Below are positions 1-64,000 of a stretch of 64,000 bases of DNA, piece by piece. Each line of letters opens with the position of its first letter. Within the stretch, counting starts at the first letter, position 1. This DNA is from Bordetella genomosp. 1. GTDB taxonomy: Bacteria > Pseudomonadota > Gammaproteobacteria > Burkholderiales > Burkholderiaceae_B. The DNA is taken from assembly GCF_002261335.1 (NCBI RefSeq), contig NZ_NEVL01000002.1, positions 620,001 to 684,000 on the forward strand. Reading direction: 5' to 3'. Below the pieces are notes generated by a model. That model made no database searches, had not been told where the DNA came from, and was given only the letters and a program-made list of their open reading frames with translations. The translations under genes and the position numbers were made by a program.

Positions 1-1328
1 CCGCGGGGGCGGCCACCGAGTCCGCGGTGGTCGGCACCGCGTCGGAGGCGCTGCGCCACCTCGACCTGAACGCCGCGCAGGTGCAGCAGATGGAGGCGAA
101 CATCGCGATCGCGTACTCGCTCACCTATCTGGTGGGCATGATCAGCATCGTGCTGTTCACCAGCCAGCTGGCGCCGGTGTTGCTGGGCATCGACCTCAAG
201 CGCGCGTCGCGCGAGCTGGAAGAGAAGCTGGGCGCGGTGCCCGAGGCGGACGAGGCCAACGTGCCGGCCCTGCCCAGGCTGGTGGGCCGCTCGCACCTGG
301 TGCGTGATGCCGCCGGGCGCAGCGTGGGCGAGATCGAAGGCGAGCTGGGCGGGCGCACCGCGGTCACGCGCATCTTCCGCAACGGCGCCGCCGTCGAGCC
401 CGATGGCACCGAGATCCTGCAGTCGGGCGATATCGTGGTGTTCATCGGCCTGCGCCGTTTCGCGCTGCGCGGCACCGCGCTGATCGGCCCCGAGATCGAG
501 CTGCCGGCCGAACACGCCGACGCGCTCAACATGGAAGAGCGCAAGGTGGTGGTGAGCCGCAAGCGCGTGAACGGCCGCACGCTGGCCGAGCTGGCCCGGC
601 GCGCCAGTGCCCATCATTCGCGCGGCGTGTTCCTGCTCGCCATCGAGCGCGCCGGCCACGACCTCCCCGTCATGCCCTCGACCGCGCTGCAGTACGGCGA
701 CGTGGTCACGCTGGTGGGAACCGACCCGATGCTGGGCGCCGCCGCCGAACGCCTGGGCGGCGAGCTGCGGCGCGACGGCACCACCGATCTGATCTTTCTG
801 TGCGGCGGCATCCTGGCCGGCCTGCTGATCGGCAGCCTGGCCGTCACGCTGGGCGGGGTCCCGCTCTCGCTGGGCAGCGGCGGCGGCGCGCTGGTGAGCG
901 GGCTGGTGTGCGGCTGGATCGCCGCCAAGCGGCCGCACATCGGCCACATCCCCGCGCCCGCGCTGCACCTCATCAAGGAGCTCGGGCTGGCGATCTTCAT
1001 TGCCTGCGTGGGCTTGTCCGCCGGGCCGCAGGCGATTACGCTTTTGAAAGAGCATGGCCTGGTGCTGCCGCTGCTGGGCCTCCTGGTTTCGCTGGGCCCG
1101 GCCTGCGCCTCGCTCTGGATCGGGCACAAGTTCCTCAAGATCGAGGGGCCGCTGCTGCTGGGCGCGATTGCCGGCCAGCACGTCAGCACGCCGACGCTCA
1201 GCGCGGTGATCGCCAAGGCCGGCAGTCCGATCCCGATCCTGGGCTACACCGTCACCTATGCGATCGCCAATGTGCTGCTGCCGGTGCTGGGGCCGCTCAT
1301 CGTGGCGCTGGCCTACCATGTAGGCTAG
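1..1328 (+). CDS. AspT/YidE-type aspartate:alanine antiporter-like transporter, 5' end cut by the window
   Basis: This is an inner-membrane transporter of the aspartate:alanine exchanger (AspT) family. The reading frame is open through base 3 (GAATESAVVGT, a conserved stretch of the family), so the start lies upstream and the GTG at 27 is not the real start. The visible part holds the last helices of the first membrane domain, then two TrkA_C (RCK_C) domains (roughly residues 90-150 and 180-240 counting from base 27; LQSGDIVVFIG and LQYGDVVTLVG), then the second membrane domain of several hydrophobic helices to the C terminus. Family members are about 560 residues, so about 120 are missing. 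Substrate cannot be read from sequence; related proteins exchange amino or dicarboxylic acids. Confidence 0.85.
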   Translation, partial: AGAATESAVVGTASEALRHLDLNAAQVQQMEANIAIAYSLTYLVGMISIVLFTSQLAPVLLGIDLKRASRELEEKLGAVPEADEANVPALPRLVGRSHLVRDAAGRSVGEIEGELGGRTAVTRIFRNGAAVEPDGTEILQSGDIVVFIGLRRFALRGTALIGPEIELPAEHADALNMEERKVVVSRKRVNGRTLAELARRASAHHSRGVFLLAIERAGHDLPVMPSTALQYGDVVTLVGTDPMLGAAAERLGGELRRDGTTDLIFLCGGILAGLLIGSLAVTLGGVPLSLGSGGGALVSGLVCGWIAAKRPHIGHIPAPALHLIKELGLAIFIACVGLSAGPQAITLLKEHGLVLPLLGLLVSLGPACASLWIGHKFLKIEGPLLLGAIAGQHVSTPTLSAVIAKAGSPIPILGYTVTYAIANVLLPVLGPLIVALAYHVG

Positions 1329-1410
1329 TGCCGGTATCCGCAAGTCAGTATCCGCCGGCGGGCGGCGCGCCATGGGCGCGGCCCGCCGTGTTCAATTCCA
1401 CGGAGACACC

Positions 1411-3237
1411 ATGACCTACACCACGCCAGTGCGCGACATCCGCTTTGCCCTGAACGAATTGGCCGGCCTCGAAGAGATTCTCAAGCTGCCGGGATTCGAG
1501 GAGGTCACGCCCGACCTGGTGGATGCGATCCTGGAAGAGAACGCGCGCTTCGTGCAGAACGCCATCGCGCCGCTCAACGTGGCGGGCGACACGCAGCCGC
1601 CGGTCTGGAAGGATGGCCAGGTCAGCACCACGCCGGGTTTCGCCCAGGCCTTCGCCGAATACGCGGCGGGCGGCTGGCAGGGCCTGCAGCATCCGCAGCA
1701 ATGGGGCGGCCAGGGCCTGCCGCATCTGGTGTCGGCGCCGGCCGGCGAAAACATCCAGGCGGCCAGCCTGGCGTTCTCGCTGTGCCCGATGCTCACCGAC
1801 GGCGTGATCGAGGCCCTGCTCACGGTGGGCTCCGAGGCGCAGCGCCGCACCTACGTGCCCAACCTGCTGGGCGGCAAATGGACCGGCACGATGAACCTCA
1901 CCGAGCCGCAGGCCGGCTCCGATCTCGCGCTGGTCACCACCCGCGCGGTCAAACAAGACGACGGCTCGTATCGCGTGTCGGGCCAGAAGATCTTCATCAC
2001 CTATGGCGAACACGACCTGGCCGAGAACATCATCCATCTGGTGCTGGGCCGCACGCCCGACGCGCCGCCGGGCGTGAAGGGCATCTCGCTGTTCATCGTG
2101 CCCAAGTTCCTCGTCAACGAAGACGGCTCGCTGGGCAAGCGCAATGACGTCTGGTGCGCCTCGCTCGAACACAAGCTCGGCATCCACGGCAGCCCCACGG
2201 CCGTGCTGCTGTATGGCTCGGGCAAGGGCGAGGTGGGCGAGGGTGCCGTGGGATACCTGGTGGGCGAGCAGAACCGCGGCCTGGAATACATGTTCATCAT
2301 GATGAACGCGGCGCGCTATTCGGTGGGGCAGCAGGGCATCGCGCTGTCCGAGCGCGCCTATCAGCTGGCGCTGGCCTATGCGCGCGACCGGGTGCAGGGC
2401 CGGGCCATCGAGGGCTCCGCCGGCCCGGTCACGATCTCGCATCACCCCGACGTGCAGCGCATGCTGCTCACGATGCGCGGGCTCACCGAGGCCGCCCGCG
2501 CGGTGTCGTACGTGGCGGCCGCGGCACACGACAAGGGCACGCATCATCCCGACGCCGAGGTGCGCGCACGCAACCGCGCCTTCTACGAATATCTGGTGCC
2601 CATCGTGAAGGGCTTCTCCACCGAAGCGGCGGTGGAGGTCGCCTCGCTCGGCGTGCAGGTGCATGGCGGCATGGGCTTCATCGAGGAGACCGGCGCGGCC
2701 CAGCACTACCGCGATGCCCGCATCCTGCCGATCTACGAAGGCACCACGGCGATCCAGGCCAACGACCTGGTGGGCCGCAAGACGCTGCGCGACGGCGGCG
2801 CCACCGCCTATGCCTCGATCGCCGCGATGCGCGACACGCTCAAGGCGCTCGAAGCCGAAACCTCGCGTGCGGACGCGGCCGACCGCGAAGGGCTGCGCCT
2901 GCTGCGCGACAACTTCGACCAGGCCATCCAGGCCTACGAAGGCGCGGTGGCCTATCTGCTGGAGCATGCCAGCGCGCATCCGCGCGCCGTCTACGCGGGC
3001 AGCGTGCCGTACCTGATGCTGGCCGGCATCGTGCATGGCGGCTGGCAGATGGCGCGCGCGGCGCTGGTGAGCCGCCGCTACCTGGCCGAGGGCAGCACCG
3101 ATGCCTTCTATCGCAGCAAGCTCGGCACGGCGCTTTTCTATGGCGCGCAGCTGCTGCCGCGCGCGCTCGGGCTGTCGGCCGCGGTGCGCGCCGGCGAGGT
3201 CACGGACGCCAGTGCGGCGCTTGCCGATATTGCATAA
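1411..3237 (+). CDS. Acyl-CoA dehydrogenase, large form (DmdC-like), 608 aa
   Basis: This is a cytoplasmic FAD-dependent acyl-CoA dehydrogenase that introduces an alpha-beta double bond into an acyl-CoA. It shows the flavin-domain stretch MNLTEPQAGSDLALV, the C-terminal helix bundle, HGGMGFIEETGAAQHYRD, and IYEGTTAIQANDL, whose Glu is the usual catalytic base. The length of about 600 residues and an extra C-terminal domain fit the group that includes 3-methylmercaptopropionyl-CoA dehydrogenase (DmdC) and many medium- or long-chain enzymes. The ATG at 1411 was chosen over an in-frame start at 1372 because it follows GGAGAC at ideal spacing. It appears to stand alone, so substrate is undetermined. 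Confidence 0.88.
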   Translation: MTYTTPVRDIRFALNELAGLEEILKLPGFEEVTPDLVDAILEENARFVQNAIAPLNVAGDTQPPVWKDGQVSTTPGFAQAFAEYAAGGWQGLQHPQQWGGQGLPHLVSAPAGENIQAASLAFSLCPMLTDGVIEALLTVGSEAQRRTYVPNLLGGKWTGTMNLTEPQAGSDLALVTTRAVKQDDGSYRVSGQKIFITYGEHDLAENIIHLVLGRTPDAPPGVKGISLFIVPKFLVNEDGSLGKRNDVWCASLEHKLGIHGSPTAVLLYGSGKGEVGEGAVGYLVGEQNRGLEYMFIMMNAARYSVGQQGIALSERAYQLALAYARDRVQGRAIEGSAGPVTISHHPDVQRMLLTMRGLTEAARAVSYVAAAAHDKGTHHPDAEVRARNRAFYEYLVPIVKGFSTEAAVEVASLGVQVHGGMGFIEETGAAQHYRDARILPIYEGTTAIQANDLVGRKTLRDGGATAYASIAAMRDTLKALEAETSRADAADREGLRLLRDNFDQAIQAYEGAVAYLLEHASAHPRAVYAGSVPYLMLAGIVHGGWQMARAALVSRRYLAEGSTDAFYRSKLGTALFYGAQLLPRALGLSAAVRAGEVTDASAALADIA

Positions 3238-3264
3238 GGTTATATAAGGTTCTTATTTCCCGCA

Positions 3265-3294
3265 GGCCAGGTTTGATGCAAGAATCATCTGGCC
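3265..3294. promoter_or_regulatory. Inverted repeat upstream of the peroxiredoxin gene
   Basis: GGCCAG (3265-3270) and CTGGCC (3289-3294) form a perfect 6-bp inverted repeat with inner dyad bases ATG/CAT, ending 27 bp before the peroxiredoxin start. AT-rich bases just upstream (TATATA at 3241) could hold a promoter. It may be a regulator site or a leader hairpin; the sequence cannot tell which. Confidence 0.3.
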
Positions 3295-3321
3295 ACTCAA
3301 CTTGCAGTCAGGAGATTCACG

Positions 3322-3963
3322 ATGGGCCAACTTCGTCTGGGCGATACCGCCCCTGATTTCGAACAAAAGTCTTCCACCGGCACGCTGCGTTTCTACGATT
3401 ACCTCGGCGACAGCTGGGGCGTGCTGTTCTCGCACCCCGCCGACTTCACGCCGGTGTGCACCACCGAGCTGGGCTACACCGCCAAGCTGGCCGACGAATT
3501 CGCCAAGCGCAACGTCAAGGTCCTGGCCCTGTCCGTCGACGGCGTCGACTCGCACCAGCAATGGATCGGCGACATCAACGACACGCAGTCGACCCAGGTC
3601 AACTTCCCGATCCTGGCCGACGAAGACCGCAAGGTCTCCGAGCTCTACGACATGATCCATCCGAACGCCAGCGCCACCGCGACCGTGCGCTCGGTGTTCA
3701 TCATCGATCCGGCCAAGAAGGTGCGCCTGATCATCACCTACCCGGCCAGCACCGGCCGCAACTTCAACGAAATCCTGCGCGTGATCGACTCGCTGCAGCT
3801 CACCGACAACTACAGCGTGGCCACGCCGGTGAACTGGACCGACGGCGACGACGTCATCATCGTGCCGTCGCTCAAGGACGAAGCGGTGCTCAAGGAAAAA
3901 TTCCCCAAGGGCTACAAGGCCGTCCGTCCCTATCTGCGCATCACGCCGCAACCGAATAAGTAA
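3322..3963 (+). CDS. lsfA: 1-Cys peroxiredoxin, LsfA/Prx6 type, 213 aa
   Basis: This is a thiol peroxidase that reduces hydrogen peroxide or organic peroxides in the cytoplasm. The peroxidatic site PADFTPVCTTE places the only cysteine of the protein at residue 46, so no resolving cysteine exists, which defines the 1-Cys Prx6 class. Length and sequence style (SWGVLFSHPADFTPVCTTELG) match LsfA of Pseudomonas, which is linked to sulfonate use and sulfur starvation. Its position just before the sulfate uptake and assimilation genes fits that link. The start at ATG 3322 follows AGGAGA. It is followed by a strong terminator, so it is probably a single-gene transcript. Class is sure; the symbol rests on similarity and context. 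Confidence 0.85.
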   Translation: MGQLRLGDTAPDFEQKSSTGTLRFYDYLGDSWGVLFSHPADFTPVCTTELGYTAKLADEFAKRNVKVLALSVDGVDSHQQWIGDINDTQSTQVNFPILADEDRKVSELYDMIHPNASATATVRSVFIIDPAKKVRLIITYPASTGRNFNEILRVIDSLQLTDNYSVATPVNWTDGDDVIIVPSLKDEAVLKEKFPKGYKAVRPYLRITPQPNK

Positions 3964-4035
3964 ATGACTTTTCTGTAGGCGAGGCCGTTTTTCGACGGGC
4001 TTCGCCGGGGCCGGGAGTGCGCTCCCGCCACTATG

Positions 4036-4073
4036 AAAAAGGCCGTTTTTCCCTGGGAAAACGGCCTTTTTTC
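4036..4073 (+). terminator. Rho-independent terminator after the peroxiredoxin gene
   Basis: AAAAAGGCCGTTTTTCCC faces GGGAAAACGGCCTTTTTT with a very short loop and ends in a T-run, a textbook intrinsic terminator about 75 bp after the stop codon. The A-run on the 5' side means it could also act on the opposite strand. Confidence 0.9.
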
Positions 4074-4195
4074 ATTTTTCGATCGCAGCCGTTCTATATG
4101 CCTGGCGGCGATGAACTACCAAATAATGATTCGTTCCGTTCACAACGGCCGGCCGTCAAACTTGCATCCACTTACTCACATACCAAGGATGTACG

Positions 4196-5227
4196 ATGCC
4201 TGCCCGTAATGCCGGAATCTTTACCGCGCTCGCCACGCTCGCCCTGACGTTCACCCTGGGCCTGCCTGTGGCGCATGCCCAGCAGAAGCAGACGCTGCTG
4301 AATGTGTCGTACGACCCGACCCGCGAACTCTATCGCGCCGTCGACGAGGCCTTCATCAAGGAATACAAGGCCAAAGCCAATACCGACCTGACCATCCGCC
4401 AGTCGCACGGCGGCTCGGGCCGCCAGGCGCGCTCGGTCATCGACGGCCTGGACGCCGACGTGGTGACGCTGGCCCTGGCCTATGACATCGACGCGATCGC
4501 CGACAAGGGCCTGCTGCCGCAGGACTGGCAGAAGCGCCTGCCGCTCAACAGCTCGCCCTACACCTCCACCATCGTGTTCCTGGTGCGCAAGGGCAATCCC
4601 AAGCAGATCAAGGACTGGGACGATCTGATCAAGCAGGGCGTGGAAGTCATCACGCCGAATCCCAAGACCTCGGGCGGCGCACGCTGGAACTACCTGGCGG
4701 CCTGGGCCTACGCGCTGCAGAAGAACAACGGCAGCACGGCCAAGGCGCAGGAATTCGTGGGCGAACTGCTCAAGCACGTGCCGGTGCTCGACACCGGTGC
4801 GCGCGGCGCCACCACCACGTTCGTGGAGCGCGGCGTGGGCGACGTGCTGCTGGCCTGGGAAAACGAAGCCTTCCTGGCGCAGGAAGAGCTCGGTCCGGAC
4901 AAGTTCGACATCGTCGTGCCGTCGCTGTCGATCCTGGCCGAGCCGCCGGTTGCCGTGGTGGACAAGGTGGTGGACAAGAAGGGCACCCGCGCCGCCGCGC
5001 AGGCCTACCTCGAATTCCTGTACACCCCGGCGGCCCAGGAAATCATCGCCAAGAACTTCTATCGCCCGACCGACAAGACCGTGGCCGCCAAGTATGAGAA
5101 CCGCTTCCCCAAACTGAAGCTGGTGACCATCGACGATCCGATCTTCGGTGGCTGGCGCAAGGCCCAGAAAGACCACTTCAGCGACGGCGGCACCTTCGAC
5201 CAGGTGTACCAGCCGCAGAAGAAATAA
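4196..5227 (+). CDS. sbp: Sulfate (or thiosulfate) ABC transporter substrate-binding protein
   Basis: This is the periplasmic sulfate-binding component that feeds CysTWA. The 343-residue precursor starts at ATG 4196 after AAGGAT, has a hydrophobic signal peptide and a likely cleavage after AHA at residue 28. Family marks are [35 protein letters not shown] and the [13 protein letters not shown] segment near residue 160. It is the first gene of a seven-gene sulfur run and is separated from cysT by 25 bp. The upstream 120 bp are AT-richer than the surroundings and would be the place for the promoter and a CysB site, although I could not define either. Sbp and CysP (thiosulfate) are hard to separate by eye. 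Confidence 0.93.
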
Positions 5228-5252
5228 CGCGGCATAGAGCGGAATCGCGGAC

Positions 5253-6131
5253 ATGAGTTCAGTCTCCATCACCGCGGGGGGCGCCACGGCGCCCCGCCGT
5301 CGCAACGGCCCCGGCGTCCTGCCGGGTTTTGGCATTTCCATGGGCTTCACGGTGCTGTACCTGAGCCTGCTGGTGCTGATCCCGCTGGCCGCGCTGCCGA
5401 TCAAGAGCGCGGGACTGGGCTGGGCCGGCTTCTGGGACACGGTGACCGCGCCGCGCGTGGTGGCTTCCTACAAGCTCACCTTCGGCGCCTCGCTGCTGGC
5501 CGCACTCGTGAACCTGGTGTTCGGCACCATCGTGGCCTGGGTGCTGGTGCGCTACCGCTTCCCGGGCAAGAAGATCGTCGACGCGCTGGTCGACCTGCCG
5601 TTCGCGCTGCCCACGGCCGTGGCCGGCATCGCGCTGACCGCGCTCTATTCCAAGAATGGCTGGCTGGGCGGGCCGCTGCTCGCGTGGTTCGACCTGAAGG
5701 TGGCGTTCACGCCGCTGGGCATCGTGATCGCGCTGATCTTCATCGGGCTGCCCTTCATGGTGCGCACGGTGCAGCCGGTGCTCGAAGACGTGGAGCGCGA
5801 GCTCGAGGAGGCCTCGGCCAGCCTGGGCGCGAGCCGCTGGCAGACCCTGCGCCGCGTGTTGCTGCCGGCGCTGTTCCCGGCGCTGCTGACCGGCTTCGCG
5901 CTGTCCTTCGCCCGCGCCGTGGGCGAGTACGGCTCGGTGGTGTTCATCGCCGGCAACATGCCGATGGTGTCGGAGATCACGCCGCTGCTCATCATCGCCA
6001 AGCTCGAGGAATTCGACTATGCCGGCGCCGCCGCCATCGCCAGCGTGATGCTGGTGCTGTCGTTCGCGCTGCTGCTGCTCATCAATCTGCTGCAAGGCTG
6101 GCAGACCCGCCGTAACGGGAGGCTCGCATGA
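5253..6131 (+). CDS. cysT: Sulfate/thiosulfate ABC transporter permease CysT (CysU)
   Basis: This is one of two inner-membrane permease subunits for sulfate import. The 292-residue protein has six predicted hydrophobic segments and the cytoplasmic EAA loop ([20 protein letters not shown], near residues 185-204) that docks to the ATPase CysA. The N terminus carries a short basic lead (TAPRRRNGP) before the first helix. The last four bases overlap the cysW start (ATGA), showing translational coupling. Order and length match the standard cysTWA arrangement. Confidence 0.94.
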
Positions 6132-7024
6132 GCGCCGATCATCGTCCCGACCACCTCACCGAGCCGCGCTGGGTGCGCGGCATCCTGCTGGCGCTGGGCC
6201 TGGGTTTTCTCGCCTTGTTCCTGCTGGTGCCGCTGGTGGCGGTGTTCACCGAGGCCTTCAAGCGCGGCTGGGAGGTGTATGTGGCCGCGATCACCGAGCC
6301 GGATGCCTGGTCGGCGATCCAGCTCACGCTGCTGGTGGCGCTCATCGCGCTGCCGGTGAACCTGGTCTTCGGCGTGGCCGCGGCCTGGGCCATCACCAAG
6401 TTCCAGTTTCGCGGCAAGCAGTTCCTGATCACGCTGATCGACCTGCCGTTTTCGGTGTCGCCGGTGGTGGCGGGCATGGTGTTCGTGCTGCTGTTCGGCT
6501 CGCAGGGCTGGTTCGGCGAGTGGCTGCAGGCGCACGACCTGAAGATCGTCTATGCCGTGCCGGGTGTGATCCTGGCCACCTTGTTCGTGACCTTCCCGTT
6601 CGTCGCGCGCGAACTGATCCCGCTGATGCAGGCGCAGGGCAGCGAAGAGGAGCAGGCCGCGCTGACGCTGGGCGCGAGCGGCTGGCAGATCTTCTGGCGC
6701 ATCACGCTGCCCAACATCAAGTGGGGCCTGCTGTATGGCGCCATCCTGTGCAATGCGCGGGCGATGGGCGAGTTCGGCGCGGTGTCGGTGGTCTCGGGCC
6801 AGGTGCGCGGCCTCACCAACACCATGACGCTGCACGTGGAGATTCTCTACAACGAATACCAGTTCGCGGCCTCGTTCGCGGTGGCCTCGCTGCTGGCCCT
6901 GCTGGCGCTGGTCACGCTGCTGGTGAAGAACGTCGTCGAGTGGCGCAACAACAAATTGCTGCGCGACGCCTCGCTGCCGCTGGAGCGTCCGGTGGCCGCC
7001 GCGGCCCCGGCCGCCGTGGCCTGA
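6128..7024 (+). CDS. cysW: Sulfate/thiosulfate ABC transporter permease CysW
   Basis: This is the second permease subunit, which forms the transmembrane channel with CysT. The 298-residue protein has six hydrophobic segments and an EAA loop, [20 protein letters not shown], followed by [26 protein letters not shown] near the C-terminal third is typical of CysW. The C-terminal tail is rich in Ala and Pro. It overlaps cysT by 4 bp and precedes cysA by 11 bp. Confidence 0.94.
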
Positions 7025-7035
7025 AGGAGATAAAC

Positions 7036-8109
7036 ATGAGTATCGAAGTCCGTAACCTGTCCAAGCGTTTCAACGACTTCCGTGCGCTGGACGACGTGTC
7101 GCTCTCGATCGAGACCGGCGAGCTGGTCGCGCTGCTGGGCCCCTCGGGCTGCGGCAAGACCACGCTGCTGCGCATCATCGCCGGCCTGGAGTCGCCCGAC
7201 CGGGGCAGCGTGCTGTTCTCCGGCGAGGACGCCACCGGCGTGGACGTGCGCCGCCGCCAGGTGGGGTTCGTGTTCCAGCACTACGCGCTGTTCAAGCACA
7301 TGACCGTGTTCGAGAACGTGGCGTTCGGGCTGCGCGTGAAGCACCGCTCGCAACGCCCCTCGGAGACGCAGATCCGCGCCAAGGTGCACGAACTGCTGCA
7401 GCTGGTGCAACTCGATTGGCTGGCCGACCGCTATCCCTCGCAACTGTCCGGCGGCCAGCGCCAGCGCATCGCGCTGGCCCGGGCGCTGGCCGTGGAGCCG
7501 CGCGTGCTGCTGCTCGACGAGCCGTTCGGCGCGCTCGATGCCAAGGTGCGCAAGGAACTGCGCCGCTGGCTGCGCCGCCTGCACGACGAGCTCAACGTGG
7601 CCAGCGTGTTCGTGACGCACGACCAGGAAGAGGCCCTCGAGGTGTCCGACCGCGTGGTGCTGATGAACGCCGGCAAGATCGAACAGGTCGGCACGCCGCG
7701 CGAGGTCTGGGAGAACCCGGCCACGCCCTTCGTCTACGGCTTCCTGGGCGATGTGAACCAGCTGCACGGCCATGCCCGCGACGGCCAGTGGCGCGGCCAT
7801 GGCGTGGCGCTGCCGGCGCCCGGGCTGGAGCAGGGCCACGACGTCGGCGCGGTGGCCTACATCCGTCCGCACGAGATCGAGGTGCTGCGCGCGACCGACG
7901 CCGGCGCCGACGGCTCGGGCGTGCCGGTGCGGCTGGCGCATGCCTATCTCGCCGGCCCGAGCGCCTTTCTCGAACTGGCGCGCGAGGATGCCGACGCGCT
8001 GATCGAGGCCGAGGTGCCCGAGCGGCTGTTCCGCGAACTGAATCTGAAAGAAGGCGAGGCCCTGCTCGCGCGTCCGCGCCGTGCCCGGGTCTTCGCCGCG
8101 CAGGCCTGA
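7036..8109 (+). CDS. cysA: Sulfate/thiosulfate ABC transporter ATP-binding protein CysA
   Basis: This is the ATPase of the sulfate importer. The 357-residue protein has Walker [10 protein letters not shown] (residues 35-43), signature LSGGQRQR, Walker B RVLLLDEP with the following FGALD, and switch His in [11 protein letters not shown]-terminal TOBE-like regulatory domain follows (about residue 240 on). The ATG at 7036 follows AAGGAG with 7-bp spacing; a longer in-frame extension upstream runs through cysW and is not real. cysH begins 3 bp after the stop, so uptake and reduction genes are cotranscribed. Confidence 0.95.
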
Positions 8110-8112
8110 ACC

Positions 8113-8877
8113 ATGTCCGACGCCCTCATTCCAGACCCGCACGTCGCCACCCTGTGGCGCGAGCTGCAGGCGCGCCTGGCCGGCATCGCCGCCGAACACC
8201 CCGACGCGGTGCTGGCCTCCTCGCTGGCGGCCGAAGACATGCTGCTGACCCACGCCATCTTCGGCGGCGGGCTGCCGCTGGGCGTGTTCTCGCTCGACAC
8301 CGGCCGGCTGCACGCCGAGACGCTGGCCATGATCGACACCGTGCGCGAGACCTACGGCCGCGAGATCGACGTGCGGCGGCCCGACGCCGATGCCGTGGCC
8401 GCGCACGTGGCCGAGCACGGCAAGTTCGCCTTCTATGAAAGCGTGGCGCTGCGCAAGGCCTGTTGCCAGATCCGCAAGGTCGAGCCGCTCAAGCGCGCGC
8501 TCGCCGGCCGCAGCGCCTGGATCACCGGCCAGCGCCGCGAGCAGGCCGCCACCCGGGGCGAGCTGCCGCTGGCCGAGCACGACCCGGTGTTCGGCCTGCA
8601 GAAATTCAATCCGCTCGCGGCCTGGAGCGAGGCCGACGTGTGGACCGCGATCCGCGCGCTCGGCATCCCCTACAACCCCCTCCATGACCAGGGCTACCCC
8701 TCGATCGGCTGCGAGCCCTGTACGCGCGCCATCCGGCCGGGCGAGGACGTGCGCGCCGGACGCTGGTGGTGGGAGTCGTCGGACTCGAAAGAATGCGGGC
8801 TGCATGCGGGCAACGCCGCTGCGCCGCGCAGCCAGATCATTTCGGTCGTGCCCGCGGGCACGACGCAATCGCACTGA
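8113..8877 (+). CDS. cysH: Assimilatory adenylyl-sulfate (APS) reductase, [4Fe-4S] type
   Basis: The enzyme reduces APS to sulfite with thioredoxin in the cytoplasm. The protein has 254 residues. It carries the cluster-binding pairs CC at residues 117-118 and CEPC at residues 200-203, which separate APS reductases from the cluster-free PAPS reductases of enteric bacteria. The catalytic cysteine is in the C-terminal KECGLH (residue 228). The P-loop-like SLAAEDMLLTHAI and LDTGRLHAETL are also present. Use of APS directly agrees with the absence of an APS kinase (cysC) here. It sits between cysA and cysD with gaps of 3 and 9 bp. I see no cysI sulfite reductase in the window. Confidence 0.94.
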   Translation: MSDALIPDPHVATLWRELQARLAGIAAEHPDAVLASSLAAEDMLLTHAIFGGGLPLGVFSLDTGRLHAETLAMIDTVRETYGREIDVRRPDADAVAAHVAEHGKFAFYESVALRKACCQIRKVEPLKRALAGRSAWITGQRREQAATRGELPLAEHDPVFGLQKFNPLAAWSEADVWTAIRALGIPYNPLHDQGYPSIGCEPCTRAIRPGEDVRAGRWWWESSDSKECGLHAGNAAAPRSQIISVVPAGTTQSH

Positions 8878-8886
8878 GGAATAACC

Positions 8887-9795
8887 ATGTCTGTCGTCGT
8901 CAACCGCAGCCACCTGGACTGGCTGGAATCGGAAGCGATCTATATCCTGCGCGAGGTCGCGGCCGAATGCGCCCGGCCGGCGCTGCTGTTTTCGGGCGGC
9001 AAGGATTCGGTGGTGTTGCTGCGCCTGGCCGAGAAGGCCTTCCGCCCCGGCAAATTTCCGTTTCCGCTGCTGCACATCGACACCGGCCACAACTTCGATG
9101 AGGTGATCGCGTTCCGCGACGCGCGCGCCGCCGAGCTGGGCGAGACCCTGCTGGTGCGCAGCGTCGAGGATTCGATCAAGCGCGGCAGCGTGGTGCTGCG
9201 GCGCGAGACCGATTCGCGCAACGCCGCGCAGGCGGTGACGCTGCTCGAGGCGATCGAGGAGCTGCAGCTCGACGCCTGCATCGGCGGCGCGCGGCGCGAC
9301 GAGGAGAAGGCGCGCGCCAAGGAACGCATCTTTTCGTTCCGTGACGAATTCGGCCAATGGGATCCGAAGGCGCAGCGTCCCGAGCTCTGGAACATCTTCA
9401 ACACCCGCGTGCACAAGGGCGAGAACATGCGCGTGTTCCCGATCTCGAACTGGACCGAGCTGGACGTGTGGCAATACATCGAGCGCGAGAAGCTGGCGCT
9501 GCCGCCGATCTACTACACGCACGAGCGCGAGGTGGTGCGCCGCCGCGGCCTGCTGGTGCCGGTGACGCGGCTGACGCCGCCGGCCGAGGGCGAAGTGGTG
9601 GAGCGCCTGCCGGTGCGCTTTCGCACGGTGGGCGACATCTCGTGCACCTGCCCGGTGGCCTCCGAGGCCCGCACGGCCGCCGACATCATCGCCGAGACCG
9701 CCGTGACCGACATCACCGAGCGCGGCGCCACCCGCATGGACGACCAGACTTCCGAGGCCTCGATGGAGCGCCGCAAGCGCGAAGGCTACTTCTGA
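8887..9795 (+). CDS. cysD: Sulfate adenylyltransferase (ATP sulfurylase) subunit 2
   Basis: CysD makes APS from sulfate and ATP, driven by GTP hydrolysis in its partner CysN. The 302-residue protein has the PP-loop LLFSGGKDSVVLLRLAEKA, the LLHIDTGHNFDEVIAFRD segment, GGARRDEEKARAKER and PISNWTELDVWQYI. The start follows AGGAATAACC at 8877-8886. The C-terminal tail SMERRKREGYF is the usual ending of the family. cysN follows after 32 bp. Confidence 0.96.
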   Translation: MSVVVNRSHLDWLESEAIYILREVAAECARPALLFSGGKDSVVLLRLAEKAFRPGKFPFPLLHIDTGHNFDEVIAFRDARAAELGETLLVRSVEDSIKRGSVVLRRETDSRNAAQAVTLLEAIEELQLDACIGGARRDEEKARAKERIFSFRDEFGQWDPKAQRPELWNIFNTRVHKGENMRVFPISNWTELDVWQYIEREKLALPPIYYTHEREVVRRRGLLVPVTRLTPPAEGEVVERLPVRFRTVGDISCTCPVASEARTAADIIAETAVTDITERGATRMDDQTSEASMERRKREGYF

Positions 9796-9827
9796 TCCGC
9801 GCGCGACATTCGACTCAGGGACACATC

Positions 9828-11126
9828 ATGAACGCACTCAACGATTCTTTTCTGGGCGGCGCCGACAACGGCGTGCTGCGCCTCATCACGGCCGGCTCGG
9901 TCGACGACGGCAAGTCCACGCTGATCGGCCGCCTGCTCTATGACAGCAAGGGCGTGTTCGCCGACCAGCTCGACGCCATCGCGCGCGCCAAGTACAAGCG
10001 CGTGGCCGGCGACGGCATCGACTTCTCGCTGCTCACCGACGGCCTCGAAGCCGAGCGCGAGCAGGGCATCACGATCGACGTGGCCTACCGCTACTTCGCC
10101 ACGCCGGCGCGCAAGTTCATCATCGCCGACGCGCCGGGCCACGAGCAGTACACCCGCAACATGGTGACCGGCGCGTCCACCGCCGACGCCGCCATCATCC
10201 TGATCGACGCCACCCGCGCCGCCGACGGCGTGCTGCTGCCGCAGACCAAGCGCCACAGCACCATCGCCAAACTGCTCGGCCTGCGCCACATCGTGGTGGC
10301 GGTCAACAAGATGGACCTGGTCGATTGGGACGCGGGCGTGTTCGAACGCATCCGCGACGCCTACGCCGCGCTGGCCGCCAAGCTCGGCATCGCGACGTTC
10401 CAGATCCTGCCGCTGTCCGCGCTCAATGGCGACAACGTGGTCACGCTGTCGCCGCGCACGCCCTGGTACCAGGGCAAGCCGCTGCTGTCGCTGCTCGAGG
10501 AACTCGCAGTAGACGAAGACGCCAGCAGCAAGCCGCTGCGCCTGCCGGTGCAATGGGTGTCGCGTGAAGGCGGCGATCGTGCCGACGATTTCCGCGGCTA
10601 TGCCGGCCGGCTCGCGAGCGGCACGCTGCGCGCGGGCGACAGCGTGCAGGTGCAGCCGTCGGGCGTGAGCGCGGTGGTGCGCGAGGTGCGCGTGCATGAT
10701 CGCGTGCTCGATGCCGCGTACGCGGGCGACTCGGTCACCGTGGTGCTCGACCGCGACGTCGATGTGTCGCGCGGTGATGTGATCGTGCACGAGCAGGCAC
10801 CCGCGCGCGTGAGCCGCGAGTTCGATGCGGAGCTGTGCTGGCTCGACACGCAGCCGCTCAATCCCGCGCGCCGCTATCTGCTCAAGCATGGCACGCGACT
10901 GACCTCTGCGAAGATCCGCGCGTTGCACACGCGTCGCGACATACACGAGTTGCAGGAGGTGCCGAACGATGCGGGCGCGCTTGCGATGAACGACATCGGA
11001 CGCGTGTCGTTGATCACGCGCGAGTCGCTCGCGGTCGATGCGTATGACGAGATCGCGAGCAACGGCGCCTTCATCCTGATCGATGAAGCCACGCATCAGA
11101 CGGCAGCGGCCGGCATGTTGCGCTGA
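9828..11126 (+). CDS. cysN: Sulfate adenylyltransferase subunit 1 (GTPase)
   Basis: CysN is the EF-Tu-like GTPase that powers ATP sulfurylase. It is 432 residues long with G1 GSVDDGKST (residues 23-31), G3 DAPGHEQY, G4 NKMD and the beta-barrel domains after about residue 220. It is not fused to an APS kinase, which matches the APS-reducing CysH. The ATG at 9828 was chosen because the frame upstream reads through cysD in another phase. From about 10,570 to the end, codon choice changes clearly: Ala is mostly GCG and Asp often GAT, whereas the first half uses almost only GCC and GAC. This may mark recombination inside the gene. It is the last gene of the sulfur operon. Confidence 0.95.
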   Translation: MNALNDSFLGGADNGVLRLITAGSVDDGKSTLIGRLLYDSKGVFADQLDAIARAKYKRVAGDGIDFSLLTDGLEAEREQGITIDVAYRYFATPARKFIIADAPGHEQYTRNMVTGASTADAAIILIDATRAADGVLLPQTKRHSTIAKLLGLRHIVVAVNKMDLVDWDAGVFERIRDAYAALAAKLGIATFQILPLSALNGDNVVTLSPRTPWYQGKPLLSLLEELAVDEDASSKPLRLPVQWVSREGGDRADDFRGYAGRLASGTLRAGDSVQVQPSGVSAVVREVRVHDRVLDAAYAGDSVTVVLDRDVDVSRGDVIVHEQAPARVSREFDAELCWLDTQPLNPARRYLLKHGTRLTSAKIRALHTRRDIHELQEVPNDAGALAMNDIGRVSLITRESLAVDAYDEIASNGAFILIDEATHQTAAAGMLR

Positions 11127-11140
11127 ACGTCAAGAAGAGA

Positions 11141-11212
11141 CCGAAAAATCGCTGTTGTTTTTCGGCAAAGTGCTTATTAATCAACGACTTGTCCGCGATT
11201 TAACAAGTCTTT
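11141..11212 (+). terminator. Two hairpins after cysN, probable end of the sulfur operon
   Basis: CCGAAAAA (11141-11148) pairs with TTTTTCGG (11158-11165), and GACTTGT (11186-11192) pairs with ACAAGTC (11203-11209), the latter followed by TTTC. The T-tracts are short, so termination strength is uncertain, but this AT-rich stretch is the only plausible stop between cysN and the next promoter. Confidence 0.5.
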
Positions 11213-11271
11213 CGGCAATCCCGCAGACAGCCCGGGATGAGTTGCGGTAAAGTCGGTTAGCGGTTCAGGGC

Positions 11272-11300
11272 TTGCAAGAAGTACTGGTTTTTTGTACAGT
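11272..11300 (+). promoter_or_regulatory. Candidate sigma-70 promoter of the radical SAM gene
   Basis: TTGCAA (11272-11277) and TACAGT (11295-11300) are separated by exactly 17 bp and each matches the consensus at four of six positions. Transcription would start near 11307, which is the A of the proposed ATG start codon. This would give a leaderless message. The LexA-like box covers the spacer and the -10 element. Confidence 0.5.
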
Positions 11301-11301
11301 A
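11282..11301. promoter_or_regulatory. LexA-binding (SOS) box
   Basis: TACTGGTTTTTTGTACAGTA compares with the proteobacterial LexA consensus TACTG-TATATATA-TACAGTA. The flanks TACTG and TACAGTA are perfect; the only core departure is CTGG in place of CTGT in the CTGT-N8-ACAG motif. It lies on the candidate promoter and ends 5 bp before the ATG, an ideal position for repression. The gene behind it belongs to a family grouped with DNA-repair photolyases. Confidence 0.75.
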
Positions 11302-11306
11302 CTTTC

Positions 11307-13868
11307 ATGGCTAGCACTGAACATTCGCTTTCCGCCGGTTCTGGGTCCCCGGCTGCCGCCCCCGCCGCCTCGCGCGGTCGGGGTGCGGTTACTAATGTTC
11401 GCCACCGCTTCCAGCAAGACGACCGTGAAATCGTCCATGATGGCTGGCAAGAGGGGCTTGTCGATCTCGACGCCGGGTATCCGGAGGATGGTCACCCCCT
11501 GGCCACTCCGGAAGCGGCTGCAGCCGGCGTCCGCGCCGGCCGTTCGCGCCCCGCAGCGTCTGTCCCTGAATATCGTCCGGCCGCCGCCGGGGTTCGCGGT
11601 GCCGATGCATGCGCCGAGGCCCGCGGGGATGCCGACGATTCCGTCCCCGAATATTTCGACCACGCCGACGCCGGCTATCGGCGCGAGCGCTTCGACGACG
11701 CCTACGATCCCGCCGATTTCCGCCAGGCCGATCCCGACGAGCTCGAGGCGGTCGCCCTGCGCGAGGATGGGTCCGATATAGGTGTCGATCTCAGCCCTGA
11801 CGACGGCGAAACCACCGTCCGCATCGAGGCCGAGCCCGTCGCTACCGACGACTACGACCTCGCCGTCGACGAAGACTATTCCGATATCGATGAGGGCGGC
11901 CGCGGCCGTCCGGCCGGCGCCGCGAGCGTCGCCGGCGTCGCGCGGTCGCGCGGCGCGGCAGCCGCGGTCTCGTCCAGCGCCCGCAGCGGCTTCTGGGATC
12001 GCGTCTCCGCCTCCGGCGCCAGTGCCGCCGCGGTGCCGCGCAAGGCCTGGGCAGGGCAGGGCGCCGGCCGTCTGTCCGGCCACGATCCCGATCTGGATCA
12101 AGACGCCCTGCACGACCCGCTGCACGACACCCTGCACGATCACCTTCAAGATCGTTCTCACGAGCGCGGGGCCGTTGCGGCCTCCCACCGCCGTGTCCCC
12201 GCTGCCGAGGCCGCGCCGGCGCGCGCCGCGCTGGAGCTGCGGGCCGCGCGCACCACCGTGGTCTATCCGATGGCCTATCCGCCCGCGCCGGCGCGCTTCG
12301 GCGTGCAGGCGTCGTTGTCGGCGCTGGTGATGCACGATGCCGCGCACGATGGCGCGGATGCCGGGGCGGGATCGCCCAGCGGCGCGCCGCGCGCGTCCGG
12401 GCAGGGCGCCGATGCCGATCCGGCCGGTGCCAACACCTCGCCCTACACCGGCGCCGATGCGGGCGCGGCCCGCGCGCTGGCCCTGGCCCTGCAGGCGGCC
12501 GCCGCCCAGGCCGCGTTCGACGCGGCGCAGGCGGCCAAGGCGGTCCAGCGGAGCCAGGCAGCCCAGGTTGCTCAGGCTGCGGCCGGCGATGCCGCACACG
12601 CCGCCGCGCCGGATGGCCTGTCGGGCCCGGCGCCGCGTGCCGGCGCGGCCGATGGCCACGGCGATGCTGCCGAGGACGATGGCGGCGATGCCGCCCCTGC
12701 CGACACCGCGCTGGCGGTGCCGCGCGGGCTGTCCGCCGAATTCGCGCCGGTGGTGTTCCATCCGCGCCGTGGCGTGCTGCCGGGCTCGGTGGCGCCGGCG
12801 GCGCCGTCCCGCCACGATGCGGCGGCGCTGCGCGGCGGCGTCCCGCCGGCCGCGAGCATCCTGCCCACCGGCGGCGCGCTCAAGACCACGGTCAAGGCCG
12901 AGCAGGCGCGCAAGCTGTTGTCGCGCAACGATTCGCCCGACATTCCGTTCGATCAGGCGGTCAATCCCTATCGCGGTTGCGAGCATGGCTGCGTCTATTG
13001 CTACGCCCGTCCCACCCATGCCTACCTCGGCTATTCGCCCGGCCTCGATTTCGAAACCCGGCTGATCGCCAAGGCCAACGCGGTGGAGGCGCTGCGCGCC
13101 GAGCTCGCGCGGCCTGGCTATGTGGTCTCCCCGATCAACATCGGTTCGGCCACCGACGTCTACCAGCCCATCGAGCGCACTTGGAAACTCACCCGGGGCC
13201 TGCTCGAGCTGATGGACGAAACCGGCCATCCCGCCACGCTGGTCACCAAGAATGCCCTGGTCGAGCGCGACCTCGACATCCTGCAGCGGCTGGCCGCGCG
13301 CAACTTGATCACCGTCTACATCAGCATCACCACGCTCGACACCGCGATGTCGCGCACGCTTGAGCCGCGCGCCTCCGCGCCGTGGCGTCGCATCCAGGCG
13401 GTGCGCACGCTGGCGCGTGCCGGCATTCCGGTGGGCGTGCTGGTGGCCCCGCTGATTCCGTTCATCAACGACGACGCGCTCGAACACGTGATCGAGCACG
13501 CCGCCGCGGCCGGCGCGCGTTCGGCCAGCTACACCGTGGTGCGCCTGCCCTGGGAAGTCAAAGACGTCTTCGAGACCTGGCTGCACACGCATTTTCCGGA
13601 TCGCGCCCAGCGCGTCCTGCATCGCATCGAAGACCTGCGCCAGGGCCGGCTCAATGATCCCGACTTCGGCACGCGCATGCGCGGCACCGGCGTCTGGGCC
13701 GACCTCCTCAAGCAGCGGTTCCAGGTCGCCTTGCGGCGCTTCTCGATCCGCAACGAGCGCCACACGCTGTCGTGCGAACACTTCGTGGCGCCGCAGCTCG
13801 CGCCGCGCGTGTCGCGCCGCGAAGCCGCCGAGCGGGCGCGCCGGGAAGGTCAGATGGATCTGTTCTGA
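11307..13868 (+). CDS. PA0069-family radical SAM protein with a giant low-complexity insertion, 853 aa
   Basis: This belongs to the radical SAM group often annotated as SplB-like or PA0069 family, whose reaction is not established. The conserved N-terminal motif GRGAVTNVRHRF...DGW sits at residues 24-47. The conserved part resumes at about residue 526 (SRNDSPDIPFDQAVNPYRG), with the [4Fe-4S] motif CEHGCVYC at C558, C562 and C565, then ARPTHAYLGYSPGLDFETR. Family members are about 350-400 residues; here about 475 residues of acidic, HD-rich (ALHDPLHDTLHDHLQD) and Ala-rich sequence split the two halves. Third-position GC stays high through the insertion, so it is translated. ATG 11307 was preferred to an in-frame TTG at 11292 that lies inside the LexA box. 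No Shine-Dalgarno is visible. Confidence 0.8.
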   Translation: MASTEHSLSAGSGSPAAAPAASRGRGAVTNVRHRFQQDDREIVHDGWQEGLVDLDAGYPEDGHPLATPEAAAAGVRAGRSRPAASVPEYRPAAAGVRGADACAEARGDADDSVPEYFDHADAGYRRERFDDAYDPADFRQADPDELEAVALREDGSDIGVDLSPDDGETTVRIEAEPVATDDYDLAVDEDYSDIDEGGRGRPAGAASVAGVARSRGAAAAVSSSARSGFWDRVSASGASAAAVPRKAWAGQGAGRLSGHDPDLDQDALHDPLHDTLHDHLQDRSHERGAVAASHRRVPAAEAAPARAALELRAARTTVVYPMAYPPAPARFGVQASLSALVMHDAAHDGADAGAGSPSGAPRASGQGADADPAGANTSPYTGADAGAARALALALQAAAAQAAFDAAQAAKAVQRSQAAQVAQAAAGDAAHAAAPDGLSGPAPRAGAADGHGDAAEDDGGDAAPADTALAVPRGLSAEFAPVVFHPRRGVLPGSVAPAAPSRHDAAALRGGVPPAASILPTGGALKTTVKAEQARKLLSRNDSPDIPFDQAVNPYRGCEHGCVYCYARPTHAYLGYSPGLDFETRLIAKANAVEALRAELARPGYVVSPINIGSATDVYQPIERTWKLTRGLLELMDETGHPATLVTKNALVERDLDILQRLAARNLITVYISITTLDTAMSRTLEPRASAPWRRIQAVRTLARAGIPVGVLVAPLIPFINDDALEHVIEHAAAAGARSASYTVVRLPWEVKDVFETWLHTHFPDRAQRVLHRIEDLRQGRLNDPDFGTRMRGTGVWADLLKQRFQVALRRFSIRNERHTLSCEHFVAPQLAPRVSRREAAERARREGQMDLF

Positions 13869-14451
13869 CGCGTGGGCGTCAGCGTGAATCGTGCCGGTCT
13901 TCGGGCCGGATGGGTGGGCCGCGGGCAAGGCGGCTCCCGATGAGAGCGGTGCGCGGCGGCGGTGCGTGTGGCCATGTGGCCGCCGCCGCGCGCCGCCGCT
14001 CCACCCGACGGCCGGCGCCGTACCGCAGGCTTGCCCCCAGGCCGCTCGTCTCGGGTTGGCCTCGGGTTTGGCCTCGGGATGACCGCGGGATGACCGCGGG
14101 GTTGCGGTGGGTTTCACGCAGTGCGAGGCAGTTCGCGTTCGAGGCGGTTGGATGTCTTGGATGAGTTGGTTGTTTCCCCCGCGCCCAGGCGCGGCCTCAG
14201 TTTGGTCACGGCAGCCGATTGCCGTGGCGCTTGAATCTGGTCGAAGTCCTTCGGTTGTGCGCAGTGCGCGGCCGGCCCAGTCCCTCACCTGACTGGCCGT
14301 TGCATCGTCCGAGAGAGCCCGCGCGAGCCTATCGCGCAACGGTGTGTCAGATGGCGACGCACCGCGCTCTCCGGCTGTGCGGTCCTTCGGACTTCGCCCA
14401 GATGCCCCTCGCGCAGACACCGCGCAGGGCATCACGATCTAAGGAGTGATC
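13869..14451. other. 583-bp gap with a large hairpin and short tandem duplications
   Basis: No convincing gene was found. GCGCGGCGGCGG (13951-13962) and CCGCCGCCGCGC (13980-13991) form a perfect 12-bp inverted repeat around a 17-nt loop, about 80 bp after the radical SAM stop; it has no T-tract. At 14056-14101 two copies of TTGGCCTCGGG and two of TGACCGCGGG lie head to tail. The final 10 bases hold the ribosome-binding site of the next gene. Confidence 0.6.
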
Positions 14452-14964
14452 ATGAGCAGCGTAATCCTTTCCACCGATGGGCTCGACGAACTCGGCGCCG
14501 CCGCGGCAAATGGCCACTCGGCCCTGCGTCGCGGCATGCGCCGGATGCTGGCCGGTGTGCTGTCGCGCACGTTCGCGCCGGTGCTGGCGGGCGGCGGGCA
14601 GGGCGCGTTGCCCGCCACGCGCCGCTGGCCGTTCCCGCCGCTCGGACCGGCGCGCATGCCCGCCGGTCATCCCGCCAACGCGCCCGCGCAGCACGATGCG
14701 CCCGACACGGCGCAGCCGGCCGCGCCGGCAGGCGACGCCGTGGCGGCCGAGATGCCGGTCGGCGCCCATGTGCCGGGCGCCTCGGTATCGGGTGTGGCGG
14801 CGATGCGCAAGCCCGGTGGCGCCACCTTCGCCGCCGCGCTCGCGGCCGATCCGGCGCTGCGCAGTGCCTGGCGTCGCCGCCAGGTGATCGATGTGGCGCT
14901 GGTGGTGGGCTGGGGCGTGATGATCCCCGCCATGATGTGGGTCGGTGCCGCCGTCGGTTTCTGA
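14452..14964 (+). CDS. Unknown small protein with one C-terminal membrane segment, 170 aa
   Basis: I do not recognise this gene. The ATG at 14452 is preceded by AAGGAG at 14441-14446, an ideal ribosome-binding site, which is the main reason to believe it. The N-terminal third has a basic amphipathic stretch (SALRRGMRRMLAGVLSR), the middle is rich in Ala, Pro and Gly and looks unstructured, and the end has one hydrophobic segment (VIDVALVVGWGVMIPAMMW) after a basic RRR. A tail-anchored inner-membrane topology is likely. It follows the radical SAM gene after 583 bp and ends 15 bp from a convergent transporter gene. No function can be assigned. Confidence 0.65.
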   Translation: MSSVILSTDGLDELGAAAANGHSALRRGMRRMLAGVLSRTFAPVLAGGGQGALPATRRWPFPPLGPARMPAGHPANAPAQHDAPDTAQPAAPAGDAVAAEMPVGAHVPGASVSGVAAMRKPGGATFAAALAADPALRSAWRRRQVIDVALVVGWGVMIPAMMWVGAAVGF

Positions 14965-14979
14965 GCGGCGCGGGCGGCG

Positions 14980-15852
14980 TCAGGCCGAGCCGAGCAGCAC
15001 CACGCCGGCCAGGATGGCGGCGCAGCCGGCCAGGCGCCCGGGGCCGACCTTCTCGCGCAGCAGCAGCATGCCGGCGAGCGTGCCCAGCATCATCGACATC
15101 TCGCGGGCCGGCGCCACCAGGCTGAGCGGCGCGCCGTTGCGCAGGGCATACAGCACCAGGATGTAGCCCAGCGGCGACAGAAAGCCCACCGCGATCGCCA
15201 GGCGCCAGTAGCCGCGCATCGCGGGCACGTAGGTTTCACGGCGCTTCACCACGTGCGGCACCATCATCACGGTGCGAGTCACGCAGGTGAACCAGTCGAA
15301 CAGCACCGGCATGATCAGCAGCACCTTCACGCCGTAGGCGTCGACCACCGTGTACGCCGCGATGAAGAGGCCGATGATGACGCCCCAGCGCACCCCGATC
15401 CAGGCCTGGGGCTGGCGGAACATCGCGAGTCGGCCCTGGGTGGCGATCAGCAGCACGCCGCCCACCACGCACAGCATGCCCAGGATGCCGCCGGTGGTGG
15501 CGGGTTCGCTCAGCAGGATGAAGGCGCCCATGGTGGAGAGCAGGGGGCCGGTGCCCCGGGCGATCGGATAGACCACCGACAGGTCCGCCACCTGGTAGCC
15601 CCGTTGCAGGCACAGGCTGTACCCCAGGTGCAACAGGCTCGAGGCCAGGATGCACAGCACCACCGGCCAGCTCCAGACCATCCCTTCGTGCAGCAGCACC
15701 CACACCACCCAGGGCGCGTAGATCACGCTGGCGGCCAGGCCGTAGGCAAACACGAACATGGGCCCGACCATGGCGGCGCGCTTGGCCAGCAGGTTCCAGC
15801 TGGCATGCGCCATGGCGGCGAGGACGACCAAAATCAGGGATGAAGCGGACAT
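14980..15852 (-). CDS. EamA-family (DMT superfamily) transporter, 290 aa
   Basis: This is an inner-membrane drug/metabolite transporter. The protein has about ten hydrophobic segments in two EamA repeats: MAHASWNLLAKRAA opens the first and IIGLFIAAYTVVDAYGVKV the second. VVYPIARGTGPLLSTMGAFILL and SPLGYILVLYALRNGAPLSLVAPAREMS are typical repeat ends. Substrates in this superfamily range from amino acids to nucleotide sugars and cannot be inferred. It is a single gene on the minus strand, convergent with the unknown small protein and divergent from the region leading to rplS. The ATG at 15852 has only a weak ribosome-binding site. Confidence 0.88.
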   Translation of the reverse strand: MSASSLILVVLAAMAHASWNLLAKRAAMVGPMFVFAYGLAASVIYAPWVVWVLLHEGMVWSWPVVLCILASSLLHLGYSLCLQRGYQVADLSVVYPIARGTGPLLSTMGAFILLSEPATTGGILGMLCVVGGVLLIATQGRLAMFRQPQAWIGVRWGVIIGLFIAAYTVVDAYGVKVLLIMPVLFDWFTCVTRTVMMVPHVVKRRETYVPAMRGYWRLAIAVGFLSPLGYILVLYALRNGAPLSLVAPAREMSMMLGTLAGMLLLREKVGPGRLAGCAAILAGVVLLGSA

Positions 15853-16203
15853 CGGGAAAGCGGCGGTGCGAGCAGCCGCGAAAAAGGTGCCGGAAAGCCA
15901 TGCAGATTACTGCAAAGCGGCGGCCGGCACAGCTGTTTTGATATGGCGAAAAGCCAATGAAAACGCAGGTTTGCAGCGAAACGTCTAGATGAATGTGGAT
16001 GCTTCGGCGCGATATGCGAGGCCGTTGGGCGCCGGGTCGGCGACGTTGGCGGCAGGCGCCCGGCGCATGATGGATGTTTGCCGTTTGATGACGCGCGCGG
16101 CAATGTTGCATCGATGCCACGCTCCGGCACACCTACGGCAGGGCGGCGGGGCGACCCGGCGCTTGCCCGCCGGTCTCCGGGGAGGCCGCGGGAGGTTCTT
16201 TTC

Positions 16204-16280
16204 GGAGGTCCACCTGGGAAGTCCGCCCGGAAAGTCCACCCGGAAGTCCACCCGGGAAGTCCACCCGGGAAGTCCACCCG
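16204..16280. repeat. 13-bp tandem repeat, six copies
   Basis: The unit GGAAGTCCACCCG is repeated six times head to tail, with small changes in the first four copies and one 12-bp copy, and exact copies at 16255-16267 and 16268-16280. The array lies about 110 bp upstream of the candidate rplS promoter. It reads open in several frames only because it lacks stop codons. Confidence 0.9.
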
Positions 16281-16387
16281 GGAACTGGGCGGCCCGCCGG
16301 GGAGGTCCCCCCGTCGCGAGCGCTCCCCGGCTGCGGCCGCTGCGCAATAAATGCGCAATTGCGCTGGCTCCCCCGTGATCCCTGGTG

Positions 16388-16393
16388 TAGAAT
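16388..16393 (+). promoter_or_regulatory. Candidate -10 element for rplS
   Basis: TAGAAT matches five of six bases of the sigma-70 -10 consensus and is the best candidate before rplS. No good -35 is seen at 17 bp. Transcription from here would give a leader of about 235 nt before the GTG start. Confidence 0.4.
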
Positions 16394-16511
16394 GCTGGGT
16401 TTGCCAAATCTCATCCTCTGCTTGCGGCACTAGTACAACGTACGCCGTGGCGAGCCTTGCGCCTTGAACCCTGCCGGCGACCTCCGGTCAGCGGGGAGCA
16501 GCGTCAGGCGC

Positions 16512-16538
16512 AGGCAAGGGCGCAGAGTTGCGCTGCCT
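16512..16538 (+). other. Possible hairpin in the rplS leader
   Basis: AGGCA and GCGCA (16512-16524, interrupted by AGG) face TGCGC and TGCCT (16529-16538), a ten-pair stem with one bulge and a four-base loop. It lies 94 nt before the rplS start. A role in feedback control of L19 is possible, but nothing here proves it. Confidence 0.35.
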
Positions 16539-16632
16539 CGTGCAGCGCCGCCATGTGTCCGTGCTGAATGCCCGGTCTTTCATATACGGCAAGAGCAACA
16601 CCCCGCAAAGGCATGATGATCAAGGAGTTCTT

Positions 16633-17013
16633 GTGAACCTCATCGCTATCCTGGAAAAGGAAGAAATCACCCGCCTGACCGGTGACAAGCCCATGACCGA
16701 ATTCGCCCCTGGCGACACCGTCGTGGTCAGCGTCAACGTGGTCGAAGGTACCCGCAAGCGTGTCCAGGCCTTCGAAGGCGTGGTCATTGCCAAGCGCAAC
16801 CGCGGTCTGAATTCTGCCTTTATCGTGCGTAAGATCTCGTCGGGTGAAGCCGTGGAACGTACGTTCCAGCTGTACTCGCCGCAAATCGCCAGCATCGAAG
16901 TCAAGCGCCGTGGCGACGTTCGCCGCGCCAAGCTGTACTACCTGCGCAACCGCTCGGGCAAGTCGGCGCGCATCAAGGAAAAGCTCGTCAGCAAGCAAGC
17001 CAAGGCGGCTTGA
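16633..17013 (+). CDS. rplS: 50S ribosomal protein L19
   Basis: L19 sits at the interface of the 50S and 30S subunits. The 126-residue product ([15 protein letters not shown] at the start; [45 protein letters not shown] near the end) is full length. The start codon is GTG at 16633, chosen because AAGGAG lies 6 bp upstream and because the product then begins like other L19 proteins. It is not preceded by trmD as in the usual rpsP-rimM-trmD-rplS operon, so here it must have its own promoter. A terminator follows at 17093. Confidence 0.97.
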
Positions 17014-17092
17014 TCGCAGACGGCAGCCGTTTCGGGGAACAGCGGTCTCATGGGTACGCTCATGGAATCATCCCCGAGCGGTTTTCCGGGTT

Positions 17093-17130
17093 AAAAAGGC
17101 ACCTGCAGGTCACTGCATGGTGCCTTTTTC
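17093..17130 (+). terminator. Rho-independent terminator after rplS
   Basis: AAAAAGGCACC pairs perfectly with GGTGCCTTTTT across a 15-nt loop, with a T-run at the end and an A-run at the beginning. It ends only about 17 bp before the CoA pyrophosphatase start codon, so any read-through or internal promoter would control that gene. Confidence 0.9.
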
Positions 17131-17146
17131 GTATCTGACTGGGACT

Positions 17147-17896
17147 ATGTCCGAATCTTCCATGCCGCGCGTCCGGCGCCCCGTCGTGCGGCCTTTGTTC
17201 GATCCCATGGCGCAACCCTGGCAGACCGCCGATCGCGGTCTGGCCGCCGTGCCCCCCGCCATCCTGACGCCGGAGCGCCTGCGCAACACGCTGCTCACCC
17301 CGGTCGAGACCACCGAGCGCTGGACCATCGACCCGCTCAACCGCGAGGTCGAGCTCTATCCGGGCCGCGAAGGCGCGCCGGTGCTGGCCGCGGTGTTGAT
17401 CCCGATGTTGATGCGCCCCGAGGGCGTGAGCGTGATGCTGACCCAGCGGGCCGCGCATCTGCACGACCATGCCGGCCAGATCAGCTTTCCGGGCGGACGC
17501 GTCGAGGTCAGCGATTCCTCGCCGGTCGCCGCCGCCTTGCGCGAGGCCCAGGAAGAAACCGGCCTGCCCGCCGACCGCGTCGAGGTGCTGGGCAGCATGC
17601 CCGATTACCTCACCTCCACCGGCTTTTCGATCACGCCCGTGGTGTCGCTGGTGCGGCCCGACTTCGCACCCGAGATCGATACCTTCGAGGTGGCAGAGGT
17701 GTTCGAGGTGCCGCTCACGTTCCTGATGGATCCGGCCAATCACCGCCTGTACCAGGCACGCCTGCCCGACGGCCGCGTGCGCCAATACTACGCCATGCCG
17801 TTCGGCGACCGCTTCATCTGGGGCGCCACGGCCGGCATGCTCCGCAATCTCTACCAGACCCTGGCACAAGGCGACACCGCCCGACGCGCGGGTTAG
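17147..17896 (+). CDS. Nudix CoA pyrophosphatase (NudL/CoAse type), 249 aa
   Basis: The enzyme splits CoA or acyl-CoA into phosphopantetheine (or its acyl form) and 3',5'-ADP. The CoA-specific motif LTQRAAHLHDHAGQISFPGG runs straight into the Nudix box GGRVEVSDSSPVAAALREAQEETGL (around residues 115-140), where REAQEE supplies the metal-binding Glu residues. The start at ATG 17147 (SESSMPRVRR) is uncertain because no clear ribosome-binding site exists and the rplS terminator ends just upstream; an alternative is ATG 17162. A GC-rich tandem repeat begins at its stop codon. Confidence 0.88.
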   Translation: MSESSMPRVRRPVVRPLFDPMAQPWQTADRGLAAVPPAILTPERLRNTLLTPVETTERWTIDPLNREVELYPGREGAPVLAAVLIPMLMRPEGVSVMLTQRAAHLHDHAGQISFPGGRVEVSDSSPVAAALREAQEETGLPADRVEVLGSMPDYLTSTGFSITPVVSLVRPDFAPEIDTFEVAEVFEVPLTFLMDPANHRLYQARLPDGRVRQYYAMPFGDRFIWGATAGMLRNLYQTLAQGDTARRAG

Positions 17897-17960
17897 AACG
17901 CCTGGTCAGGAACGCCCGGCGAGGGGCGCCCGGTGAGGGGCGCCCGGCGAGGACGCCCCT
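17896..17960. repeat. 14-bp GC-rich tandem repeat abutting a stop codon
   Basis: About five copies of a 14-bp unit near GAGGGGCGCCCGGT run from the last base of the Nudix stop codon to 17960. The two central copies (17921-17934 and 17935-17948) differ by one base. The remaining bases before hyi are GC-rich with no other feature. Confidence 0.75.
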
Positions 17961-18004
17961 GAACCGCGCCGGCCGGCGGCCCGGCCCGGCGCGCCCGCCG
18001 GTCC

Positions 18005-18802
18005 TCAATGCGACGATGCGCGGCGTGCCGCGTGCAGCCAGCCCAGGCCGGCGCGCGTGTCGCCGCGCGGGCGATACTCGCAGCCCACCCAGCCGTTGTA
18101 GCCGAGCTCGTCCAGGATCTGGAACAGATAGCGATAGTTCAGCTCGCCATGGTCCGGCTCCTGGCGCAGCGGCACGCCGGCGATCTGCACGTGGCCGACG
18201 CGGCCCTGCGGGATATAGGTGCGCAGCCGCGTGCTGACGTCGCCTTCCACGATCTGGCAGTGGTAGAGATCCATCTGCACTTTCACGTTGTCGGCACCGG
18301 TCTCCGCCGCGATGTCGTGCGCGACCTGCTGGTGATTGAGGTAGTAGCCGGGCATGTCGCGGGTGTTGATCGGCTCGATCATCACGTCCACGTTCATCGC
18401 GCCCGCCTGCTCGGCGGCGTAGGCGAGGTTTTCGATGTAGGTCGCGCGCACCTCGGCCGGATCGGCGTCCGGCGGCGGGCAGCCGGCCATCACGTGGATG
18501 CGCGGGCACAGCAGGACGGCGGCGTAGTCCAGGGCCTGGTCCAGGCCGGCGCGGAAATCGTCGCCGCGGCCCGGCAGGCAGGCCAGGCCGCGCTCGCCGC
18601 GTTCGGCGTCGCCCGGCGGCGTGTTGAACAGCACCACTTCCAGGTCGGCGGCATTGAGATGCTCCTGCCAGGTGCGGGCCGAATGGGCGTAGGGAAACTG
18701 CATCTCGACGGCGCGAAAGCCGTCGCGCGCGGCCGCGGCGCATCGATCCAGCAACTCCAGATCACCATACATCGTGGTCAGATTGGCGGCAAAACGCGGC
18801 AT
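18005..18802 (-). CDS. hyi: Hydroxypyruvate isomerase family protein (Hyi/OtnI type), 265 aa
   Basis: This is a TIM-barrel isomerase that converts hydroxypyruvate to tartronate semialdehyde, or a related 2-oxo-tetronate. Family marks are [44 protein letters not shown] followed by [13 protein letters not shown], and [17 protein letters not shown]; the Glu residues in the second and fourth are the usual metal ligands. The start at 18802 was preferred to 18823 because AGAGGA lies 8 bp before it. It ends about 108 bp from the convergent Nudix gene. No glyoxylate carboligase or tartronate semialdehyde reductase lies next to it, so its exact pathway is open. Confidence 0.85.
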
Positions 18803-18863
18803 TGCAACGGTCCTCTGAGGCATGGCCGCGGCCGGGCGAACCGGTCCGCGATCCGAATGACAG

Positions 18864-18882
18864 GTGTCTCAAAACGAGACGC
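18864..18882. promoter_or_regulatory. Inverted repeat between hyi and rsgA
   Basis: GTCTC (18866-18870) and GAGAC (18876-18880) flank AAAAC, extended by a wobble and a G-C pair. It lies 62 bp upstream of hyi and about 30 bp after the rsgA stop on the same strand. It could be an operator for hyi or a weak terminator for rsgA. Confidence 0.35.
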
Positions 18883-18910
18883 GCAGACGGTCAGTGTAGC
18901 GCCCGACCCG

Positions 18911-19813
18911 TCAATAGCGTACGCGGGCCGCTTCGTTTTCGGCGAGCAGGCGCTCGTAGAGCGCGTAGCGGCCCGGGTCGATCCTGCCGTCGGAGAGGGC
19001 GGCAACCACGCCGCAGCCCGGCTCGCGGCGGTGCGAGCAGTTGTAGAAACGGCAGTGTTCGATGTAGGGCTTGAACTCCGGGAAGCCGCGCAGGATGTCC
19101 TCGCCGCTCAGGTGTTGCAGGCCGAAGGCCTGGAACCCCGGCGAATCGATCAGGTCGCCGCCCGGCGCCGGCAGGTGATAGAGCCGCGTGCTGGTGGTGG
19201 TGTGGCGGCCCATGTCGAGCGCGGTGGAATGCTCGCGCGTCGCCGCGTTGGCGTCCGGGATCAGGCTGTTGAGCAGCGTCGACTTGCCCATGCCGCTCTG
19301 GCCCAGCAGCAGATTGACGCGGCCGGCCAGGCGCGGCGCCAGCAACGCATGCACGCTGTCGCGGTCTTGTGCGCACAGCTCCACCACCGGCACGCCGAGC
19401 GCCTGGATCGGCGCCAGCCGCGCGCGTGCGGCCGGCAGGCCGTCGGCGAGGTCGATCTTGTTGAGGATGATGAGCGGCTCGATGCCGGCGCTCCAGGCGC
19501 CCGCCAGCGCGCGGCCGGTCAGGTCATCGGAGAAGGTCGGTTCGACCGCGATCACGATCAGCAACTGGTCGACGTTGGCGGCGAACTGCTTGGACCGCAT
19601 CTCGTCGGAGCGGAACAGCAGGTTGCGGCGCGGCAGCACCGCGTCGATCGCGCCTTCGTCCTTGCCCTGCGGCGAAATGCGCACGAGATCGCCCACGGCT
19701 GGGCCGGTTTTCTTGCCGCGCGGGAAACACTTGCGCAGGCTGCCGTCGGCCAGCTCCACGGTGTAGTGGCGGCCGTGGGCGGTGATGATGCGGCCTTCGA
19801 GCGCCTCGGTCAT
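18911..19813 (-). CDS. rsgA: Ribosome small subunit-dependent GTPase A
   Basis: RsgA is a circularly permuted GTPase that checks late 30S ribosome maturation. The 300-residue protein has an N-terminal OB-fold (GRIITAHGRHYTVEL), the permuted G motifs in the order NKID, then GQSGMGKST, then DSPG, and a C-terminal zinc-binding Cys/His cluster (CRFYNCSHRREPGC). The ATG at 19813 overlaps the stop of the M48 protease gene (ATGA), so the two are translationally coupled. The longer frame upstream is only an open shadow through the protease gene. Confidence 0.96.
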   Translation of the reverse strand: MTEALEGRIITAHGRHYTVELADGSLRKCFPRGKKTGPAVGDLVRISPQGKDEGAIDAVLPRRNLLFRSDEMRSKQFAANVDQLLIVIAVEPTFSDDLTGRALAGAWSAGIEPLIILNKIDLADGLPAARARLAPIQALGVPVVELCAQDRDSVHALLAPRLAGRVNLLLGQSGMGKSTLLNSLIPDANAATREHSTALDMGRHTTTSTRLYHLPAPGGDLIDSPGFQAFGLQHLSGEDILRGFPEFKPYIEHCRFYNCSHRREPGCGVVAALSDGRIDPGRYALYERLLAENEAARVRY

Positions 19814-21075
19814 GCGGCCGCCATCAGGTGGCGGACGCGGATGGCGGCGGGGGGATGGCTGTCGTAGAAGGCGGAATGCACGGGATCGGGCGTCAGGGTG
19901 GCGGCGTTGTCGTCGTAGAGTTTGACCAGGGCCGACACGAGGAAGGTGGCCGAGGTCTGGCTGGCCGCATAGCGGTCGGCCTCGAATTCGTCGCTGCGCG
20001 AAAACCAGCTCGCCAGCGGGGTGAACATGAAGGTGAACACCGGGATCACCAGGAAATACAGGATCAGCGCCATCGCGTCGTTGCGCGCGCCCAGTTGCGG
20101 CAGCACGCCCAGGCCCACATAGAACCACGGCTGGTTCGCCAGCCAGCCCAGCGCGGCGAAGAACACCAGCGCCAGCGCGATGCTGATCACGTGGCGGCGC
20201 ACGATGTGACGGCGCGCGAAGTGGCCCAGCTCATGGGCCAGCACCGCCTCGATCTCGTCGGCGTTGAGCTTGTCGAGCAGCGTGTCGAAGAACACGATGC
20301 GGCGGGTGCGGCCGAAGCCGGTGAAATACGCGTTGCCGTGGCCCGAGCGGCGCGAGCCGTCCATCACGAACATGCCCTTGACCTTGAAGCCGCAACGCTC
20401 GCCCAGCGCGCGGATGCGGGTGGCGAGGCTGGCGTCGGTGAGCGGCGTGAACTTGTTGAACATCGGCGCGATCACGACCGGCGCGATGAAATTGACGAAC
20501 AGCTGGAACACGCTCCAGACCAGCCAGGCCCAGAACCACCACAGGCTGCCGGCGCTGGCCATCAGCCACAGGATCACCGCCGCGAGCGGCAGGCCCAGCG
20601 CCAGGCTCAGCACCACGCCCTTGAGCGTGTCCACCATGAAGAGCTCGGGCGTCATGCGGTTGAAGCCGAAGCGCGCCTCGAGGCGGAACTGGCGGTACAG
20701 TGTGAAGGGCAGGCCGAGCAGGCCCAGCACCAGCAGCACCGCCACCAGCAACAGCAACTGGCGCAGCAGCTCATGGCTCGTGATCTGGCTCATCAGCAGA
20801 TCGAGCGCCTGCAGGCCGCCCAGCAGCGTGAGGCCGACCAGCACCACGGCGTCGAACACCCGCTCGAGCATGCCGAGGCGGATGCGCGCCACGGTGTAGT
20901 CGGCGGCGCGCTGGTGGCTGGTGAGGCTGATGCGGGCGGCGAACTCATCGGGCACGGCGCCGCGATGGGCGGCGACGTGCCGGATCTGGCGCGCAGCCAG
21001 CCATAGCCGCACGCCGGTGTCGGCCAGCAGCAGGATCACAAACAGGATGGCAAAGGTCGAGGCGGCGTCTGGCAC
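19810..21075 (-). CDS. M48 family (Ste24/CAAX prenyl protease-like) membrane metallopeptidase, 421 aa
   Basis: This is an integral inner-membrane zinc protease. HELGHFARRH near residue 280 is the HExxH zinc site, followed by FEADRYAASQ, which gives the third ligand Glu. Several hydrophobic segments lie in the N-terminal half and two after the HExxH motif. Domain layout and length fit the Ste24-like group rather than HtpX. The start is GTG 21075, because no upstream ATG fits. It is 47 bp from the divergent orn gene and is coupled to rsgA by a 4-bp overlap. A role in membrane protein quality control is likely but inferred. Confidence 0.9.
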   Translation of the reverse strand: MPDAASTFAILFVILLLADTGVRLWLAARQIRHVAAHRGAVPDEFAARISLTSHQRAADYTVARIRLGMLERVFDAVVLVGLTLLGGLQALDLLMSQITSHELLRQLLLLVAVLLVLGLLGLPFTLYRQFRLEARFGFNRMTPELFMVDTLKGVVLSLALGLPLAAVILWLMASAGSLWWFWAWLVWSVFQLFVNFIAPVVIAPMFNKFTPLTDASLATRIRALGERCGFKVKGMFVMDGSRRSGHGNAYFTGFGRTRRIVFFDTLLDKLNADEIEAVLAHELGHFARRHIVRRHVISIALALVFFAALGWLANQPWFYVGLGVLPQLGARNDAMALILYFLVIPVFTFMFTPLASWFSRSDEFEADRYAASQTSATFLVSALVKLYDDNAATLTPDPVHSAFYDSHPPAAIRVRHLMAAA

Positions 21076-21122
21076 GGGCGCGGTATGCGAAAATCGCTGT
21101 TTTACAAGGCAAATGAAATTAT

Positions 21123-21668
21123 ATGGCTGCGAACGAAAATCGCCTGGTCTGGCTCGATATGGAAATGACCGGGCTGGATCCCGAGAAAGAACGCATCATC
21201 GAAGTGGCCGTGGTGGTCACCGAGCCTGATCTTACCGTGGTCGCCGAAGGTCCGGTGCTGGTCGTGCACCAGCCCGACAGCCTGCTCGACGCCATGGACA
21301 ACTGGAACAAGTCCACGCACGGCAAGAGCGGACTGATCGACAAGGTCAAGGCCTCGACCCTGACCGAGGCCGAGGCCGAGGCCCAGCTGATCGCGTTCCT
21401 GGCGCAGCACGTGCCGGCCGGCAAGTCGCCCCTGTGCGGCAACACCATCAGCCAGGACCGCCGCTTCATGTTCAATTACATGCCCGAGCTCGAGCGCTTC
21501 TTCCATTATCGCAACCTCGACGTCAGCACCCTGAAGGAGCTGGCGCGCCGCTGGGCGCCCGCCGTGTACAAGGGCTTCGAGAAGAAGAGCCGCCACGAGG
21601 CGCTGGCCGACATCTACGAGTCGATCGACGAGCTCAAGTACTACCGCGAGCATTTCCTCAAGGTCTGA
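21123..21668 (+). CDS. orn: Oligoribonuclease
   Basis: Orn is the 3'-5' exoribonuclease that finishes RNA decay by hydrolysing di- to pentanucleotides, including pGpG from cyclic di-GMP turnover. The 181-residue DEDDh enzyme shows D12 and E14 ([10 protein letters not shown]), the NTISQDRRF motif with the third Asp, and SRHEALADI with the catalytic His and last Asp. Length is normal. It is divergent from the M48 protease gene with a 47-bp shared promoter region. Confidence 0.97.
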
Positions 21669-21752
21669 GGCCCGGCGGGTTCCCGGCGCGCCCGGCCTGC
21701 GGTACGCTGGGCCGGCACCCTGACTACGCGGCGAGAGCCGCCCGCGCCGCCC

Positions 21753-22394
21753 ATGAACCCGTCCATATCCGACCGCATCCGCCGCGCCGAGCAGCTGGCC
21801 CGGGCCGAGGGGCTCGACCTGATGGCGCGCGCGGGCCGTGCCGCCGCCGACTTCATCGCGGCGCGCCATGGCCCCGAAACCCACGTGCTGGCGCTGGCCG
21901 GCCCCGGCAACAATGGCGGCGACGCGCTGGTGGCCGCCACCTGGCTGTGCCGCTGGGGCTATGAGATCCAGGTCGTCATGCTGAGCGAGCCGGCGGCGCT
22001 GCCGCCCGACGCGGCCCAGGCCTACGCGGGCTGGCGTGCCGCGGGCGGCGTCGAAGACCGGGCGCTGCCGCTCAAGGCGCCGCAGGTCGTCATCGACGGG
22101 CTGTTCGGGATCGGGCTGAACCGCCGGCTGGCCGCGCAATGGCAGGCCGCCGTCGATGCGGTCAACGCCTGGCAGGCGCCGGTGCTGGCGCTCGACATTC
22201 CCAGCGGCATCGCCGCCGACACCGGCGCGGCGCTGGGCCAGCCGGTGCAGGCGCGCTGGACGCTCGCCTTCATCGCCACCACGCCCGGGCTCGCGCTCGG
22301 CGCGGGCGCCGCCGCGGCCGGCGAGGTGCATCTCGACACCCTCGAACTGGCGCCCGACTGGCTGTCGCGCGCCTTCGACGCGCCGTTGGGCTGA
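21753..22394 (+). CDS. nnrE: NAD(P)H-hydrate epimerase, stand-alone YjeF N-terminal domain, 213 aa
   Basis: The enzyme interconverts R and S forms of hydrated NAD(P)H so that the dehydratase can repair them. The YjeF_N marks are [16 protein letters not shown] (about residues 50-65), [12 protein letters not shown] and [14 protein letters not shown]. In most bacteria this domain is fused to the ADP/ATP-dependent dehydratase in a protein of about 500 residues. Here the frame stops cleanly after the epimerase domain, and no dehydratase follows; a convergent paaX comes next. The start ATG 21753 has a weak ribosome-binding site. Confidence 0.85.
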
Positions 22395-22421
22395 GACGGG
22401 GCAGGGCCCGCCGGCCCGGCC

Positions 22422-23372
22422 TCAGGCGGCCTCGAGCACCGGGCGGCCGCCGAAGCGCGCCAGGATGTCCGGCGCGAGCGGGCGATAGCCCGCGTTTTCC
22501 CGTCCCGCCACCGCGTCGAGCTGCGCTTCCGAGGCGTCGAACAACTGCCAGTACAGGCGGCGGCACAGCTCGCGCGCCGGGATGCCCGGCCATTGCGCGG
22601 GCAGCATCGGCATGGGCAACTGCGGGTCGTGCAGCACGATCCGGCGCCAATGGTGCAGCAGCAGCACGCGCAGCGCGAAGGCCTGCGCCGGCTGCAGCAC
22701 CTCGGGGCCGTCGAGCAGCGCCTCCAGCGGCCCGAAGTGGCGGCTGAACTGGCGGTACTGCTCGGCCACGGCGTCGAGGTTCCAGCATTGCGGCGCGAGG
22801 CTGGCGATCGGCAGCCCGCCGGCGCCGGCGAGGTCGCGCGCCGACAGCACCAGCGCGCGGTCGGGAATGCCCAGCTTCTCGAGGATGTCGTGCGCGGCGC
22901 GGGCCTCGGTGGCCGGGTGCGCGAACAGCCCCGGCGCCACCAGCGCAAAACCCTCCCACTCCAGCTCCCGGCGCAGCTCGGCGCGCTCTGTCAGGCCGTT
23001 GCCGCCGGTGCGCGGCAGGGCCACCAGGGTCCACTCGCCGTTCCATTCGGCGGCCGGGCCTTCGTAGATGCGCTGTGACGCCCGCGCCGTGTTGCGTTGG
23101 CCCTGCTCGGACAGCAGGTAGAGGCTGCGGCGGCCGTGGCGCTCGGAATGCAGCCAGCCCTGCGCCACTAGGCGGAACACGCTGGTGCGCAGCAGCCGCT
23201 CATTGATGCCGACCAGCGCGAGCAGCTCGATCAGGTCGCCCAGCCAGATGGCGCCGCCGTGCGGCCCGAGCGCGTCGCCCAGCAGGCTCACGCACAGCGA
23301 CTTGGCGCGCGGCGGATCCTGCTTGAGCAGGCGGGCGATGAAACGGTCCAACGGGTCGGAAGGGGAGGCCAT
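22422..23372 (-). CDS. paaX: PaaX, transcriptional repressor of phenylacetate degradation
   Basis: PaaX represses paa promoters and is released by phenylacetyl-CoA. The 316-residue protein has an N-terminal winged helix (LLGDALGPHGGAIWLGDLIELLALVGINERLLRTSVFRLV), the central PaaX domain (WNGEWTLVALP) and the C-terminal PaaX_C region (LLLHHWRRIVLHDPQLPMPMLPAQWPG). It is divergent from paaA, the usual arrangement for local control. Repeat elements that could be its operators lie in the 240-bp gap. Length is normal for the family. Confidence 0.95.
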   Translation of the reverse strand: MASPSDPLDRFIARLLKQDPPRAKSLCVSLLGDALGPHGGAIWLGDLIELLALVGINERLLRTSVFRLVAQGWLHSERHGRRSLYLLSEQGQRNTARASQRIYEGPAAEWNGEWTLVALPRTGGNGLTERAELRRELEWEGFALVAPGLFAHPATEARAAHDILEKLGIPDRALVLSARDLAGAGGLPIASLAPQCWNLDAVAEQYRQFSRHFGPLEALLDGPEVLQPAQAFALRVLLLHHWRRIVLHDPQLPMPMLPAQWPGIPARELCRRLYWQLFDASEAQLDAVAGRENAGYRPLAPDILARFGGRPVLEAA

Positions 23373-23477
23373 GAATGGAGAATCGCGGGTCGTTAGGGTA
23401 AGTCCCAGGTGCGCTGCGCCGCAATAACTGCTGAAGCTAAAGCACTGAGCCAGAAGGGAAAAACCATCGGTTCGACA

Positions 23478-23532
23478 TGATACATAAATCCGATGTGATA
23501 CAGAAATCGGTTTGACAATGGGAATTCTGTAT
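23478..23532. promoter_or_regulatory. paaX operator: Repeat cluster, candidate PaaX operators
   Basis: TGATACATAAATCCG (23478-23492) and TGATACAGAAATCGG (23496-23510) are direct repeats 18 bp apart, identical at 13 of 15 positions. ATACAGAA (23498-23505) and TTCTGTAT (23525-23532) are perfect inverted repeats that flank the -35 of the paa promoter. Repeats of this kind in the paaX-paaA gap are the obvious operator candidates. Confidence 0.6.
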
Positions 23533-23540
23533 TAAATAAT
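23512..23540 (+). promoter_or_regulatory. Sigma-70 promoter of the paaABCDE operon
   Basis: TTGACA (23512-23517), a perfect -35, is followed after 17 bp by AATAAT (23535-23540), one base from the -10 consensus. The start point would be near 23547, giving a 66-nt leader before paaA. The inverted repeat sits over the -35 and spacer. Confidence 0.75.
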
Positions 23541-23612
23541 CGATGCATGACAGCGGATCTTGCCCGGACGCCGCTTCGGTTCCGGGCCTGCCGCCGCGCA
23601 AGGAGACAAACC

Positions 23613-24602
23613 ATGTACGCTCAACTGGTCGAAACCGGGGTCAAGCAGGTCAAGGGCGTGGACCAGCTGACCGGTCCCGAACAGGCCTTCCAGCAACGCA
23701 TCGACGACGGCGTTCGCATCGAGGCCAAGGATTGGATGCCCGATGCCTACCGCAAGACGCTGGTGCGCCAGATCTCGCAGCACGCGCATTCCGAGATCGT
23801 CGGCATGCTGCCCGAAGGCAACTGGATCACGCGCGCGCCCTCGCTCAAGCGCAAGGCCATCCTGCTGGCCAAGGTCCAGGATGAAGCCGGCCACGGCCTC
23901 TATCTCTACAGCGCCGCCGAAACGCTCGGCGTCTCGCGCGACGAGCTGATCGCCGACCTGCACAGCGGCAAGGCGAAGTATTCGAGCATCTTCAACTACC
24001 CCACGCTCACCTGGGCCGACATCGGCATGATCGGCTGGCTGGTCGACGGCTCGGCCATCATCAACCAGATTCCGCTGTGCCGCTGTTCCTATGGCCCCTA
24101 CGCGCGCGCCATGGTGCGGGTCTGTAAGGAGGAGTCGTTCCACCAGCGCCAGGGCTACGACCTGCTGATCCAGATGTGCCTGCACGGCACGCCGGAGCAG
24201 AAGGCCATGTGCCAGGAAGCGTTCAACCGCTGGTGGTGGCCGGCCCTCATGATGTTCGGTCCGTCGGATGCCGATTCGCCCAACAGCGCGCAATCGATGC
24301 AGTGGAAGATCAAGCTCTTCTCGAACGACGAGCTGCGCCAGAAGATGGTGGACCAGACCGTGCCGCAGGCCGAGTACCTCGGCCTCACCGTGCCCGATCC
24401 CGATCTCAAATGGAACGCCGAGCGCGGCCACTACGACTTCGGCGAGATCGACTGGTCGGAGTTCTATGCGGTGATCAAGGGCAACGGCCCCTGCAACCGC
24501 GACCGCCTGGCCGCCCGCGTGAAGGCCCACGAAGACGGCGCCTGGGTGCGCGATGCCCTGTCGGCGCATGCCGACAAGCAGGCGCGCCGCAAGGCCGCCT
24601 GA
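23613..24602 (+). CDS. paaA: 1,2-phenylacetyl-CoA epoxidase, catalytic subunit A
   Basis: PaaA is the di-iron oxygenase subunit that epoxidises the ring of phenylacetyl-CoA. The 329-residue ferritin-like protein shows paired ExxH iron-ligand motifs in [19 protein letters not shown] and [15 protein letters not shown]. The [15 protein letters not shown] segment is highly typical. ATG 23613 follows AAGGAGA with perfect spacing; the frame open upstream to 23547 is not needed. A GC-rich hairpin (24606-24642) lies directly behind the gene, before paaB. Confidence 0.97.
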
Positions 24603-24605
24603 GGC

Positions 24606-24642
24606 GAGCGGGCGGGCCGGCGCGCGCCCGCCGCGCCCGCTC
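24606..24642 (+). other. GC-rich hairpin between paaA and paaB
   Basis: GAGCGGG (24606-24612) pairs with CCCGCTC (24636-24642), with further CGGGC/GCCCG pairing inside. There is no T-tract. It may protect the paaA 3' end or set a different amount of PaaA from the other subunits. Confidence 0.4.
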
Positions 24643-24721
24643 CGCCGATCCGGATACCCACCATCCTCCCCCTACCTGCGCCACGCGCGCGGCCCGCGCC
24701 GCGCCTGGCAGGAGATGCATC

Positions 24722-25006
24722 ATGAGCAAAGAATGGCCCCTCTGGGAAGTCTTCATCCGCAGCCAGCACGGCCTGGCCCACAAGCATGTGGGCAGCCTGC
24801 ACGCGCCCGACGCCGAAATGGCGATCAACCACGCCCGTGACGTCTACACGCGCCGCAACGAAGGCCTGAGCATCTGGGTCGTGCGCGCCGCCGACATCGT
24901 GGCCAGCAGCCCGAGCGACAAGGAACCCCTGTTCGAGCCGGCCAACAACAAGGTCTACCGCCACCCGACGTTCTTCCCGATGCCGGAAGAAGTCAAACAC
25001 ATGTAA
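24722..25006 (+). CDS. paaB: 1,2-phenylacetyl-CoA epoxidase subunit B
   Basis: PaaB is the small bridging subunit needed for assembly of the PaaABCE oxygenase. The 94-residue sequence opens WPLWEVFIRSQHGLAHKHVGSLHA and ends PTFFPMPEEVKHM, both family signatures. ATG 24722 follows GGAGATGCATC. The 119-bp gap to paaA is the largest inside the operon. Size is normal. Confidence 0.96.
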   Translation: MSKEWPLWEVFIRSQHGLAHKHVGSLHAPDAEMAINHARDVYTRRNEGLSIWVVRAADIVASSPSDKEPLFEPANNKVYRHPTFFPMPEEVKHM

Positions 25007-25018
25007 GGCGCGGTGGCC

Positions 25019-25783
25019 ATGGACAAGAACCTGTTTGAGTTTGCGCTGCGCATGGGCGACACCACCCTGGTGCTGTCGCAACGCCTGTCCGAATGGACCG
25101 GCCACGGCCCGGTGCTCGAGGAAGACCTGGCGCTCACCAACACCGCGCTCGACCTGCTGGGCCAGGCGCGCATGTGGCTGAGCCTGGCTGCCGAGATCGA
25201 GGGCGCCGGCCGCGACGAAGACCAGCTCGCCTATCTGCGCGATGCGCCGCAGTTCCGCAACCCGCTGCTGGTCGAACGCGCCAACGGCCATTACGGCGAC
25301 ACGATGGCGCGCCAGTTCCTGTTCGACGTGTGGCATTACTTCCTGCTCGAGCGGCTGGTGCAGTCGGCCGATGCGCGCGTGGCCGGCATCGCCGCCAAGT
25401 CGCTCAAGGAAGTCACCTATCACGTGCGCCGCTCGTCGGACCTGGTGGTGCGCCTGGGCGACGGTACCGACGAAAGCCACCGCCGCATGCAGGACGCCAT
25501 CGACGCGATCTGGCCCTACAGCGGCGAGCTGTTCGTCGACGACGAGATCGACCAGGACCTGGCCGCGCGCGGCGTGGGCTGCGAGCTGGCGGCGCTGCGC
25601 GCGCCCTGGCTGGCCCACGTGCGCGAGGTGCTGGCCGAGGCCACGCTGGCGCAGCCCGAAGAAGAGGCCGCCTTCCATCCGGCCCATCGCGGCGGCCGCA
25701 GCGGCCGTCATACCGAGGCGCTGGGCTTCCTGCTGGCCGAAATGCAGCATCTGCAGCGCGCCTACCCCGGAGCCAAATGGTGA
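25019..25783 (+). CDS. paaC: 1,2-phenylacetyl-CoA epoxidase subunit C
   Basis: PaaC is the ferritin-like structural partner of PaaA; it lacks a working di-iron centre in the known complexes. The 254-residue product shows LFEFALRMGDTTLVLSQRL, EDLALTNTALDLLGQARMW and ALGFLLAEMQHLQRAYPGAKW at the end. The start at ATG 25019 is preferred, but GTG 25013 is equally in frame and both have imperfect spacing from AAGG. Its stop overlaps the paaD start region. Confidence 0.95.
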   Translation: MDKNLFEFALRMGDTTLVLSQRLSEWTGHGPVLEEDLALTNTALDLLGQARMWLSLAAEIEGAGRDEDQLAYLRDAPQFRNPLLVERANGHYGDTMARQFLFDVWHYFLLERLVQSADARVAGIAAKSLKEVTYHVRRSSDLVVRLGDGTDESHRRMQDAIDAIWPYSGELFVDDEIDQDLAARGVGCELAALRAPWLAHVREVLAEATLAQPEEEAAFHPAHRGGRSGRHTEALGFLLAEMQHLQRAYPGAKW

Positions 25784-26301
25784 ACGCGACCGCGCCGCGC
25801 GCCGTGCCGCAGGCCGACCCCGCCGACGTGCTGGTCTGGCTCGAGGCCGTGCCCGATCCCGAGATCCCCGTGCTGTCGGTGGTGGATCTGGGGGTGGTGC
25901 GCGAGGTGCGCTTCGACGACGCCACCTGCGTGGTCACGATCACGCCCACCTATTCGGGCTGTCCGGCGATGCGCGAGATCAGCGAAGACATCACGCGCAC
26001 GCTGCAGGCCCATGGCGTGGCGCAGGTGCGGATCGAGACCCGCCTGTCGCCCGCCTGGACCACCGACTGGATGAGCGAGCGCGGCCGCGCCGCGCTCAAG
26101 GGCTACGGCATCGCCGCCCCGGCCGAACGCGCGATCGACATCTCCGGCATCAGCCGCCGCCAGGCCGCGCCGGCCATCGCGTGCCCGCGCTGCGGCTCGC
26201 AGAACACGCGGATGATCAGCCACTTCGGCTCGACCTCGTGCAAGGCGCTCTATCGCTGCCTGGCCTGTCACGAGCCCTTCGATTACTTCAAGACCCACTG
26301 A
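25777..26301 (+). CDS. paaD: Phenylacetate degradation protein PaaD (iron-sulfur assembly type)
   Basis: PaaD is a SufT/MIP18-like (DUF59) protein thought to help mature the iron centres of the epoxidase system. The 174-residue product has VPDPEIPVLSVVDLGVVREV, TPTYSGCPAMREI with the conserved Cys, and a C-terminal zinc-ribbon-like CPRCGS...CLAC. ATG 25777 or GTG 25780 can start it; both follow GGAG, and both overlap paaC, so translation is coupled. Family membership is clear; the molecular role is inferred from relatives. Confidence 0.94.
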   Translation: MVNATAPRAVPQADPADVLVWLEAVPDPEIPVLSVVDLGVVREVRFDDATCVVTITPTYSGCPAMREISEDITRTLQAHGVAQVRIETRLSPAWTTDWMSERGRAALKGYGIAAPAERAIDISGISRRQAAPAIACPRCGSQNTRMISHFGSTSCKALYRCLACHEPFDYFKTH

Positions 26302-26313
26302 CGTGGTGAACGC

Positions 26314-27402
26314 ATGAGCCAGAACCCATTCCATACGCTCAAAGTCGCATCGGTCGCGCGCAACACGCGCGACGCGGTGGTCGTGACCTTCGATCTGCCG
26401 CAGGCGCTGCGCGAGGATTTCGCGTTCCGCCCCGGCCAGTACCTCACCCTGCGCACCGAGCTCGACGGCGAGGAAGTGCGCCGCTCCTATTCGATCTGTT
26501 CGGCGCCCGGAGACGGGCTGCTGCGCGTCGCGATCAAGAAGGTCGACGAGGGCGTGTTCTCGAGCTGGGCCAACCACCAGCTGCAGGCCGGCCAGACCCT
26601 CGAAGTGATGGCGCCCGCCGGCAACTTCACGGTCGATTTCGCGCCGGAGAACGCACGCCATTACGTGGCCTTCGCGGTGGGCAGCGGCATCACGCCGGTG
26701 TTCTCGCTGGTCAAGACCGCGCTCTCCACCGAGCCGGACAGCCGCTTCACCCTGTTCTTCGGCAACCGCGCCTCGTCGTCGGTGCTGTTCCGCGAAGAGA
26801 TCGAAGACCTGAAGAACCGCTACATGGAGCGCTTCTCGCTGGTCTACATCATGAGCCGCGAGTCGCAGGACATCGAGCTGTTCAACGGCCGCCTCGACGG
26901 CGACAAGGTCGAGCAGCTGATGCGCGCCTGGATGAGCCCCGACGACATCGACTACGCCTTCGTCTGTGGTCCGCAGACCATGATCGAGAGCGTGGTCGAG
27001 CGCCTGCAGGCGCGCGGGCTCGAGAAGAGCCGCATCAAGTTCGAGCTGTTCGGCGCGCCCAAGGGCCCGCGCGCGCTGCGCACCGGCCGCGACGCGCCGA
27101 CCGCGCCGGGCAAGGGGCAGTGCGAGGTCACGGTGGTCCAGGACGGCCACAGCCGCAGCTTCACCATCGACAAGAACAAGGACAGCGTGCTCGATGCCGC
27201 GCTGGCCCTGGGCGTTGAGCTGCCTTACTCGTGCAAGGGGGGCGTGTGCTCCACCTGCCGCTGCAAGGTGGTGGAGGGCGAGGTCGACATGGATGCGAAC
27301 TTCGCCCTCGAGGATTACGAGGTGGCGCGCGGCTTCGTGCTGAGCTGCCAGAGCTTTCCGGTCAGCGACCGGCTGGTGCTCGATTTCGACCAGGAAACCT
27401 GA
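26314..27402 (+). CDS. paaE: 1,2-phenylacetyl-CoA epoxidase reductase subunit E
   Basis: PaaE passes electrons from NADPH through FAD and a [2Fe-2S] cluster to the di-iron site. The 362-residue protein has the FAD motif RRSYSICSAP, the nicotinamide-binding VGSGITPVFSLVK, and a C-terminal plant-type ferredoxin domain with YSCKGGVCSTCRCK (C307, C312, C315) and the fourth ligand in LSCQSFP. Domain order and length are standard. It begins 12 bp after paaD. Confidence 0.96.
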   Translation: MSQNPFHTLKVASVARNTRDAVVVTFDLPQALREDFAFRPGQYLTLRTELDGEEVRRSYSICSAPGDGLLRVAIKKVDEGVFSSWANHQLQAGQTLEVMAPAGNFTVDFAPENARHYVAFAVGSGITPVFSLVKTALSTEPDSRFTLFFGNRASSSVLFREEIEDLKNRYMERFSLVYIMSRESQDIELFNGRLDGDKVEQLMRAWMSPDDIDYAFVCGPQTMIESVVERLQARGLEKSRIKFELFGAPKGPRALRTGRDAPTAPGKGQCEVTVVQDGHSRSFTIDKNKDSVLDAALALGVELPYSCKGGVCSTCRCKVVEGEVDMDANFALEDYEVARGFVLSCQSFPVSDRLVLDFDQET

Positions 27403-27467
27403 TCGTCCGCATCCGCCCGGCCGCTGCCGTCCCTATTGCGAATTCCAAAAATACATCGGAGAACCGC

Positions 27468-29132
27468 GTGTCCATTGATTTCTTTGAGCGTCATCGTCCC
27501 CTGCTGGAACAGGCCGTCAAGGCCGCCGCCGAACGCGGCTACTGGAGCCCGTTCGCCGAATCGCCCAGCCCGCGCAACTACGGCGAAACCGCCAACGACG
27601 ACGGCCGCGCCGCCTTCGAGGCGCTGCGCGGCAAGCCGTTTGCGCTGACGCTGGCCGATGCCGATGGCCAGGTCGGCGGCGAAGTCTCGCCGTTCGGCTT
27701 CGCGCTCGACATCACCTATCCGCACGTCAAGCCGGCCAAGCTGATCGCCGCCTCGCAGAAGGCGCTCGAAGGCTGGCGCCGCGCCGGCCCGCAGGCCTGG
27801 GTCGGCGTGTCGCTGGAAATCCTGGCGCGCCTGAACCGCAAGAGCTTCGAGATGGCCTACGCGGTGCAGCACACCACCGGCCAGGGCTTCATGATGGCGT
27901 TCCAGGCCGGCGGCCCGCACGCCCAGGACCGCGGCGTCGAAGCCGTGACCTACGCCTGGCAGGAAATGTCGCGCATCCCCGGCGTGTCGCTGTGGGAAAA
28001 GCCGCAGGGCAAGAACGATCCGATCAAGATGGAAAAGCGCTTCACCGTGGTGCCGCGCGGCGTGGCGCTGGTGATCGGCTGCTCCACCTTCCCCACCTGG
28101 AACGGCTACCCCGGCCTGTTCGCCAGCCTGGCGACCGGCAACACGGTGATCGTCAAGCCGCACCCCGGTGCCATCCTGCCGCTGGCGCTCACGGTGCAGA
28201 TCGCGCGTGAGGTGCTGGCCGAGGCCGGCTTCGATCCCGACGTGGTCACGCTGGCCGCGCATGCCGCGGGCGACGACACCGCGCAGCAGCTGGCGCTCGA
28301 TCCGGCGGTCAAGGTGATCGACTTCACCGGCAGCACCGCCAATGGCGACTGGCTCGAACAGAACGCCCGCCAGGCCCTGGTCTACACCGAGAAGGCCGGC
28401 GTGAACCAGGTCATCATCGACTCCGCCGACGACCTGAAGGGCGTGGCGCGCAACCTGGCGTTCTCGCTGGCGCTGTACTCGGGCCAGATGTGCACCGCGC
28501 CGCAAAACATCTACGTGCCGCGCGGCGGCATCGACACCGCCGAAGGCCACAAGAGCTTCGACGAGGTCGTGGCCGCGCTCGGCACCGCCGTCGAGAAGCT
28601 GTCGGGCGACGCGGCCAAGGCCGTCGAGCTCACCGGCGCGATCCAGAACGAGGGCACCGCCGCCCGCATCGACCAGGCCCGCGCGCTGGGCCTGCCGGTG
28701 GTGGCCGACTCGCGTGCGCTGGAGCATCCGCAGTTTGCCGGCGCGCGCGTGCGCACGCCGCTGTTGCTGCGCGCCGAGGCCGGCAACCCCGCGATCCAGC
28801 AGGAATGGTTCGGCCCGATCTCGTTCGTGGTCGCCACCGACTCCACCGAGCACAGCATCGCCATCGCCCGCGAGACCGTGCAGAAGCACGGCGCGCTGAG
28901 CCTGTCGGCCTACACCACCAAGCCCGAGGTGGCCGAGGCGGTGCAGGACGCGGCCGAGGTGGCCGGCGTGGCGCTGTCGCTCAACCTGACCGGCGCCGTG
29001 TTCGTCAACCAGACCGCTGCCTTCAGCGACTTCCACGGCACCGGCGCCAACCCGGCCGCCAATGCCGCGCTGTCGGACGCCGCGTTCGTGTCGAACCGCT
29101 TCCGCGTGGTGCAGACCCGCCGTCACGTCTGA
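27468..29132 (+). CDS. paaN: Phenylacetate degradation aldehyde dehydrogenase PaaN
   Basis: This is a member of the aldehyde dehydrogenase superfamily, of the PaaN type of about 550 residues. It is assigned to oxidation of the ring-opened aldehyde in the phenylacetate pathway, replacing the dehydrogenase half of the longer PaaZ. Seen motifs are VIGCSTFPTWNGYPGLFASL, VIDFTGSTANGDW and SGQMCTAPQNIYVP, with the catalytic Cys at 342. There is no C-terminal hydratase (MaoC) domain. The GTG start at 27468 follows CGGAGAA; longer upstream frames overlap paaE. Confidence 0.9.
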   Translation: MSIDFFERHRPLLEQAVKAAAERGYWSPFAESPSPRNYGETANDDGRAAFEALRGKPFALTLADADGQVGGEVSPFGFALDITYPHVKPAKLIAASQKALEGWRRAGPQAWVGVSLEILARLNRKSFEMAYAVQHTTGQGFMMAFQAGGPHAQDRGVEAVTYAWQEMSRIPGVSLWEKPQGKNDPIKMEKRFTVVPRGVALVIGCSTFPTWNGYPGLFASLATGNTVIVKPHPGAILPLALTVQIAREVLAEAGFDPDVVTLAAHAAGDDTAQQLALDPAVKVIDFTGSTANGDWLEQNARQALVYTEKAGVNQVIIDSADDLKGVARNLAFSLALYSGQMCTAPQNIYVPRGGIDTAEGHKSFDEVVAALGTAVEKLSGDAAKAVELTGAIQNEGTAARIDQARALGLPVVADSRALEHPQFAGARVRTPLLLRAEAGNPAIQQEWFGPISFVVATDSTEHSIAIARETVQKHGALSLSAYTTKPEVAEAVQDAAEVAGVALSLNLTGAVFVNQTAAFSDFHGTGANPAANAALSDAAFVSNRFRVVQTRRHV

Positions 29133-29144
29133 GGAGCGCGCACC

Positions 29145-29933
29145 ATGGCATACCAGGACATTCTGTTTACCCTCGAGGGCGGCATCGCGCGCCTGACGCT
29201 GAACCGGCCCGACAAGCTCAACAGCTTCACGGCCCGCATGCACGGTGAAGTGGCCGACGCGGTCGGCCGCATCGAGCAGGAAGGCGCGCGCGTGCTGGTG
29301 CTCACCGGCGCCGGCCGCGGCTTCTGCGCCGGCCAGGACCTGAGCGAACGCCGCCCGGCGGCCGACGGCTCGCCGCCCGACCTGGGCGAAACGGTCGAGA
29401 AGTTCTACGGTCCGCTGGTCAAGCGCCTGCAGGCGCTGCCGCTGCCGGTGGTGGTGGGCGTGAACGGCGTGGCCGCGGGCGCGGGCGCCAACCTCGCGTT
29501 CGCCGGCGATCTGGTGATCGCCAAGGAGTCGGCCAGCTTCATCCAGTCGTTCTGCAAGCTGGGCCTGATCCCCGACACCGGTGGCACCTTCGTGCTGCCG
29601 CGCCTGGTGGGGCGCGCCCGCGCGCTCGGCCTGGCACTGCTGGGCGACAAGCTCTCGGCCAAGCAGGCGCAGGAGTGGGGCCTGATCTGGCAGTGCGTGG
29701 CCGACGCCGAGTTCGAGGCCACCCTCGACCGCCTGGCACAGCACTTCGCGCAGGCCCCGACCAAGGGCCTCGCGTTCACCAAGCGCGCCATCCAGCAGAG
29801 CCTGGGCAACGACCTGTCGACCCAGCTCGACCTGGAACGCGACATGATGCGCGAGCTCGGCCGCAGCGCCGACTATGCCGAAGGCGTGGCCGCCTTCCTC
29901 GACAAGCGCGAACCGAAGTTCAAGGGGCAATGA
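29145..29933 (+). CDS. paaG: 2-(1,2-epoxy-1,2-dihydrophenyl)acetyl-CoA isomerase
   Basis: PaaG is a crotonase-fold enzyme that isomerises the ring epoxide to the oxepin-CoA. The 262-residue protein has LNRPDKLNSFTARMH, the oxyanion-hole GAGRGFCAGQDLSER, VNGVAAGAGANLAFAGDLVIA and GLIPDTGGTFVLPRLVG with the active-site Asp. It follows GAGGAG and is followed by paaI with a one-base overlap. A paralogue lies at 61133-61930. Confidence 0.94.
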   Translation: MAYQDILFTLEGGIARLTLNRPDKLNSFTARMHGEVADAVGRIEQEGARVLVLTGAGRGFCAGQDLSERRPAADGSPPDLGETVEKFYGPLVKRLQALPLPVVVGVNGVAAGAGANLAFAGDLVIAKESASFIQSFCKLGLIPDTGGTFVLPRLVGRARALGLALLGDKLSAKQAQEWGLIWQCVADAEFEATLDRLAQHFAQAPTKGLAFTKRAIQQSLGNDLSTQLDLERDMMRELGRSADYAEGVAAFLDKREPKFKGQ

Positions 29934-30397
29934 TGAGCGAGACCGTGGCAACGATCCCCACCGACCCCCAGGAACTGGCCGACGCGGTGCGCGACACCAT
30001 GTATGCCGGCGATGCGGCCTCGCAGGCGCTCGGCATGCAGGTGACGGCGATCGCGCCGGGCTATGCGCGCCTCACCATGACGATCCGCGGCGACATGCTC
30101 AATGGCCACAAGACCTGCCATGGCGGCTTCATCTTCGCGCTGGCCGACAGCGCGTTCGCCTTTTCGTGCAACTCGCGCAACGTGGCGACCGTGGCCTCCG
30201 GCTGCGTGGTCGATTATCTCGCGCCGGGCTTCGAGGGCGACGTGCTGACCGCCGAGGCGCAGGAGCGCTCGCTGGCCGGGCGCACCGGCGTCTATGACGT
30301 GACGGTGAGCAACCAGCACGGCAAGACCGTGGCGCTGTTTCGCGGCCGCTCGTATCGCATCAAGGGACAAGTGGTGGGCACCCCCGACGGGGAGTGA
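29933..30397 (+). CDS. paaI: Hydroxyphenylacetyl-CoA thioesterase PaaI
   Basis: PaaI is a hot-dog thioesterase that frees CoA from dead-end hydroxyphenylacetyl-CoA. The 154-residue protein has the PaaI core NGHKTCHGGFIFALADSAFAF, where HGG and the following Asp form the active site, and VDYLAPGFEGDVLTAEAQE. Two ATG codons occur in a row (29930 and 29933); the second has better spacing from AAGGGG. It overlaps the paaG stop. Confidence 0.94.
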   Translation: MSETVATIPTDPQELADAVRDTMYAGDAASQALGMQVTAIAPGYARLTMTIRGDMLNGHKTCHGGFIFALADSAFAFSCNSRNVATVASGCVVDYLAPGFEGDVLTAEAQERSLAGRTGVYDVTVSNQHGKTVALFRGRSYRIKGQVVGTPDGE

Positions 30398-30463
30398 CCG
30401 CCCGCAATCATGAAGGCGCGCGGGCAGCGGCCCGTGCGCGTTGCAAATCAGGAGAGAGACAAC

Positions 30464-31777
30464 ATGTCCAACACCATGAGCAAGCCTGGGCTGGACCCGA
30501 TCGAGCATGCCAGTCGCGACGAGCTGCAGGCCCTGCAGCTCGAGCGCCTCAAATGGACGCTCAGCCACGCCTACCAGAACGTGCCGCACTACAAGCGCGC
30601 GTTCGACGAGAAGGGCGTGCATCCCGATGACCTGAAACAGCTTTCGGACATCAGCAAGTTTCCGTTCACCACCAAGAAAGACCTGCGCGACAACTATCCC
30701 TACGGCATGTTCGCGGTGCCGCGCGAGCGCGTCTCGCGCGTGCATGCCTCGAGCGGCACGACGGGCAAGCCGACGGTGGTGGGCTACACCACGCGCGACC
30801 TGGACAACTGGGCCAATCTGGTGGCGCGCTCGATCCGCGCGGCCGGCGGCAAGCCCGGCGACATCGTGCACGTGGCCTATGGCTACGGCCTGTTCACGGG
30901 CGGCCTGGGCGCGCATTACGGCGCCGAGCGGCTGGGCTGCACCGTGATCCCGATGTCGGGCGGGCAGACCGAAAAGCAGGTGCAGCTGATCAACGATTTC
31001 CGTCCGGACATCATCATGGTCACGCCCTCCTATTTCTGCAACATTCTGGAAGAGCAGCGCCGCCAGGGCATTGATCCGCGTCAAAGTTCGCTGCGCATCG
31101 GCATCTTCGGCGCCGAGCCCTGGACCGGCCAGATGCGTGCCGACATCGAGACCGAGGCCGCCATCGACGCGGTCGACATCTACGGCCTGTCCGAAGTGAT
31201 GGGCCCGGGCGTGGCCAGCGAGTGCGTCGAGACCAAGGACGGCCCGGTGGTCTGGGAGGATCATTTCTACGCCGAGATCATCAATCCCGACACCGGCGAG
31301 CCGGTGGCCGATGGCGAGCAGGGCGAACTGGTGTTCACCTCGCTCACCAAGGAAGCGATGCCCATCATCCGCTACCGCACGCGCGATCTCACGCGCCTGC
31401 TCGCGCCCACCTCGCGCAGCATGCGTCGCATCGGCAAGATCACCGGCCGCAGCGACGACATGCTGATCGTGCGCGGCGTGAACCTGTTCCCGACCCAGGT
31501 CGAGGAGCTGGTGCTGAAGATCGCGCAGCTGGCGCCGCACTACCAGCTGGTGCTGTCGCGCAGCGGCAATCTCGACGAGCTCGAGATCCTCACCGAGCTG
31601 CGCCCGGAGTTCGGCGGCCTCTCGGAAGACGAGCGCAACACTGTCGGCAAGCAGCTGCAGCACGCGGTGAAGTCGTACATCGGCGTGTCGGCCCGGGTCC
31701 AGGTGGCCGAGGCCGGCTTCGTCGAGCGTACGCTGACCGGCAAGGCGCGTCGCGTGATCGACAAGCGGCCGCGCTGA
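30464..31777 (+). CDS. paaK: Phenylacetate-CoA ligase
   Basis: PaaK activates phenylacetate to phenylacetyl-CoA with ATP, the entry step and the source of the PaaX inducer. The 437-residue adenylate-forming enzyme shows the P-loop SSGTTGKPTVVGYT (after HA), YGLSEVMGPGVASEC, YRTRDLTRLL and GRSDDMLIVRGVNLFPTQ. Length is normal. The ATG at 30464 follows AGGAGAGA; upstream in-frame ATG at 30410 has no such site. It is the last paa gene and is followed by a terminator. Confidence 0.97.
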   Translation: MSNTMSKPGLDPIEHASRDELQALQLERLKWTLSHAYQNVPHYKRAFDEKGVHPDDLKQLSDISKFPFTTKKDLRDNYPYGMFAVPRERVSRVHASSGTTGKPTVVGYTTRDLDNWANLVARSIRAAGGKPGDIVHVAYGYGLFTGGLGAHYGAERLGCTVIPMSGGQTEKQVQLINDFRPDIIMVTPSYFCNILEEQRRQGIDPRQSSLRIGIFGAEPWTGQMRADIETEAAIDAVDIYGLSEVMGPGVASECVETKDGPVVWEDHFYAEIINPDTGEPVADGEQGELVFTSLTKEAMPIIRYRTRDLTRLLAPTSRSMRRIGKITGRSDDMLIVRGVNLFPTQVEELVLKIAQLAPHYQLVLSRSGNLDELEILTELRPEFGGLSEDERNTVGKQLQHAVKSYIGVSARVQVAEAGFVERTLTGKARRVIDKRPR

Positions 31778-31838
31778 GCGCGCCCGCGCGCGGCCCCGCC
31801 CGCCGCCCCGCGGGGCAGGCGGACCGGCCCGCCGATCG

Positions 31839-31870
31839 ACCCCGGTGTCTCGCGACGTCGGGGTTTTTTT
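31839..31870 (+). terminator. Rho-independent terminator of the paa operon
   Basis: ACCCCG (31839-31844) pairs with CGGGGT, and a seven-base T-run follows, about 60 bp after the paaK stop. Internal bases allow extra pairing. Confidence 0.8.
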
Positions 31871-32191
31871 ATGCCGAAGTGCCTGTTCTGCCGGGCTGAA
31901 GCCGGCCGGGGCGCGGGCCGCCCGAGCCCAGCGTCCGGCGCCCGCGGCGCCCGCGCCGGCGCGTTGTCTGCGCACGCAAACGTCGCCGCGACGGCGCACG
32001 GCACGCGCGGCGCAGGCGTCCGGTGATCGAACACATTCCCGGCGCCACCCCGTTTGGCGTCGCGGGGCGGCGTGCCATACTTTTTTCCACGGTACCGAGA
32101 CATAGTCAGGAAAAACTGACATCGGCCGCACGCCCGACGTCTTCCGGAGACGGCGGGGTGGCGGCAACGGCCACTCATGGAGGAGACATCC
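31871..32191. other. Intergenic region between the paa operon and the Bug module
   Basis: With the terminator stretch this gap runs 31778-32191. I see no gene in it. GTCAG (32105-32109) and CTGAC (32116-32120) form a perfect short inverted repeat 72 bp before the Bug gene, a possible operator for the IclR regulator encoded three genes downstream. GGAGGAG before 32192 is the Bug ribosome-binding site. Confidence 0.5.
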
Positions 32192-33181
32192 ATGGCACAG
32201 CAGCAAGCCCGCCAGCGCCGACGCGTGCTGGCGACGATGGCGTTCGCGCTCTTGGCAGGCATCGCGGGTCCTGGCGCACAGGCCGCGGGTACCTGGCCCG
32301 ACAAACCCTTGCGCGTGATCGTGCCCTACACGCCCGGCGGGGCCACCGACACCGCCACGCGCGTGGTGATGGAAAAGCTGTCGGGCCGGCTCAAGCAGAA
32401 CATCATCGTGGAGAACCGGCCCGGCGCGAACGGCAACCTGGGCGCGGCCGTGGCGGCCAAGGCGGAGCCGGACGGCTACACCTTCCTGAGCATCCTGCCG
32501 GCCTACGTCATCAACGCCCACCTGTACGAGCTCAACTACTCGCAGGAGACCCTGGTGCCGGTGGTGCAGATGGCGGACTTGCCGCTGTTCCTGTTCGTGA
32601 CCAAGGACCTGCCGGTGAACTCGCTGTCCGAGCTGATCGCCTACGGCCGCGCCCATCCCGACAAGCTCACCTATGCCTCGAGCGGCACGGGCTCGAGCGC
32701 CCATCTCACGGGCGCGGAAATGGCGTTGCGCGCGCAACTGAAGATGACGCACGTGGCCTACAAGGGCAGCGCGCCGATCCTGACCGACCTGCTCGCCGGG
32801 CGCGTGTCGATGGTGTTCGACCCGATCCTGGTGCCGATGCAATACGTGAAGGAGGACCGGCTCAAGGCCCTGGCCTTCACGGGCAAGGAGCGCTGGCCGA
32901 CCGAGACCGCCGTGCCCACGATGGAGCAGGCCGGCATGCCCGGCTTCGTGACGAGCTCGTGGGTGGGCCTGCTCGCGCCCAAGGGCACGGACCCGGCGAT
33001 CATCGACCGCATGGCGCGCGAGATCAGCGCCATCGTCAAGGAGGACGACGTCAAGCGCAAGTTCATGGACGTGGGCTTCCTGCCGGCCGGCGGCACGCCG
33101 GCGCAGTTCGACGCGCTGATGCGCGCCGACTCTTCCCGCTACGCCCGCATCATCAAGGATGCCGGCATCACCGTGAACTGA
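32192..33181 (+). CDS. Bug-family tripartite tricarboxylate transporter substrate-binding protein
   Basis: This is a periplasmic solute receptor of the Bordetella uptake gene (TctC-like) family. The 329-residue precursor has a basic N terminus, a hydrophobic signal peptide and cleavage probably after AQA near residue 30. The mature start TWPDKPLRVIVPYTPGG and TRVVMEKL are family hallmarks, as is YASSGTGSSAHLTGAEMAL. ATG 32192 follows GGAGGAG. No TctA/TctB membrane genes are nearby, which is usual for Bug proteins. It leads a module with a two-subunit CoA transferase and an IclR regulator, so its ligand is probably an aromatic-derived acid. Confidence 0.92.
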   Translation: MAQQQARQRRRVLATMAFALLAGIAGPGAQAAGTWPDKPLRVIVPYTPGGATDTATRVVMEKLSGRLKQNIIVENRPGANGNLGAAVAAKAEPDGYTFLSILPAYVINAHLYELNYSQETLVPVVQMADLPLFLFVTKDLPVNSLSELIAYGRAHPDKLTYASSGTGSSAHLTGAEMALRAQLKMTHVAYKGSAPILTDLLAGRVSMVFDPILVPMQYVKEDRLKALAFTGKERWPTETAVPTMEQAGMPGFVTSSWVGLLAPKGTDPAIIDRMAREISAIVKEDDVKRKFMDVGFLPAGGTPAQFDALMRADSSRYARIIKDAGITVN

Positions 33182-33192
33182 GGAGGGCGACG

Positions 33193-33873
33193 ATGATCGA
33201 CAAGTTCGTGGCCGATCCCGCCGAGGCGGTGGCCGACGTGCACGACGGCGCCACCGTGCTGGTGGGCGGTTTCGGCGGGGCCGGCATGCCCACCGAACTG
33301 CTGCACGCGCTGATCGAGCAGGGCGCGCGCGAGCTTACCGTGGTGAGCAACAACGCGGGCAATCACGAGACCGGCCTGGCCGCGCTGATCAAGGCCGGCC
33401 GGGTGCGCAAGGTGATCTGCTCGTTTCCGAAGGCCTCGCACTCCTGGGTGTTCGACGCGCTGTACCGCGAGGGCAGGATCGAGCTGGAGTGCGTGCCGCA
33501 GGGGACCATCGCCGAACGCCTGCGCGCGGCCGGCGCCGGGCTGGGCGGCTTCTACACGCCCACGGGCTACGGCACCGAGCTGGCCGAGGGCAAGGAGACG
33601 CGCGAGATCGACGGCCGCCATTATGTGTTCGAGCGTGCGCTGCCCGGCGACTTCGCGCTGGTCAAGGCCGACCTGGCCGACCGCTGGGGCAATCTCACCT
33701 ACCGCATGAGCGCGCGCAACTTCGGGCCGGTGATGTGCATGGCCGCGCGCACGGCCATCGTGCAGGTGCGCGAGCAAGTGGCGCTGGGCGCGCTCTCGCC
33801 CGAGGCCATCGTCACGCCGGGCATCTTCGTGCAACGCGTCACCCGCGTCGCGCACGCGGGCTTTTCGAGCTGA
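33193..33873 (+). CDS. pcaI: 3-oxoacid CoA-transferase subunit A
   Basis: This is the alpha subunit of a family I CoA transferase that moves CoA from succinyl-CoA to a 3-oxoacid such as 3-oxoadipate or acetoacetate. The 226-residue product has VLVGGFGGAGMPTELLHAL, the CoA-binding glycine-rich stretch, and GFYTPTGYGTELAEGKETREI. ATG 33193 follows AGGAGG. The B subunit begins 8 bp after its stop. Together with the IclR gene it looks like a pcaIJ-pcaR set, but pcaF or other protocatechuate genes are not present, so scoAB is an equally good name. Confidence 0.88.
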   Translation: MIDKFVADPAEAVADVHDGATVLVGGFGGAGMPTELLHALIEQGARELTVVSNNAGNHETGLAALIKAGRVRKVICSFPKASHSWVFDALYREGRIELECVPQGTIAERLRAAGAGLGGFYTPTGYGTELAEGKETREIDGRHYVFERALPGDFALVKADLADRWGNLTYRMSARNFGPVMCMAARTAIVQVREQVALGALSPEAIVTPGIFVQRVTRVAHAGFSS

Positions 33874-33881
33874 GGGGCACC

Positions 33882-34547
33882 ATGCAGCATTCCTCCCAAG
33901 CCTGGCGGCCCTGGACCCGCGACGAGATGGCGGCGCGCCTGGCGCGCGACATTCCCGACGGCAGCTACGTGAACCTCGGCATCGGCATGCCGGTGCACGT
34001 GGCGCAGTTTCTCGCGCCCGAACGCGAAGTGGTGTTGCACAGCGAAAACGGCATCCTGGGCATGGGCGGTCCGCCCGCGCCCGGGGCCGAAGACCTGGAC
34101 CTGATCAACGCCGGCAAGCATCCCACCACCTTGCTGCCGGGCGGCGCCTTTTTTCATCATGCCGATTCCTTCGCCATGATGCGCGGCGGCCATCTCGACC
34201 TGTGCGTGATGGGCGGCATGCAGGTGGCCGACAACGGCGACCTGGCGAACTGGTCGCTGGCCCGGCCGGGCGAGGCGCCGGCGGTGGGCGGCGCGATGGA
34301 CCTGGCGGTCGGCGCGCGCCGGGTCTACATTCTGATGGAACACAACAGCAAGCACGGGGCGGCCAAGCTGCTGCGCCGCTGCACCTTGCCGCTCACCGGG
34401 CGCGCGGTGGTCGACCGGGTCTACACCGACCTGGCCGTGATCGACGTCACGCCCGAGGGCTTCCGCGTGCGCGACACCGTGCCGGGGCTGAGCCTGGCCG
34501 AGCTGCAGGCGCGCACCGAGGCGCCGTTGCTGGCGCCGCAGACGTAG
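33882..34547 (+). CDS. pcaJ: 3-oxoacid CoA-transferase subunit B
   Basis: This is the beta subunit carrying the catalytic glutamate that forms the CoA thioester. In the 221-residue product SENGILGMG places it at E55; NLGIGMPVHVAQFL and GGHLDLCVMGGMQVADNGDLANW are also typical. ATG 33882 follows GAGGGG. A GC-rich tandem repeat starts four bases after its stop codon and separates it from the IclR gene. Confidence 0.9.
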   Translation: MQHSSQAWRPWTRDEMAARLARDIPDGSYVNLGIGMPVHVAQFLAPEREVVLHSENGILGMGGPPAPGAEDLDLINAGKHPTTLLPGGAFFHHADSFAMMRGGHLDLCVMGGMQVADNGDLANWSLARPGEAPAVGGAMDLAVGARRVYILMEHNSKHGAAKLLRRCTLPLTGRAVVDRVYTDLAVIDVTPEGFRVRDTVPGLSLAELQARTEAPLLAPQT

Positions 34548-34550
34548 CCC

Positions 34551-34616
34551 TTGCCGGCGCCCCGTGCCGGCGCCCCTTTCCGGCGCCCCGTGCCGGCGCC
34601 CGTCGCCGGCGCCCCG
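34551..34616. repeat. 12-14-bp GC-rich tandem repeat, five copies
   Basis: Five copies of a unit close to TGCCGGCGCCCCG lie head to tail between pcaJ and the IclR gene, with the core CCGGCGCCC unchanged in all. The core is self-complementary around GGCGCC, so each copy could also form a small hairpin. Confidence 0.85.
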
Positions 34617-34646
34617 CGCGACGGCCCGACCCCTGTGGAGACAAGC

Positions 34647-35477
34647 ATGATCTATCCCCCATCCCCCACGCCGGCCTACAAGGTGCCGCTGCCGGCGCAG
34701 GCCCATCCCGAGCAGCTGCGCGGCGATCCCGATTTCATGCAGACGCTGGCGCGCGGCCTGCACGTGATCCGCGCGTTCGGCGAGCGGCGCCAGCCCCAGA
34801 CCGCGGCCGAGCTGGCGCGCCGCGCCGGCCTGTCGCGCGCGGTCACGCAGCGCTGCCTCTACACGCTGGTGGCGCTGGGCTACGCCGAGCAGCACGACCG
34901 GCACTACGTGCTCACGCCGCTGATCCTGAGCCTGGGCCACGCCTACTTCGCGTCCACCCCCTTCGTGTCGCTGGCACAGCCGGTGCTGGAGGAGCTGAGC
35001 GCGGCCGTCAACGAGACCTGCGCGCTGGCCATCATGGAGGGCAACGAGATGATGTATCTCGCGCGCTCCGAGGTGCATCGCATCCTCGCGACCTCGCTGG
35101 GCCTGGGCAGCCGGCTGCCGGCCTATTGCACCGCCATCGGCCGCATCATGCTGGCCCAGCTCACGCCGGTCCAGCTGGCGCGCTATCTCGAAGAGGTCGA
35201 GCTCAAGCCCTACACGGAATACACGGTGGTCCAGCGCGCGCGCCTGTGCGCCGAGCTCGAGCAGGTGCAGCGCCAGGACTACGCCATCGGCGACCAGGAG
35301 CTCGAGCTCAACGTGTGCGCGATCGGCGTGCCGGTGCGCAGCGCCAGCGGCAAGGTGGTGAGCGCGATCAACGTGAGCCTGAAGACCTCGCGCCCGCAGC
35401 TCGACCGCCTCACGCACGAGATCCTGCCGGCGGCGCGGGCGGCGGCGGACAAGATCGGGCGCTTCCTGGTGCTGTAG
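34647..35477 (+). CDS. IclR-family transcriptional regulator (PcaR-like), 276 aa
   Basis: This is a winged-helix regulator with a small-molecule binding domain. The DNA-binding part is QTLARGLHVIRAFGERRQPQTAAELARRAGLSRAVTQRCLYTLV (about residues 30-75) and the effector domain starts near residue 95. YLEEVELKPYTEYTV and DQELELNVCAIGVPV are typical of the PcaR/PobR branch, and the position behind a CoA transferase pair suggests control of that module. ATG 34647 follows GTGGAGA; the open frame upstream runs through the tandem repeat and is not used. Confidence 0.88.
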   Translation: MIYPPSPTPAYKVPLPAQAHPEQLRGDPDFMQTLARGLHVIRAFGERRQPQTAAELARRAGLSRAVTQRCLYTLVALGYAEQHDRHYVLTPLILSLGHAYFASTPFVSLAQPVLEELSAAVNETCALAIMEGNEMMYLARSEVHRILATSLGLGSRLPAYCTAIGRIMLAQLTPVQLARYLEEVELKPYTEYTVVQRARLCAELEQVQRQDYAIGDQELELNVCAIGVPVRSASGKVVSAINVSLKTSRPQLDRLTHEILPAARAAADKIGRFLVL

Positions 35478-35581
35478 GGCAGGGGCCGGACGCCGGACTT
35501 GCCCGGCGCGTGCGGCAGCGGGCCCCGTGCGCCTGGCCAGCGTCCGCGGGTTTCCCCGGGATGGCGAAGGCGGGCTCACAA

Positions 35582-35611
35582 AAGTAGGATGTCCAACAAC
35601 CTACAAGTAGG
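35582..35611. promoter_or_regulatory. Candidate operator upstream of the CaiB-GntR operon
   Basis: AAGTAGG occurs twice (35582-35588 and 35605-35611) and GTAGG (35584-35588) pairs with CCTAC (35600-35604) around ATGTCCAACAA. The block lies 100 bp before the CaiB-type gene in an otherwise GC-rich stretch. It could be the site of the GntR regulator encoded by the second gene of that operon. Confidence 0.4.
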
Positions 35612-35710
35612 GGTGCCGCCGCCCAGGCCGGCGCGACGCGACCCGGAGTCCTCCGGGCCGCGCGGGCAGGCCGGCGGCAACCCCCGAGAACATTCCGGAG
35701 ACCTGGCTTC

Positions 35711-36889
35711 ATGATCTACGCCCCGCTCGATCGTTTCGTCGTGCTCGACCTCACCCGCGTGCGCTCCGGCCCGGCCGCCGTGCGCCAGTTCGCCGATTGG
35801 GGCGCCGACGTGATCAAGATCGAGGAACCCACCCAGGTGAAGGACGACAAGCCGGGCGGGGCGGCCAAGTTCAGCGATTACCAGAACACCCATCGCAACA
35901 AGCGCAGCCTCACGCTCAACCTGAAGCAGCCCGAGGGGCTCGCGGTGTTCATGGAACTGGTCAAGCGGGCCGACGTGCTGGTCGAGAACTACCGGCCCTC
36001 GGTGAAGGCCAAGCTCGGCATCGACTACGCCTCGCTGGCCAAGGTGAATCCGCGTCTGGTCTATGCGAGCATCTCCGGCTTCGGCCAGGACGGCCCCTAC
36101 GCCGACCGGCCCGGCCTGGACCAGATCGCGCAGGGCCTGGGCGGCCTGATGTCGGTGACCGGCGACGCCGATCGCGGCCCGATGCGCGCCGGCATCCCGG
36201 TGGCCGACCTGAGCGCGGGCCTGTTCGCCGCCATCGGCATCCTCACCGCCTTGCTCGATCGCGAACGCACCGGCGCCGGCCGCTGGGTGCAGACCTCGCT
36301 GCTGCAGGCGCAGGTGTGGATGATGGATTTCCAGGCCACGCGCTGGCTGATCGACGGCGAGGTGCCGGGGCAGTCGGGCAACGACCATCCCACCAGCTCG
36401 CCCACCGGCGTGTATCCCACCGCCGACGGCTACATCAACATCGCCGCCATGGGCTCCAGCATGTTCGCCCGGCTGTGCGACGTGCTGGAGGTGCCGGCGC
36501 TCAAGGACGATCCGCGCTTTGCCTCGGCCGGCCTGCGGGTGGAGAACCGCGGCGCGCTCAATCGCGAGATCATCGCCCGCACCCGGACCCGCGACAGCGC
36601 CGACTGGATCGCGCGGCTGAACCAGGCGGGCGTGCCCTGCGGCCCCATCCTGGGCATGGACGGCACCTTCGAGAACGAGCAGGTGCGCCACCTGCAGATG
36701 ACGCGCCGGGTCGCGCATCCGCAGCGCGGCCCGATCGACATCATCGCGCCTGCCGTGAAGTTCGGCGGCGCCGAGCCGCCGCCGGTCGCGCCCGCGCCCG
36801 AAACCGGCGCCCACACCGATGCCATCCTCGAAGGCCTGGGCATCGATGCGGCCGGGCGCCAGCGTTTGCGCGCGGCGGGCGCGGTGTGA
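35711..36889 (+). CDS. CaiB/BaiF family (class III) CoA-transferase, 392 aa
   Basis: This is a family III CoA transferase that swaps CoA between carboxylic acids. It shows VVLDLTRVRSGPAAVRQFADWGADVIKIEEP, RNKRSLTLNLKQPEG, VLVENYRPSVKAKLGIDY and SISGFGQDGPYADRPGLDQIAQGLGG, where the Asp in GLDQIAQ is the usual catalytic residue. Length is normal. The acid substrate is not identifiable. It is followed by a GntR regulator (38 bp) and an enoyl-CoA hydratase, so the three probably form one acyl-CoA pathway. The ribosome-binding site (GGAGA) is rather far from ATG 35711. Confidence 0.88.
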   Translation: MIYAPLDRFVVLDLTRVRSGPAAVRQFADWGADVIKIEEPTQVKDDKPGGAAKFSDYQNTHRNKRSLTLNLKQPEGLAVFMELVKRADVLVENYRPSVKAKLGIDYASLAKVNPRLVYASISGFGQDGPYADRPGLDQIAQGLGGLMSVTGDADRGPMRAGIPVADLSAGLFAAIGILTALLDRERTGAGRWVQTSLLQAQVWMMDFQATRWLIDGEVPGQSGNDHPTSSPTGVYPTADGYINIAAMGSSMFARLCDVLEVPALKDDPRFASAGLRVENRGALNREIIARTRTRDSADWIARLNQAGVPCGPILGMDGTFENEQVRHLQMTRRVAHPQRGPIDIIAPAVKFGGAEPPPVAPAPETGAHTDAILEGLGIDAAGRQRLRAAGAV

Positions 36890-36927
36890 CACCATCGTGG
36901 CCCTGACCGCCCCTTTGCCGAGACCCC

Positions 36928-37680
36928 ATGGCCCGTCCTGAAACCGTTTCCGATGCCCTGTTCGGCAGCCTCGCGCGGCCCGACAACCTGCCCGACGAGA
37001 TCGCGCAACAGATACGCGAGAAGATCGTCAGCCAGGCGTTCGAGCCGGGCCAGCGCCTGCCCACCGAGCAGGAGCTGGCGCAGCGCTTCGGCGTGAGCCG
37101 CAACGTGGTGCGCGAGGCGATCGCGCGGCTCAAGCTCTCGGGCTACATCGAGACGCGCCGCGGCGTGGGCAGCTTCGTGGCGGCCGACCCCGGCCTGCAT
37201 GCGTTCGAGCTGCTGCCGGCCGACCTGCTGCGCGCCGACGCGCTCGAACACGTGTACCAGCTGCGCGTCGAGATCGAGGCGGGCGCGGCCGCGCTGGCGG
37301 CCCAGCACCGCACCGAGGCGCAGATCGACCAGCTGCGCGACGCGCTCCGGCAGGTCGACGAGGCCAGCGGCGACTGGCGCCAGGGCGCGGCGCGGGCGCT
37401 GGATTTCCACATGGCGGTCTGTCAGGCCTCCAACAACCCGTATTTCGTGCGCCTGCTCTCGCTGTTCGGGCGCGCCATCGGCGACGCCGTGCGCACGCTG
37501 CGCTACTGCAGCACCGGCACCGACCGCGTGACGCAGATCGAGCAGGAGCACCACCGCATCTTCGACGCCATCGTCGCGCGCGACAGCGAGGCGGCACGCG
37601 CCGCGATGCGCGAGCATCTGAGCAATGGCATGCAGCGCCGCCAGGCGCTGCTCAAAGACCAACCCCCGGCCGCCTCCTAG
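36928..37680 (+). CDS. GntR-family regulator, FadR/FCD subfamily, 250 aa
   Basis: The N-terminal winged helix EIAQQIREKIVSQAFEPGQRLPTEQELAQRFGVSRNVVREAIARLKLSGYIETRRGVGSFV (about residues 25-85) is a classic GntR domain. The C-terminal FCD ligand domain (HVYQLRVEIEAGAAALAA, LDFHMAVCQASNNPYFVRLL) binds a carboxylate with help from a metal held by Asp/His residues. It lies between the CaiB-type transferase and the enoyl-CoA hydratase, so it most likely controls this operon. Length is normal. Confidence 0.9.
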   Translation: MARPETVSDALFGSLARPDNLPDEIAQQIREKIVSQAFEPGQRLPTEQELAQRFGVSRNVVREAIARLKLSGYIETRRGVGSFVAADPGLHAFELLPADLLRADALEHVYQLRVEIEAGAAALAAQHRTEAQIDQLRDALRQVDEASGDWRQGAARALDFHMAVCQASNNPYFVRLLSLFGRAIGDAVRTLRYCSTGTDRVTQIEQEHHRIFDAIVARDSEAARAAMREHLSNGMQRRQALLKDQPPAAS

Positions 37681-37700
37681 CGGCCCGTCCAGGAACACAC

Positions 37701-38516
37701 ATGAGCGCCCAACGCATTCTGCAGGACCGCATCACCGAACACCTGATCGTCGAGAAGCGCGGCCCCGCGGGCTGGATCACGTTCAACGACCCGGCTCGGC
37801 ACAATGCGGTGTCGTATGCGATGTGGGAGGGCATTCCGCTGGCGCTGGCCGAGCTCGCCGCCGATCCCGCGATCCGGGTGGTGGTGCTGACCGGCGCGGG
37901 CGAGCGCGCCTTCGTGAGCGGCGCCAACATCTCGCAGTTCGACCAGCTGCGCTCCGGCGAAGAGGCGGTGCAGGCCTACGAGAAAGTGGCCGAGGCCGCC
38001 CAGCTCGCGCTCTACGACTACGACAAGCCCACGCTGGCGCGCATCCGCGGCTACTGCATCGGCGGCGGCCTGAACATCGCGCTGTGCTGCGACGTGCGCG
38101 TGGCCAGCGAAGACAGCAGCTTCGCGATTCCGGCCGGCAAGCTCGGCCTGGGCTATCGCATGACCGCGATCCGCAACCTGGTGCACGCCGCCGGGCCCGC
38201 GGGCGCGCTCGAGATCTTCCTCACCGCCGCGCGCTATCCGGCCGCCGAGGCGCAGGGGCGCGGCCTGGTGCACAAGGTGGTGCCGGCCAGCGGCCTGGAC
38301 GCCGCCGTCGACGACTACGTGGCGCAGATCGCGGCCAACGCGCCGCTCACGCTGCGCGCCGGCAAGATCATGATCCGCGAGATGCAGAAGCTGGCCCCGG
38401 GCGTGGACATGGAAGCCATGACGCGCCTCGTGATGGATTGTTTCGAGAGCAACGATTACCGCGAAGGCAAGCGCGCCTTCGCCGAAAAACGGGCGCCCGT
38501 CTTCACCGGCACCTGA
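37701..38516 (+). CDS. Enoyl-CoA hydratase/isomerase family protein, 271 aa
   Basis: This crotonase-fold protein has WITFNDPARHNAVSYAMW, the first oxyanion-hole segment GAGERAFVSGANISQFDQL, RGYCIGGGLNIALCCDVRVA and the helix after SSFAIPAGKLGLGY. The Glu residues of a true hydratase are not obvious at both sites, so a hydratase, isomerase or hydrolase role remains open. It starts 20 bp after the GntR gene with AGGAACAC. It probably works on the acyl-CoA formed by the CaiB-type transferase. Confidence 0.85.
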   Translation: MSAQRILQDRITEHLIVEKRGPAGWITFNDPARHNAVSYAMWEGIPLALAELAADPAIRVVVLTGAGERAFVSGANISQFDQLRSGEEAVQAYEKVAEAAQLALYDYDKPTLARIRGYCIGGGLNIALCCDVRVASEDSSFAIPAGKLGLGYRMTAIRNLVHAAGPAGALEIFLTAARYPAAEAQGRGLVHKVVPASGLDAAVDDYVAQIAANAPLTLRAGKIMIREMQKLAPGVDMEAMTRLVMDCFESNDYREGKRAFAEKRAPVFTGT

Positions 38517-38561
38517 GTCCCGCGCCGCGCGATCGCGGCGGCCGCATTCCCCCGTTTCACA

Positions 38562-38580
38562 GGCCGGGCGCCGCCCGGCC
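38562..38580. other. Perfect GC hairpin before the second Bug gene
   Basis: GGCCGGGC (38562-38569) and GCCCGGCC (38573-38580) flank GCC. No T-tract follows. It lies 45 bp after the hydratase stop and 158 bp before the Bug gene; the rest of this 222-bp gap shows nothing else. Confidence 0.5.
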
Positions 38581-38738
38581 GGACCGCGCACGTCCGTTGC
38601 GCGGCGCCGGTGGCCGCCCGCGCGGCGCCGGCGCAGGCCGCCGCGAGGCGGCCGGCGGACCGCCCGGGCCGGGCGCGCCAGGCCATGCAGTGCCGATACA
38701 CCCGTCGTACAGAACACAAAACCACACGGAGACAACGC

Positions 38739-39713
38739 ATGAAACGCATCCTGGCAGCCACCGCGCTGGCCTCGGCCCTGGCCGGCGCCACCCCCGCCGC
38801 CGTCGCGGCCTGGCCCGAACAACCGATCCGCATCGTCGTGGGCTACGCCGCCGGCGGCACCACCGACATCCTGGCGCGCGCGCTCGGCGAGGAGCTGAGC
38901 CGCACGCTCAAGCAGTCCATCATCGTCGAGAACAAGGCGGGCGCGGCCGGCAACATCGCGGCCGCCTCGGTGCAGCAGGCCAATCCCGACGGCTACACCC
39001 TCCTGATGGCCACGGTCTCGAGCCACGGCATCAATCCCGCGCTCTACAAGAAGTCGCTGGGCTACGACCCGGTGGGCGGCTTCACGCCGGTCGGGATGGT
39101 GGCCGCCATCCCGCTGGTGCTGGTCGCCAATCCCAAACTCGAGGCCCGCTCGGTGCCCGAGCTCGTGGCCCTGGCCAAGTCCCGGCCCGGCGAGCTGAAC
39201 TACTCGTCGAGCGGCAACGGCTCGCCGGTGCACCTGGCCGGCGCGATGTTCGCGCAGCAGGCCGGGCTGGAGCTGGTGCACGTGCCGTACCGCGGCGGCG
39301 CGCTGGCCAACACCGCGGTGATGACGGGCGAGGCGCAGTTCAGCTTCGCCACCTTGCCGGGCGCGATGCCGCAGGTGAAGGCCAACAACCTGCGGCCGCT
39401 CGCCGTCACCACCACGAATCGCTCGGCGCAACTGCCCGAGGTGCCCACGGTGGCCGAGACACCGGGCTTCACCGGCTACGAGATCAACACCTGGAACGCG
39501 TTGCTCGCGCCCAAGGGCACGCCGCCCGAGGTCGTGAACACGCTCAACGCCGCGATCAAGTCGGCCATGAGCGCGCCCAAGGTGAAGCAGCTGTTCGAGA
39601 AGGAGGGCGCGGTGCCCACCACCACCAGCCCGCAGGAGCTCGCCGTCTTCATCGACGCCGAGCTCAGGAAGTGGGCCGAGGTGGTGCGCGCCGTCAACAT
39701 CCGCGTGGACTGA
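38739..39713 (+). CDS. Bug-family tripartite tricarboxylate transporter substrate-binding protein
   Basis: This is a periplasmic binding protein of 324 residues with a signal peptide (MKRILAATALASALAGATPAAVAA) and the family opening WPEQPIRIVVGYAAGGTTDILARALGEEL. NYSSSGNGSPVHLAGAMF and GFTGYEINTWNALLAPKGTP are further signatures. ATG 38739 follows CGGAGACAACGC. It is the last gene of the CaiB-GntR-hydratase stretch and ends at a bidirectional terminator, so it probably takes up the acid used by those enzymes. Confidence 0.92.
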   Translation: MKRILAATALASALAGATPAAVAAWPEQPIRIVVGYAAGGTTDILARALGEELSRTLKQSIIVENKAGAAGNIAAASVQQANPDGYTLLMATVSSHGINPALYKKSLGYDPVGGFTPVGMVAAIPLVLVANPKLEARSVPELVALAKSRPGELNYSSSGNGSPVHLAGAMFAQQAGLELVHVPYRGGALANTAVMTGEAQFSFATLPGAMPQVKANNLRPLAVTTTNRSAQLPEVPTVAETPGFTGYEINTWNALLAPKGTPPEVVNTLNAAIKSAMSAPKVKQLFEKEGAVPTTTSPQELAVFIDAELRKWAEVVRAVNIRVD

Positions 39714-39727
39714 CGCGCGCGCGCCAA

Positions 39728-39761
39728 GCAAAAGCGCCGCTCGATCGAGCGGCGCTTTTGC
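39728..39761. terminator. Perfectly palindromic bidirectional terminator
   Basis: A 34-bp perfect palindrome: GCAAAAGCGCCGCTCGA and its exact complement meet at 39744/39745, with A and T runs at the two ends. It lies between the convergent Bug gene and ggt and can stop transcription from both sides. Confidence 0.92.
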
Positions 39762-39777
39762 GTCGGGCAGGCGCGGC

Positions 39778-41373
39778 TCAGAAGCCCACGGCCTGGCCGT
39801 CGCGGCGCGAGTCGGAGGCGGCCAGATAGCCACCCTGCGGCAGGCGATGGATCAGCTGGGCCGCGCCGAACTCCAGGCTGTCGACCGGCGCGACGGCGAC
39901 GTTGTGGCCGCGATCGCGCAGCACCTGCACCACGTCGGCGGGCAGGTGCGACTCGACGTTCACGACCGGACCGTTCTCGACGCGGAAGCGCGGCGCGTCG
40001 CTGATGGCCTGCGGGTTCTGGCCGAAGGCGGCCAGGCGCGTGACCACCTGCATGTGGCCCTGGGCCTGCATCGAGCCGCCCATCACGCCGAACGACATCA
40101 CGGGTTCGCCACGGCGGGTGATGAAGGCCGGGATGATGGTGTGCATCGGCTTCTTGCGCGGGCCGACCTGGTTGGCGTGGCCGGGCTTGAGGTTGAAGTT
40201 CAGGCCGCGGTTGTGCAGGCCGATGCCGGTGCCCGGCACGACCACGCCCGAGCCGAAGCCGTGATAGTTGGACTGGATGAACGACACCATGGTGCCGCTG
40301 GCGTCGGCGGCGGTCAGGTAGACCGTGCCGCCCGAGGGCGGGGTGCCGGCGGCCGGCGTGGTGGCGCGGTCCATCGAGATCAGGCGCGAGCGGGCGGCGA
40401 GATAGTCGGGATCGAGCAGATCGGCCGCGCCCACGCGCATGTGGCGCGGATCGGCCACGTGCTCGTGCAGGTCGGAGAACGCCAGCTTCATCGCTTCGAT
40501 GCTGACGTGGTAGTAGTCGGCGCTGTCGCGGCCCATGCCTTCGAGGTCGAAGCGCTCGAGCATGCCGAGCGCCATCAGCGCGGCGATGCCCTGGCCGTTG
40601 GGCGGGATCTCGTGCAGCGTGTAGTCGCGGAAGTTCTGGCCGATGGGCTCGACCCACTCGGCGCGGTGGTCGGCCAGGTCGGCCAGCGTGAGGGCGCCAC
40701 CGGTTTCGCGCGCGAAGTCGGTGATGCGGCGCGCCAGGTCGCCCCGGTAGAAGCTCTCGCCGCCCGATTGCGCGATCTCGCGCAGGGTGCGGGCCTGGGC
40801 CGGGAAGCGCCACCACTGGCCGGCCTCGGGGGCCTTGCCATCGATCAGGAAGGCCTCGGCGAAACCGGGCTCGTGTTGCAGCTTGGGCGCCTGCGTGGCC
40901 CATTGGCGGGCAATGGTGGGCGAGACCGGGAAGCCGTCTTCGGCATAGGCGATGGCGGGCTCGAACAGCTGCGCGAAGGGCAGCTTGCCGAAGCGATCCG
41001 ACAGCGCCTTCCAGCCGGCGATCTGGCCGGGCACGGTGACCGTGCCCCAGCCGGTCGGCGGCATGGCGTCGCGGCCGGCGAAGTATTCCGGCGTCCACGC
41101 GGCCGGCGCCGCGCCACACGAGCTCAGCCCATGCAGCTGGCCGTCATGCCAGATCAGCGCGAACATGTCGCCGCCGATCCCGTTCATCACGGGTTCGACG
41201 ACGGTGAGCGCGATCGCGGTGGCGATCGCACTGTCGACGGCATTGCCGCCCGCCAGCAGCATGCGCAACCCTGCCTGCGCCGCCAACGGCTGGGTGGTGG
41301 CCACCGCATTGGAGGCCAGCACGGGCAGTTTGCGGGAGGCGTAGGGAAGGGTCCAATCGAAAGAGGAAGACAT
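39778..41373 (-). CDS. ggt: Gamma-glutamyltransferase family protein
   Basis: This is an N-terminal nucleophile hydrolase that transfers or hydrolyses gamma-glutamyl groups, or acts on a related amide such as acylated cephalosporins. The 531-residue precursor would self-cleave before Thr350 (GG-TVYLTAADASG, aligning with the TTHYSVVD motif of known enzymes). The large-subunit marks LLAGGNAVDSAIATAIALTVVEP and GGDMFALIW, and the small-subunit marks MQAQGHMQVV and GGSMQ, are present. No signal peptide is visible, so a cytoplasmic place is suggested. A Bug gene lies 32 bp upstream in the same direction, suggesting joint uptake and cleavage. Confidence 0.88.
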   Translation of the reverse strand: MSSSFDWTLPYASRKLPVLASNAVATTQPLAAQAGLRMLLAGGNAVDSAIATAIALTVVEPVMNGIGGDMFALIWHDGQLHGLSSCGAAPAAWTPEYFAGRDAMPPTGWGTVTVPGQIAGWKALSDRFGKLPFAQLFEPAIAYAEDGFPVSPTIARQWATQAPKLQHEPGFAEAFLIDGKAPEAGQWWRFPAQARTLREIAQSGGESFYRGDLARRITDFARETGGALTLADLADHRAEWVEPIGQNFRDYTLHEIPPNGQGIAALMALGMLERFDLEGMGRDSADYYHVSIEAMKLAFSDLHEHVADPRHMRVGAADLLDPDYLAARSRLISMDRATTPAAGTPPSGGTVYLTAADASGTMVSFIQSNYHGFGSGVVVPGTGIGLHNRGLNFNLKPGHANQVGPRKKPMHTIIPAFITRRGEPVMSFGVMGGSMQAQGHMQVVTRLAAFGQNPQAISDAPRFRVENGPVVNVESHLPADVVQVLRDRGHNVAVAPVDSLEFGAAQLIHRLPQGGYLAASDSRRDGQAVGF

Positions 41374-41405
41374 GGATGCTGGAGGGGGAATGAGTCGGTT
41401 GAGGA

Positions 41406-42380
41406 TTATTGCGGGGTGATGCCGGCCTGGTCGATCAGCTTCTGCGTGCGCGGGATCTCCGCCTTGATGAAGGCGGCGAATTCGGCGCGCGTGCCGCCTT
41501 GCGGTTCGGCGCCGGCTTCCGCCAGCTTGTCACGCAATGCGGGCTGTGCCAACACCTTGTTGACGGCCTGGTTCAGGCGATCGAGCACGGGCGCGGGCGT
41601 GCCCGGGGGCGCGACCAGGCCGTACCACGGCGCGATGTCATAGCCGGCGAAGCCCTGCTCGGCGATGGTGGGGATCTCGGGGGCCAGCGCCGAGCGCTTG
41701 GCGTTGGACATGCCAAGCGGGATCAGCGCGCCGCTCTTGGCTTGCGGCAGGCCGGTCATGATGGTGTCGAAGTACATCGACACCTGGCCCGACAGCAGCG
41801 CCGGGATGGCTTCGCCCGCGCCCTTGTACGGCACGTGCAGGATGTCGATGCCGGCCACCGACTTGAGCATTTCGCCGGCCATGTGCGAGGTCGTGCCGGT
41901 GCCGAACGAGGCGTAGGTCAGCTTGCCCGGATTGGCCTTGGCGTAGGCCACCATTTCGGGCAGCGTCTTGAACGGCTGCTTGGTGTTGGCGAGCAGGATG
42001 TTGGGCGTGTAGGCCACCATCGAGATCAGCTCGAACTTGTCGGGGTCGTAGGCCAGGCGCTTCTGCAGGAAGCGGTTGGTGACGATGGCGGCCGGGCCGC
42101 CCATCAGCAGGGTGTAGCCATCGGGTTCGGCGCGCGCGACGGCGGCGCTGCCGATGGCGGCGGCCGCACCCGGACGCGCCTCGATCACGAACGGCTGGCC
42201 GAGTTCCTGCGCCAGCGCGGCGCCGAGCTGGCGCGTGATGAGGTCGGTGGCGGAGCCGGCCTGGAACGGCACCACGATCTTGACCGGGTGTTGGGGCCAG
42301 TCGGTGGCCTGGGCGGCGGCGTGCGCGCTCGCGACCAGGCCGGCGGCCGCGAGCAGCGTCCGGACATAACGGAATTTCAT
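41406..42380 (-). CDS. Bug-family tripartite tricarboxylate transporter substrate-binding protein
   Basis: This is the third Bug receptor in the window: 324 residues with the signal peptide MKFRYVRTLLAAAGLVASAHAAA and the mature opening TDWPQHPVKIVVPFQAGSATDLITRQLG. LTYASFGTGTTSHMAGEML and YDIAPWYGLVAPPGTP fit the family. AGGGG lies 6 bp before ATG 42380. It probably forms an operon with ggt, so its ligand may be a gamma-glutamyl or similar amide compound. A 12-bp palindrome and the GntR gene lie upstream. Confidence 0.92.
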   Translation of the reverse strand: MKFRYVRTLLAAAGLVASAHAAAQATDWPQHPVKIVVPFQAGSATDLITRQLGAALAQELGQPFVIEARPGAAAAIGSAAVARAEPDGYTLLMGGPAAIVTNRFLQKRLAYDPDKFELISMVAYTPNILLANTKQPFKTLPEMVAYAKANPGKLTYASFGTGTTSHMAGEMLKSVAGIDILHVPYKGAGEAIPALLSGQVSMYFDTIMTGLPQAKSGALIPLGMSNAKRSALAPEIPTIAEQGFAGYDIAPWYGLVAPPGTPAPVLDRLNQAVNKVLAQPALRDKLAEAGAEPQGGTRAEFAAFIKAEIPRTQKLIDQAGITPQ

Positions 42381-42808
42381 GGTTTCCCCTGTATATATGA
42401 CTGATTCAAAAGCGAAAAAAGGAACGGCCCGCCTGACAGGACGGCGATGCCGCTCCAGCCGGGATTAGACCGGCGCACCGGGGCCGCGCCTATCGGGGAT
42501 TGCATCTATGGATCACTGGATCCAGTTTATGTTATTTTGCCCTGCAAGGGGTGGGCCTGCGCCTGCGCATCGCAGGCGCGGTCTGCGGCGCGGGCTGCGC
42601 GGCCTGGCGCGCGCCACGCGCCTTCGGTGCTCGCTGCCGCGCCGCGCGCGCCCGCGTGTGTCGTCTGTGGCCCGGGTCGTTGCGCGCACAGATATTTCCG
42701 TCGCCGCGCGCCCGCCCGTGTCGCGCGCCGCGCAAACCCGTAAACTCTGGCCCTCGCGCCGGGGCGGCGTCAGGCCGCGCCCTCACCATCGACAGGAATC
42801 CAAGCGCC
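42381..42808. other. 428-bp divergent region between the Bug-ggt operon and a GntR gene
   Basis: No gene is seen; an in-frame ATG at 42500 extends the GntR frame but lacks a ribosome-binding site and codes Cys/Arg-rich sequence. AT-rich bases at 42381-42420 should hold the Bug promoter. ACTGGATCCAGT at 42515-42526 is a perfect palindrome. Confidence 0.6.
42515..42526. promoter_or_regulatory. 12-bp palindrome, candidate GntR operator
   Basis: ACTGGATCCAGT is perfectly self-complementary, sits in a small AT-rich island (TTTATGTTATTTT follows) and lies between the divergent Bug-ggt and GntR genes. Spacing and symmetry suit a FadR/VanR-type dimer. It lies 135 bp before the Bug start and 283 bp before the GntR start. 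Confidence 0.45.
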
Positions 42809-43465
42809 ATGCTGCAGTTGCAGAAGACGGCAATGACGGCCGAAGAGGAAGCCTACCAGCACATCCAGCAGGAGATCCGCCTGGGCCACTATGCGCCCGG
42901 CGAGCGGCTGGTGCCCGAAATCATCGCCGGGCGCATCGGCACGAGCCGCATGCCGGTGCGCGGCGCGCTGCGCCGCCTGGCCTCCGAAGGGCTGGTGCAG
43001 ATCCGGCCCAATCGCGGCGCGGTGGTGCGCGGCCTGGACCCCCAGGAAATGCGGGAAGTGTTCGAGATGCGCTCGGTGCTCGAAGGCCTGGCGATGCGCA
43101 ATGCCGTGCTCAATATGGGCCCCGAGCATCTGCGCCGGCTGGCCAGCATGCTGGACCAGCTCGAGCAGGGTTCGGGCGACTATCTCGACTGGACCACGGC
43201 GCACCGCGAGTTCCACGAATACCTGTGCAGCTTCTGCCAGCAGCCGCGGCTGCTGCGCCAGATCGCCGAGCTGCACGCGGTGGTCGAGCCCTACATGCGC
43301 CTGTGGTCGAGCCAGCCCGGCCGCGCCCTGCGCGCCCGCGAGTCGCACCAGGAGCTGATCGACGCGCTGGCCACGCGCGACCCCGAGCGCTGCGAGGCGG
43401 TGATGCGCCGGCACGTGCTCAACACGGTGCCGGCGCTGTCGGCCTTTCTGCAGCAGGGGCACTGA
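42809..43465 (+). CDS. GntR-family regulator with FCD domain, 218 aa
   Basis: The winged helix is YQHIQQEIRLGHYAPGERLVPEIIAGRIGTSRMPVRGALRRLASEGLVQIRPNRGAVV (about residues 13-70), and an FCD ligand-binding domain follows (EMRSVLEGLAMRNAVL; TTAHREFHEYLCSFCQQPRLLRQI). ATG 42809 follows CAGGAATC. It is convergent with the TRAP transporter operon (30 bp) and divergent from Bug-ggt, so it could regulate either. Confidence 0.88.
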   Translation: MLQLQKTAMTAEEEAYQHIQQEIRLGHYAPGERLVPEIIAGRIGTSRMPVRGALRRLASEGLVQIRPNRGAVVRGLDPQEMREVFEMRSVLEGLAMRNAVLNMGPEHLRRLASMLDQLEQGSGDYLDWTTAHREFHEYLCSFCQQPRLLRQIAELHAVVEPYMRLWSSQPGRALRARESHQELIDALATRDPERCEAVMRRHVLNTVPALSAFLQQGH

Positions 43466-43495
43466 GGCCGCGCGCCGCGGCCGGCCCCGGGCGCG

Positions 43496-44773
43496 TCAGC
43501 GCGCGTAGACCAGGTCGCGCAGGCCGAGCGAGAGGCCCGGCCAGTAGGTGATGACCATCAGGCAGGCGATCACCACCAGCACGAACGGGATCAGCGGCTT
43601 GATCAGGCGTTCGAGCGGCAGCTTGGCCACCGCGCAGGCCGCGAACAGGTTCACGCCGAAGGGCGGGGTGATCATGCCCAGCGCCAGGTTCACCACCATG
43701 ATGATGCCGAAGTGGACCGGGTCCACGCCGAAGGCGACCGCCACCGGCAGCAGCAGCGGGGCCAGCACCACGATCGAGGCCGAGGTCTCGATGAACATGC
43801 CGATCACGAACAGCGCCGCATTCACGCCGAGCAGAAAGCCCAGCTTGCTGTCGAACACGCCCGAGAGCCACTGGCCCAGCATGTCCGGCACGCCGGCGCG
43901 GTTGAGCAGGAAGCTGAAGATGCCGGCGTTGGCGATCACGAACATGATGACCGCGGTCGACACCACCGACTTGTGCAGCGTGGTGGAGATGCCCGCGAAC
44001 GACAGCCGGCGGTAGATGAACTTGCCCACGATCACGGCATAGACCACCGCCACCACCGAGGCCTCGGTGGGCGTGAACACACCGCCGTAGATGCCGCCCA
44101 GGATGATGACCGGCATCAGCAGCGCCAGCCAGGCGCGCTTGAAGGCCTGCCACACCGGCAGCCGGCCCTCGCCGTCGCGCAGGCCCAGATTGTTGCGGCG
44201 CGCATAGAACCACACGTAGAACATCAGCGCGATGCCGATCAGGATGCCCGGCACCACGCCGGCGATGAACAGCTCGCCGGTGGAGGTGTCGGTGGACACC
44301 GCGAACAGAATCATCGGGATCGACGGCGGGATGATCACGCCGAGCTCGGCCGCGGACGCCTGCAGCGAGGCGGCGAACGGCGCCGGGTAGCCGTGGCGGA
44401 TCATGGCCGGGATCAGGATCGCGCCCACCGCGAAGGTGGTGGCCACGCTGGATCCCGCCACCGCCGCGAAGATCATGCAGGTCAGCACGCAGGTGCAGGC
44501 CAGGCCGCCCTGGATGCCGCCCACCAGACTCTTGGCGAAGTCCACCATGCGTTCGGAGATCCCGCCGGCTTCCATCAGGTTGCCGGCCAGGATGAAGAAG
44601 GGAATCGCGACCAGGGGGTATTTATCCAGCGCGGCGAACAACTGCTGCGCCACCACCAGCGAGGGCAGGCCGGCGACGGCGACGCCGCCCAGGCTGGCCA
44701 GGCCGATCGATACCGCCACCGGCACCGACAGGCCGAAGAAGATCAGCATCGTGACGATCATCAACTGCGACAT
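43496..44773 (-). CDS. dctM: TRAP transporter large permease (DctM family), 425 aa
   Basis: This is the twelve-helix membrane subunit of a tripartite ATP-independent periplasmic transporter, driven by the sodium gradient. VAIPFFILAGNLMEAGGISERMVDFA, VAGSSVATTFAVGAILIPAM and NLALGMITPPFGVNLFAA are standard motifs of the family. The ATG at 44773 follows GGCGGAAAG. The small permease ends 49 bp upstream. Substrate is set by the DctP component. Confidence 0.93.
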   Translation of the reverse strand: MSQLMIVTMLIFFGLSVPVAVSIGLASLGGVAVAGLPSLVVAQQLFAALDKYPLVAIPFFILAGNLMEAGGISERMVDFAKSLVGGIQGGLACTCVLTCMIFAAVAGSSVATTFAVGAILIPAMIRHGYPAPFAASLQASAAELGVIIPPSIPMILFAVSTDTSTGELFIAGVVPGILIGIALMFYVWFYARRNNLGLRDGEGRLPVWQAFKRAWLALLMPVIILGGIYGGVFTPTEASVVAVVYAVIVGKFIYRRLSFAGISTTLHKSVVSTAVIMFVIANAGIFSFLLNRAGVPDMLGQWLSGVFDSKLGFLLGVNAALFVIGMFIETSASIVVLAPLLLPVAVAFGVDPVHFGIIMVVNLALGMITPPFGVNLFAACAVAKLPLERLIKPLIPFVLVVIACLMVITYWPGLSLGLRDLVYAR

Positions 44774-44822
44774 GACTTTCCGCCTTTTCTATTCAATGTG
44801 AGCGGGAATGCGGGAATCGGAA

Positions 44823-45323
44823 TCAGCCCTGCGCGTCGTTGCGCACGGGGACGTCTTCCTCTTCGTGGCGGGCCAGGCGTGCCAGCACGGCGATCACCGC
44901 CAGCGTCGCGCCCACCGGAATGGCGAGGTAGATCCAGGAGATCGAGATATCCAGGCTGGGCACGTTCTGGAAGCGCACGCGCCAGGTCATCTGGCCGCCG
45001 ATCCAGGCGATCGCGCCCAGGAACAGCATGCATACGATCCCGATCGCCCATTCGAGGGCGCGACGGGCGCGGCCATGGAGGGCGTTGCGCAGCATCTCGA
45101 CGCTGATCATGGCGCCGTGGCGGAAGGCCAGCGCCACGCCCAGCAGCACCGTCCAGATCAGGAGCGCGCGGGTGGTGACCTCGCTCCAGTCGGCCGGCGA
45201 GTGCAGCACGAAGCGGGCGATCACCTGGTAGAAGGCGGCGCCCGCCGAGGCCACCAGCAGCAGCTGGGCCAGCGCGGACGCGAGTTTGAACAAATAGGTT
45301 TCGGCAAGGCACAACACACGCAT
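44823..45323 (-). CDS. dctQ: TRAP transporter small permease (DctQ family), 166 aa
   Basis: This is the four-helix small membrane subunit that pairs with DctM. ALAQLLLVASAGAAFYQVIARFVL, SADWSE-like (SPADWSEVTTRALLIWTVLLGVALAFRHGAM) and SISWIYLAIPVGATLAVIAVLARL are typical. The start at 45323 (MRVLCLAETY) was chosen because GGAAG precedes it; a longer in-frame start at 45353 is possible. The acidic C-terminal tail HEEEDVPV is unremarkable. Confidence 0.9.
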   Translation of the reverse strand: MRVLCLAETYLFKLASALAQLLLVASAGAAFYQVIARFVLHSPADWSEVTTRALLIWTVLLGVALAFRHGAMISVEMLRNALHGRARRALEWAIGIVCMLFLGAIAWIGGQMTWRVRFQNVPSLDISISWIYLAIPVGATLAVIAVLARLARHEEEDVPVRNDAQG

Positions 45324-45399
45324 GACGGCTTCCAGTACCAGAGAAAACGGCACCGGCCGTCGGCGCAGGGCGGACGGCCGGGCGGGGGCGCGGGGGCGC

Positions 45400-46374
45400 T
45401 TACTTGGTGTCGCGGATCGAGTCGATCAGCTTCTTGTCGAACTTCTTGTAGTACTCGGGGTAGGCCGGCTCGACCGCCTTGGCGAAGGCGGCGCGGTCGA
45501 CCTCGGTCACCTGCATGCCTTCCTTCTTGAGCTGCTCGACGCCCGACTTCTCGATGTTGTCGACGAACGTGCGCATGGCCTGGGCGGAGTCCTTGCCGGC
45601 CTTGTCGAAGTTCTTCTTCTGGTCGGCCGACAGGCCTTCGTAGGTGCTGGCCGACATCAGCACCAGCGCCGGGCCGTAGACGTGGCCCGTGAGCGACAGG
45701 TACTTCTGCATCTGCGACAGCTTGGCCGAGGTGATCACCGACAGGGGATTCTCCTGGCCATCGATGGTGCCTTGCTGCAGGGCGGTGGCCACTTCGGGCC
45801 AGGCCATCGGGGTCGGCAGGATGCCGATCTGGCGGAACGCGGTGATGTGGACCGGGTTCTCGGTGGTGCGGATCTTCAGGCCCTTGGCGTCGGCCGGCGT
45901 GGCCACGGGGCGGACATTGTTGGTCAGGTGGCGGAAGCCCTGTTCGCCCCAGGCCAGCGCGACGATGCCGCGGCTCGGGAACTTGGCGAGCATATCCTGG
46001 CCTATCTTGCTGTCGAGCACGGCGCGGGCGTGGTTCAGGTCGCGCAGCAGGAACGGGATGTCGAACACGCCGGTCTCGGGCACGAAGTTCAGCGTGGCGC
46101 CGGTCGAGACGATGGCCAGGTCGATGGTGCCGATCTGCAGGCCTTCGATCACTTCGCGTTCGCCGCCGAGCGCGCTGTTGGCGAACTGCTGGACCTTGTA
46201 TTTGCCGCCCGAGCTGGCCTCGATCGACTTGGCGAAGGCGTCGCCGCCCGCGCCGTAATGCGACGAGGTCGACAGGGCGTAGGCCATCTTGAGGGTGGTC
46301 TGGGCTTGGGCCGGACCGGTCACGCTGAACGCGCCGGCGGCAAGCAGGGCGGCAGCGAGCCACGTCTTGCGCAT
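45400..46374 (-). CDS. dctP: TRAP transporter solute-binding protein (DctP family), 324 aa
   Basis: This is the periplasmic receptor of the TRAP system. It has a signal peptide (MRKTWLAAALLAAGAFSVTGPAQA) followed by TLKMAYALSTSSHYGAGGDAFAKSIEASSGGKYKVQQFANSALG, and the DctP signature TPADAKGLKIRTTENPVHITAFRQIGILPTPMAWPEV, where the Arg in KIRTTEN binds the ligand carboxylate. A C4-dicarboxylate or sugar-acid ligand is likely. The ATG at 46374 follows GGAGAAG; longer frames upstream overlap the divergent permease gene and are shadows. Confidence 0.93.
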   Translation of the reverse strand: MRKTWLAAALLAAGAFSVTGPAQAQTTLKMAYALSTSSHYGAGGDAFAKSIEASSGGKYKVQQFANSALGGEREVIEGLQIGTIDLAIVSTGATLNFVPETGVFDIPFLLRDLNHARAVLDSKIGQDMLAKFPSRGIVALAWGEQGFRHLTNNVRPVATPADAKGLKIRTTENPVHITAFRQIGILPTPMAWPEVATALQQGTIDGQENPLSVITSAKLSQMQKYLSLTGHVYGPALVLMSASTYEGLSADQKKNFDKAGKDSAQAMRTFVDNIEKSGVEQLKKEGMQVTEVDRAAFAKAVEPAYPEYYKKFDKKLIDSIRDTK

Positions 46375-46477
46375 GATGTCTTCTCCAGGGGGCTTTTCTA
46401 TTAGGTATGCTGACGAAAGCTGAGGTTTCGTCCTGCGGCATGATAGCGGGTCGCTGTGTTTACTTGACGGTTCGATA

Positions 46478-49015
46478 ATGATGGATTTCCCTGATGCCTC
46501 CGCTCGCGCCGCCCGGCGCACCGGCTTTTTCGCCTCGGTGGCGCTCGGCCTGCGCATGATGGTGCGCGACGCGCGCGCCGGCGAGCTGCGCCTGCTGGTG
46601 CTGGCGCTGGTGGTGGCGGTGGCCGCCGTCACCAGCGTCGGGTTTCTGTCGGATCGGGTCTCGCGCGCCCTGGAGCGCGACGCCGGGCAGATGCTGGGCG
46701 CCGATCTGCTGCTCGACGCCGACGAGCCCGTGCCGCCCGCCTTCCTGGCGGCGGCGCGCGAACGCGACCTGCGCACCAGCGCCACCCTGCAGTTTCCGTC
46801 GATGGCGAGCGCGGGCGACGCGGCCCAGCTCGTCTCGATCAAGGCGGTGGAGCCGGGCTACCCGCTGCGCGGCCGGCTGCGGGTGGCCGAGGCGCCGTTC
46901 GCCCAGGACACGCCCACCGATGAGGTGCCGTCGCCCGGCACGGTGTGGGCCGACCCGCAGCTGCTGGCGCTGCTCGGCATCGGCGTGGGCGACAGCATCG
47001 GCCTGGGCGACGCCCGGCTGCGCGTCGAACGGGTGCTGACCTACGAGCCCGATCGCGGCATGCAGTTCGTCAACGTCGCGCCGCGCGTGATGCTGCGCAG
47101 CGCGGACCTGGCCGCCACCGGGCTGATCGCCCCGGGCAGCCGCATCGGCTACGGCCTGCTGGTGGCGGGCGAACCGGCGGCGGTGGCCGACTACCAGACC
47201 TGGTTGCGCGCGCATCTGCAGCGCGGCCAGAAGATCGCCACGGTCGAGTCGGGCCGGCCCGAGGTGCGCCGCACGCTCGACCGCGCCCAGCGCTTCCTCT
47301 CGCTGGTGGCCCTGCTCGCGGTGCTGATCTCGGCCGTGGCGGTGGCGCTGGCCGCGGGCCGCTTCATGCAGCGGCATCGCAACGGCATTGCCGTGATGCG
47401 CTGCCTGGGCGCCTCGCAGGCCCAGGTCAGCATCATGCTCTGCGCCGAATTCACGCTCATCGGCCTGGCCGCCGCGCTCGGCGGCTGCGTGCTGGGCTTC
47501 GGCGTGCACCAGTTGCTGGTGATGGCGCTGTCCGGCCTGATCGACACCAGCCTGCCGCTGCCCTCGGTGATCCCGGCGCTGCAGGGCCTGGTCACCGGGC
47601 TCCTGATGCTGCTGGGCTTCGCCCTGCCGTCGCTGGCGCAGCTGCGCCACGTGCCGCCCGCCCGGGTGTTGCGGCGCGACGCCGGCGCCGGGCGCGCGCG
47701 CGGGCTGGGCGGCTATGCCGTGGGCGCGGTCGGGCTGTCGCTGCTGATCTGGTGGTTCGCCGGCGATCTGAAGCTGGGCGTGGCCGTGGCCGGCGGTTTC
47801 CTCGGCGCCTTTCTGGTGTTTGCGCTGGTGGCCTGGCTGGCGGTGCTGCTGCTCGCGCGCCTGCGCGGCGCGGTGGCGGGGCTGCCGGCGCTGCGCTTCG
47901 CGCTGGCCGGCGTGGTGCGGCGCCGCGCCGCCACCATCACCCAGGTCTGCGCGCTGGCCATCGGGCTGATGGCGCTGCTTTTGCTCACGATGACCCGCAC
48001 CGACCTGATCGACGGCTGGCAGCGCACGCTGCCGGCCGATGCGCCCAACCGCTTCCTGATCAACATCCAGCCCGACCAGCGCGCCGACGTGCTGGCGCGG
48101 CTGCAGGCCGAAGGCCTGGGCAACGTGCGGCTGTGGCCGATGGTGCGCGGCCGCCTGCTCACGGTCAACGACCGGGCGGTGGGCCCGGACGACTATGAAG
48201 ACCCGCGCGCCAAGCGCCTGGTCGACCGCGAGTTCAACCTCTCGTTCGCCGACACGCCGCCCGAGGGCAACCGGCTCGTGACCGGGCGCTGGCTCGATCC
48301 GGCCGCGCACGAGGTCTCGATCGAGTCGGGCCTGGCCGAATCGCTGGGCCTGAAGGTGGGCGACCGTCTGCGTTTCGACGTGGCCGGCCAGACCACCGAC
48401 GTGACGGTGGCGGGCGTGCGCCGCGTGGATTGGGATACCATGCGCGTGAATTTCTTCGCCATCCTGTCGCCGCCGGCCCTGGCCGACATGCCGCAGAGCT
48501 GGATCACCTCGTTCCACCTGCCGCCCGACAAGGTGCCGGTGCTGCGCGGGCTGGTGCGCGATTTCCCCAACCTGACCGTGTTCGACGTGGGCGCGATCCT
48601 GTCGCAGCTGCAATCGGTGCTGCAGGAGGTCACGCGCGCGGTGCAGCTGTTGTTCCTGTTCACCCTGAGCGCCGGCGTGCTGGTGCTGGCCGCGGCCCTG
48701 TCGGCCACGCGCGACGAACGGGTGCGCGAGGCGGCCGTGCTGCGGGCCCTGGGCGCGACCCGGCAGCAGCTGGCGCGGGCGCAGCGGCTCGAACTGCTGG
48801 CGGTGGGCGGCCTGGCCGGCCTGCTGGCGGCGGCCGGCGCCACCGCGGTGGCCTGGGTCCTGTCGACCCAGGTGTTCGATTTCACGATTACCATGCGCGT
48901 CTGGCCGTGGCTGGCGGGCATGGCCGCCGGCATGGCCGGCGCCTGGGCCGGCGGTGCGCTGGCCCTGCGCGGCGTGCTGCGCACGCCGCCCCTGGTTACC
49001 TTGCGAGAAGCCTGA
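46478..49015 (+). CDS. FtsX-like ABC transporter permease, YbbP type, 845 aa
   Basis: This is a large inner-membrane permease with the MacB/FtsX layout. It has one N-terminal helix (ELRLLVLALVVAVAAVTSVGFLS), a periplasmic domain, a first set of helices (FLSLVALLAVLISAVAVALA) with the FtsX motif RHRNGIAVMRCLGASQAQVSIML, a middle helix pair, a second periplasmic domain, and a second set with DERVREAAVLRALGATRQQLARAQRLELLAVGG. Related proteins export lipids or other envelope compounds with an ATPase (YbbA or LolD-like). No ATPase gene is nearby. The haemoglobin gene overlaps its stop by one base (TGATG). Confidence 0.88.
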   Translation: MMDFPDASARAARRTGFFASVALGLRMMVRDARAGELRLLVLALVVAVAAVTSVGFLSDRVSRALERDAGQMLGADLLLDADEPVPPAFLAAARERDLRTSATLQFPSMASAGDAAQLVSIKAVEPGYPLRGRLRVAEAPFAQDTPTDEVPSPGTVWADPQLLALLGIGVGDSIGLGDARLRVERVLTYEPDRGMQFVNVAPRVMLRSADLAATGLIAPGSRIGYGLLVAGEPAAVADYQTWLRAHLQRGQKIATVESGRPEVRRTLDRAQRFLSLVALLAVLISAVAVALAAGRFMQRHRNGIAVMRCLGASQAQVSIMLCAEFTLIGLAAALGGCVLGFGVHQLLVMALSGLIDTSLPLPSVIPALQGLVTGLLMLLGFALPSLAQLRHVPPARVLRRDAGAGRARGLGGYAVGAVGLSLLIWWFAGDLKLGVAVAGGFLGAFLVFALVAWLAVLLLARLRGAVAGLPALRFALAGVVRRRAATITQVCALAIGLMALLLLTMTRTDLIDGWQRTLPADAPNRFLINIQPDQRADVLARLQAEGLGNVRLWPMVRGRLLTVNDRAVGPDDYEDPRAKRLVDREFNLSFADTPPEGNRLVTGRWLDPAAHEVSIESGLAESLGLKVGDRLRFDVAGQTTDVTVAGVRRVDWDTMRVNFFAILSPPALADMPQSWITSFHLPPDKVPVLRGLVRDFPNLTVFDVGAILSQLQSVLQEVTRAVQLLFLFTLSAGVLVLAAALSATRDERVREAAVLRALGATRQQLARAQRLELLAVGGLAGLLAAAGATAVAWVLSTQVFDFTITMRVWPWLAGMAAGMAGAWAGGALALRGVLRTPPLVTLREA

Positions 49016-49440
49016 TGACGACGACCCGCGTCGAGCCCGTTTTCGAACCGCTCGACACCACCAAGACCATCTTCGAACTGCTCGGCGGCGAGACCGCCGT
49101 GCGGGCGCTGGTCGACCGTTTCTATGACCTGATGGACCTGGAGCCCGACTTCCGCGAGCTGCGCGCCGCCCATGGCCCGAGCCTGGACGAGGCGCGCGAC
49201 AAGCTGTTCTGGTTCCTCTGTGGCTACTTCGGCGGCCCGGACCACTACATCCAGCGCTTCGGCCATCCGCGCCTGCGCGCTCGCCACCTGCCGTTCTCGA
49301 TCGGCCAGGTCGAACGGGACCAGTGGGTGGCCTGCATGGGCCGCGCCATGCAGGACCAGCAGATCGCGCCGGCGCTGGTCGAGCGCCTGGTGCATTCGTT
49401 CTTCGGCGTGGCCGACTGGATGCGCAACCGTGCGGATTGA
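49015..49440 (+). CDS. Group II truncated haemoglobin (trHbO-like), 141 aa
   Basis: This is a 2-over-2 globin that binds oxygen or nitric oxide at haem. TIFELLGGETAVRALVDRFYDLMDLEPDFRELRAAH, FLCGYFGGPDHYIQRFGHPRLRARHLPFSIG with the proximal His, and QVERDQWVACMGRAM with the group II Trp G8 are clear. Length is typical. Translation is coupled to the upstream permease (one-base overlap) and the Kdo kinase start lies inside its last codons, so three unrelated functions share one message. A role in oxygen or NO handling at the membrane is inferred only. Confidence 0.92.
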   Translation: MTTTRVEPVFEPLDTTKTIFELLGGETAVRALVDRFYDLMDLEPDFRELRAAHGPSLDEARDKLFWFLCGYFGGPDHYIQRFGHPRLRARHLPFSIGQVERDQWVACMGRAMQDQQIAPALVERLVHSFFGVADWMRNRAD

Positions 49441-50131
49441 CGCCAACGACCCCGGCGCGCGGCGCCACGGCTGGGACGGGGGCGCCATGCTGTTCGACAG
49501 CAGGCGCCTGGGCGCGCCGGATCCGGCGCTGCTGCGGCCCGAGTCCTACGGCAGCACGGCGCGGCCGGTGCAGGCGGGCGGGCGCCAGGCGGCCTGGTTC
49601 GTGGATGGCGCCGGCTGGCACGGGGTGCTGCGCGGCTATCGCCGCGGCGGCCTGGTGGCGCGGCTCTCGCGCGACGCCTACCTGTGGCAGGGCGAGGAGC
49701 GCACGCGGCCGTTTCGCGAATACCGGCTGCTGGCCATGCTGTGCGCGCACGGCCTGCGCGTGCCGGCGCCGCTCGCGGCCGGCTACTGGCGCAGCGGGCT
49801 TACCTATCGCGCCGCCATCCTGATCGAGCGCATTCCCGACGTCCGCCCGCTGGCGCAGGTGCTGGACGCGCCGGCCTGCGCGGCCGCGGGCCGGGCGATC
49901 GCCGACATGCACGCGGCCGGCGTCTGGCACGCCGATCTCAACGCCTTCAACATCCTGCTCGACGCCCGCGGCCATGCCTGGCTGATCGACTTCGACCGCG
50001 GCACCGCGGGCGGCGTGTCGCCGCGCGCCCGCCAGGCCAATCTCGACCGGCTCAAGCGCTCGCTGGTGAAGGTCGCCGGCGAGCCGGGCGTGGCCGCCTG
50101 GCAGCGCATCGTCGCGGCCTATCGGGGCTGA
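49430..50131 (+). CDS. kdkA: 3-deoxy-D-manno-octulosonic acid (Kdo) kinase
   Basis: KdkA phosphorylates the single Kdo residue on lipid A in organisms with a one-Kdo lipopolysaccharide core, such as Bordetella and Haemophilus. The 233-residue kinase-fold protein shows LRGYRRGGLVARLSRDAYLW, the catalytic loop GVWHADLNAFNILLD and the metal-binding LIDFDRG. The start is the GTG at 49430, which overlaps the end of the haemoglobin gene by 11 bp. A short tandem repeat begins within its last codons. It fits the taxonomic picture and is otherwise of normal length. Confidence 0.9.
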   Translation: MRIDANDPGARRHGWDGGAMLFDSRRLGAPDPALLRPESYGSTARPVQAGGRQAAWFVDGAGWHGVLRGYRRGGLVARLSRDAYLWQGEERTRPFREYRLLAMLCAHGLRVPAPLAAGYWRSGLTYRAAILIERIPDVRPLAQVLDAPACAAAGRAIADMHAAGVWHADLNAFNILLDARGHAWLIDFDRGTAGGVSPRARQANLDRLKRSLVKVAGEPGVAAWQRIVAAYRG

Positions 50132-50160
50132 CGGGGCTGACGAGGCTGACGGGGCTGACG
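50124..50160. repeat. 9-bp tandem repeat over the kdkA stop codon
   Basis: Four copies of GGGGCTGAC (the third with one change) run from inside the last kdkA codons to 50159. Each copy contains TGA, so stop codons recur. The rest of the gap before potF is GC-rich with one inverted repeat. Confidence 0.85.
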
Positions 50161-50308
50161 CCGGGCGCGGGTCGGCGGGCCGATGGCGCGCGCGGGCGCG
50201 GGCGCTGTCCGCCCGATGTGCCGCCGGATGTCACGCCCGATGCGCCGCCCGGGCACGATCGCGCGGCGAAAATCCTGGATTGCCGGGCCGGACGCCAACA
50301 ACCACCCG

Positions 50309-50337
50309 CTAAAAGGCTTTATCATTTTGCCTTTTGG
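50309..50337. promoter_or_regulatory. Inverted repeat over the likely potF promoter
   Basis: AAAAGGC (50311-50317) and GCCTTTT (50329-50335) are perfect inverted repeats 11 bp apart, extending outward with one mismatch. TATCAT (50319-50324), one base from the -10 consensus, lies between the arms. This layout suits an operator that blocks the promoter, about 38 bp before potF. Confidence 0.5.
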
Positions 50338-50372
50338 AAATCCTTACAACGCGAATTAGGCAAGGGGTCGCG

Positions 50373-51476
50373 ATGAAATTCATGACGGGAATGCGCTTTG
50401 CGCTGGGTCTGGCGGCGGTCGCCGCCGCGGTTGCACCGGCCGTGGCACAGAACAAGGTCGTCAACGTCTATAACTGGGCCGAGTACACCGCGCCCGACAC
50501 GATTCCAGGCTTCGAGAAAGAGACCGGCATCAAGGTCCGCTACGACGTCTACGACAACAACGACACCCTGCAGGCCAAGCTGCTGACGGGCAAGTCGGGC
50601 TACGACATCGTCGTGCCCTCGACGCACTACGCCTCGCGCCAGATCCAGGGCGGCCTGTTCCAGAAGCTCGACAAGTCCAAGATCCCCAATCTGAAATACC
50701 TGGATCCCGACATCATGGCGCTGGTGGCCACGGTCGACCCGGGCAACGAGTACGCGGTGCCGTGGGGCTACGGCACCAACGGCCTGGGCTTCAACGTCAC
50801 CAAGGTCAAGCAGATCCTGGGCGACGGCGTCGACCTCGCCAGCTGGGACATGCTGTTCAAGCCCGAAAACGCGGCCAAGCTCAAGGACTGCGGCATCTCG
50901 ATGCTGGACGAGGCGGCCCAGGTGTTCCCGGCCGCGCTCAAGTACCTCGGCAAGGATCCCAATTCCGAAAAGCCCGAAGACTACAAGGAAGCGCTCGAGC
51001 TCCTGAAGAAGATCCGGCCGTACATCCGCCAGTTCAGCTCCTCGGGCTACATCGACGAGCTGGCCGTGGGCGACCTGTGCATGGTCTATGGCTTTTCGGG
51101 CGACGTGATGATCGCGCGCCACCGTGCGCAGCAGGCCAAGAAGACCTACGACATCAACTACTTCATCCCGAAGGGCGGTGCGCCGGCCTGGTTCGACCTG
51201 ATGGTGATCCCGAAGGATGCGCCGCATCCCGAAGAGGCCCACGCCTTCATCAACTACATCGAGACGCCGCAGGTGCACGCCGCGATCACCAACACCATGT
51301 TCTACCCGAACGCCAACAAAGAGGCGCGCAAGTACGTGGTCAAGGACGTGGCCGACAACCCGATGATCTACCCGGACGCCGAGGTGTCGAAGTCCCTGTA
51401 CGTCATCAAGGCGCAGCCGCTGCCGGTCCAGCGCCTGCAGACCCGCATGTGGGCCGAACTGAAGTCCGGAAGATAA
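50373..51476 (+). CDS. potF: Putrescine/polyamine ABC transporter substrate-binding protein
   Basis: PotF is the periplasmic polyamine receptor. The 367-residue precursor has a signal peptide ending near AVAQ, then VVNVYNWAEYTAPDTIPGFEKETGIKV, YDIVVPSTHYASRQI, VPWGYGTNGLGFNV and GFSGDVMIARHRAQQ, which are typical of PotF/SpuD. ATG 50373 follows AGGGG. PotG starts 6 bp after its stop. Putrescine is the most likely ligand because the operon is of potFGHI rather than potABCD type. Confidence 0.94.
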   Translation: MKFMTGMRFALGLAAVAAAVAPAVAQNKVVNVYNWAEYTAPDTIPGFEKETGIKVRYDVYDNNDTLQAKLLTGKSGYDIVVPSTHYASRQIQGGLFQKLDKSKIPNLKYLDPDIMALVATVDPGNEYAVPWGYGTNGLGFNVTKVKQILGDGVDLASWDMLFKPENAAKLKDCGISMLDEAAQVFPAALKYLGKDPNSEKPEDYKEALELLKKIRPYIRQFSSSGYIDELAVGDLCMVYGFSGDVMIARHRAQQAKKTYDINYFIPKGGAPAWFDLMVIPKDAPHPEEAHAFINYIETPQVHAAITNTMFYPNANKEARKYVVKDVADNPMIYPDAEVSKSLYVIKAQPLPVQRLQTRMWAELKSGR

Positions 51477-51482
51477 GTCATC

Positions 51483-52610
51483 ATGAGCGATAGCCGTTAC
51501 ACGGCACAGCATTCCACCGATCCGGACGAATTCGTCAAGATCGTCGATGTGGTCAAGATCTTCGGCGACACCGTCGCCGTCCGTTCGGTCAACCTGGCGG
51601 TCAAGCGCAACGAGATCTTCGCGTTGCTGGGCAGCTCGGGCAGCGGCAAGTCGACGCTGCTGCGGATGCTGGCCGGCTTCGAGGAGGCCACCTCGGGCCA
51701 GATCCTGCTCGACGGCGAAGACATCACGGCCGTGCCGCCCTACCGGCGGCCGGTCAACATGATGTTCCAGTCGTACGCGCTCTTCCCGCACATGACGGTC
51801 GAGGCCAACGTTGCCTTCGGCCTGAAGCAGGAGGGCGTGGACCGCGCCGAGATCCACGACCGCGTGTTCGAGGCGCTCGACCTGGTGCAGATGGCGGGCT
51901 ACTCGCGCCGCAAGCCGCACCAGCTCTCGGGCGGCCAGCAGCAGCGTGTGGCGCTGGCGCGCAGCCTGGTCAAGCGGCCCAAGCTGCTGCTGCTCGACGA
52001 GCCCATGTCGGCGCTCGACAAGCAGATCCGCCAGAAGACCCAGATCGAGCTGGTGAAGATCCTGGAGCAGGTCGGCGTGACCTGCATCATGGTCACGCAC
52101 GACCAGGAAGAGGCCATGACCATGGCGCATCGCCTGGCCGTCATGACCGAAGGCCAGATCGTGCAGTGCGGCTCGCCGCAAGACGTCTACAACTTCCCCA
52201 ACTCGCGCTTCGTCGCGGGCTTCATCGGCAGCACCAACCTCTTCACCGGCACCATCGTCGAGGACGAGCCCGATCACGTGGCCATCGAGAGCGAGGCGCT
52301 CACGCGCCCGCTCTACGTCAACCACGGCGTGAGCGAGCCGCTCGGCATGGAGGTGCACGTGTCGATCCGGCCCGAGCGCATGGTGGTCTCGCGCAACCAG
52401 CCCGAGAGCGACTACAACTGGGCCCACGGCATGGTGAGCCACATGGCGTGGATGGGCAGCTACGGCCTCTACCAGATCCGGCTCGATTCGGGCAAGGTCG
52501 TGGAGGCGAGCGTGCCCAGCCTGCAGCTGGGCGCGATGGACGCCCCGGGCATCGACGAAGAGATCTTCGTCAGCTGGGACGCCGACAGCGCCACGGTGCT
52601 GGCATCATGA
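51483..52610 (+). CDS. potG: Polyamine ABC transporter ATP-binding protein
   Basis: PotG is the ATPase of the putrescine importer. The 375-residue protein has Walker [10 protein letters not shown] (about residues 51-59), signature [12 protein letters not shown], Walker [14 protein letters not shown] and switch [10 protein letters not shown], then a TOBE domain with [15 protein letters not shown]. Its stop overlaps the potH start (ATGA), so the membrane subunits are coupled to it. Confidence 0.95.
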
Positions 52611-53527
52611 AGCTGGGCGCGTTGCGTAGCTGGCTGCCGTCGGGGCGCGCCCTGGCGGTGGTGCCGCCGTTCCTGTGGCTGGCGCTGTTCCTGCTGGTGC
52701 CGTTCCTGCTGGTCTTCAAGATCAGCTTCGCGGAGCTGCAGTTCGGCATCCCGCCCTACACGCCGCTGGCCGAGTTCAAGGACGAGGCGGTGCAGCTCAG
52801 CCTGCATCTGCGCGGCTACATCCTGCTGTTCACCGACAGCCTGTATTTCGCCACCTACCTGAACTCGGTCAAGATGGCCGCGGTCACCACCGTGGTCTGC
52901 ATCCTGATCGGCTACCCGATGGCGTACTACATCGCGCGCTCGTCGCCCGCCATCCGCAACATCCTGCTGCTGGGCGTGATCCTGCCGTTCTGGACCTCGC
53001 TGCTGCTGCGCGTCTACGCCTGGGTCGGCATCCTGCGCAACGACGGCCTGCTGAACAAGGTGCTGATGGGCCTGGGCCTGACCGCCAGCCCGATCGAGAT
53101 CTACCGCACCGACCTGGCCGTGTACATCGGCATGGTCTATGCCTACCTGCCGTTCTTCATCCTGCCGCTCTATGCCAACCTGGTGAAGATGGACCTGCGC
53201 CTGCTCGAGGCCGCCTACGACCTGGGCGCCCGGCCCTGGCAAGCCTTCTGGCGCATCACCGTGCCGCTGTCGCGCCCGGGCGTGATCGCCGGCGCGATGC
53301 TGGTGTTCATCCCGGCCGTGGGCGAGTACGTGATCCCCGAGATGCTGGGCGGCGCCGACACGCTGATGATGGGCCGCGTGATGTGGAATGAATTCTTCAA
53401 CAACACCGACTGGCCGATGGCCTCGGCGGTGACCTGCGTGATGGTGCTGCTGCTGCTGGTGCCGCTGGCCCTGTTCCAGTACAACCAGGTCAAGCAGCAA
53501 CAGGTCGACAGCGGAGGCCGCCGATGA
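52607..53527 (+). CDS. potH: Polyamine ABC transporter permease PotH
   Basis: This is the first membrane subunit, 306 residues with six hydrophobic segments. A cytoplasmic lead ([13 protein letters not shown]) precedes the first helix. LLEAAYDLGARPWQAFWRITVPLSRPGVIAG is the EAA loop, and VFIPAVGEYVIPEMLGG is typical of PotH/PotB. It overlaps potG and potI by 4 bp each. Confidence 0.94.
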   Translation: MKLGALRSWLPSGRALAVVPPFLWLALFLLVPFLLVFKISFAELQFGIPPYTPLAEFKDEAVQLSLHLRGYILLFTDSLYFATYLNSVKMAAVTTVVCILIGYPMAYYIARSSPAIRNILLLGVILPFWTSLLLRVYAWVGILRNDGLLNKVLMGLGLTASPIEIYRTDLAVYIGMVYAYLPFFILPLYANLVKMDLRLLEAAYDLGARPWQAFWRITVPLSRPGVIAGAMLVFIPAVGEYVIPEMLGGADTLMMGRVMWNEFFNNTDWPMASAVTCVMVLLLLVPLALFQYNQVKQQQVDSGGRR

Positions 53528-54330
53528 AGGGTCCCAACAAGTCGATGCGCACCCTCGCGCTGGGCCTGGGCTACTTCTTTTTGTATGTGCCCATCCTCAG
53601 CCTGATGGTGTTTTCGTTCAACGATTCGCCGGTGGTCACCTCCTGGACCGGCTTCTCGTTGCGCTGGTACTCGGCGCTGTTCGCCGACGACGCGCTGCTG
53701 CGCGCCGCGTGGCTGTCGTTCCAGATCGCCGCGTTCACCGCCACGGCCGCCACCATCATCGGCACCTGGGCCGGTTACGTGCTGGCGCGCATGGGGCGGT
53801 TCCGCGGCTTCGGCCTCTACCTCGGCATGCTGAGCGCGCCGCTGGTGATCCCGGAGGTCGTGCTCGGCATCTCGCTGCTGCTGATGTTCGTCGAGATGCG
53901 CGGCACGCTGGGCTGGCCCGAGCAGAACGGCATGTTCACGATCTGGGTCGGCCACGTCACGCTGTGCATGGCCTTCGTCGCGGTGGTGATCCAGTCGCGC
54001 ATCCGCGACATGGACCGCTCGCTCGAAGAGGCCGCGCTGGACCTGGGCGCCACGCCGCTCAAGGTGTTCTTCTCGATCACCCTGCCGCTGATCGTGCCGG
54101 CGCTGGCCTCGGCCTGGCTGCTGTCGTTCACCCTGTCGCTCGACGACGTGGTGCTGGCCTCGTTCCTGTCGGGCCCGGGTTTCACGACCCTGCCCATGGA
54201 AGTGTTCTCGCGCGTGCGCCTGGGCCTCAAGCCCGAGGTCAATGCCCTGGCCACGCTGTTCATCCTGGCGGTCGGCACCTGCGTGATCGTGGCCAACCGC
54301 CTGCAAGTGCGCAAGGAAACCCAATCATGA
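53524..54330 (+). CDS. potI: Polyamine ABC transporter permease PotI
   Basis: This is the second membrane subunit, 268 residues with six helices. FFLYVPILSLMVFSFNDSPVVTSWTGFSLRWYSALF is the standard start, SLEEAALDLGATPLKVFFSITLPLIVPAL the EAA loop, and FTLSLDDVVLASFLSGPGFTTLPM the typical later segment. The next gene, of ArsC/Spx type, overlaps its stop by 4 bp, so the pot message continues. Confidence 0.94.
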   Translation: MKGPNKSMRTLALGLGYFFLYVPILSLMVFSFNDSPVVTSWTGFSLRWYSALFADDALLRAAWLSFQIAAFTATAATIIGTWAGYVLARMGRFRGFGLYLGMLSAPLVIPEVVLGISLLLMFVEMRGTLGWPEQNGMFTIWVGHVTLCMAFVAVVIQSRIRDMDRSLEEAALDLGATPLKVFFSITLPLIVPALASAWLLSFTLSLDDVVLASFLSGPGFTTLPMEVFSRVRLGLKPEVNALATLFILAVGTCVIVANRLQVRKETQS

Positions 54331-54683
54331 AGCAAACCACCCTCTACGGCCTGACCAAGTGCAGCACCTGCGTGAAGGCGCGGGAATGGCTCACCGCCCA
54401 TGGCGTGGCCCACGACTTCATCGATTACCGCGATCATCCCGTGCCCGCCGCCACGCTTGAGACCTGGGCCGAGCAGGTGGGCGGCTGGGAAAAGCTCGTG
54501 AACCGCACCTCCATGACGTGGCGCGCGCTGAGCGACGCGCAGAAGGCCGCGGCCACGCCGGCCCAATGGACGGCGCTGATCGCCGAGTATCCGGCGCTGG
54601 TGCGCCGCCCCGTCACGGTCACCGCCGATGGCGAGGTCAGCGTGGGCTTTTCCGAAAAGCGCTACACCGAACGCTTTGCCTGA
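54327..54683 (+). CDS. ArsC/Spx-family thioredoxin-fold protein (YffB-like), 118 aa
   Basis: This is a small thioredoxin-fold protein of the arsenate reductase family. LYGLTKCSTCVKAREWLTAHGVAHDFIDYRDHPV has a CxxC at residues 12-15, which is found in the YffB/Spx branch rather than in true plasmid ArsC. RRPVTVTADGEVSVGFSEKRY near the end is the conserved C-terminal motif with the cis-Pro. Classical arsenate reduction is not supported, since no ars genes are near. Its 4-bp overlap with potI shows translational coupling. A role in thiol redox is possible. Confidence 0.86.
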   Translation: MKQTTLYGLTKCSTCVKAREWLTAHGVAHDFIDYRDHPVPAATLETWAEQVGGWEKLVNRTSMTWRALSDAQKAAATPAQWTALIAEYPALVRRPVTVTADGEVSVGFSEKRYTERFA

Positions 54684-54684
54684 G

Positions 54685-55383
54685 ATGACGCGCGTGGCCC
54701 CCGGGCCGGCGCTGCCCGACAGCTTCTTCGACCGCGACGCCGCCACGCTGGCGCGCGATCTGCTGGGCAAGGTGATCCGGCGGCGCTGGCGCGGCCTGTG
54801 GCTGTCGGCCCGCATCATCGAAACCGAGGCCTACTACCTCGACGAGCGCGGCAGCCACGCCTCGCTCGGCTACACCCACAAGCGCCGCGCGCTGTTCATG
54901 GACGGCGGCGTGATCTACATGTATTACGCCCGCGGCGGCGACTCGCTGAACTTCAGCGCGCACGGCCCCGGCAACGCGGTGCTGATCAAGTCCGCGCATC
55001 CCTGGATCGATGCGGTCAGCGATGCGCGCGCGCTCGCATGCATGCAGCGGCTCAATCCCGACGCCCAGGGCCAGCCGCGCGCGCCCACCCGGCTGTGCGC
55101 CGGCCAGACGCTGCTGTGCCGCGCGCTCGGCCTGAAGGTGCCCGACTGGGACGGCAAGAAGTTCGATCCGCAACGATTCTTCGTGCAGGACGTGGGCGCC
55201 GATATGCCGCGCCTGATCTGCACCACGCGGCTCGGCATCCCGGCCGGGCGCGACGAGCACCTGCCATATCGCTTCGTCGATCCCGCCTACGCGGCGTTCT
55301 GCACGCGCAATCCGTTGCGGCGCGGCCAGCAGGCCGGCCGCGACTACGTGTGGATGGACCGCGACGGCGCCGAGCTGGCCTGA
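54685..55383 (+). CDS. mpg: DNA-3-methyladenine glycosylase (AAG/MPG family)
   Basis: This base-excision repair enzyme removes 3-methyladenine and other alkylated or deaminated purines. The 232-residue product shows ARDLLGKVIRR, IIETEAYY with the catalytic Glu, GSHASLGYTHKRRALFM, GVIYMYYARGGDSLNFSA and IKSAHPWID. The ATG at 54685 follows directly after the ArsC-like stop. It ends adjacent to the convergent yrbL-like gene with no gap at all (55383/55384). Confidence 0.92.
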   Translation: MTRVAPGPALPDSFFDRDAATLARDLLGKVIRRRWRGLWLSARIIETEAYYLDERGSHASLGYTHKRRALFMDGGVIYMYYARGGDSLNFSAHGPGNAVLIKSAHPWIDAVSDARALACMQRLNPDAQGQPRAPTRLCAGQTLLCRALGLKVPDWDGKKFDPQRFFVQDVGADMPRLICTTRLGIPAGRDEHLPYRFVDPAYAAFCTRNPLRRGQQAGRDYVWMDRDGAELA

Positions 55384-56109
55384 TCAGTCGGGGTCGGGCA
55401 CGGGCGCCGGCATGCGCGCGCGCAGCGCCGCATACTTGCGCATCACCCGGCGCCGGTTGAGCAAGCGGCTCCAGGCATGGATCGGAATCAACGGCAGCAC
55501 GCCGAAGCCGTCCACCAGGTACAGGCCGGGCCGGCCCTCGGCGTTGTAGCCGCAGGCCACGTTGCTGGCCGACATGTCGTGGATCACGAGGTGGGCGTCG
55601 GCCAGGTCGGCAAAGAATTCGTCCAGCTTGGCCGCCAGCGTGACCGTGAACCGGCCCTGCCGGGCCAGGTCGGCGACCGTGGGCGCCAGCCCGCCGTTGC
55701 CGTCGCTGATCCTCTCCACCAGCAGGCCCAGGCCCAGGCTGGTCTGCGCCGCGCCCAGGATGCGCGCCATCGGCACCTGCCAGACCCCCGACGGACGGGT
55801 GGTGGTGCACACGTATTCCGAGAATTCGTTGAGGTAGACGCGGTAGGCGCTCTCGCGCTGGAACTGCTTGTACCAGCGCTTGAACGGCCGCGCCTGCAGA
55901 TAGACCGCGCGCGCCTGCATGTCCATCACCTTGATGAGCAGGCCGGGTTCGTGCGGATGCTGGAACACGTAGCGGTCGCCGCCCTGGGCGAGCGGCGTGG
56001 CACCCGACAGATCGATCGGCCCGAACACGGCCTGCACCCCGGGGGCGGCCGCGTCACCGGTCGGGAGCGCCGGGGCAGCAGAGGCGGACGGCAGGGGCGG
56101 GGCGGACAC
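55384..56109 (-). CDS. yrbL: YrbL-like kinase-fold protein, 241 aa
   Basis: This is similar to the PhoP-regulated YrbL protein, which has a protein-kinase-like fold and no proven activity. FGPIDLSGATPLAQGGDRYVFQHPHEPGLLIKVM resembles an N-lobe with the ATP Lys, and DAHLVIHDMSASNVACG plus LYLVDGFG resemble catalytic and metal loops. YRVYLNEFSEYV fits the family. The start is GTG 56109 with no clear ribosome-binding site. It is divergent from rmuC over a 164-bp gap that has two palindromes. Confidence 0.75.
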   Translation of the reverse strand: MSAPPLPSASAAPALPTGDAAAPGVQAVFGPIDLSGATPLAQGGDRYVFQHPHEPGLLIKVMDMQARAVYLQARPFKRWYKQFQRESAYRVYLNEFSEYVCTTTRPSGVWQVPMARILGAAQTSLGLGLLVERISDGNGGLAPTVADLARQGRFTVTLAAKLDEFFADLADAHLVIHDMSASNVACGYNAEGRPGLYLVDGFGVLPLIPIHAWSRLLNRRRVMRKYAALRARMPAPVPDPD

Positions 56110-56141
56110 GGCGAGGTCGGACCAAAGGAAGAATTCTCGAT

Positions 56142-56216
56142 GTTAACTTTTTTAACCCGGCGCCGGCGCGGCTGGCGCGGCCATACAACAGTCCGGGCGC
56201 GCCAGCGCTGGCGCGG
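56142..56216. promoter_or_regulatory. Two palindromes between yrbL-like and rmuC
   Basis: GTTAA (56142-56146) and TTAAC (56152-56156) flank CTTTT; CGCGCCAGC/GCTGGCGCG (56198-56215) is a perfect 18-bp palindrome. The 10-mer GCTGGCGCGG occurs at 56171-56180 and again at 56207-56216. They lie in the shared promoter region; no regulator can be named. Confidence 0.4.
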
Positions 56217-56273
56217 ATTGAGGCAGAATCGCAGCTGTGCGCATGGCGTGTCTTTGAAGGCAGGGAGAGCGGG

Positions 56274-57632
56274 TTGGAACCGATGCAGATGTGGGTCATG
56301 GTGGGCGCGGGCGCCGCGGTGCTGGCGGCGTTGTTCGCGCTCGGCGCGTTGCTGCGCGCCGGTCGCGCGCCGGGCGTGGACGGGGTGCAGGACGGCCTCG
56401 AGCGCCTGGAGCGGCTGGTGCGCAGCGAGATGGCCGAGAGCCAACGCGGGCTGCGCGCGGAGCTGGCCGAGTCGAGTCGGGCGTTGCGCGCGGAGCTGAT
56501 GCAGACCCAGGAAGACCTGCGCGCCTCGCTGGCGCGCGATGGCCGCGAGGCGCGCGAGGAATATGCGGCTTCGCTGGCACGCTTCGCCGCGCAGTTCGGC
56601 GAGCGCCTGCAGGGCCTGGTCGAGCTCAACGACCGCCGCATGGCCGAGGTGCGCCAGACCGTGGACGCGCGCCTGCAGGCGCTGCAGGCCGACAATGGCG
56701 CACGGCTCGAGGAGATGCGCCGCACCGTCGACGAAAAGCTGCACGCCACGCTCGAGCAGCGCCTGGGCGAGTCGTTCAAGCTGGTGTCCGAGCGCCTGGA
56801 GGCCGTGCACAAGGGCCTGGGCGAGATGCAGACCCTGGCCTCGGGCGTGGGCGATCTGCGGCGCGTGCTCACCAACGTGAAGTCGCGCGGAACCTGGGGC
56901 GAGGTGCAGCTCGCGCGCCTGATCGAAGACACGATGACGGCCGACCAGTACGCGCGCAACGTGAAGCCGATTCCCGGCAGCGACGCGATCGTCGAGTTCG
57001 CCATCCGGCTGCCGGGGCGCGAGGCGGGCGGCCAGCCGGTCTGGCTGCCGGTCGACGCCAAGTTCCCCAAGGAAGAATACGAGCGCCTGCTCGATGCGCA
57101 GGAGGCCGCCGACGCGGAGGCCGCGCGCCAGGCCGGCAGTGCGCTGGCGCGTGCGGTCGAGGCCCAGGCCCGGCTGATCGCGAGCAAGTACGTGGCGCCG
57201 CCGCACACCACCGATTTCGCCATCATGTTCCTGCCCACCGAAGGCCTCTACGCCGAGGTGCTGCGCCAGCCCGGCCTGGTCGACCGGCTGCACGGCCTGC
57301 GCGTGAACGTGGCCGGGCCCACCAACCTGGCGGCGCTGCTCAACAGCCTGCAGATGGGCTTTCGCACGCTGGCCATCGAGCAGCGCTCGTCGGAGGTGTG
57401 GCAGGTGCTGCGCGCGGTCAAGACCGAGTTCGCCAAGTTCGGCGACGCGCTGGCCAGCGTCAAGAAATCGCTCGACAACGCCAGCACCAAGATCGGCGCC
57501 ACCGAGGTGCGCACCCGCGCGATGCTGCGCAACCTCAAGAGCGTGGAGGCGCTGCCGGAGGCCGAGACGCAGCAGTTGCTCGGCCCCGCCGAAACGCCGG
57601 CCGACGACGAACCCGATACACTAGGGCGTTAA
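56274..57632 (+). CDS. rmuC: DNA recombination protein RmuC
   Basis: RmuC limits DNA inversion between short repeats and is predicted to be a nuclease-like, coiled-coil protein. The 452-residue protein has one N-terminal hydrophobic segment (MWVMVGAGAAVLAALFALGALL), a long charged coiled coil to about residue 190, and the RmuC domain VLTNVKSRGTWGEVQLARLIE, VWLPVDAKFPKEEYERLLDA and DFAIMFLPTEGLYAEV. The TTG start at 56274 was preferred because AGGGAG lies 6 bp before it; ATG 56283 is the alternative. The AidB-like gene follows after 76 bp. Confidence 0.93.
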   Translation: MEPMQMWVMVGAGAAVLAALFALGALLRAGRAPGVDGVQDGLERLERLVRSEMAESQRGLRAELAESSRALRAELMQTQEDLRASLARDGREAREEYAASLARFAAQFGERLQGLVELNDRRMAEVRQTVDARLQALQADNGARLEEMRRTVDEKLHATLEQRLGESFKLVSERLEAVHKGLGEMQTLASGVGDLRRVLTNVKSRGTWGEVQLARLIEDTMTADQYARNVKPIPGSDAIVEFAIRLPGREAGGQPVWLPVDAKFPKEEYERLLDAQEAADAEAARQAGSALARAVEAQARLIASKYVAPPHTTDFAIMFLPTEGLYAEVLRQPGLVDRLHGLRVNVAGPTNLAALLNSLQMGFRTLAIEQRSSEVWQVLRAVKTEFAKFGDALASVKKSLDNASTKIGATEVRTRAMLRNLKSVEALPEAETQQLLGPAETPADDEPDTLGR

Positions 57633-57708
57633 GCGCGCCTGCCGCACCGCCCAGCCGCTGGGCGGGCAACGCCGCAATCCGGCAGGCGTCGGTCCGCAAG
57701 GAGACGCC

Positions 57709-59370
57709 ATGCAGCCGTTCTTCACGCATGCGGTCACCAATCAGGTGCCGCCCCTGGACGATTACTCGCTCTACGACACCGACCCGGTGCTCGCCGCCGC
57801 GCTGGCGCGCGAGGGCGCCAGCGCACACGAGGCCGAGCTGCGCGAGCACGGTGCCTGGCTCGGCCGGGCCCAGACCCTCGCCGCCGGCGAGGAGGCCAAC
57901 CGCCATCCGCCCGAGCTGCATGCCTACGATCGCAACGGCCATCGCATCGATCGCGTCGCCTTCCATCCCGCCTGGCACCAGCTCATGAGCGGCATCGCCG
58001 CGCGCGGCCTGCACAACCGCGCATGGGTGCGTCCCGGCCCGGGCGCACAGGTTGCGCGCGCAGCCGGTTTCCTGATGCAGGGCCAGGTCGAGGCCGGCAC
58101 GCTGTGCCCCACCACCATGACCTACGCGGCCTATCCGCTGCTCGCGCGCGAGCCGGCCGGCGCGATCGACTTCGCCCATGCCTGGATGCCGCGCCTGGGC
58201 TCGCGCGTGTTCGATCCGGCCGACGCGCCGGTCACGGCCAAGCAGGGCGCGCTGATCGGCATGGGGCTCACCGAGAAGCAGGGCGGCTCCGACCTGCGCG
58301 CCATCACGACGCACGCCGCGCCCGAGGGCGCCGCCGGCCGCGGCCGGGTCTACCGCCTCACCGGCCACAAATGGTTTTTCTCGGTGCCGCAGGCCGACGC
58401 CCATCTGGTGCTCGCGCGCAGCGACGCCGGACTGGGCTGCTTCTTCGTGCCGCGCTGGATCCCCGACGGGCCGCGCAACGCGGTGCGGGTGCGGCGCCTG
58501 AAAGACAAGCTCGGCAATCGCAGCAACGCCAGCGCCGAGGTCGAGTTCGAGGAGGCCTGGGGCGTGATGGTGGGCGAGCCCGAGCGCGGCCTGGCGCTGC
58601 TGCTGGAGATGGCCGCCACCACGCGGCTGGACTGCGTGCTGGGCAGCGCCGCGCTGCTGCGCCAGGGCGTGGTGCAGGCGCTGCACCACACGCGTCAGCG
58701 CCAGGCCTTCGGCCGCGCCCTGCTCGACCAGCCCGCCATGCGCGCCGTGCTGGCCGACCTCGCGCTGGAGTCGGAGGCCGCCACCACGCTGGGGCTGCGG
58801 CTGGCGCGCGCCATGGACGAACGCGAGTCGCCCGCCGCGCGTGCGCTGCTGCGCGTGGGCACGCCGGCGGCCAAGCTGTGGGTCTGCAAGCGCGCCGTGC
58901 TGGCGCTCGGCGAGTGCCTGGAGGCGCTGGGCGGCAACGGTTACGTGGAGGAGGCGCCGCTGGCGCGGCTCTATCGCGAAGCGCCGGTGAATTCGGTCTG
59001 GGAGGGCTCGGGCAACGTGATGGCGCTCGACGTGCTGCGCGCGCTCACGCGCGAGCCCGACGTGCTCGAGGCCGTGCGGGCGGAGCTCGGCATCGCGGCC
59101 GGCCGCGATCCGCGCTACGACGCCGAATGCGATCGCTGGTTCGCCCGCGCCGCCGGTGCAAGCGCCGATGGCGAGGCCGGCGCGCGGGCGCTGGCGGCCG
59201 GGCTGGCGCGGCTGTGGCAGGCGGCCCTGCTGCTGCGGCACGCGCCGGCGCCGGTCGGGCAGGCCTTCGTGGCGACCCGGCTGGCCAGCGGCGGCACGCT
59301 GTGGGGCGAGGGCTGGGCCGGCGTCGATGTGGCCCCCATACTTTCGCGGGCGTGGCCGGGCATCTGCTAA
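57709..59370 (+). CDS. AidB-like acyl-CoA dehydrogenase family protein, 553 aa
   Basis: This belongs to the AidB branch of acyl-CoA dehydrogenases, which in E. coli is induced by alkylation and binds DNA, and elsewhere works as an isovaleryl-CoA dehydrogenase. HAVTNQVPPLDDYSLYDTDPVL is the N-terminal signature. GLTEKQGGSDLRA is the flavin segment, LKDKLGNRSNASAEVEFEEAWG follows, and SVWEGSGNVMALDVLRAL carries the acid at the usual catalytic place. ATG 57709 follows AAGGAGA. Its neighbours rmuC and rpiA give no pathway. A DNA repair role is suggested only by family. Confidence 0.88.
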   Translation: MQPFFTHAVTNQVPPLDDYSLYDTDPVLAAALAREGASAHEAELREHGAWLGRAQTLAAGEEANRHPPELHAYDRNGHRIDRVAFHPAWHQLMSGIAARGLHNRAWVRPGPGAQVARAAGFLMQGQVEAGTLCPTTMTYAAYPLLAREPAGAIDFAHAWMPRLGSRVFDPADAPVTAKQGALIGMGLTEKQGGSDLRAITTHAAPEGAAGRGRVYRLTGHKWFFSVPQADAHLVLARSDAGLGCFFVPRWIPDGPRNAVRVRRLKDKLGNRSNASAEVEFEEAWGVMVGEPERGLALLLEMAATTRLDCVLGSAALLRQGVVQALHHTRQRQAFGRALLDQPAMRAVLADLALESEAATTLGLRLARAMDERESPAARALLRVGTPAAKLWVCKRAVLALGECLEALGGNGYVEEAPLARLYREAPVNSVWEGSGNVMALDVLRALTREPDVLEAVRAELGIAAGRDPRYDAECDRWFARAAGASADGEAGARALAAGLARLWQAALLLRHAPAPVGQAFVATRLASGGTLWGEGWAGVDVAPILSRAWPGIC

Positions 59371-59424
59371 ATTGCAGGCCTCGCGCAGGATTTCCTTCAT
59401 CGCTTTTTTCGCGTACTTCCGCAC

Positions 59425-60105
59425 ATGCTCACTCAGCAAGAACTCAAGCAGCAAGCCGCCGACGCGGCCCTCGAACTGGTCGAACAGGTGGCCGGCCCCG
59501 ATGTCGTGATCGGCGTGGGCACCGGCTCGACGGCCGACCTCTTCATCGACGGGCTGGCCCGCTTCAAGGGCCGCATCCGCGCCACGGTCGCCAGCTCGGA
59601 GCGCAGCGCCGCCCGCCTGGCCGGTCACGGCCTGCCGGTGCTGGACCTCAACGAGGTCGAGCACATGCCCATCTACGTCGACGGCGCCGACGAGATCGAC
59701 GCGCGGCTTTCGATGATCAAGGGTGGCGGCGGCGCGCTCACGCGCGAGAAGATCGTGGCCTCGGTGGCCGCGCGCTTCGTCTGCATCGCCGACGAGTCCA
59801 AGCTGGTCGAGCGCCTCGGCGCGTTTCCGCTGCCGGTGGAAGTGATCCCGATGGCGCGCGCCAGCGTGGCGCGCGCGCTGGCCGCGCTGGGCGGCACGCC
59901 GCGCCTGCGCGAGGGCTTCATCACCGACAACGGCAATGAGATCCTCGACGTGGCCGGCCTGTCGATCGAAGACGCGCCCGGCTTCGAGGCCCGCATCAAC
60001 AACCTCCCCGGCGTGGTCACGGTCGGCCTGTTCGCCATCGCCGGCGCCGACGTGGCGCTGCTCGCCACGCAGAACGGCATCCGCCGTCTCGAACGCAAGG
60101 CCTGA
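59425..60105 (+). CDS. rpiA: Ribose-5-phosphate isomerase A
   Basis: RpiA interconverts ribose 5-phosphate and ribulose 5-phosphate in the pentose phosphate pathway. The 226-residue protein shows [56 protein letters not shown] with the catalytic Asp/Lys region, and [11 protein letters not shown]. Length is normal. The spacing of 54 bp from the AidB-like gene leaves room for its own promoter; the ribosome-binding site is weak. Confidence 0.97.
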
Positions 60106-60243
60106 GCGCCTGCGCGGGCCGGCGCGCGGCAGCGCCCGGCCTGGCGGCTCGCCGCAAGGCGCGAGCCCGGATCGCGTGATCGCGCCCACCCGCGCGGCCG
60201 CCGCGCCACACCGGCGCGGCGCGCTTGCAGGGCATCTCCCGCC

Positions 60244-60272
60244 CATTCATAATCCTGTCACATCCGAGTCAT
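60244..60272 (+). promoter_or_regulatory. Pho box: three phased 7-bp PhoB half-sites
   Basis: CATTCAT (60244-60250), CTGTCAC (60255-60261) and GAGTCAT (60266-60272) are 7-bp direct repeats with exact 11-bp periodicity, separated by 4-bp spacers. They match the PhoB half-site CTGTCAT at 5, 6 and 5 of 7 positions. The box is 81 bp before phoU, a gene of the phosphate regulon. Confidence 0.75.
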
Positions 60273-60352
60273 AACCTTGCGGGTCGGCAGGTCCCCCGCG
60301 CACATTACCCAGAGGGGACATAACGATGAGATCAACCTCGCAGGGAGTCCGG

Positions 60353-61072
60353 ATGACGGAGCACACCAACAAACAGTTCGATGCCGATCTGGAAAACGTC
60401 CGATCGCAGTTCCTCCAGATGGGGGGCGTGGTCGAAGCCATGATCCATGAGGCGATCGAAGCGATTCCCACGGGCGACATGACCCTCGTGGAAAAGGTGC
60501 GCGAACGCGAGAAAGAGGTCAACCGCCACGAGGTGGAGATCGACGAGCGCATCAGCCTGATCCTGGCGCGCCACCAGCCCACCGCGATCGACCTGCGCAC
60601 GCTGCTGGCCGTCTCCAAGATGCTGACCGACATGGAGCGTTCGGGCGACGAGGCCGAGAAGATCGCCACCGCCGTGCGCCGCATGTTCGAAAACAACCAG
60701 CAGCAGATTCCGCTGATCGAACTGCGCCACATGGCCCAGAACGTCGGCAACATGCTGCACAACTCGCTCGACGCCTTCGCCCGTCTCGACCCCATCCTCG
60801 CCGCGCAGGTCGTGCGCTCCGACAAGGAGGTCGACAAGGAATGGAAGGCCGCGCTGCGCAACCTGATCACCTACATGATGGAAGATCCGCGCACCATCTC
60901 GCGCGCCATCGACATGATCTTCATCGCCCGCGCGCTCGAGCGCATCGGCGATCATGCCAAGAACATGGCCGAACGCGTGATCTACATGGTCAAGGGCGCC
61001 GACGTCCGTCACACCGGCGTGAAGAACACCGAGCGCCTGGCGCGCGGCGAAGAGGAAGAAACCGAGGGCTGA
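60353..61072 (+). CDS. phoU: Phosphate signalling protein PhoU
   Basis: PhoU links the Pst phosphate transporter to the PhoR sensor and damps the phosphate response. The 239-residue product consists of two similar three-helix bundles: IDLRTLLAVSKMLTDMERSGDEAEKIA in the first and RAIDMIFIARALERIGDHAKNMAERVIY in the second, each with the metal-binding E/DxxxD pattern. ATG 60353 (MTEHTNKQFDADLE) is preferred because this is the usual N terminus and AGGGAG precedes it; ATG 60326 also has a good site (AGAGGGG) and would add nine residues. No pst genes are in the window. A terminator follows. Confidence 0.95.
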   Translation: MTEHTNKQFDADLENVRSQFLQMGGVVEAMIHEAIEAIPTGDMTLVEKVREREKEVNRHEVEIDERISLILARHQPTAIDLRTLLAVSKMLTDMERSGDEAEKIATAVRRMFENNQQQIPLIELRHMAQNVGNMLHNSLDAFARLDPILAAQVVRSDKEVDKEWKAALRNLITYMMEDPRTISRAIDMIFIARALERIGDHAKNMAERVIYMVKGADVRHTGVKNTERLARGEEEETEG

Positions 61073-61097
61073 TCCCGGCCCGCGCCGCATGCAGACG

Positions 61098-61122
61098 ACC
61101 CCGGCTTCGCGCCGGGGTTTTT
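61098..61122 (+). terminator. Rho-independent terminator after phoU
   Basis: ACCCCGGC pairs with GCCGGGGT around a five-base loop and is followed by TTTT, 26 bp after the phoU stop and just before the convergent hydratase gene. Confidence 0.88.
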
Positions 61123-61132
61123 GTTTGCCGCC

Positions 61133-61930
61133 TCAGCGCCCGGTGAAGCGGGGCGCGCGTTTGTCGCCGAAGGCCTGCATCCCTTCGAGGTAGTCGTCGG
61201 TGTAGCCCAGCTCTCGCTGCAGCGCGCATTCCAGGTCGAACTGCGCCTCCAGCGTGTTGGCGGCGCTGGCGTGCAGGGCGGTCTTGGTGGCCGCCCATGC
61301 GCGCGTGGGCCCCTGGGCCAGCCGTGCGATCAGCGCGGCCGCACGCGCCTCGAATTCCGCGTCGGGCACACACTCCCAGATCAGCCCCCAATCCTGCGCC
61401 TGGCGCGCGCTCACCGGTTCGCCGAACAGCGCCGCGCCCATGGCGCGCGCGCTGCCGGCCAGCCGCGGCCAGAAGTAGGTGGCGCCCGCGTCGGGCATGA
61501 GGCCGATGCGGGCGAACGCCTGCACGAAGCGCGCCGACTCGGCGGCCACCACCACGTCGCAGGCGAACACCAGGCTCGCGCCCGCGCCGGCCGCCACGCC
61601 GTTGACCAGGCACAGCACCGGCGCCGGCAGCGCGCGCAGCCGCAACACCAGCGGGCGGTAATGCTGGCGCAGCCCCTGCGACAGGTCGCGGCGCTGGCCG
61701 TCGGGCAGGGGCTTGCGCTGGCCCAGGTCCTGGCCGGCGCAGAAGGCCCGGCCCGCGCCGGTCAACACCACGCCGCGCAGGTCCGCGCGCGCCTCGATCT
61801 GGTCGAGCGCCGCCTGCAGCTCGCCCTGCATCACGTCGGTGAAGGCGTTCAGGCGCTCCGGCCGGTTGAGCGTGATGCAGGCGACGCCATCGCGCCAGTC
61901 CAGCACGATCTGTTCGAAGGCGGCGCTCAT
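61133..61930 (-). CDS. Enoyl-CoA hydratase/isomerase, PaaG-like, 265 aa
   Basis: This crotonase-fold enzyme is close in style to PaaG in this same window. It shows LNRPERLNAFTDVMQGELQ, GAGRAFCAGQDLGQRKPLPDG, VNGVAAGAGASLVFACDVVVA and FARIGLMPDAGATYFWPRLAG with the single active-site Asp, which is the PaaG type rather than the two-Glu hydratase. The start at 61930 overlaps the upstream dehydrogenase stop by 4 bp, so it is the third gene of a minus-strand acyl-CoA operon. Isomerase is the better guess. Confidence 0.88.
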   Translation of the reverse strand: MSAAFEQIVLDWRDGVACITLNRPERLNAFTDVMQGELQAALDQIEARADLRGVVLTGAGRAFCAGQDLGQRKPLPDGQRRDLSQGLRQHYRPLVLRLRALPAPVLCLVNGVAAGAGASLVFACDVVVAAESARFVQAFARIGLMPDAGATYFWPRLAGSARAMGAALFGEPVSARQAQDWGLIWECVPDAEFEARAAALIARLAQGPTRAWAATKTALHASAANTLEAQFDLECALQRELGYTDDYLEGMQAFGDKRAPRFTGR

Positions 61931-63075
61931 GCCGGCACCTGCGCGGCGTCGAGGGCGGCCTCGTCGGCCAGCGCCGCCAGCAGGCCCAGCTGCGTGGCGC
62001 TGTCGCCCAGCAGCAGGTCCACGGCGGTCAGCCGCTTGAAGTAGTCGCCCACCTCCAGCTCGTCGGTCATGCCCATGCCGCCGTGCAGCTGCACGGCCGC
62101 CTGCGCGAGCTGGCGCGCGTGCCGGCCCACCTGCAGCTTGGCCTGGGCCAGCAGGCGGCGGCGTTCGCGCGGCTCGTCCTCGGCCAGCGCGGCGGCCGCC
62201 ACATAGGCCATCGACAGCGCCATCTCGCACGCCACCAGCATGTCGGCGACGCGGTGCTGCAGGGCCTGGAACGCGGCCAGCGGCTGGCCGAACTGATGCC
62301 GCGTGCGCAGGTACTCGGCGGTGATCTCCAACAGGCGCTCCATCGCGCCGGCGGCATGGGCGCACAGCGCCGCCGTGCCCCATTGCAGCGCGCGCTCGAG
62401 CGCGGCCTCGGCGCCCGCGCCATGCGCCAGCAGCCGCGCGGGCGCGTCGGCAAAGCGCAGGCGCGCGCAGCGCTGGCCGTCCAGCGTGGGCGTGTCCAGC
62501 CGTTGCGCGGCGCCGTCCGTCACCGGCACCCACAGCAGCACCTGTTCGCCAGCCTGGGTTACGGCGTTCACCAGCCAGGCCTCGGCCGCGCCGCCGTGCC
62601 AGACCAGGTGCTTCTCGCCGCGCACGCGCCAGCCGCCGTCGCGCTCCTCCGCGCGGCAGCCGTCGGCCTGGGTGGCGTAGCGCCGCCCGGGCTCCTGGTA
62701 CGCCAGCGCGAGCCGCGCCTCGCCCGCAGCGAGGCGTGGCAGCCAGTCCTGCGCCAGCGCCGCGCCCGCCAGGTCGGCGCAGGCCTGCAGCGCGGTGGCG
62801 GCCATCACGACCGGGATCACGGGCTCGTCCACCAGCGCCCGGCCCAGCTCGCGGTGCACGGGCAGCAGGCTGGCCGGCGGTTCGCCGAAGCCGCCGGCCT
62901 CGGGCGGCAGGCACAGACCGAGCACGCCGAGCTCGGCCAGCGCACGCCACAGGGCGGGGTCGGGCGCGGGCGCGATGCGGCGCTGGCGCCGCCGGGCGAA
63001 GGTCCATTGGTCGTCCAGCAGGCGCCGCAGGCTGTCGGCCAGCATGCGCTGCTCGTCGCTGTAGGTGAAGTCCAT
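61927..63075 (-). CDS. Acyl-CoA dehydrogenase, small-subunit type (PimD-like), 382 aa
   Basis: This is an acyl-CoA dehydrogenase of the type that pairs with a second dehydrogenase subunit. MDFTYSDEQRMLADSLRRLLDDQW is the typical N terminus, and RTRHQFGQPLAAFQALQHRVADML and AVQLHGGMGMTDELEVGDYFKRL lie in the C-terminal domain. The canonical YEG(T/S) motif with the catalytic Glu is absent; the frame ends DLLLGDSATQL instead. It lies 25 bp after the other dehydrogenase and overlaps the hydratase by 4 bp, so an alpha2beta2 complex is likely. The substrate, perhaps a dicarboxylic or cyclic acyl-CoA, is not known. Confidence 0.87.
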   Translation of the reverse strand: MDFTYSDEQRMLADSLRRLLDDQWTFARRRQRRIAPAPDPALWRALAELGVLGLCLPPEAGGFGEPPASLLPVHRELGRALVDEPVIPVVMAATALQACADLAGAALAQDWLPRLAAGEARLALAYQEPGRRYATQADGCRAEERDGGWRVRGEKHLVWHGGAAEAWLVNAVTQAGEQVLLWVPVTDGAAQRLDTPTLDGQRCARLRFADAPARLLAHGAGAEAALERALQWGTAALCAHAAGAMERLLEITAEYLRTRHQFGQPLAAFQALQHRVADMLVACEMALSMAYVAAAALAEDEPRERRRLLAQAKLQVGRHARQLAQAAVQLHGGMGMTDELEVGDYFKRLTAVDLLLGDSATQLGLLAALADEAALDAAQVPA

Positions 63076-63100
63076 GTCGATAGATTCCTTGTCCTGGCGC

Positions 63101-64000
<900 letters not shown>

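Follow-up and report, generated by a model that had tools for sequence, protein, structure and literature searches.

The radical SAM gene at positions 11307 to 13868 (forward strand) of the window, by which we mean the whole 64-kb stretch of DNA analysed, probably starts in an SOS promoter that gives a leaderless message, with its first codons doubling as a structured RNA and with a gene for a small membrane protein linked to it downstream. We put the probability of this explanation as a whole at about 0.7. The encoded protein (853 residues) was assigned by NCBIfam profile search to the PA0069 family (NF033668; 455.3 bits for a cut-off of 360) and also matched PF04055; at E 0.001, no spore photoproduct lyase family was among its NCBIfam matches. 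It resembles this family in its radical SAM core, which scored above the curated cut-off, and in its N-terminal RGRGA motif, and differs from it by a linker of several hundred residues between that motif and the core. The radical SAM cysteine motif CEHGCVYC starts at residue 558. The best named relative in the genome scan, from which the own genome was perhaps left out, was from Bordetella genomosp. 5 (89% core identity), and a sequence search at E 0.01 gave no solved structure of a relative.

Positions 11272 to 11309, read directly, have the order TTGCAA-GAAGTACTGGTTTTTTG-TACAGT-ACTTTC-ATG. The -35 hexamer TTGCAA (11272-11277), of which the TTG is conserved in the short-gap loci described below, is separated by a 17-bp spacer from the -10 hexamer TACAGT (11295-11300), and the ATG (11307-11309), which is also the predicted transcription start, follows 7 nt after the -10, all on the forward strand. 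The LexA box TACTGGTTTTTTGTACAGTA (11282-11301, forward strand) covers both the spacer and the -10, ends 5 nt before the ATG, departs from CTGT-N8-ACAG by a single core base (CTGG) and is enclosed in a longer dyad, AGTACTG..CAGTACT. An earlier note on this DNA had claimed an SOS box that matched the LexA consensus except for one core base and lay over a -35/-10 pair spaced 17 bp. Both points were borne out, the mismatch being accompanied by a full dyad. Each hexamer matches its consensus at 4 of 6 positions, and the pair was not reported by a simple promoter scan (8/12 hexamer matches, for a threshold of 9). That the ATG is the start codon is supported by the conserved RGRGA motif, which comes 22 codons later; from the upstream stop to RGRGA, a TTG inside the box is the sole alternative start in frame. 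No Shine-Dalgarno-like tract is present before the ATG at 11307.

The core match alone is no evidence for a LexA site, because sites with one mismatch to CTGT-N8-ACAG are not rare in the window (6, compared with a mean of 13.8 after shuffling). Perfect copies of TACTG-N10-CAGTA number four in the 5.6-Mb genome, the one at 11282-11301 among them. The genome has one lexA (a single match to TIGR00498, 238.7 bits), and a box, CTGTATATACATACAG, lies shortly upstream of its start. LexA operators are known as an E. coli-type consensus and as an alpha-type motif, GTTC-N7-GTTC. For each relative, we scored as much as 400 nt of sequence ahead of the conserved N-terminus for an E. coli-type CTG box (score of at least 20) and for an exact GTTC-N7-GTTC. 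This was done at 234 usable loci, which were the best-scoring of each draw or chosen by hand rather than a random sample (L094 was left out, having too little upstream sequence). A CTG-type box was found at all 55 loci of the same family (within up to 430 nt around the gene start) and in none of the 430-nt stretches taken inside the same 55 genes. Over the 234 loci together, the gene-internal controls of this length gave no CTG-type box and one exact GTTC or GAAC pair. The site thus stands above chance, since the box is conserved across the family loci and absent from gene interiors, and the sequence comparison makes it very likely that LexA controls this PA0069-type gene.

The box was also present at 10/10 loci from other families of the order and at 10/10 from family f161 of the same class. 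Among loci assigned to a group by record title, it preceded 27 of 30 named beta and 7 of 15 named gamma genes; it was found at 9/14 loci of other chosen families of the class and in 2 of the best 30 matches from other orders of the class. No CTG-type box was detected in the alpha and other-class groups (0/67) or at the three loci of unclear class. GTTC-N7-GTTC was present at 58 of the 67 loci from alpha (by title) or other classes of the phylum, namely 26/31 named alpha, 27/30 in the phylum draw and 5/6 chosen phylum loci, as well as at 2/3 loci of unclear class and 1/55 of the family draw; the remaining groups had none. A further operator type is that of the Xanthomonads; its motif was not found at ten loci lacking the CTG box. 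From these counts by group, LexA control very likely accompanies the gene from class to class, with an operator of changing type and with a clear gap in many other gamma orders. The control by LexA that the earlier note proposed for this gene is therefore supported by the family (55/55), the order (10/10), f161 (10/10) and the alpha-type sites (58/67). The same note had started from PA0069, which we also take to be a LexA-regulon gene of P. aeruginosa, and had suggested that this control is kept across classes. The idea held for beta, for f161 and, with another motif, for alpha, and failed for 28 of the best 30 matches from other orders of the class and for 8 of 15 named gamma loci, all without a CTG box. 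The scan of homologue promoters that it called for was likewise positive throughout the family (55/55) and missed the box at 3/30 named beta and 5/14 chosen same-class loci.

Evidence that the message is leaderless was obtained from the distance between box and start codon. The present locus is one of 28 in the family at which 5-6 nt separate the end of the box from an in-frame ATG (short-gap class), and at 24 the first in-frame ATG comes 10-21 nt from it (long-gap class). Of the remaining three of the 55, L026 has two ATG codons, at 3 and 18 nt, and neither L041 nor L045 has one in frame over this distance. TTG-N17-TACAGT stands at the same places in 28/28 short-gap and 0/24 long-gap loci, while a Shine-Dalgarno-like tract precedes the ATG in 0/28 and 14/24, respectively. 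When all box-bearing loci were considered, 33 of the 35 distinct short-gap loci (37 before two duplicates were dropped) had TTG at the -35, compared with 4 of 83 others. The same arrangement, TTGCAA-N17-TACAGT followed by a 6-nt gap and ATG, was found without the enzyme gene at 17 of 18 loci of genus g27, the exception (L318) being a shifted match caught by the script. The shared geometry thus gives good support to the prediction of a leaderless message, with transcription starting at the ATG, which the earlier note had proposed from the position of the predicted start point and the lack of a visible Shine-Dalgarno sequence.

Two other readings of the promoter region have to be weighed. The box and the promoter might be real and the message nonetheless not leaderless, with an upstream start or a processing event and with the ATG read by another route. 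This fits with a start site that is a prediction and with hexamers that match at only 4/6 positions each and went unflagged by the promoter scan; it is contradicted by the constant spacing of pair and ATG in the short-gap class, which the long-gap class lacks, and by its recurrence in g27, and we consider it unlikely, though the most serious of the alternatives. The other is that the box is a relic, weakly bound by LexA, in front of a gene that is mainly constitutive. The CTGG in place of CTGT would agree with this, but the box is kept at every family locus, and a site with CTGG and CCGT arms also precedes, in the same genome, an ORF (L087) that we take to be DinB-like; a relic is accordingly very improbable.

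The first codons of the gene contain a second conserved feature. In 26 of the 35 distinct short-gap loci, codons 10-31 hardly vary in their bases, while the first nine codons do vary; the other nine loci are without the element. The block corresponds to a predicted two-hairpin RNA at 11334-11396 (codons 10-30), in which synonymous sites are nearly frozen in six genera. Hairpin P1 (11334-11353) has the form GCCGG-(TTCTGGGTCC)-CCGGC with a conserved 10-nt loop, and hairpin P2 (11355-11389) has 14 pairs and two bulged bases. A strand ACTAA at 11391-11395 could tentatively pair with bases 11342-11346 of the P1 loop to form a pseudoknot (all on the forward strand). This pairing involves 4 or 5 of 5 pairs at a fixed offset in 28 of 33 copies, with a mean of 4.06 compared with 1.3-3.5 at other offsets, and has one mismatch in 14 of 15 Bordetella-type copies. 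The sequence GCCGGTNNTGGGTCCCCGGC occurs once in its own genome when up to 2 mismatches are allowed; a search of this type over 268 genomes at 3 mismatches was too loose for use. Rfam 15 gave, for 10900-11700 at E 1, two matches that were both far below the gathering score and outside the element, and no match for four g27 loci at E 0.5.

A covariance model (R1) had matches in 95 of the 268 family genomes, of which 76, from six genera, gave strong matches (at least 91 bits), 17 belonged to g27 (29.7-48.3 bits) and two gave weak ones. None of the 17 matching g27 genomes contained the radical SAM family (these are drafts, 76-97% complete, of which 8 pass the 90/5 quality line). In g27, the RNA lies between a promoter of the same type and a gene for a small membrane protein ending like ...FWVAMIPAVLLIGNAAGF, and the reading frames across the block differ. 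Matches below 29 bits in G083 and G011 and a second match in G686 were taken as chance. Outside the family, a model R2 gave 11 weak matches (19.7-25.1 bits) among 300 genomes of the order, which lacked the P1 signature and, within the loci retrieved, a TACTG-N10-CAGTA box, and were also put down to chance. We also considered an overlapping ORF in the +1 frame (PVLGPR) as the conserved entity. Most g27 loci do have it in frame with the ATG of the promoter, but Bordetella uses another frame, and in L318, L320, L321 and L327 the ORF is truncated or falls out of frame; it was therefore rejected.

To what the block owes its conservation can be judged from its codons and its pairs. A constraint on the protein N-terminus alone would account for RGRGA and its flanking residues being invariant in the 26 loci, but it is already contradicted by the synonymous sites: among invariant residues, a single codon is used at 11 of 17 in the block and at 5 of 126 in the catalytic core, both counted in one set of 23 genes (L070, L082 and L084 were left out of the 26 because the ungapped register failed), and median pairwise synonymous identity is 0.91 in the block compared with 0.59 in the core. 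It is contradicted as well by the presence of the block in g27, where the protein family was not found (0/17) and the frames differ, so that we regard this explanation as scarcely tenable. A DNA site for another regulator is a better candidate, yet still quite unlikely. In its favour, P1 forms a dyad (GCCGG-N10-CCGGC) with a stem that is constant throughout the Bordetella-type set, and the folding energy is ordinary (z -0.16; between 4% and 79% of synonymous-random versions of seven genes fold at least as stably). In that set of 18 distinct rows, no pair is changed on both sides; of the 19 pairs, 17 are constant, one is altered on a single side and one is disrupted in 2/18 rows. The case for an RNA structure there consequently rests on g27, since no pair in the set itself changes on both sides. 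Against a DNA site, 12 of the 14 variable positions of the Bordetella-type set are unpaired and 36 of the 38 paired positions are invariant (Fisher p 0.0001), and P2 differs widely in g27 yet keeps its pairing, the aligned copies showing compensatory changes. Nine pairs, all in P2, were changed on both sides in 33 copies including g27, in an alignment (A2) that was fitted to the structure. None of 500 shuffles equalled the real alignment on any of the measures, and sliding the structure along it gave no more than 4 such pairs. A second alignment, made of 13 copies and not fitted to the structure, still had 6 of 15 pairs changed on both sides. P1 is beyond this test because its stem hardly varies.

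The small membrane-protein gene, a homologue of that found in g27, is located at 14452-14964 on the forward strand, about 580 nt after the radical SAM gene, and an apparent Shine-Dalgarno sequence, AAGGAG, can be read at 14441-14446. Its product (170 residues) has a C-terminal hydrophobic segment ending WGVMIPAMMWVGAAVGF and had no Pfam or NCBIfam match at E 0.1. We found no LexA-like box belonging to this gene itself in 13701-14452 (best score 14). Of the 76 genomes that matched the RNA strongly, at least 66 encode the tail of the protein 1.5-3.5 kb downstream of it, on the same contig and the same strand; 5 have the tail on another contig, its place is not listed for 3, and it was not found in 2, which are drafts (57% and 73% complete). 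More broadly, 200 of the 268 family genomes, representing 36 of 43 genera, encode the tail, mostly once. We inspected 40 copies chosen by hand from the matches, mostly from genera without the RNA. A LexA box lay within 500 nt of the tail gene in 38, of which 37 have two or more scoring positions, and the same search on the reversed sequence gave 1/40. The two copies without a box (L403 and L404) have less than 200 nt of upstream sequence; they were counted as misses and left out of the search with model R2, which exceeded 30 bits at 3 of the 38 loci (L371, L393 and L396, all g27; next best 12.8 bits). Because only these three matched, the RNA appears to be limited to part of g27 and the Bordetella clade and not to accompany every copy of the membrane gene. 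From the boxes, the membrane gene looks to be damage-controlled too. Other small SOS membrane proteins are damage-time checkpoints or membrane-acting peptides, and by analogy this one may act in either way.

We propose that LexA sits on 11282-11301, over the spacer and the -10, and would there block RNA polymerase. Upon DNA damage, LexA would be cleaved and transcription would begin at the A of the ATG or next to it, giving a message with no leader, the first hundred bases of which would at once encode the N-terminus of the radical SAM protein and fold into the two-hairpin RNA. Assuming read-through from the radical SAM gene into the membrane gene, promoter, RNA and membrane protein would form one SOS unit, into which the radical SAM gene would have been inserted, ahead of the membrane gene, in Bordetella, Achromobacter and their near relatives. 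The widespread form of the unit would be an operator with the membrane gene, with a structured leader RNA between them in some lineages; in the Bordetella/Achromobacter clade the radical SAM gene would have come to lie between RNA and membrane gene with its N-terminal codons forming the RNA, although the order of events in this assembly is conjectural. With the radical SAM gene inside the unit, the regulatory RNA would therefore also encode the N-terminus of the enzyme. Structured leaders are known to act as a brake or timer for small SOS membrane peptides such as TisB. That the present RNA likewise acts in cis to brake or time how the SOS message is translated or degraded is the role we favour for it, but this is the weakest step, drawn by analogy, and we hold it tentatively, at somewhat less than even odds. 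Slightly closer to even, though still short of it, is our estimate for the most novel proposal, namely an SOS unit, which we have not found described, consisting of a LexA operator, a structured leader RNA (perhaps pseudoknotted) and a small tail-anchored membrane protein, with a leaderless radical SAM gene inside it in one clade and with the RNA timing both proteins in the damage response.

These data link the SOS response to a widespread, uncharacterised family of radical SAM enzymes through operators that change type between classes, and they offer a concrete candidate for a leaderless SOS promoter. They also point to one stretch of DNA that would be at once codons and folded RNA, for which g27, having the RNA without the protein, is a natural control, and to an SOS-linked membrane protein, unmatched in Pfam and NCBIfam, that most genera of the family (36 of 43) possess. 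The earlier note had mentioned neither the RNA at the start of the coding sequence nor the membrane gene and its link to SOS. A limited search of the open-licence literature gave no description of either the RNA element or the membrane protein; the Bordetella pertussis RNAs of one report were, according to the part consulted, sought in intergenic regions (PMC3110155).

The arrangement is reminiscent of known systems in several respects. In E. coli, tisB/istR comprises an SOS-controlled small membrane protein behind a structured leader. The likeness that we draw to the present locus, an SOS-linked small membrane protein behind a structured leader, concerns the arrangement, which differs in that a radical SAM gene intervenes in the Bordetella clade. 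New here are the two-hairpin RNA in codons 10-30, present also in g27, where the enzyme gene was not found, and the membrane gene with its link to the SOS response. A LexA box before such a radical SAM gene is an arrangement of a kind already predicted, and the box by itself is not new in kind, because LexA control of splB radical SAM genes is already in print. In passages of the reports concerned, LexA control of splB was predicted in alpha- and beta-Proteobacteria with several chromosomes (PMC3323433), the radical SAM protein SplB (COG1533) was described as SOS regulated in several species (PMC8565304), and LexA-type sites for splB/COG1533 were predicted across alpha- and beta-Proteobacteria and Bacteroidetes (PMC3323433, PMC8565304). 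These regulons share with our loci LexA-type sites before radical SAM genes of the same broad group, the identity of splB with the PA0069 family being only presumed, while the same passages are silent on a leaderless geometry, an RNA or a membrane gene. The splB trait is stated there as not observed in gamma (PMC3323433), whereas we found the box at 10/10 loci of f161 and 7/15 named gamma loci. In Streptomyces venezuelae, the radical SAM gene vnz_31145 has, in the part of the report consulted, a LexA ChIP signal and a LexA site (PMC9380542). It is thus, like the present gene, a radical SAM gene with a LexA site, though with another LexA motif, and the two are compared by description, with no family membership presumed (PMC9380542).

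In the radical SAM protein encoded in the window (PA0069 family), the conserved N-terminal RGRGA motif and the Cys motif lie 530 residues apart, the intervening linker, rich in alanine, aspartate and glycine, being encoded by about positions 11400-12870. The corresponding distance was 430, 204, 157, 101, 82 and 61 residues in relatives. Some Bordetella have a long linker separating the N-terminal motif from the radical SAM core. Antisense to the gene, the minus strand holds an open frame of 1056 codons (11265-14435), which we regarded as a high-GC artefact.

Between the promoter and the cysN-like upstream ORF lies an inverted repeat (CCGAAAAA...TTTTTCGG, 11141-11165). Although absent from the output of the terminator scan, it is possibly the terminator of that ORF.

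In genus g27, where promoter and two-hairpin RNA occur without the enzyme gene (loci L310-L317 and L322-L326), the promoter ATG starts an ORF that contains VLGPRQP and spans the RNA. In some copies it stops near the Shine-Dalgarno sequence of the small membrane-protein gene. This ORF possibly encodes a leader peptide.

Elsewhere in the Bordetella genomosp. 1 genome, three strong LexA boxes (L003/L055, L004 and L054, each at about position 1500 of its locus) precede short ORFs that share a THHLG motif, followed further along in L004 and L054 by LDRLQKFGAVEKS. These would be small SOS-linked genes. The L058 box (CTGTATATTTATACAG, about position 1500) lies about 27 nt upstream of a 303-aa ORF whose sequence includes MSARILTGTASWTDP..., and the perfect TACTG-N10-CAGTA site of L002 (TACTGGATAAAAATCCAGTA, 1501-1520 of the locus) about 106 nt upstream of a response-regulator-like ORF.
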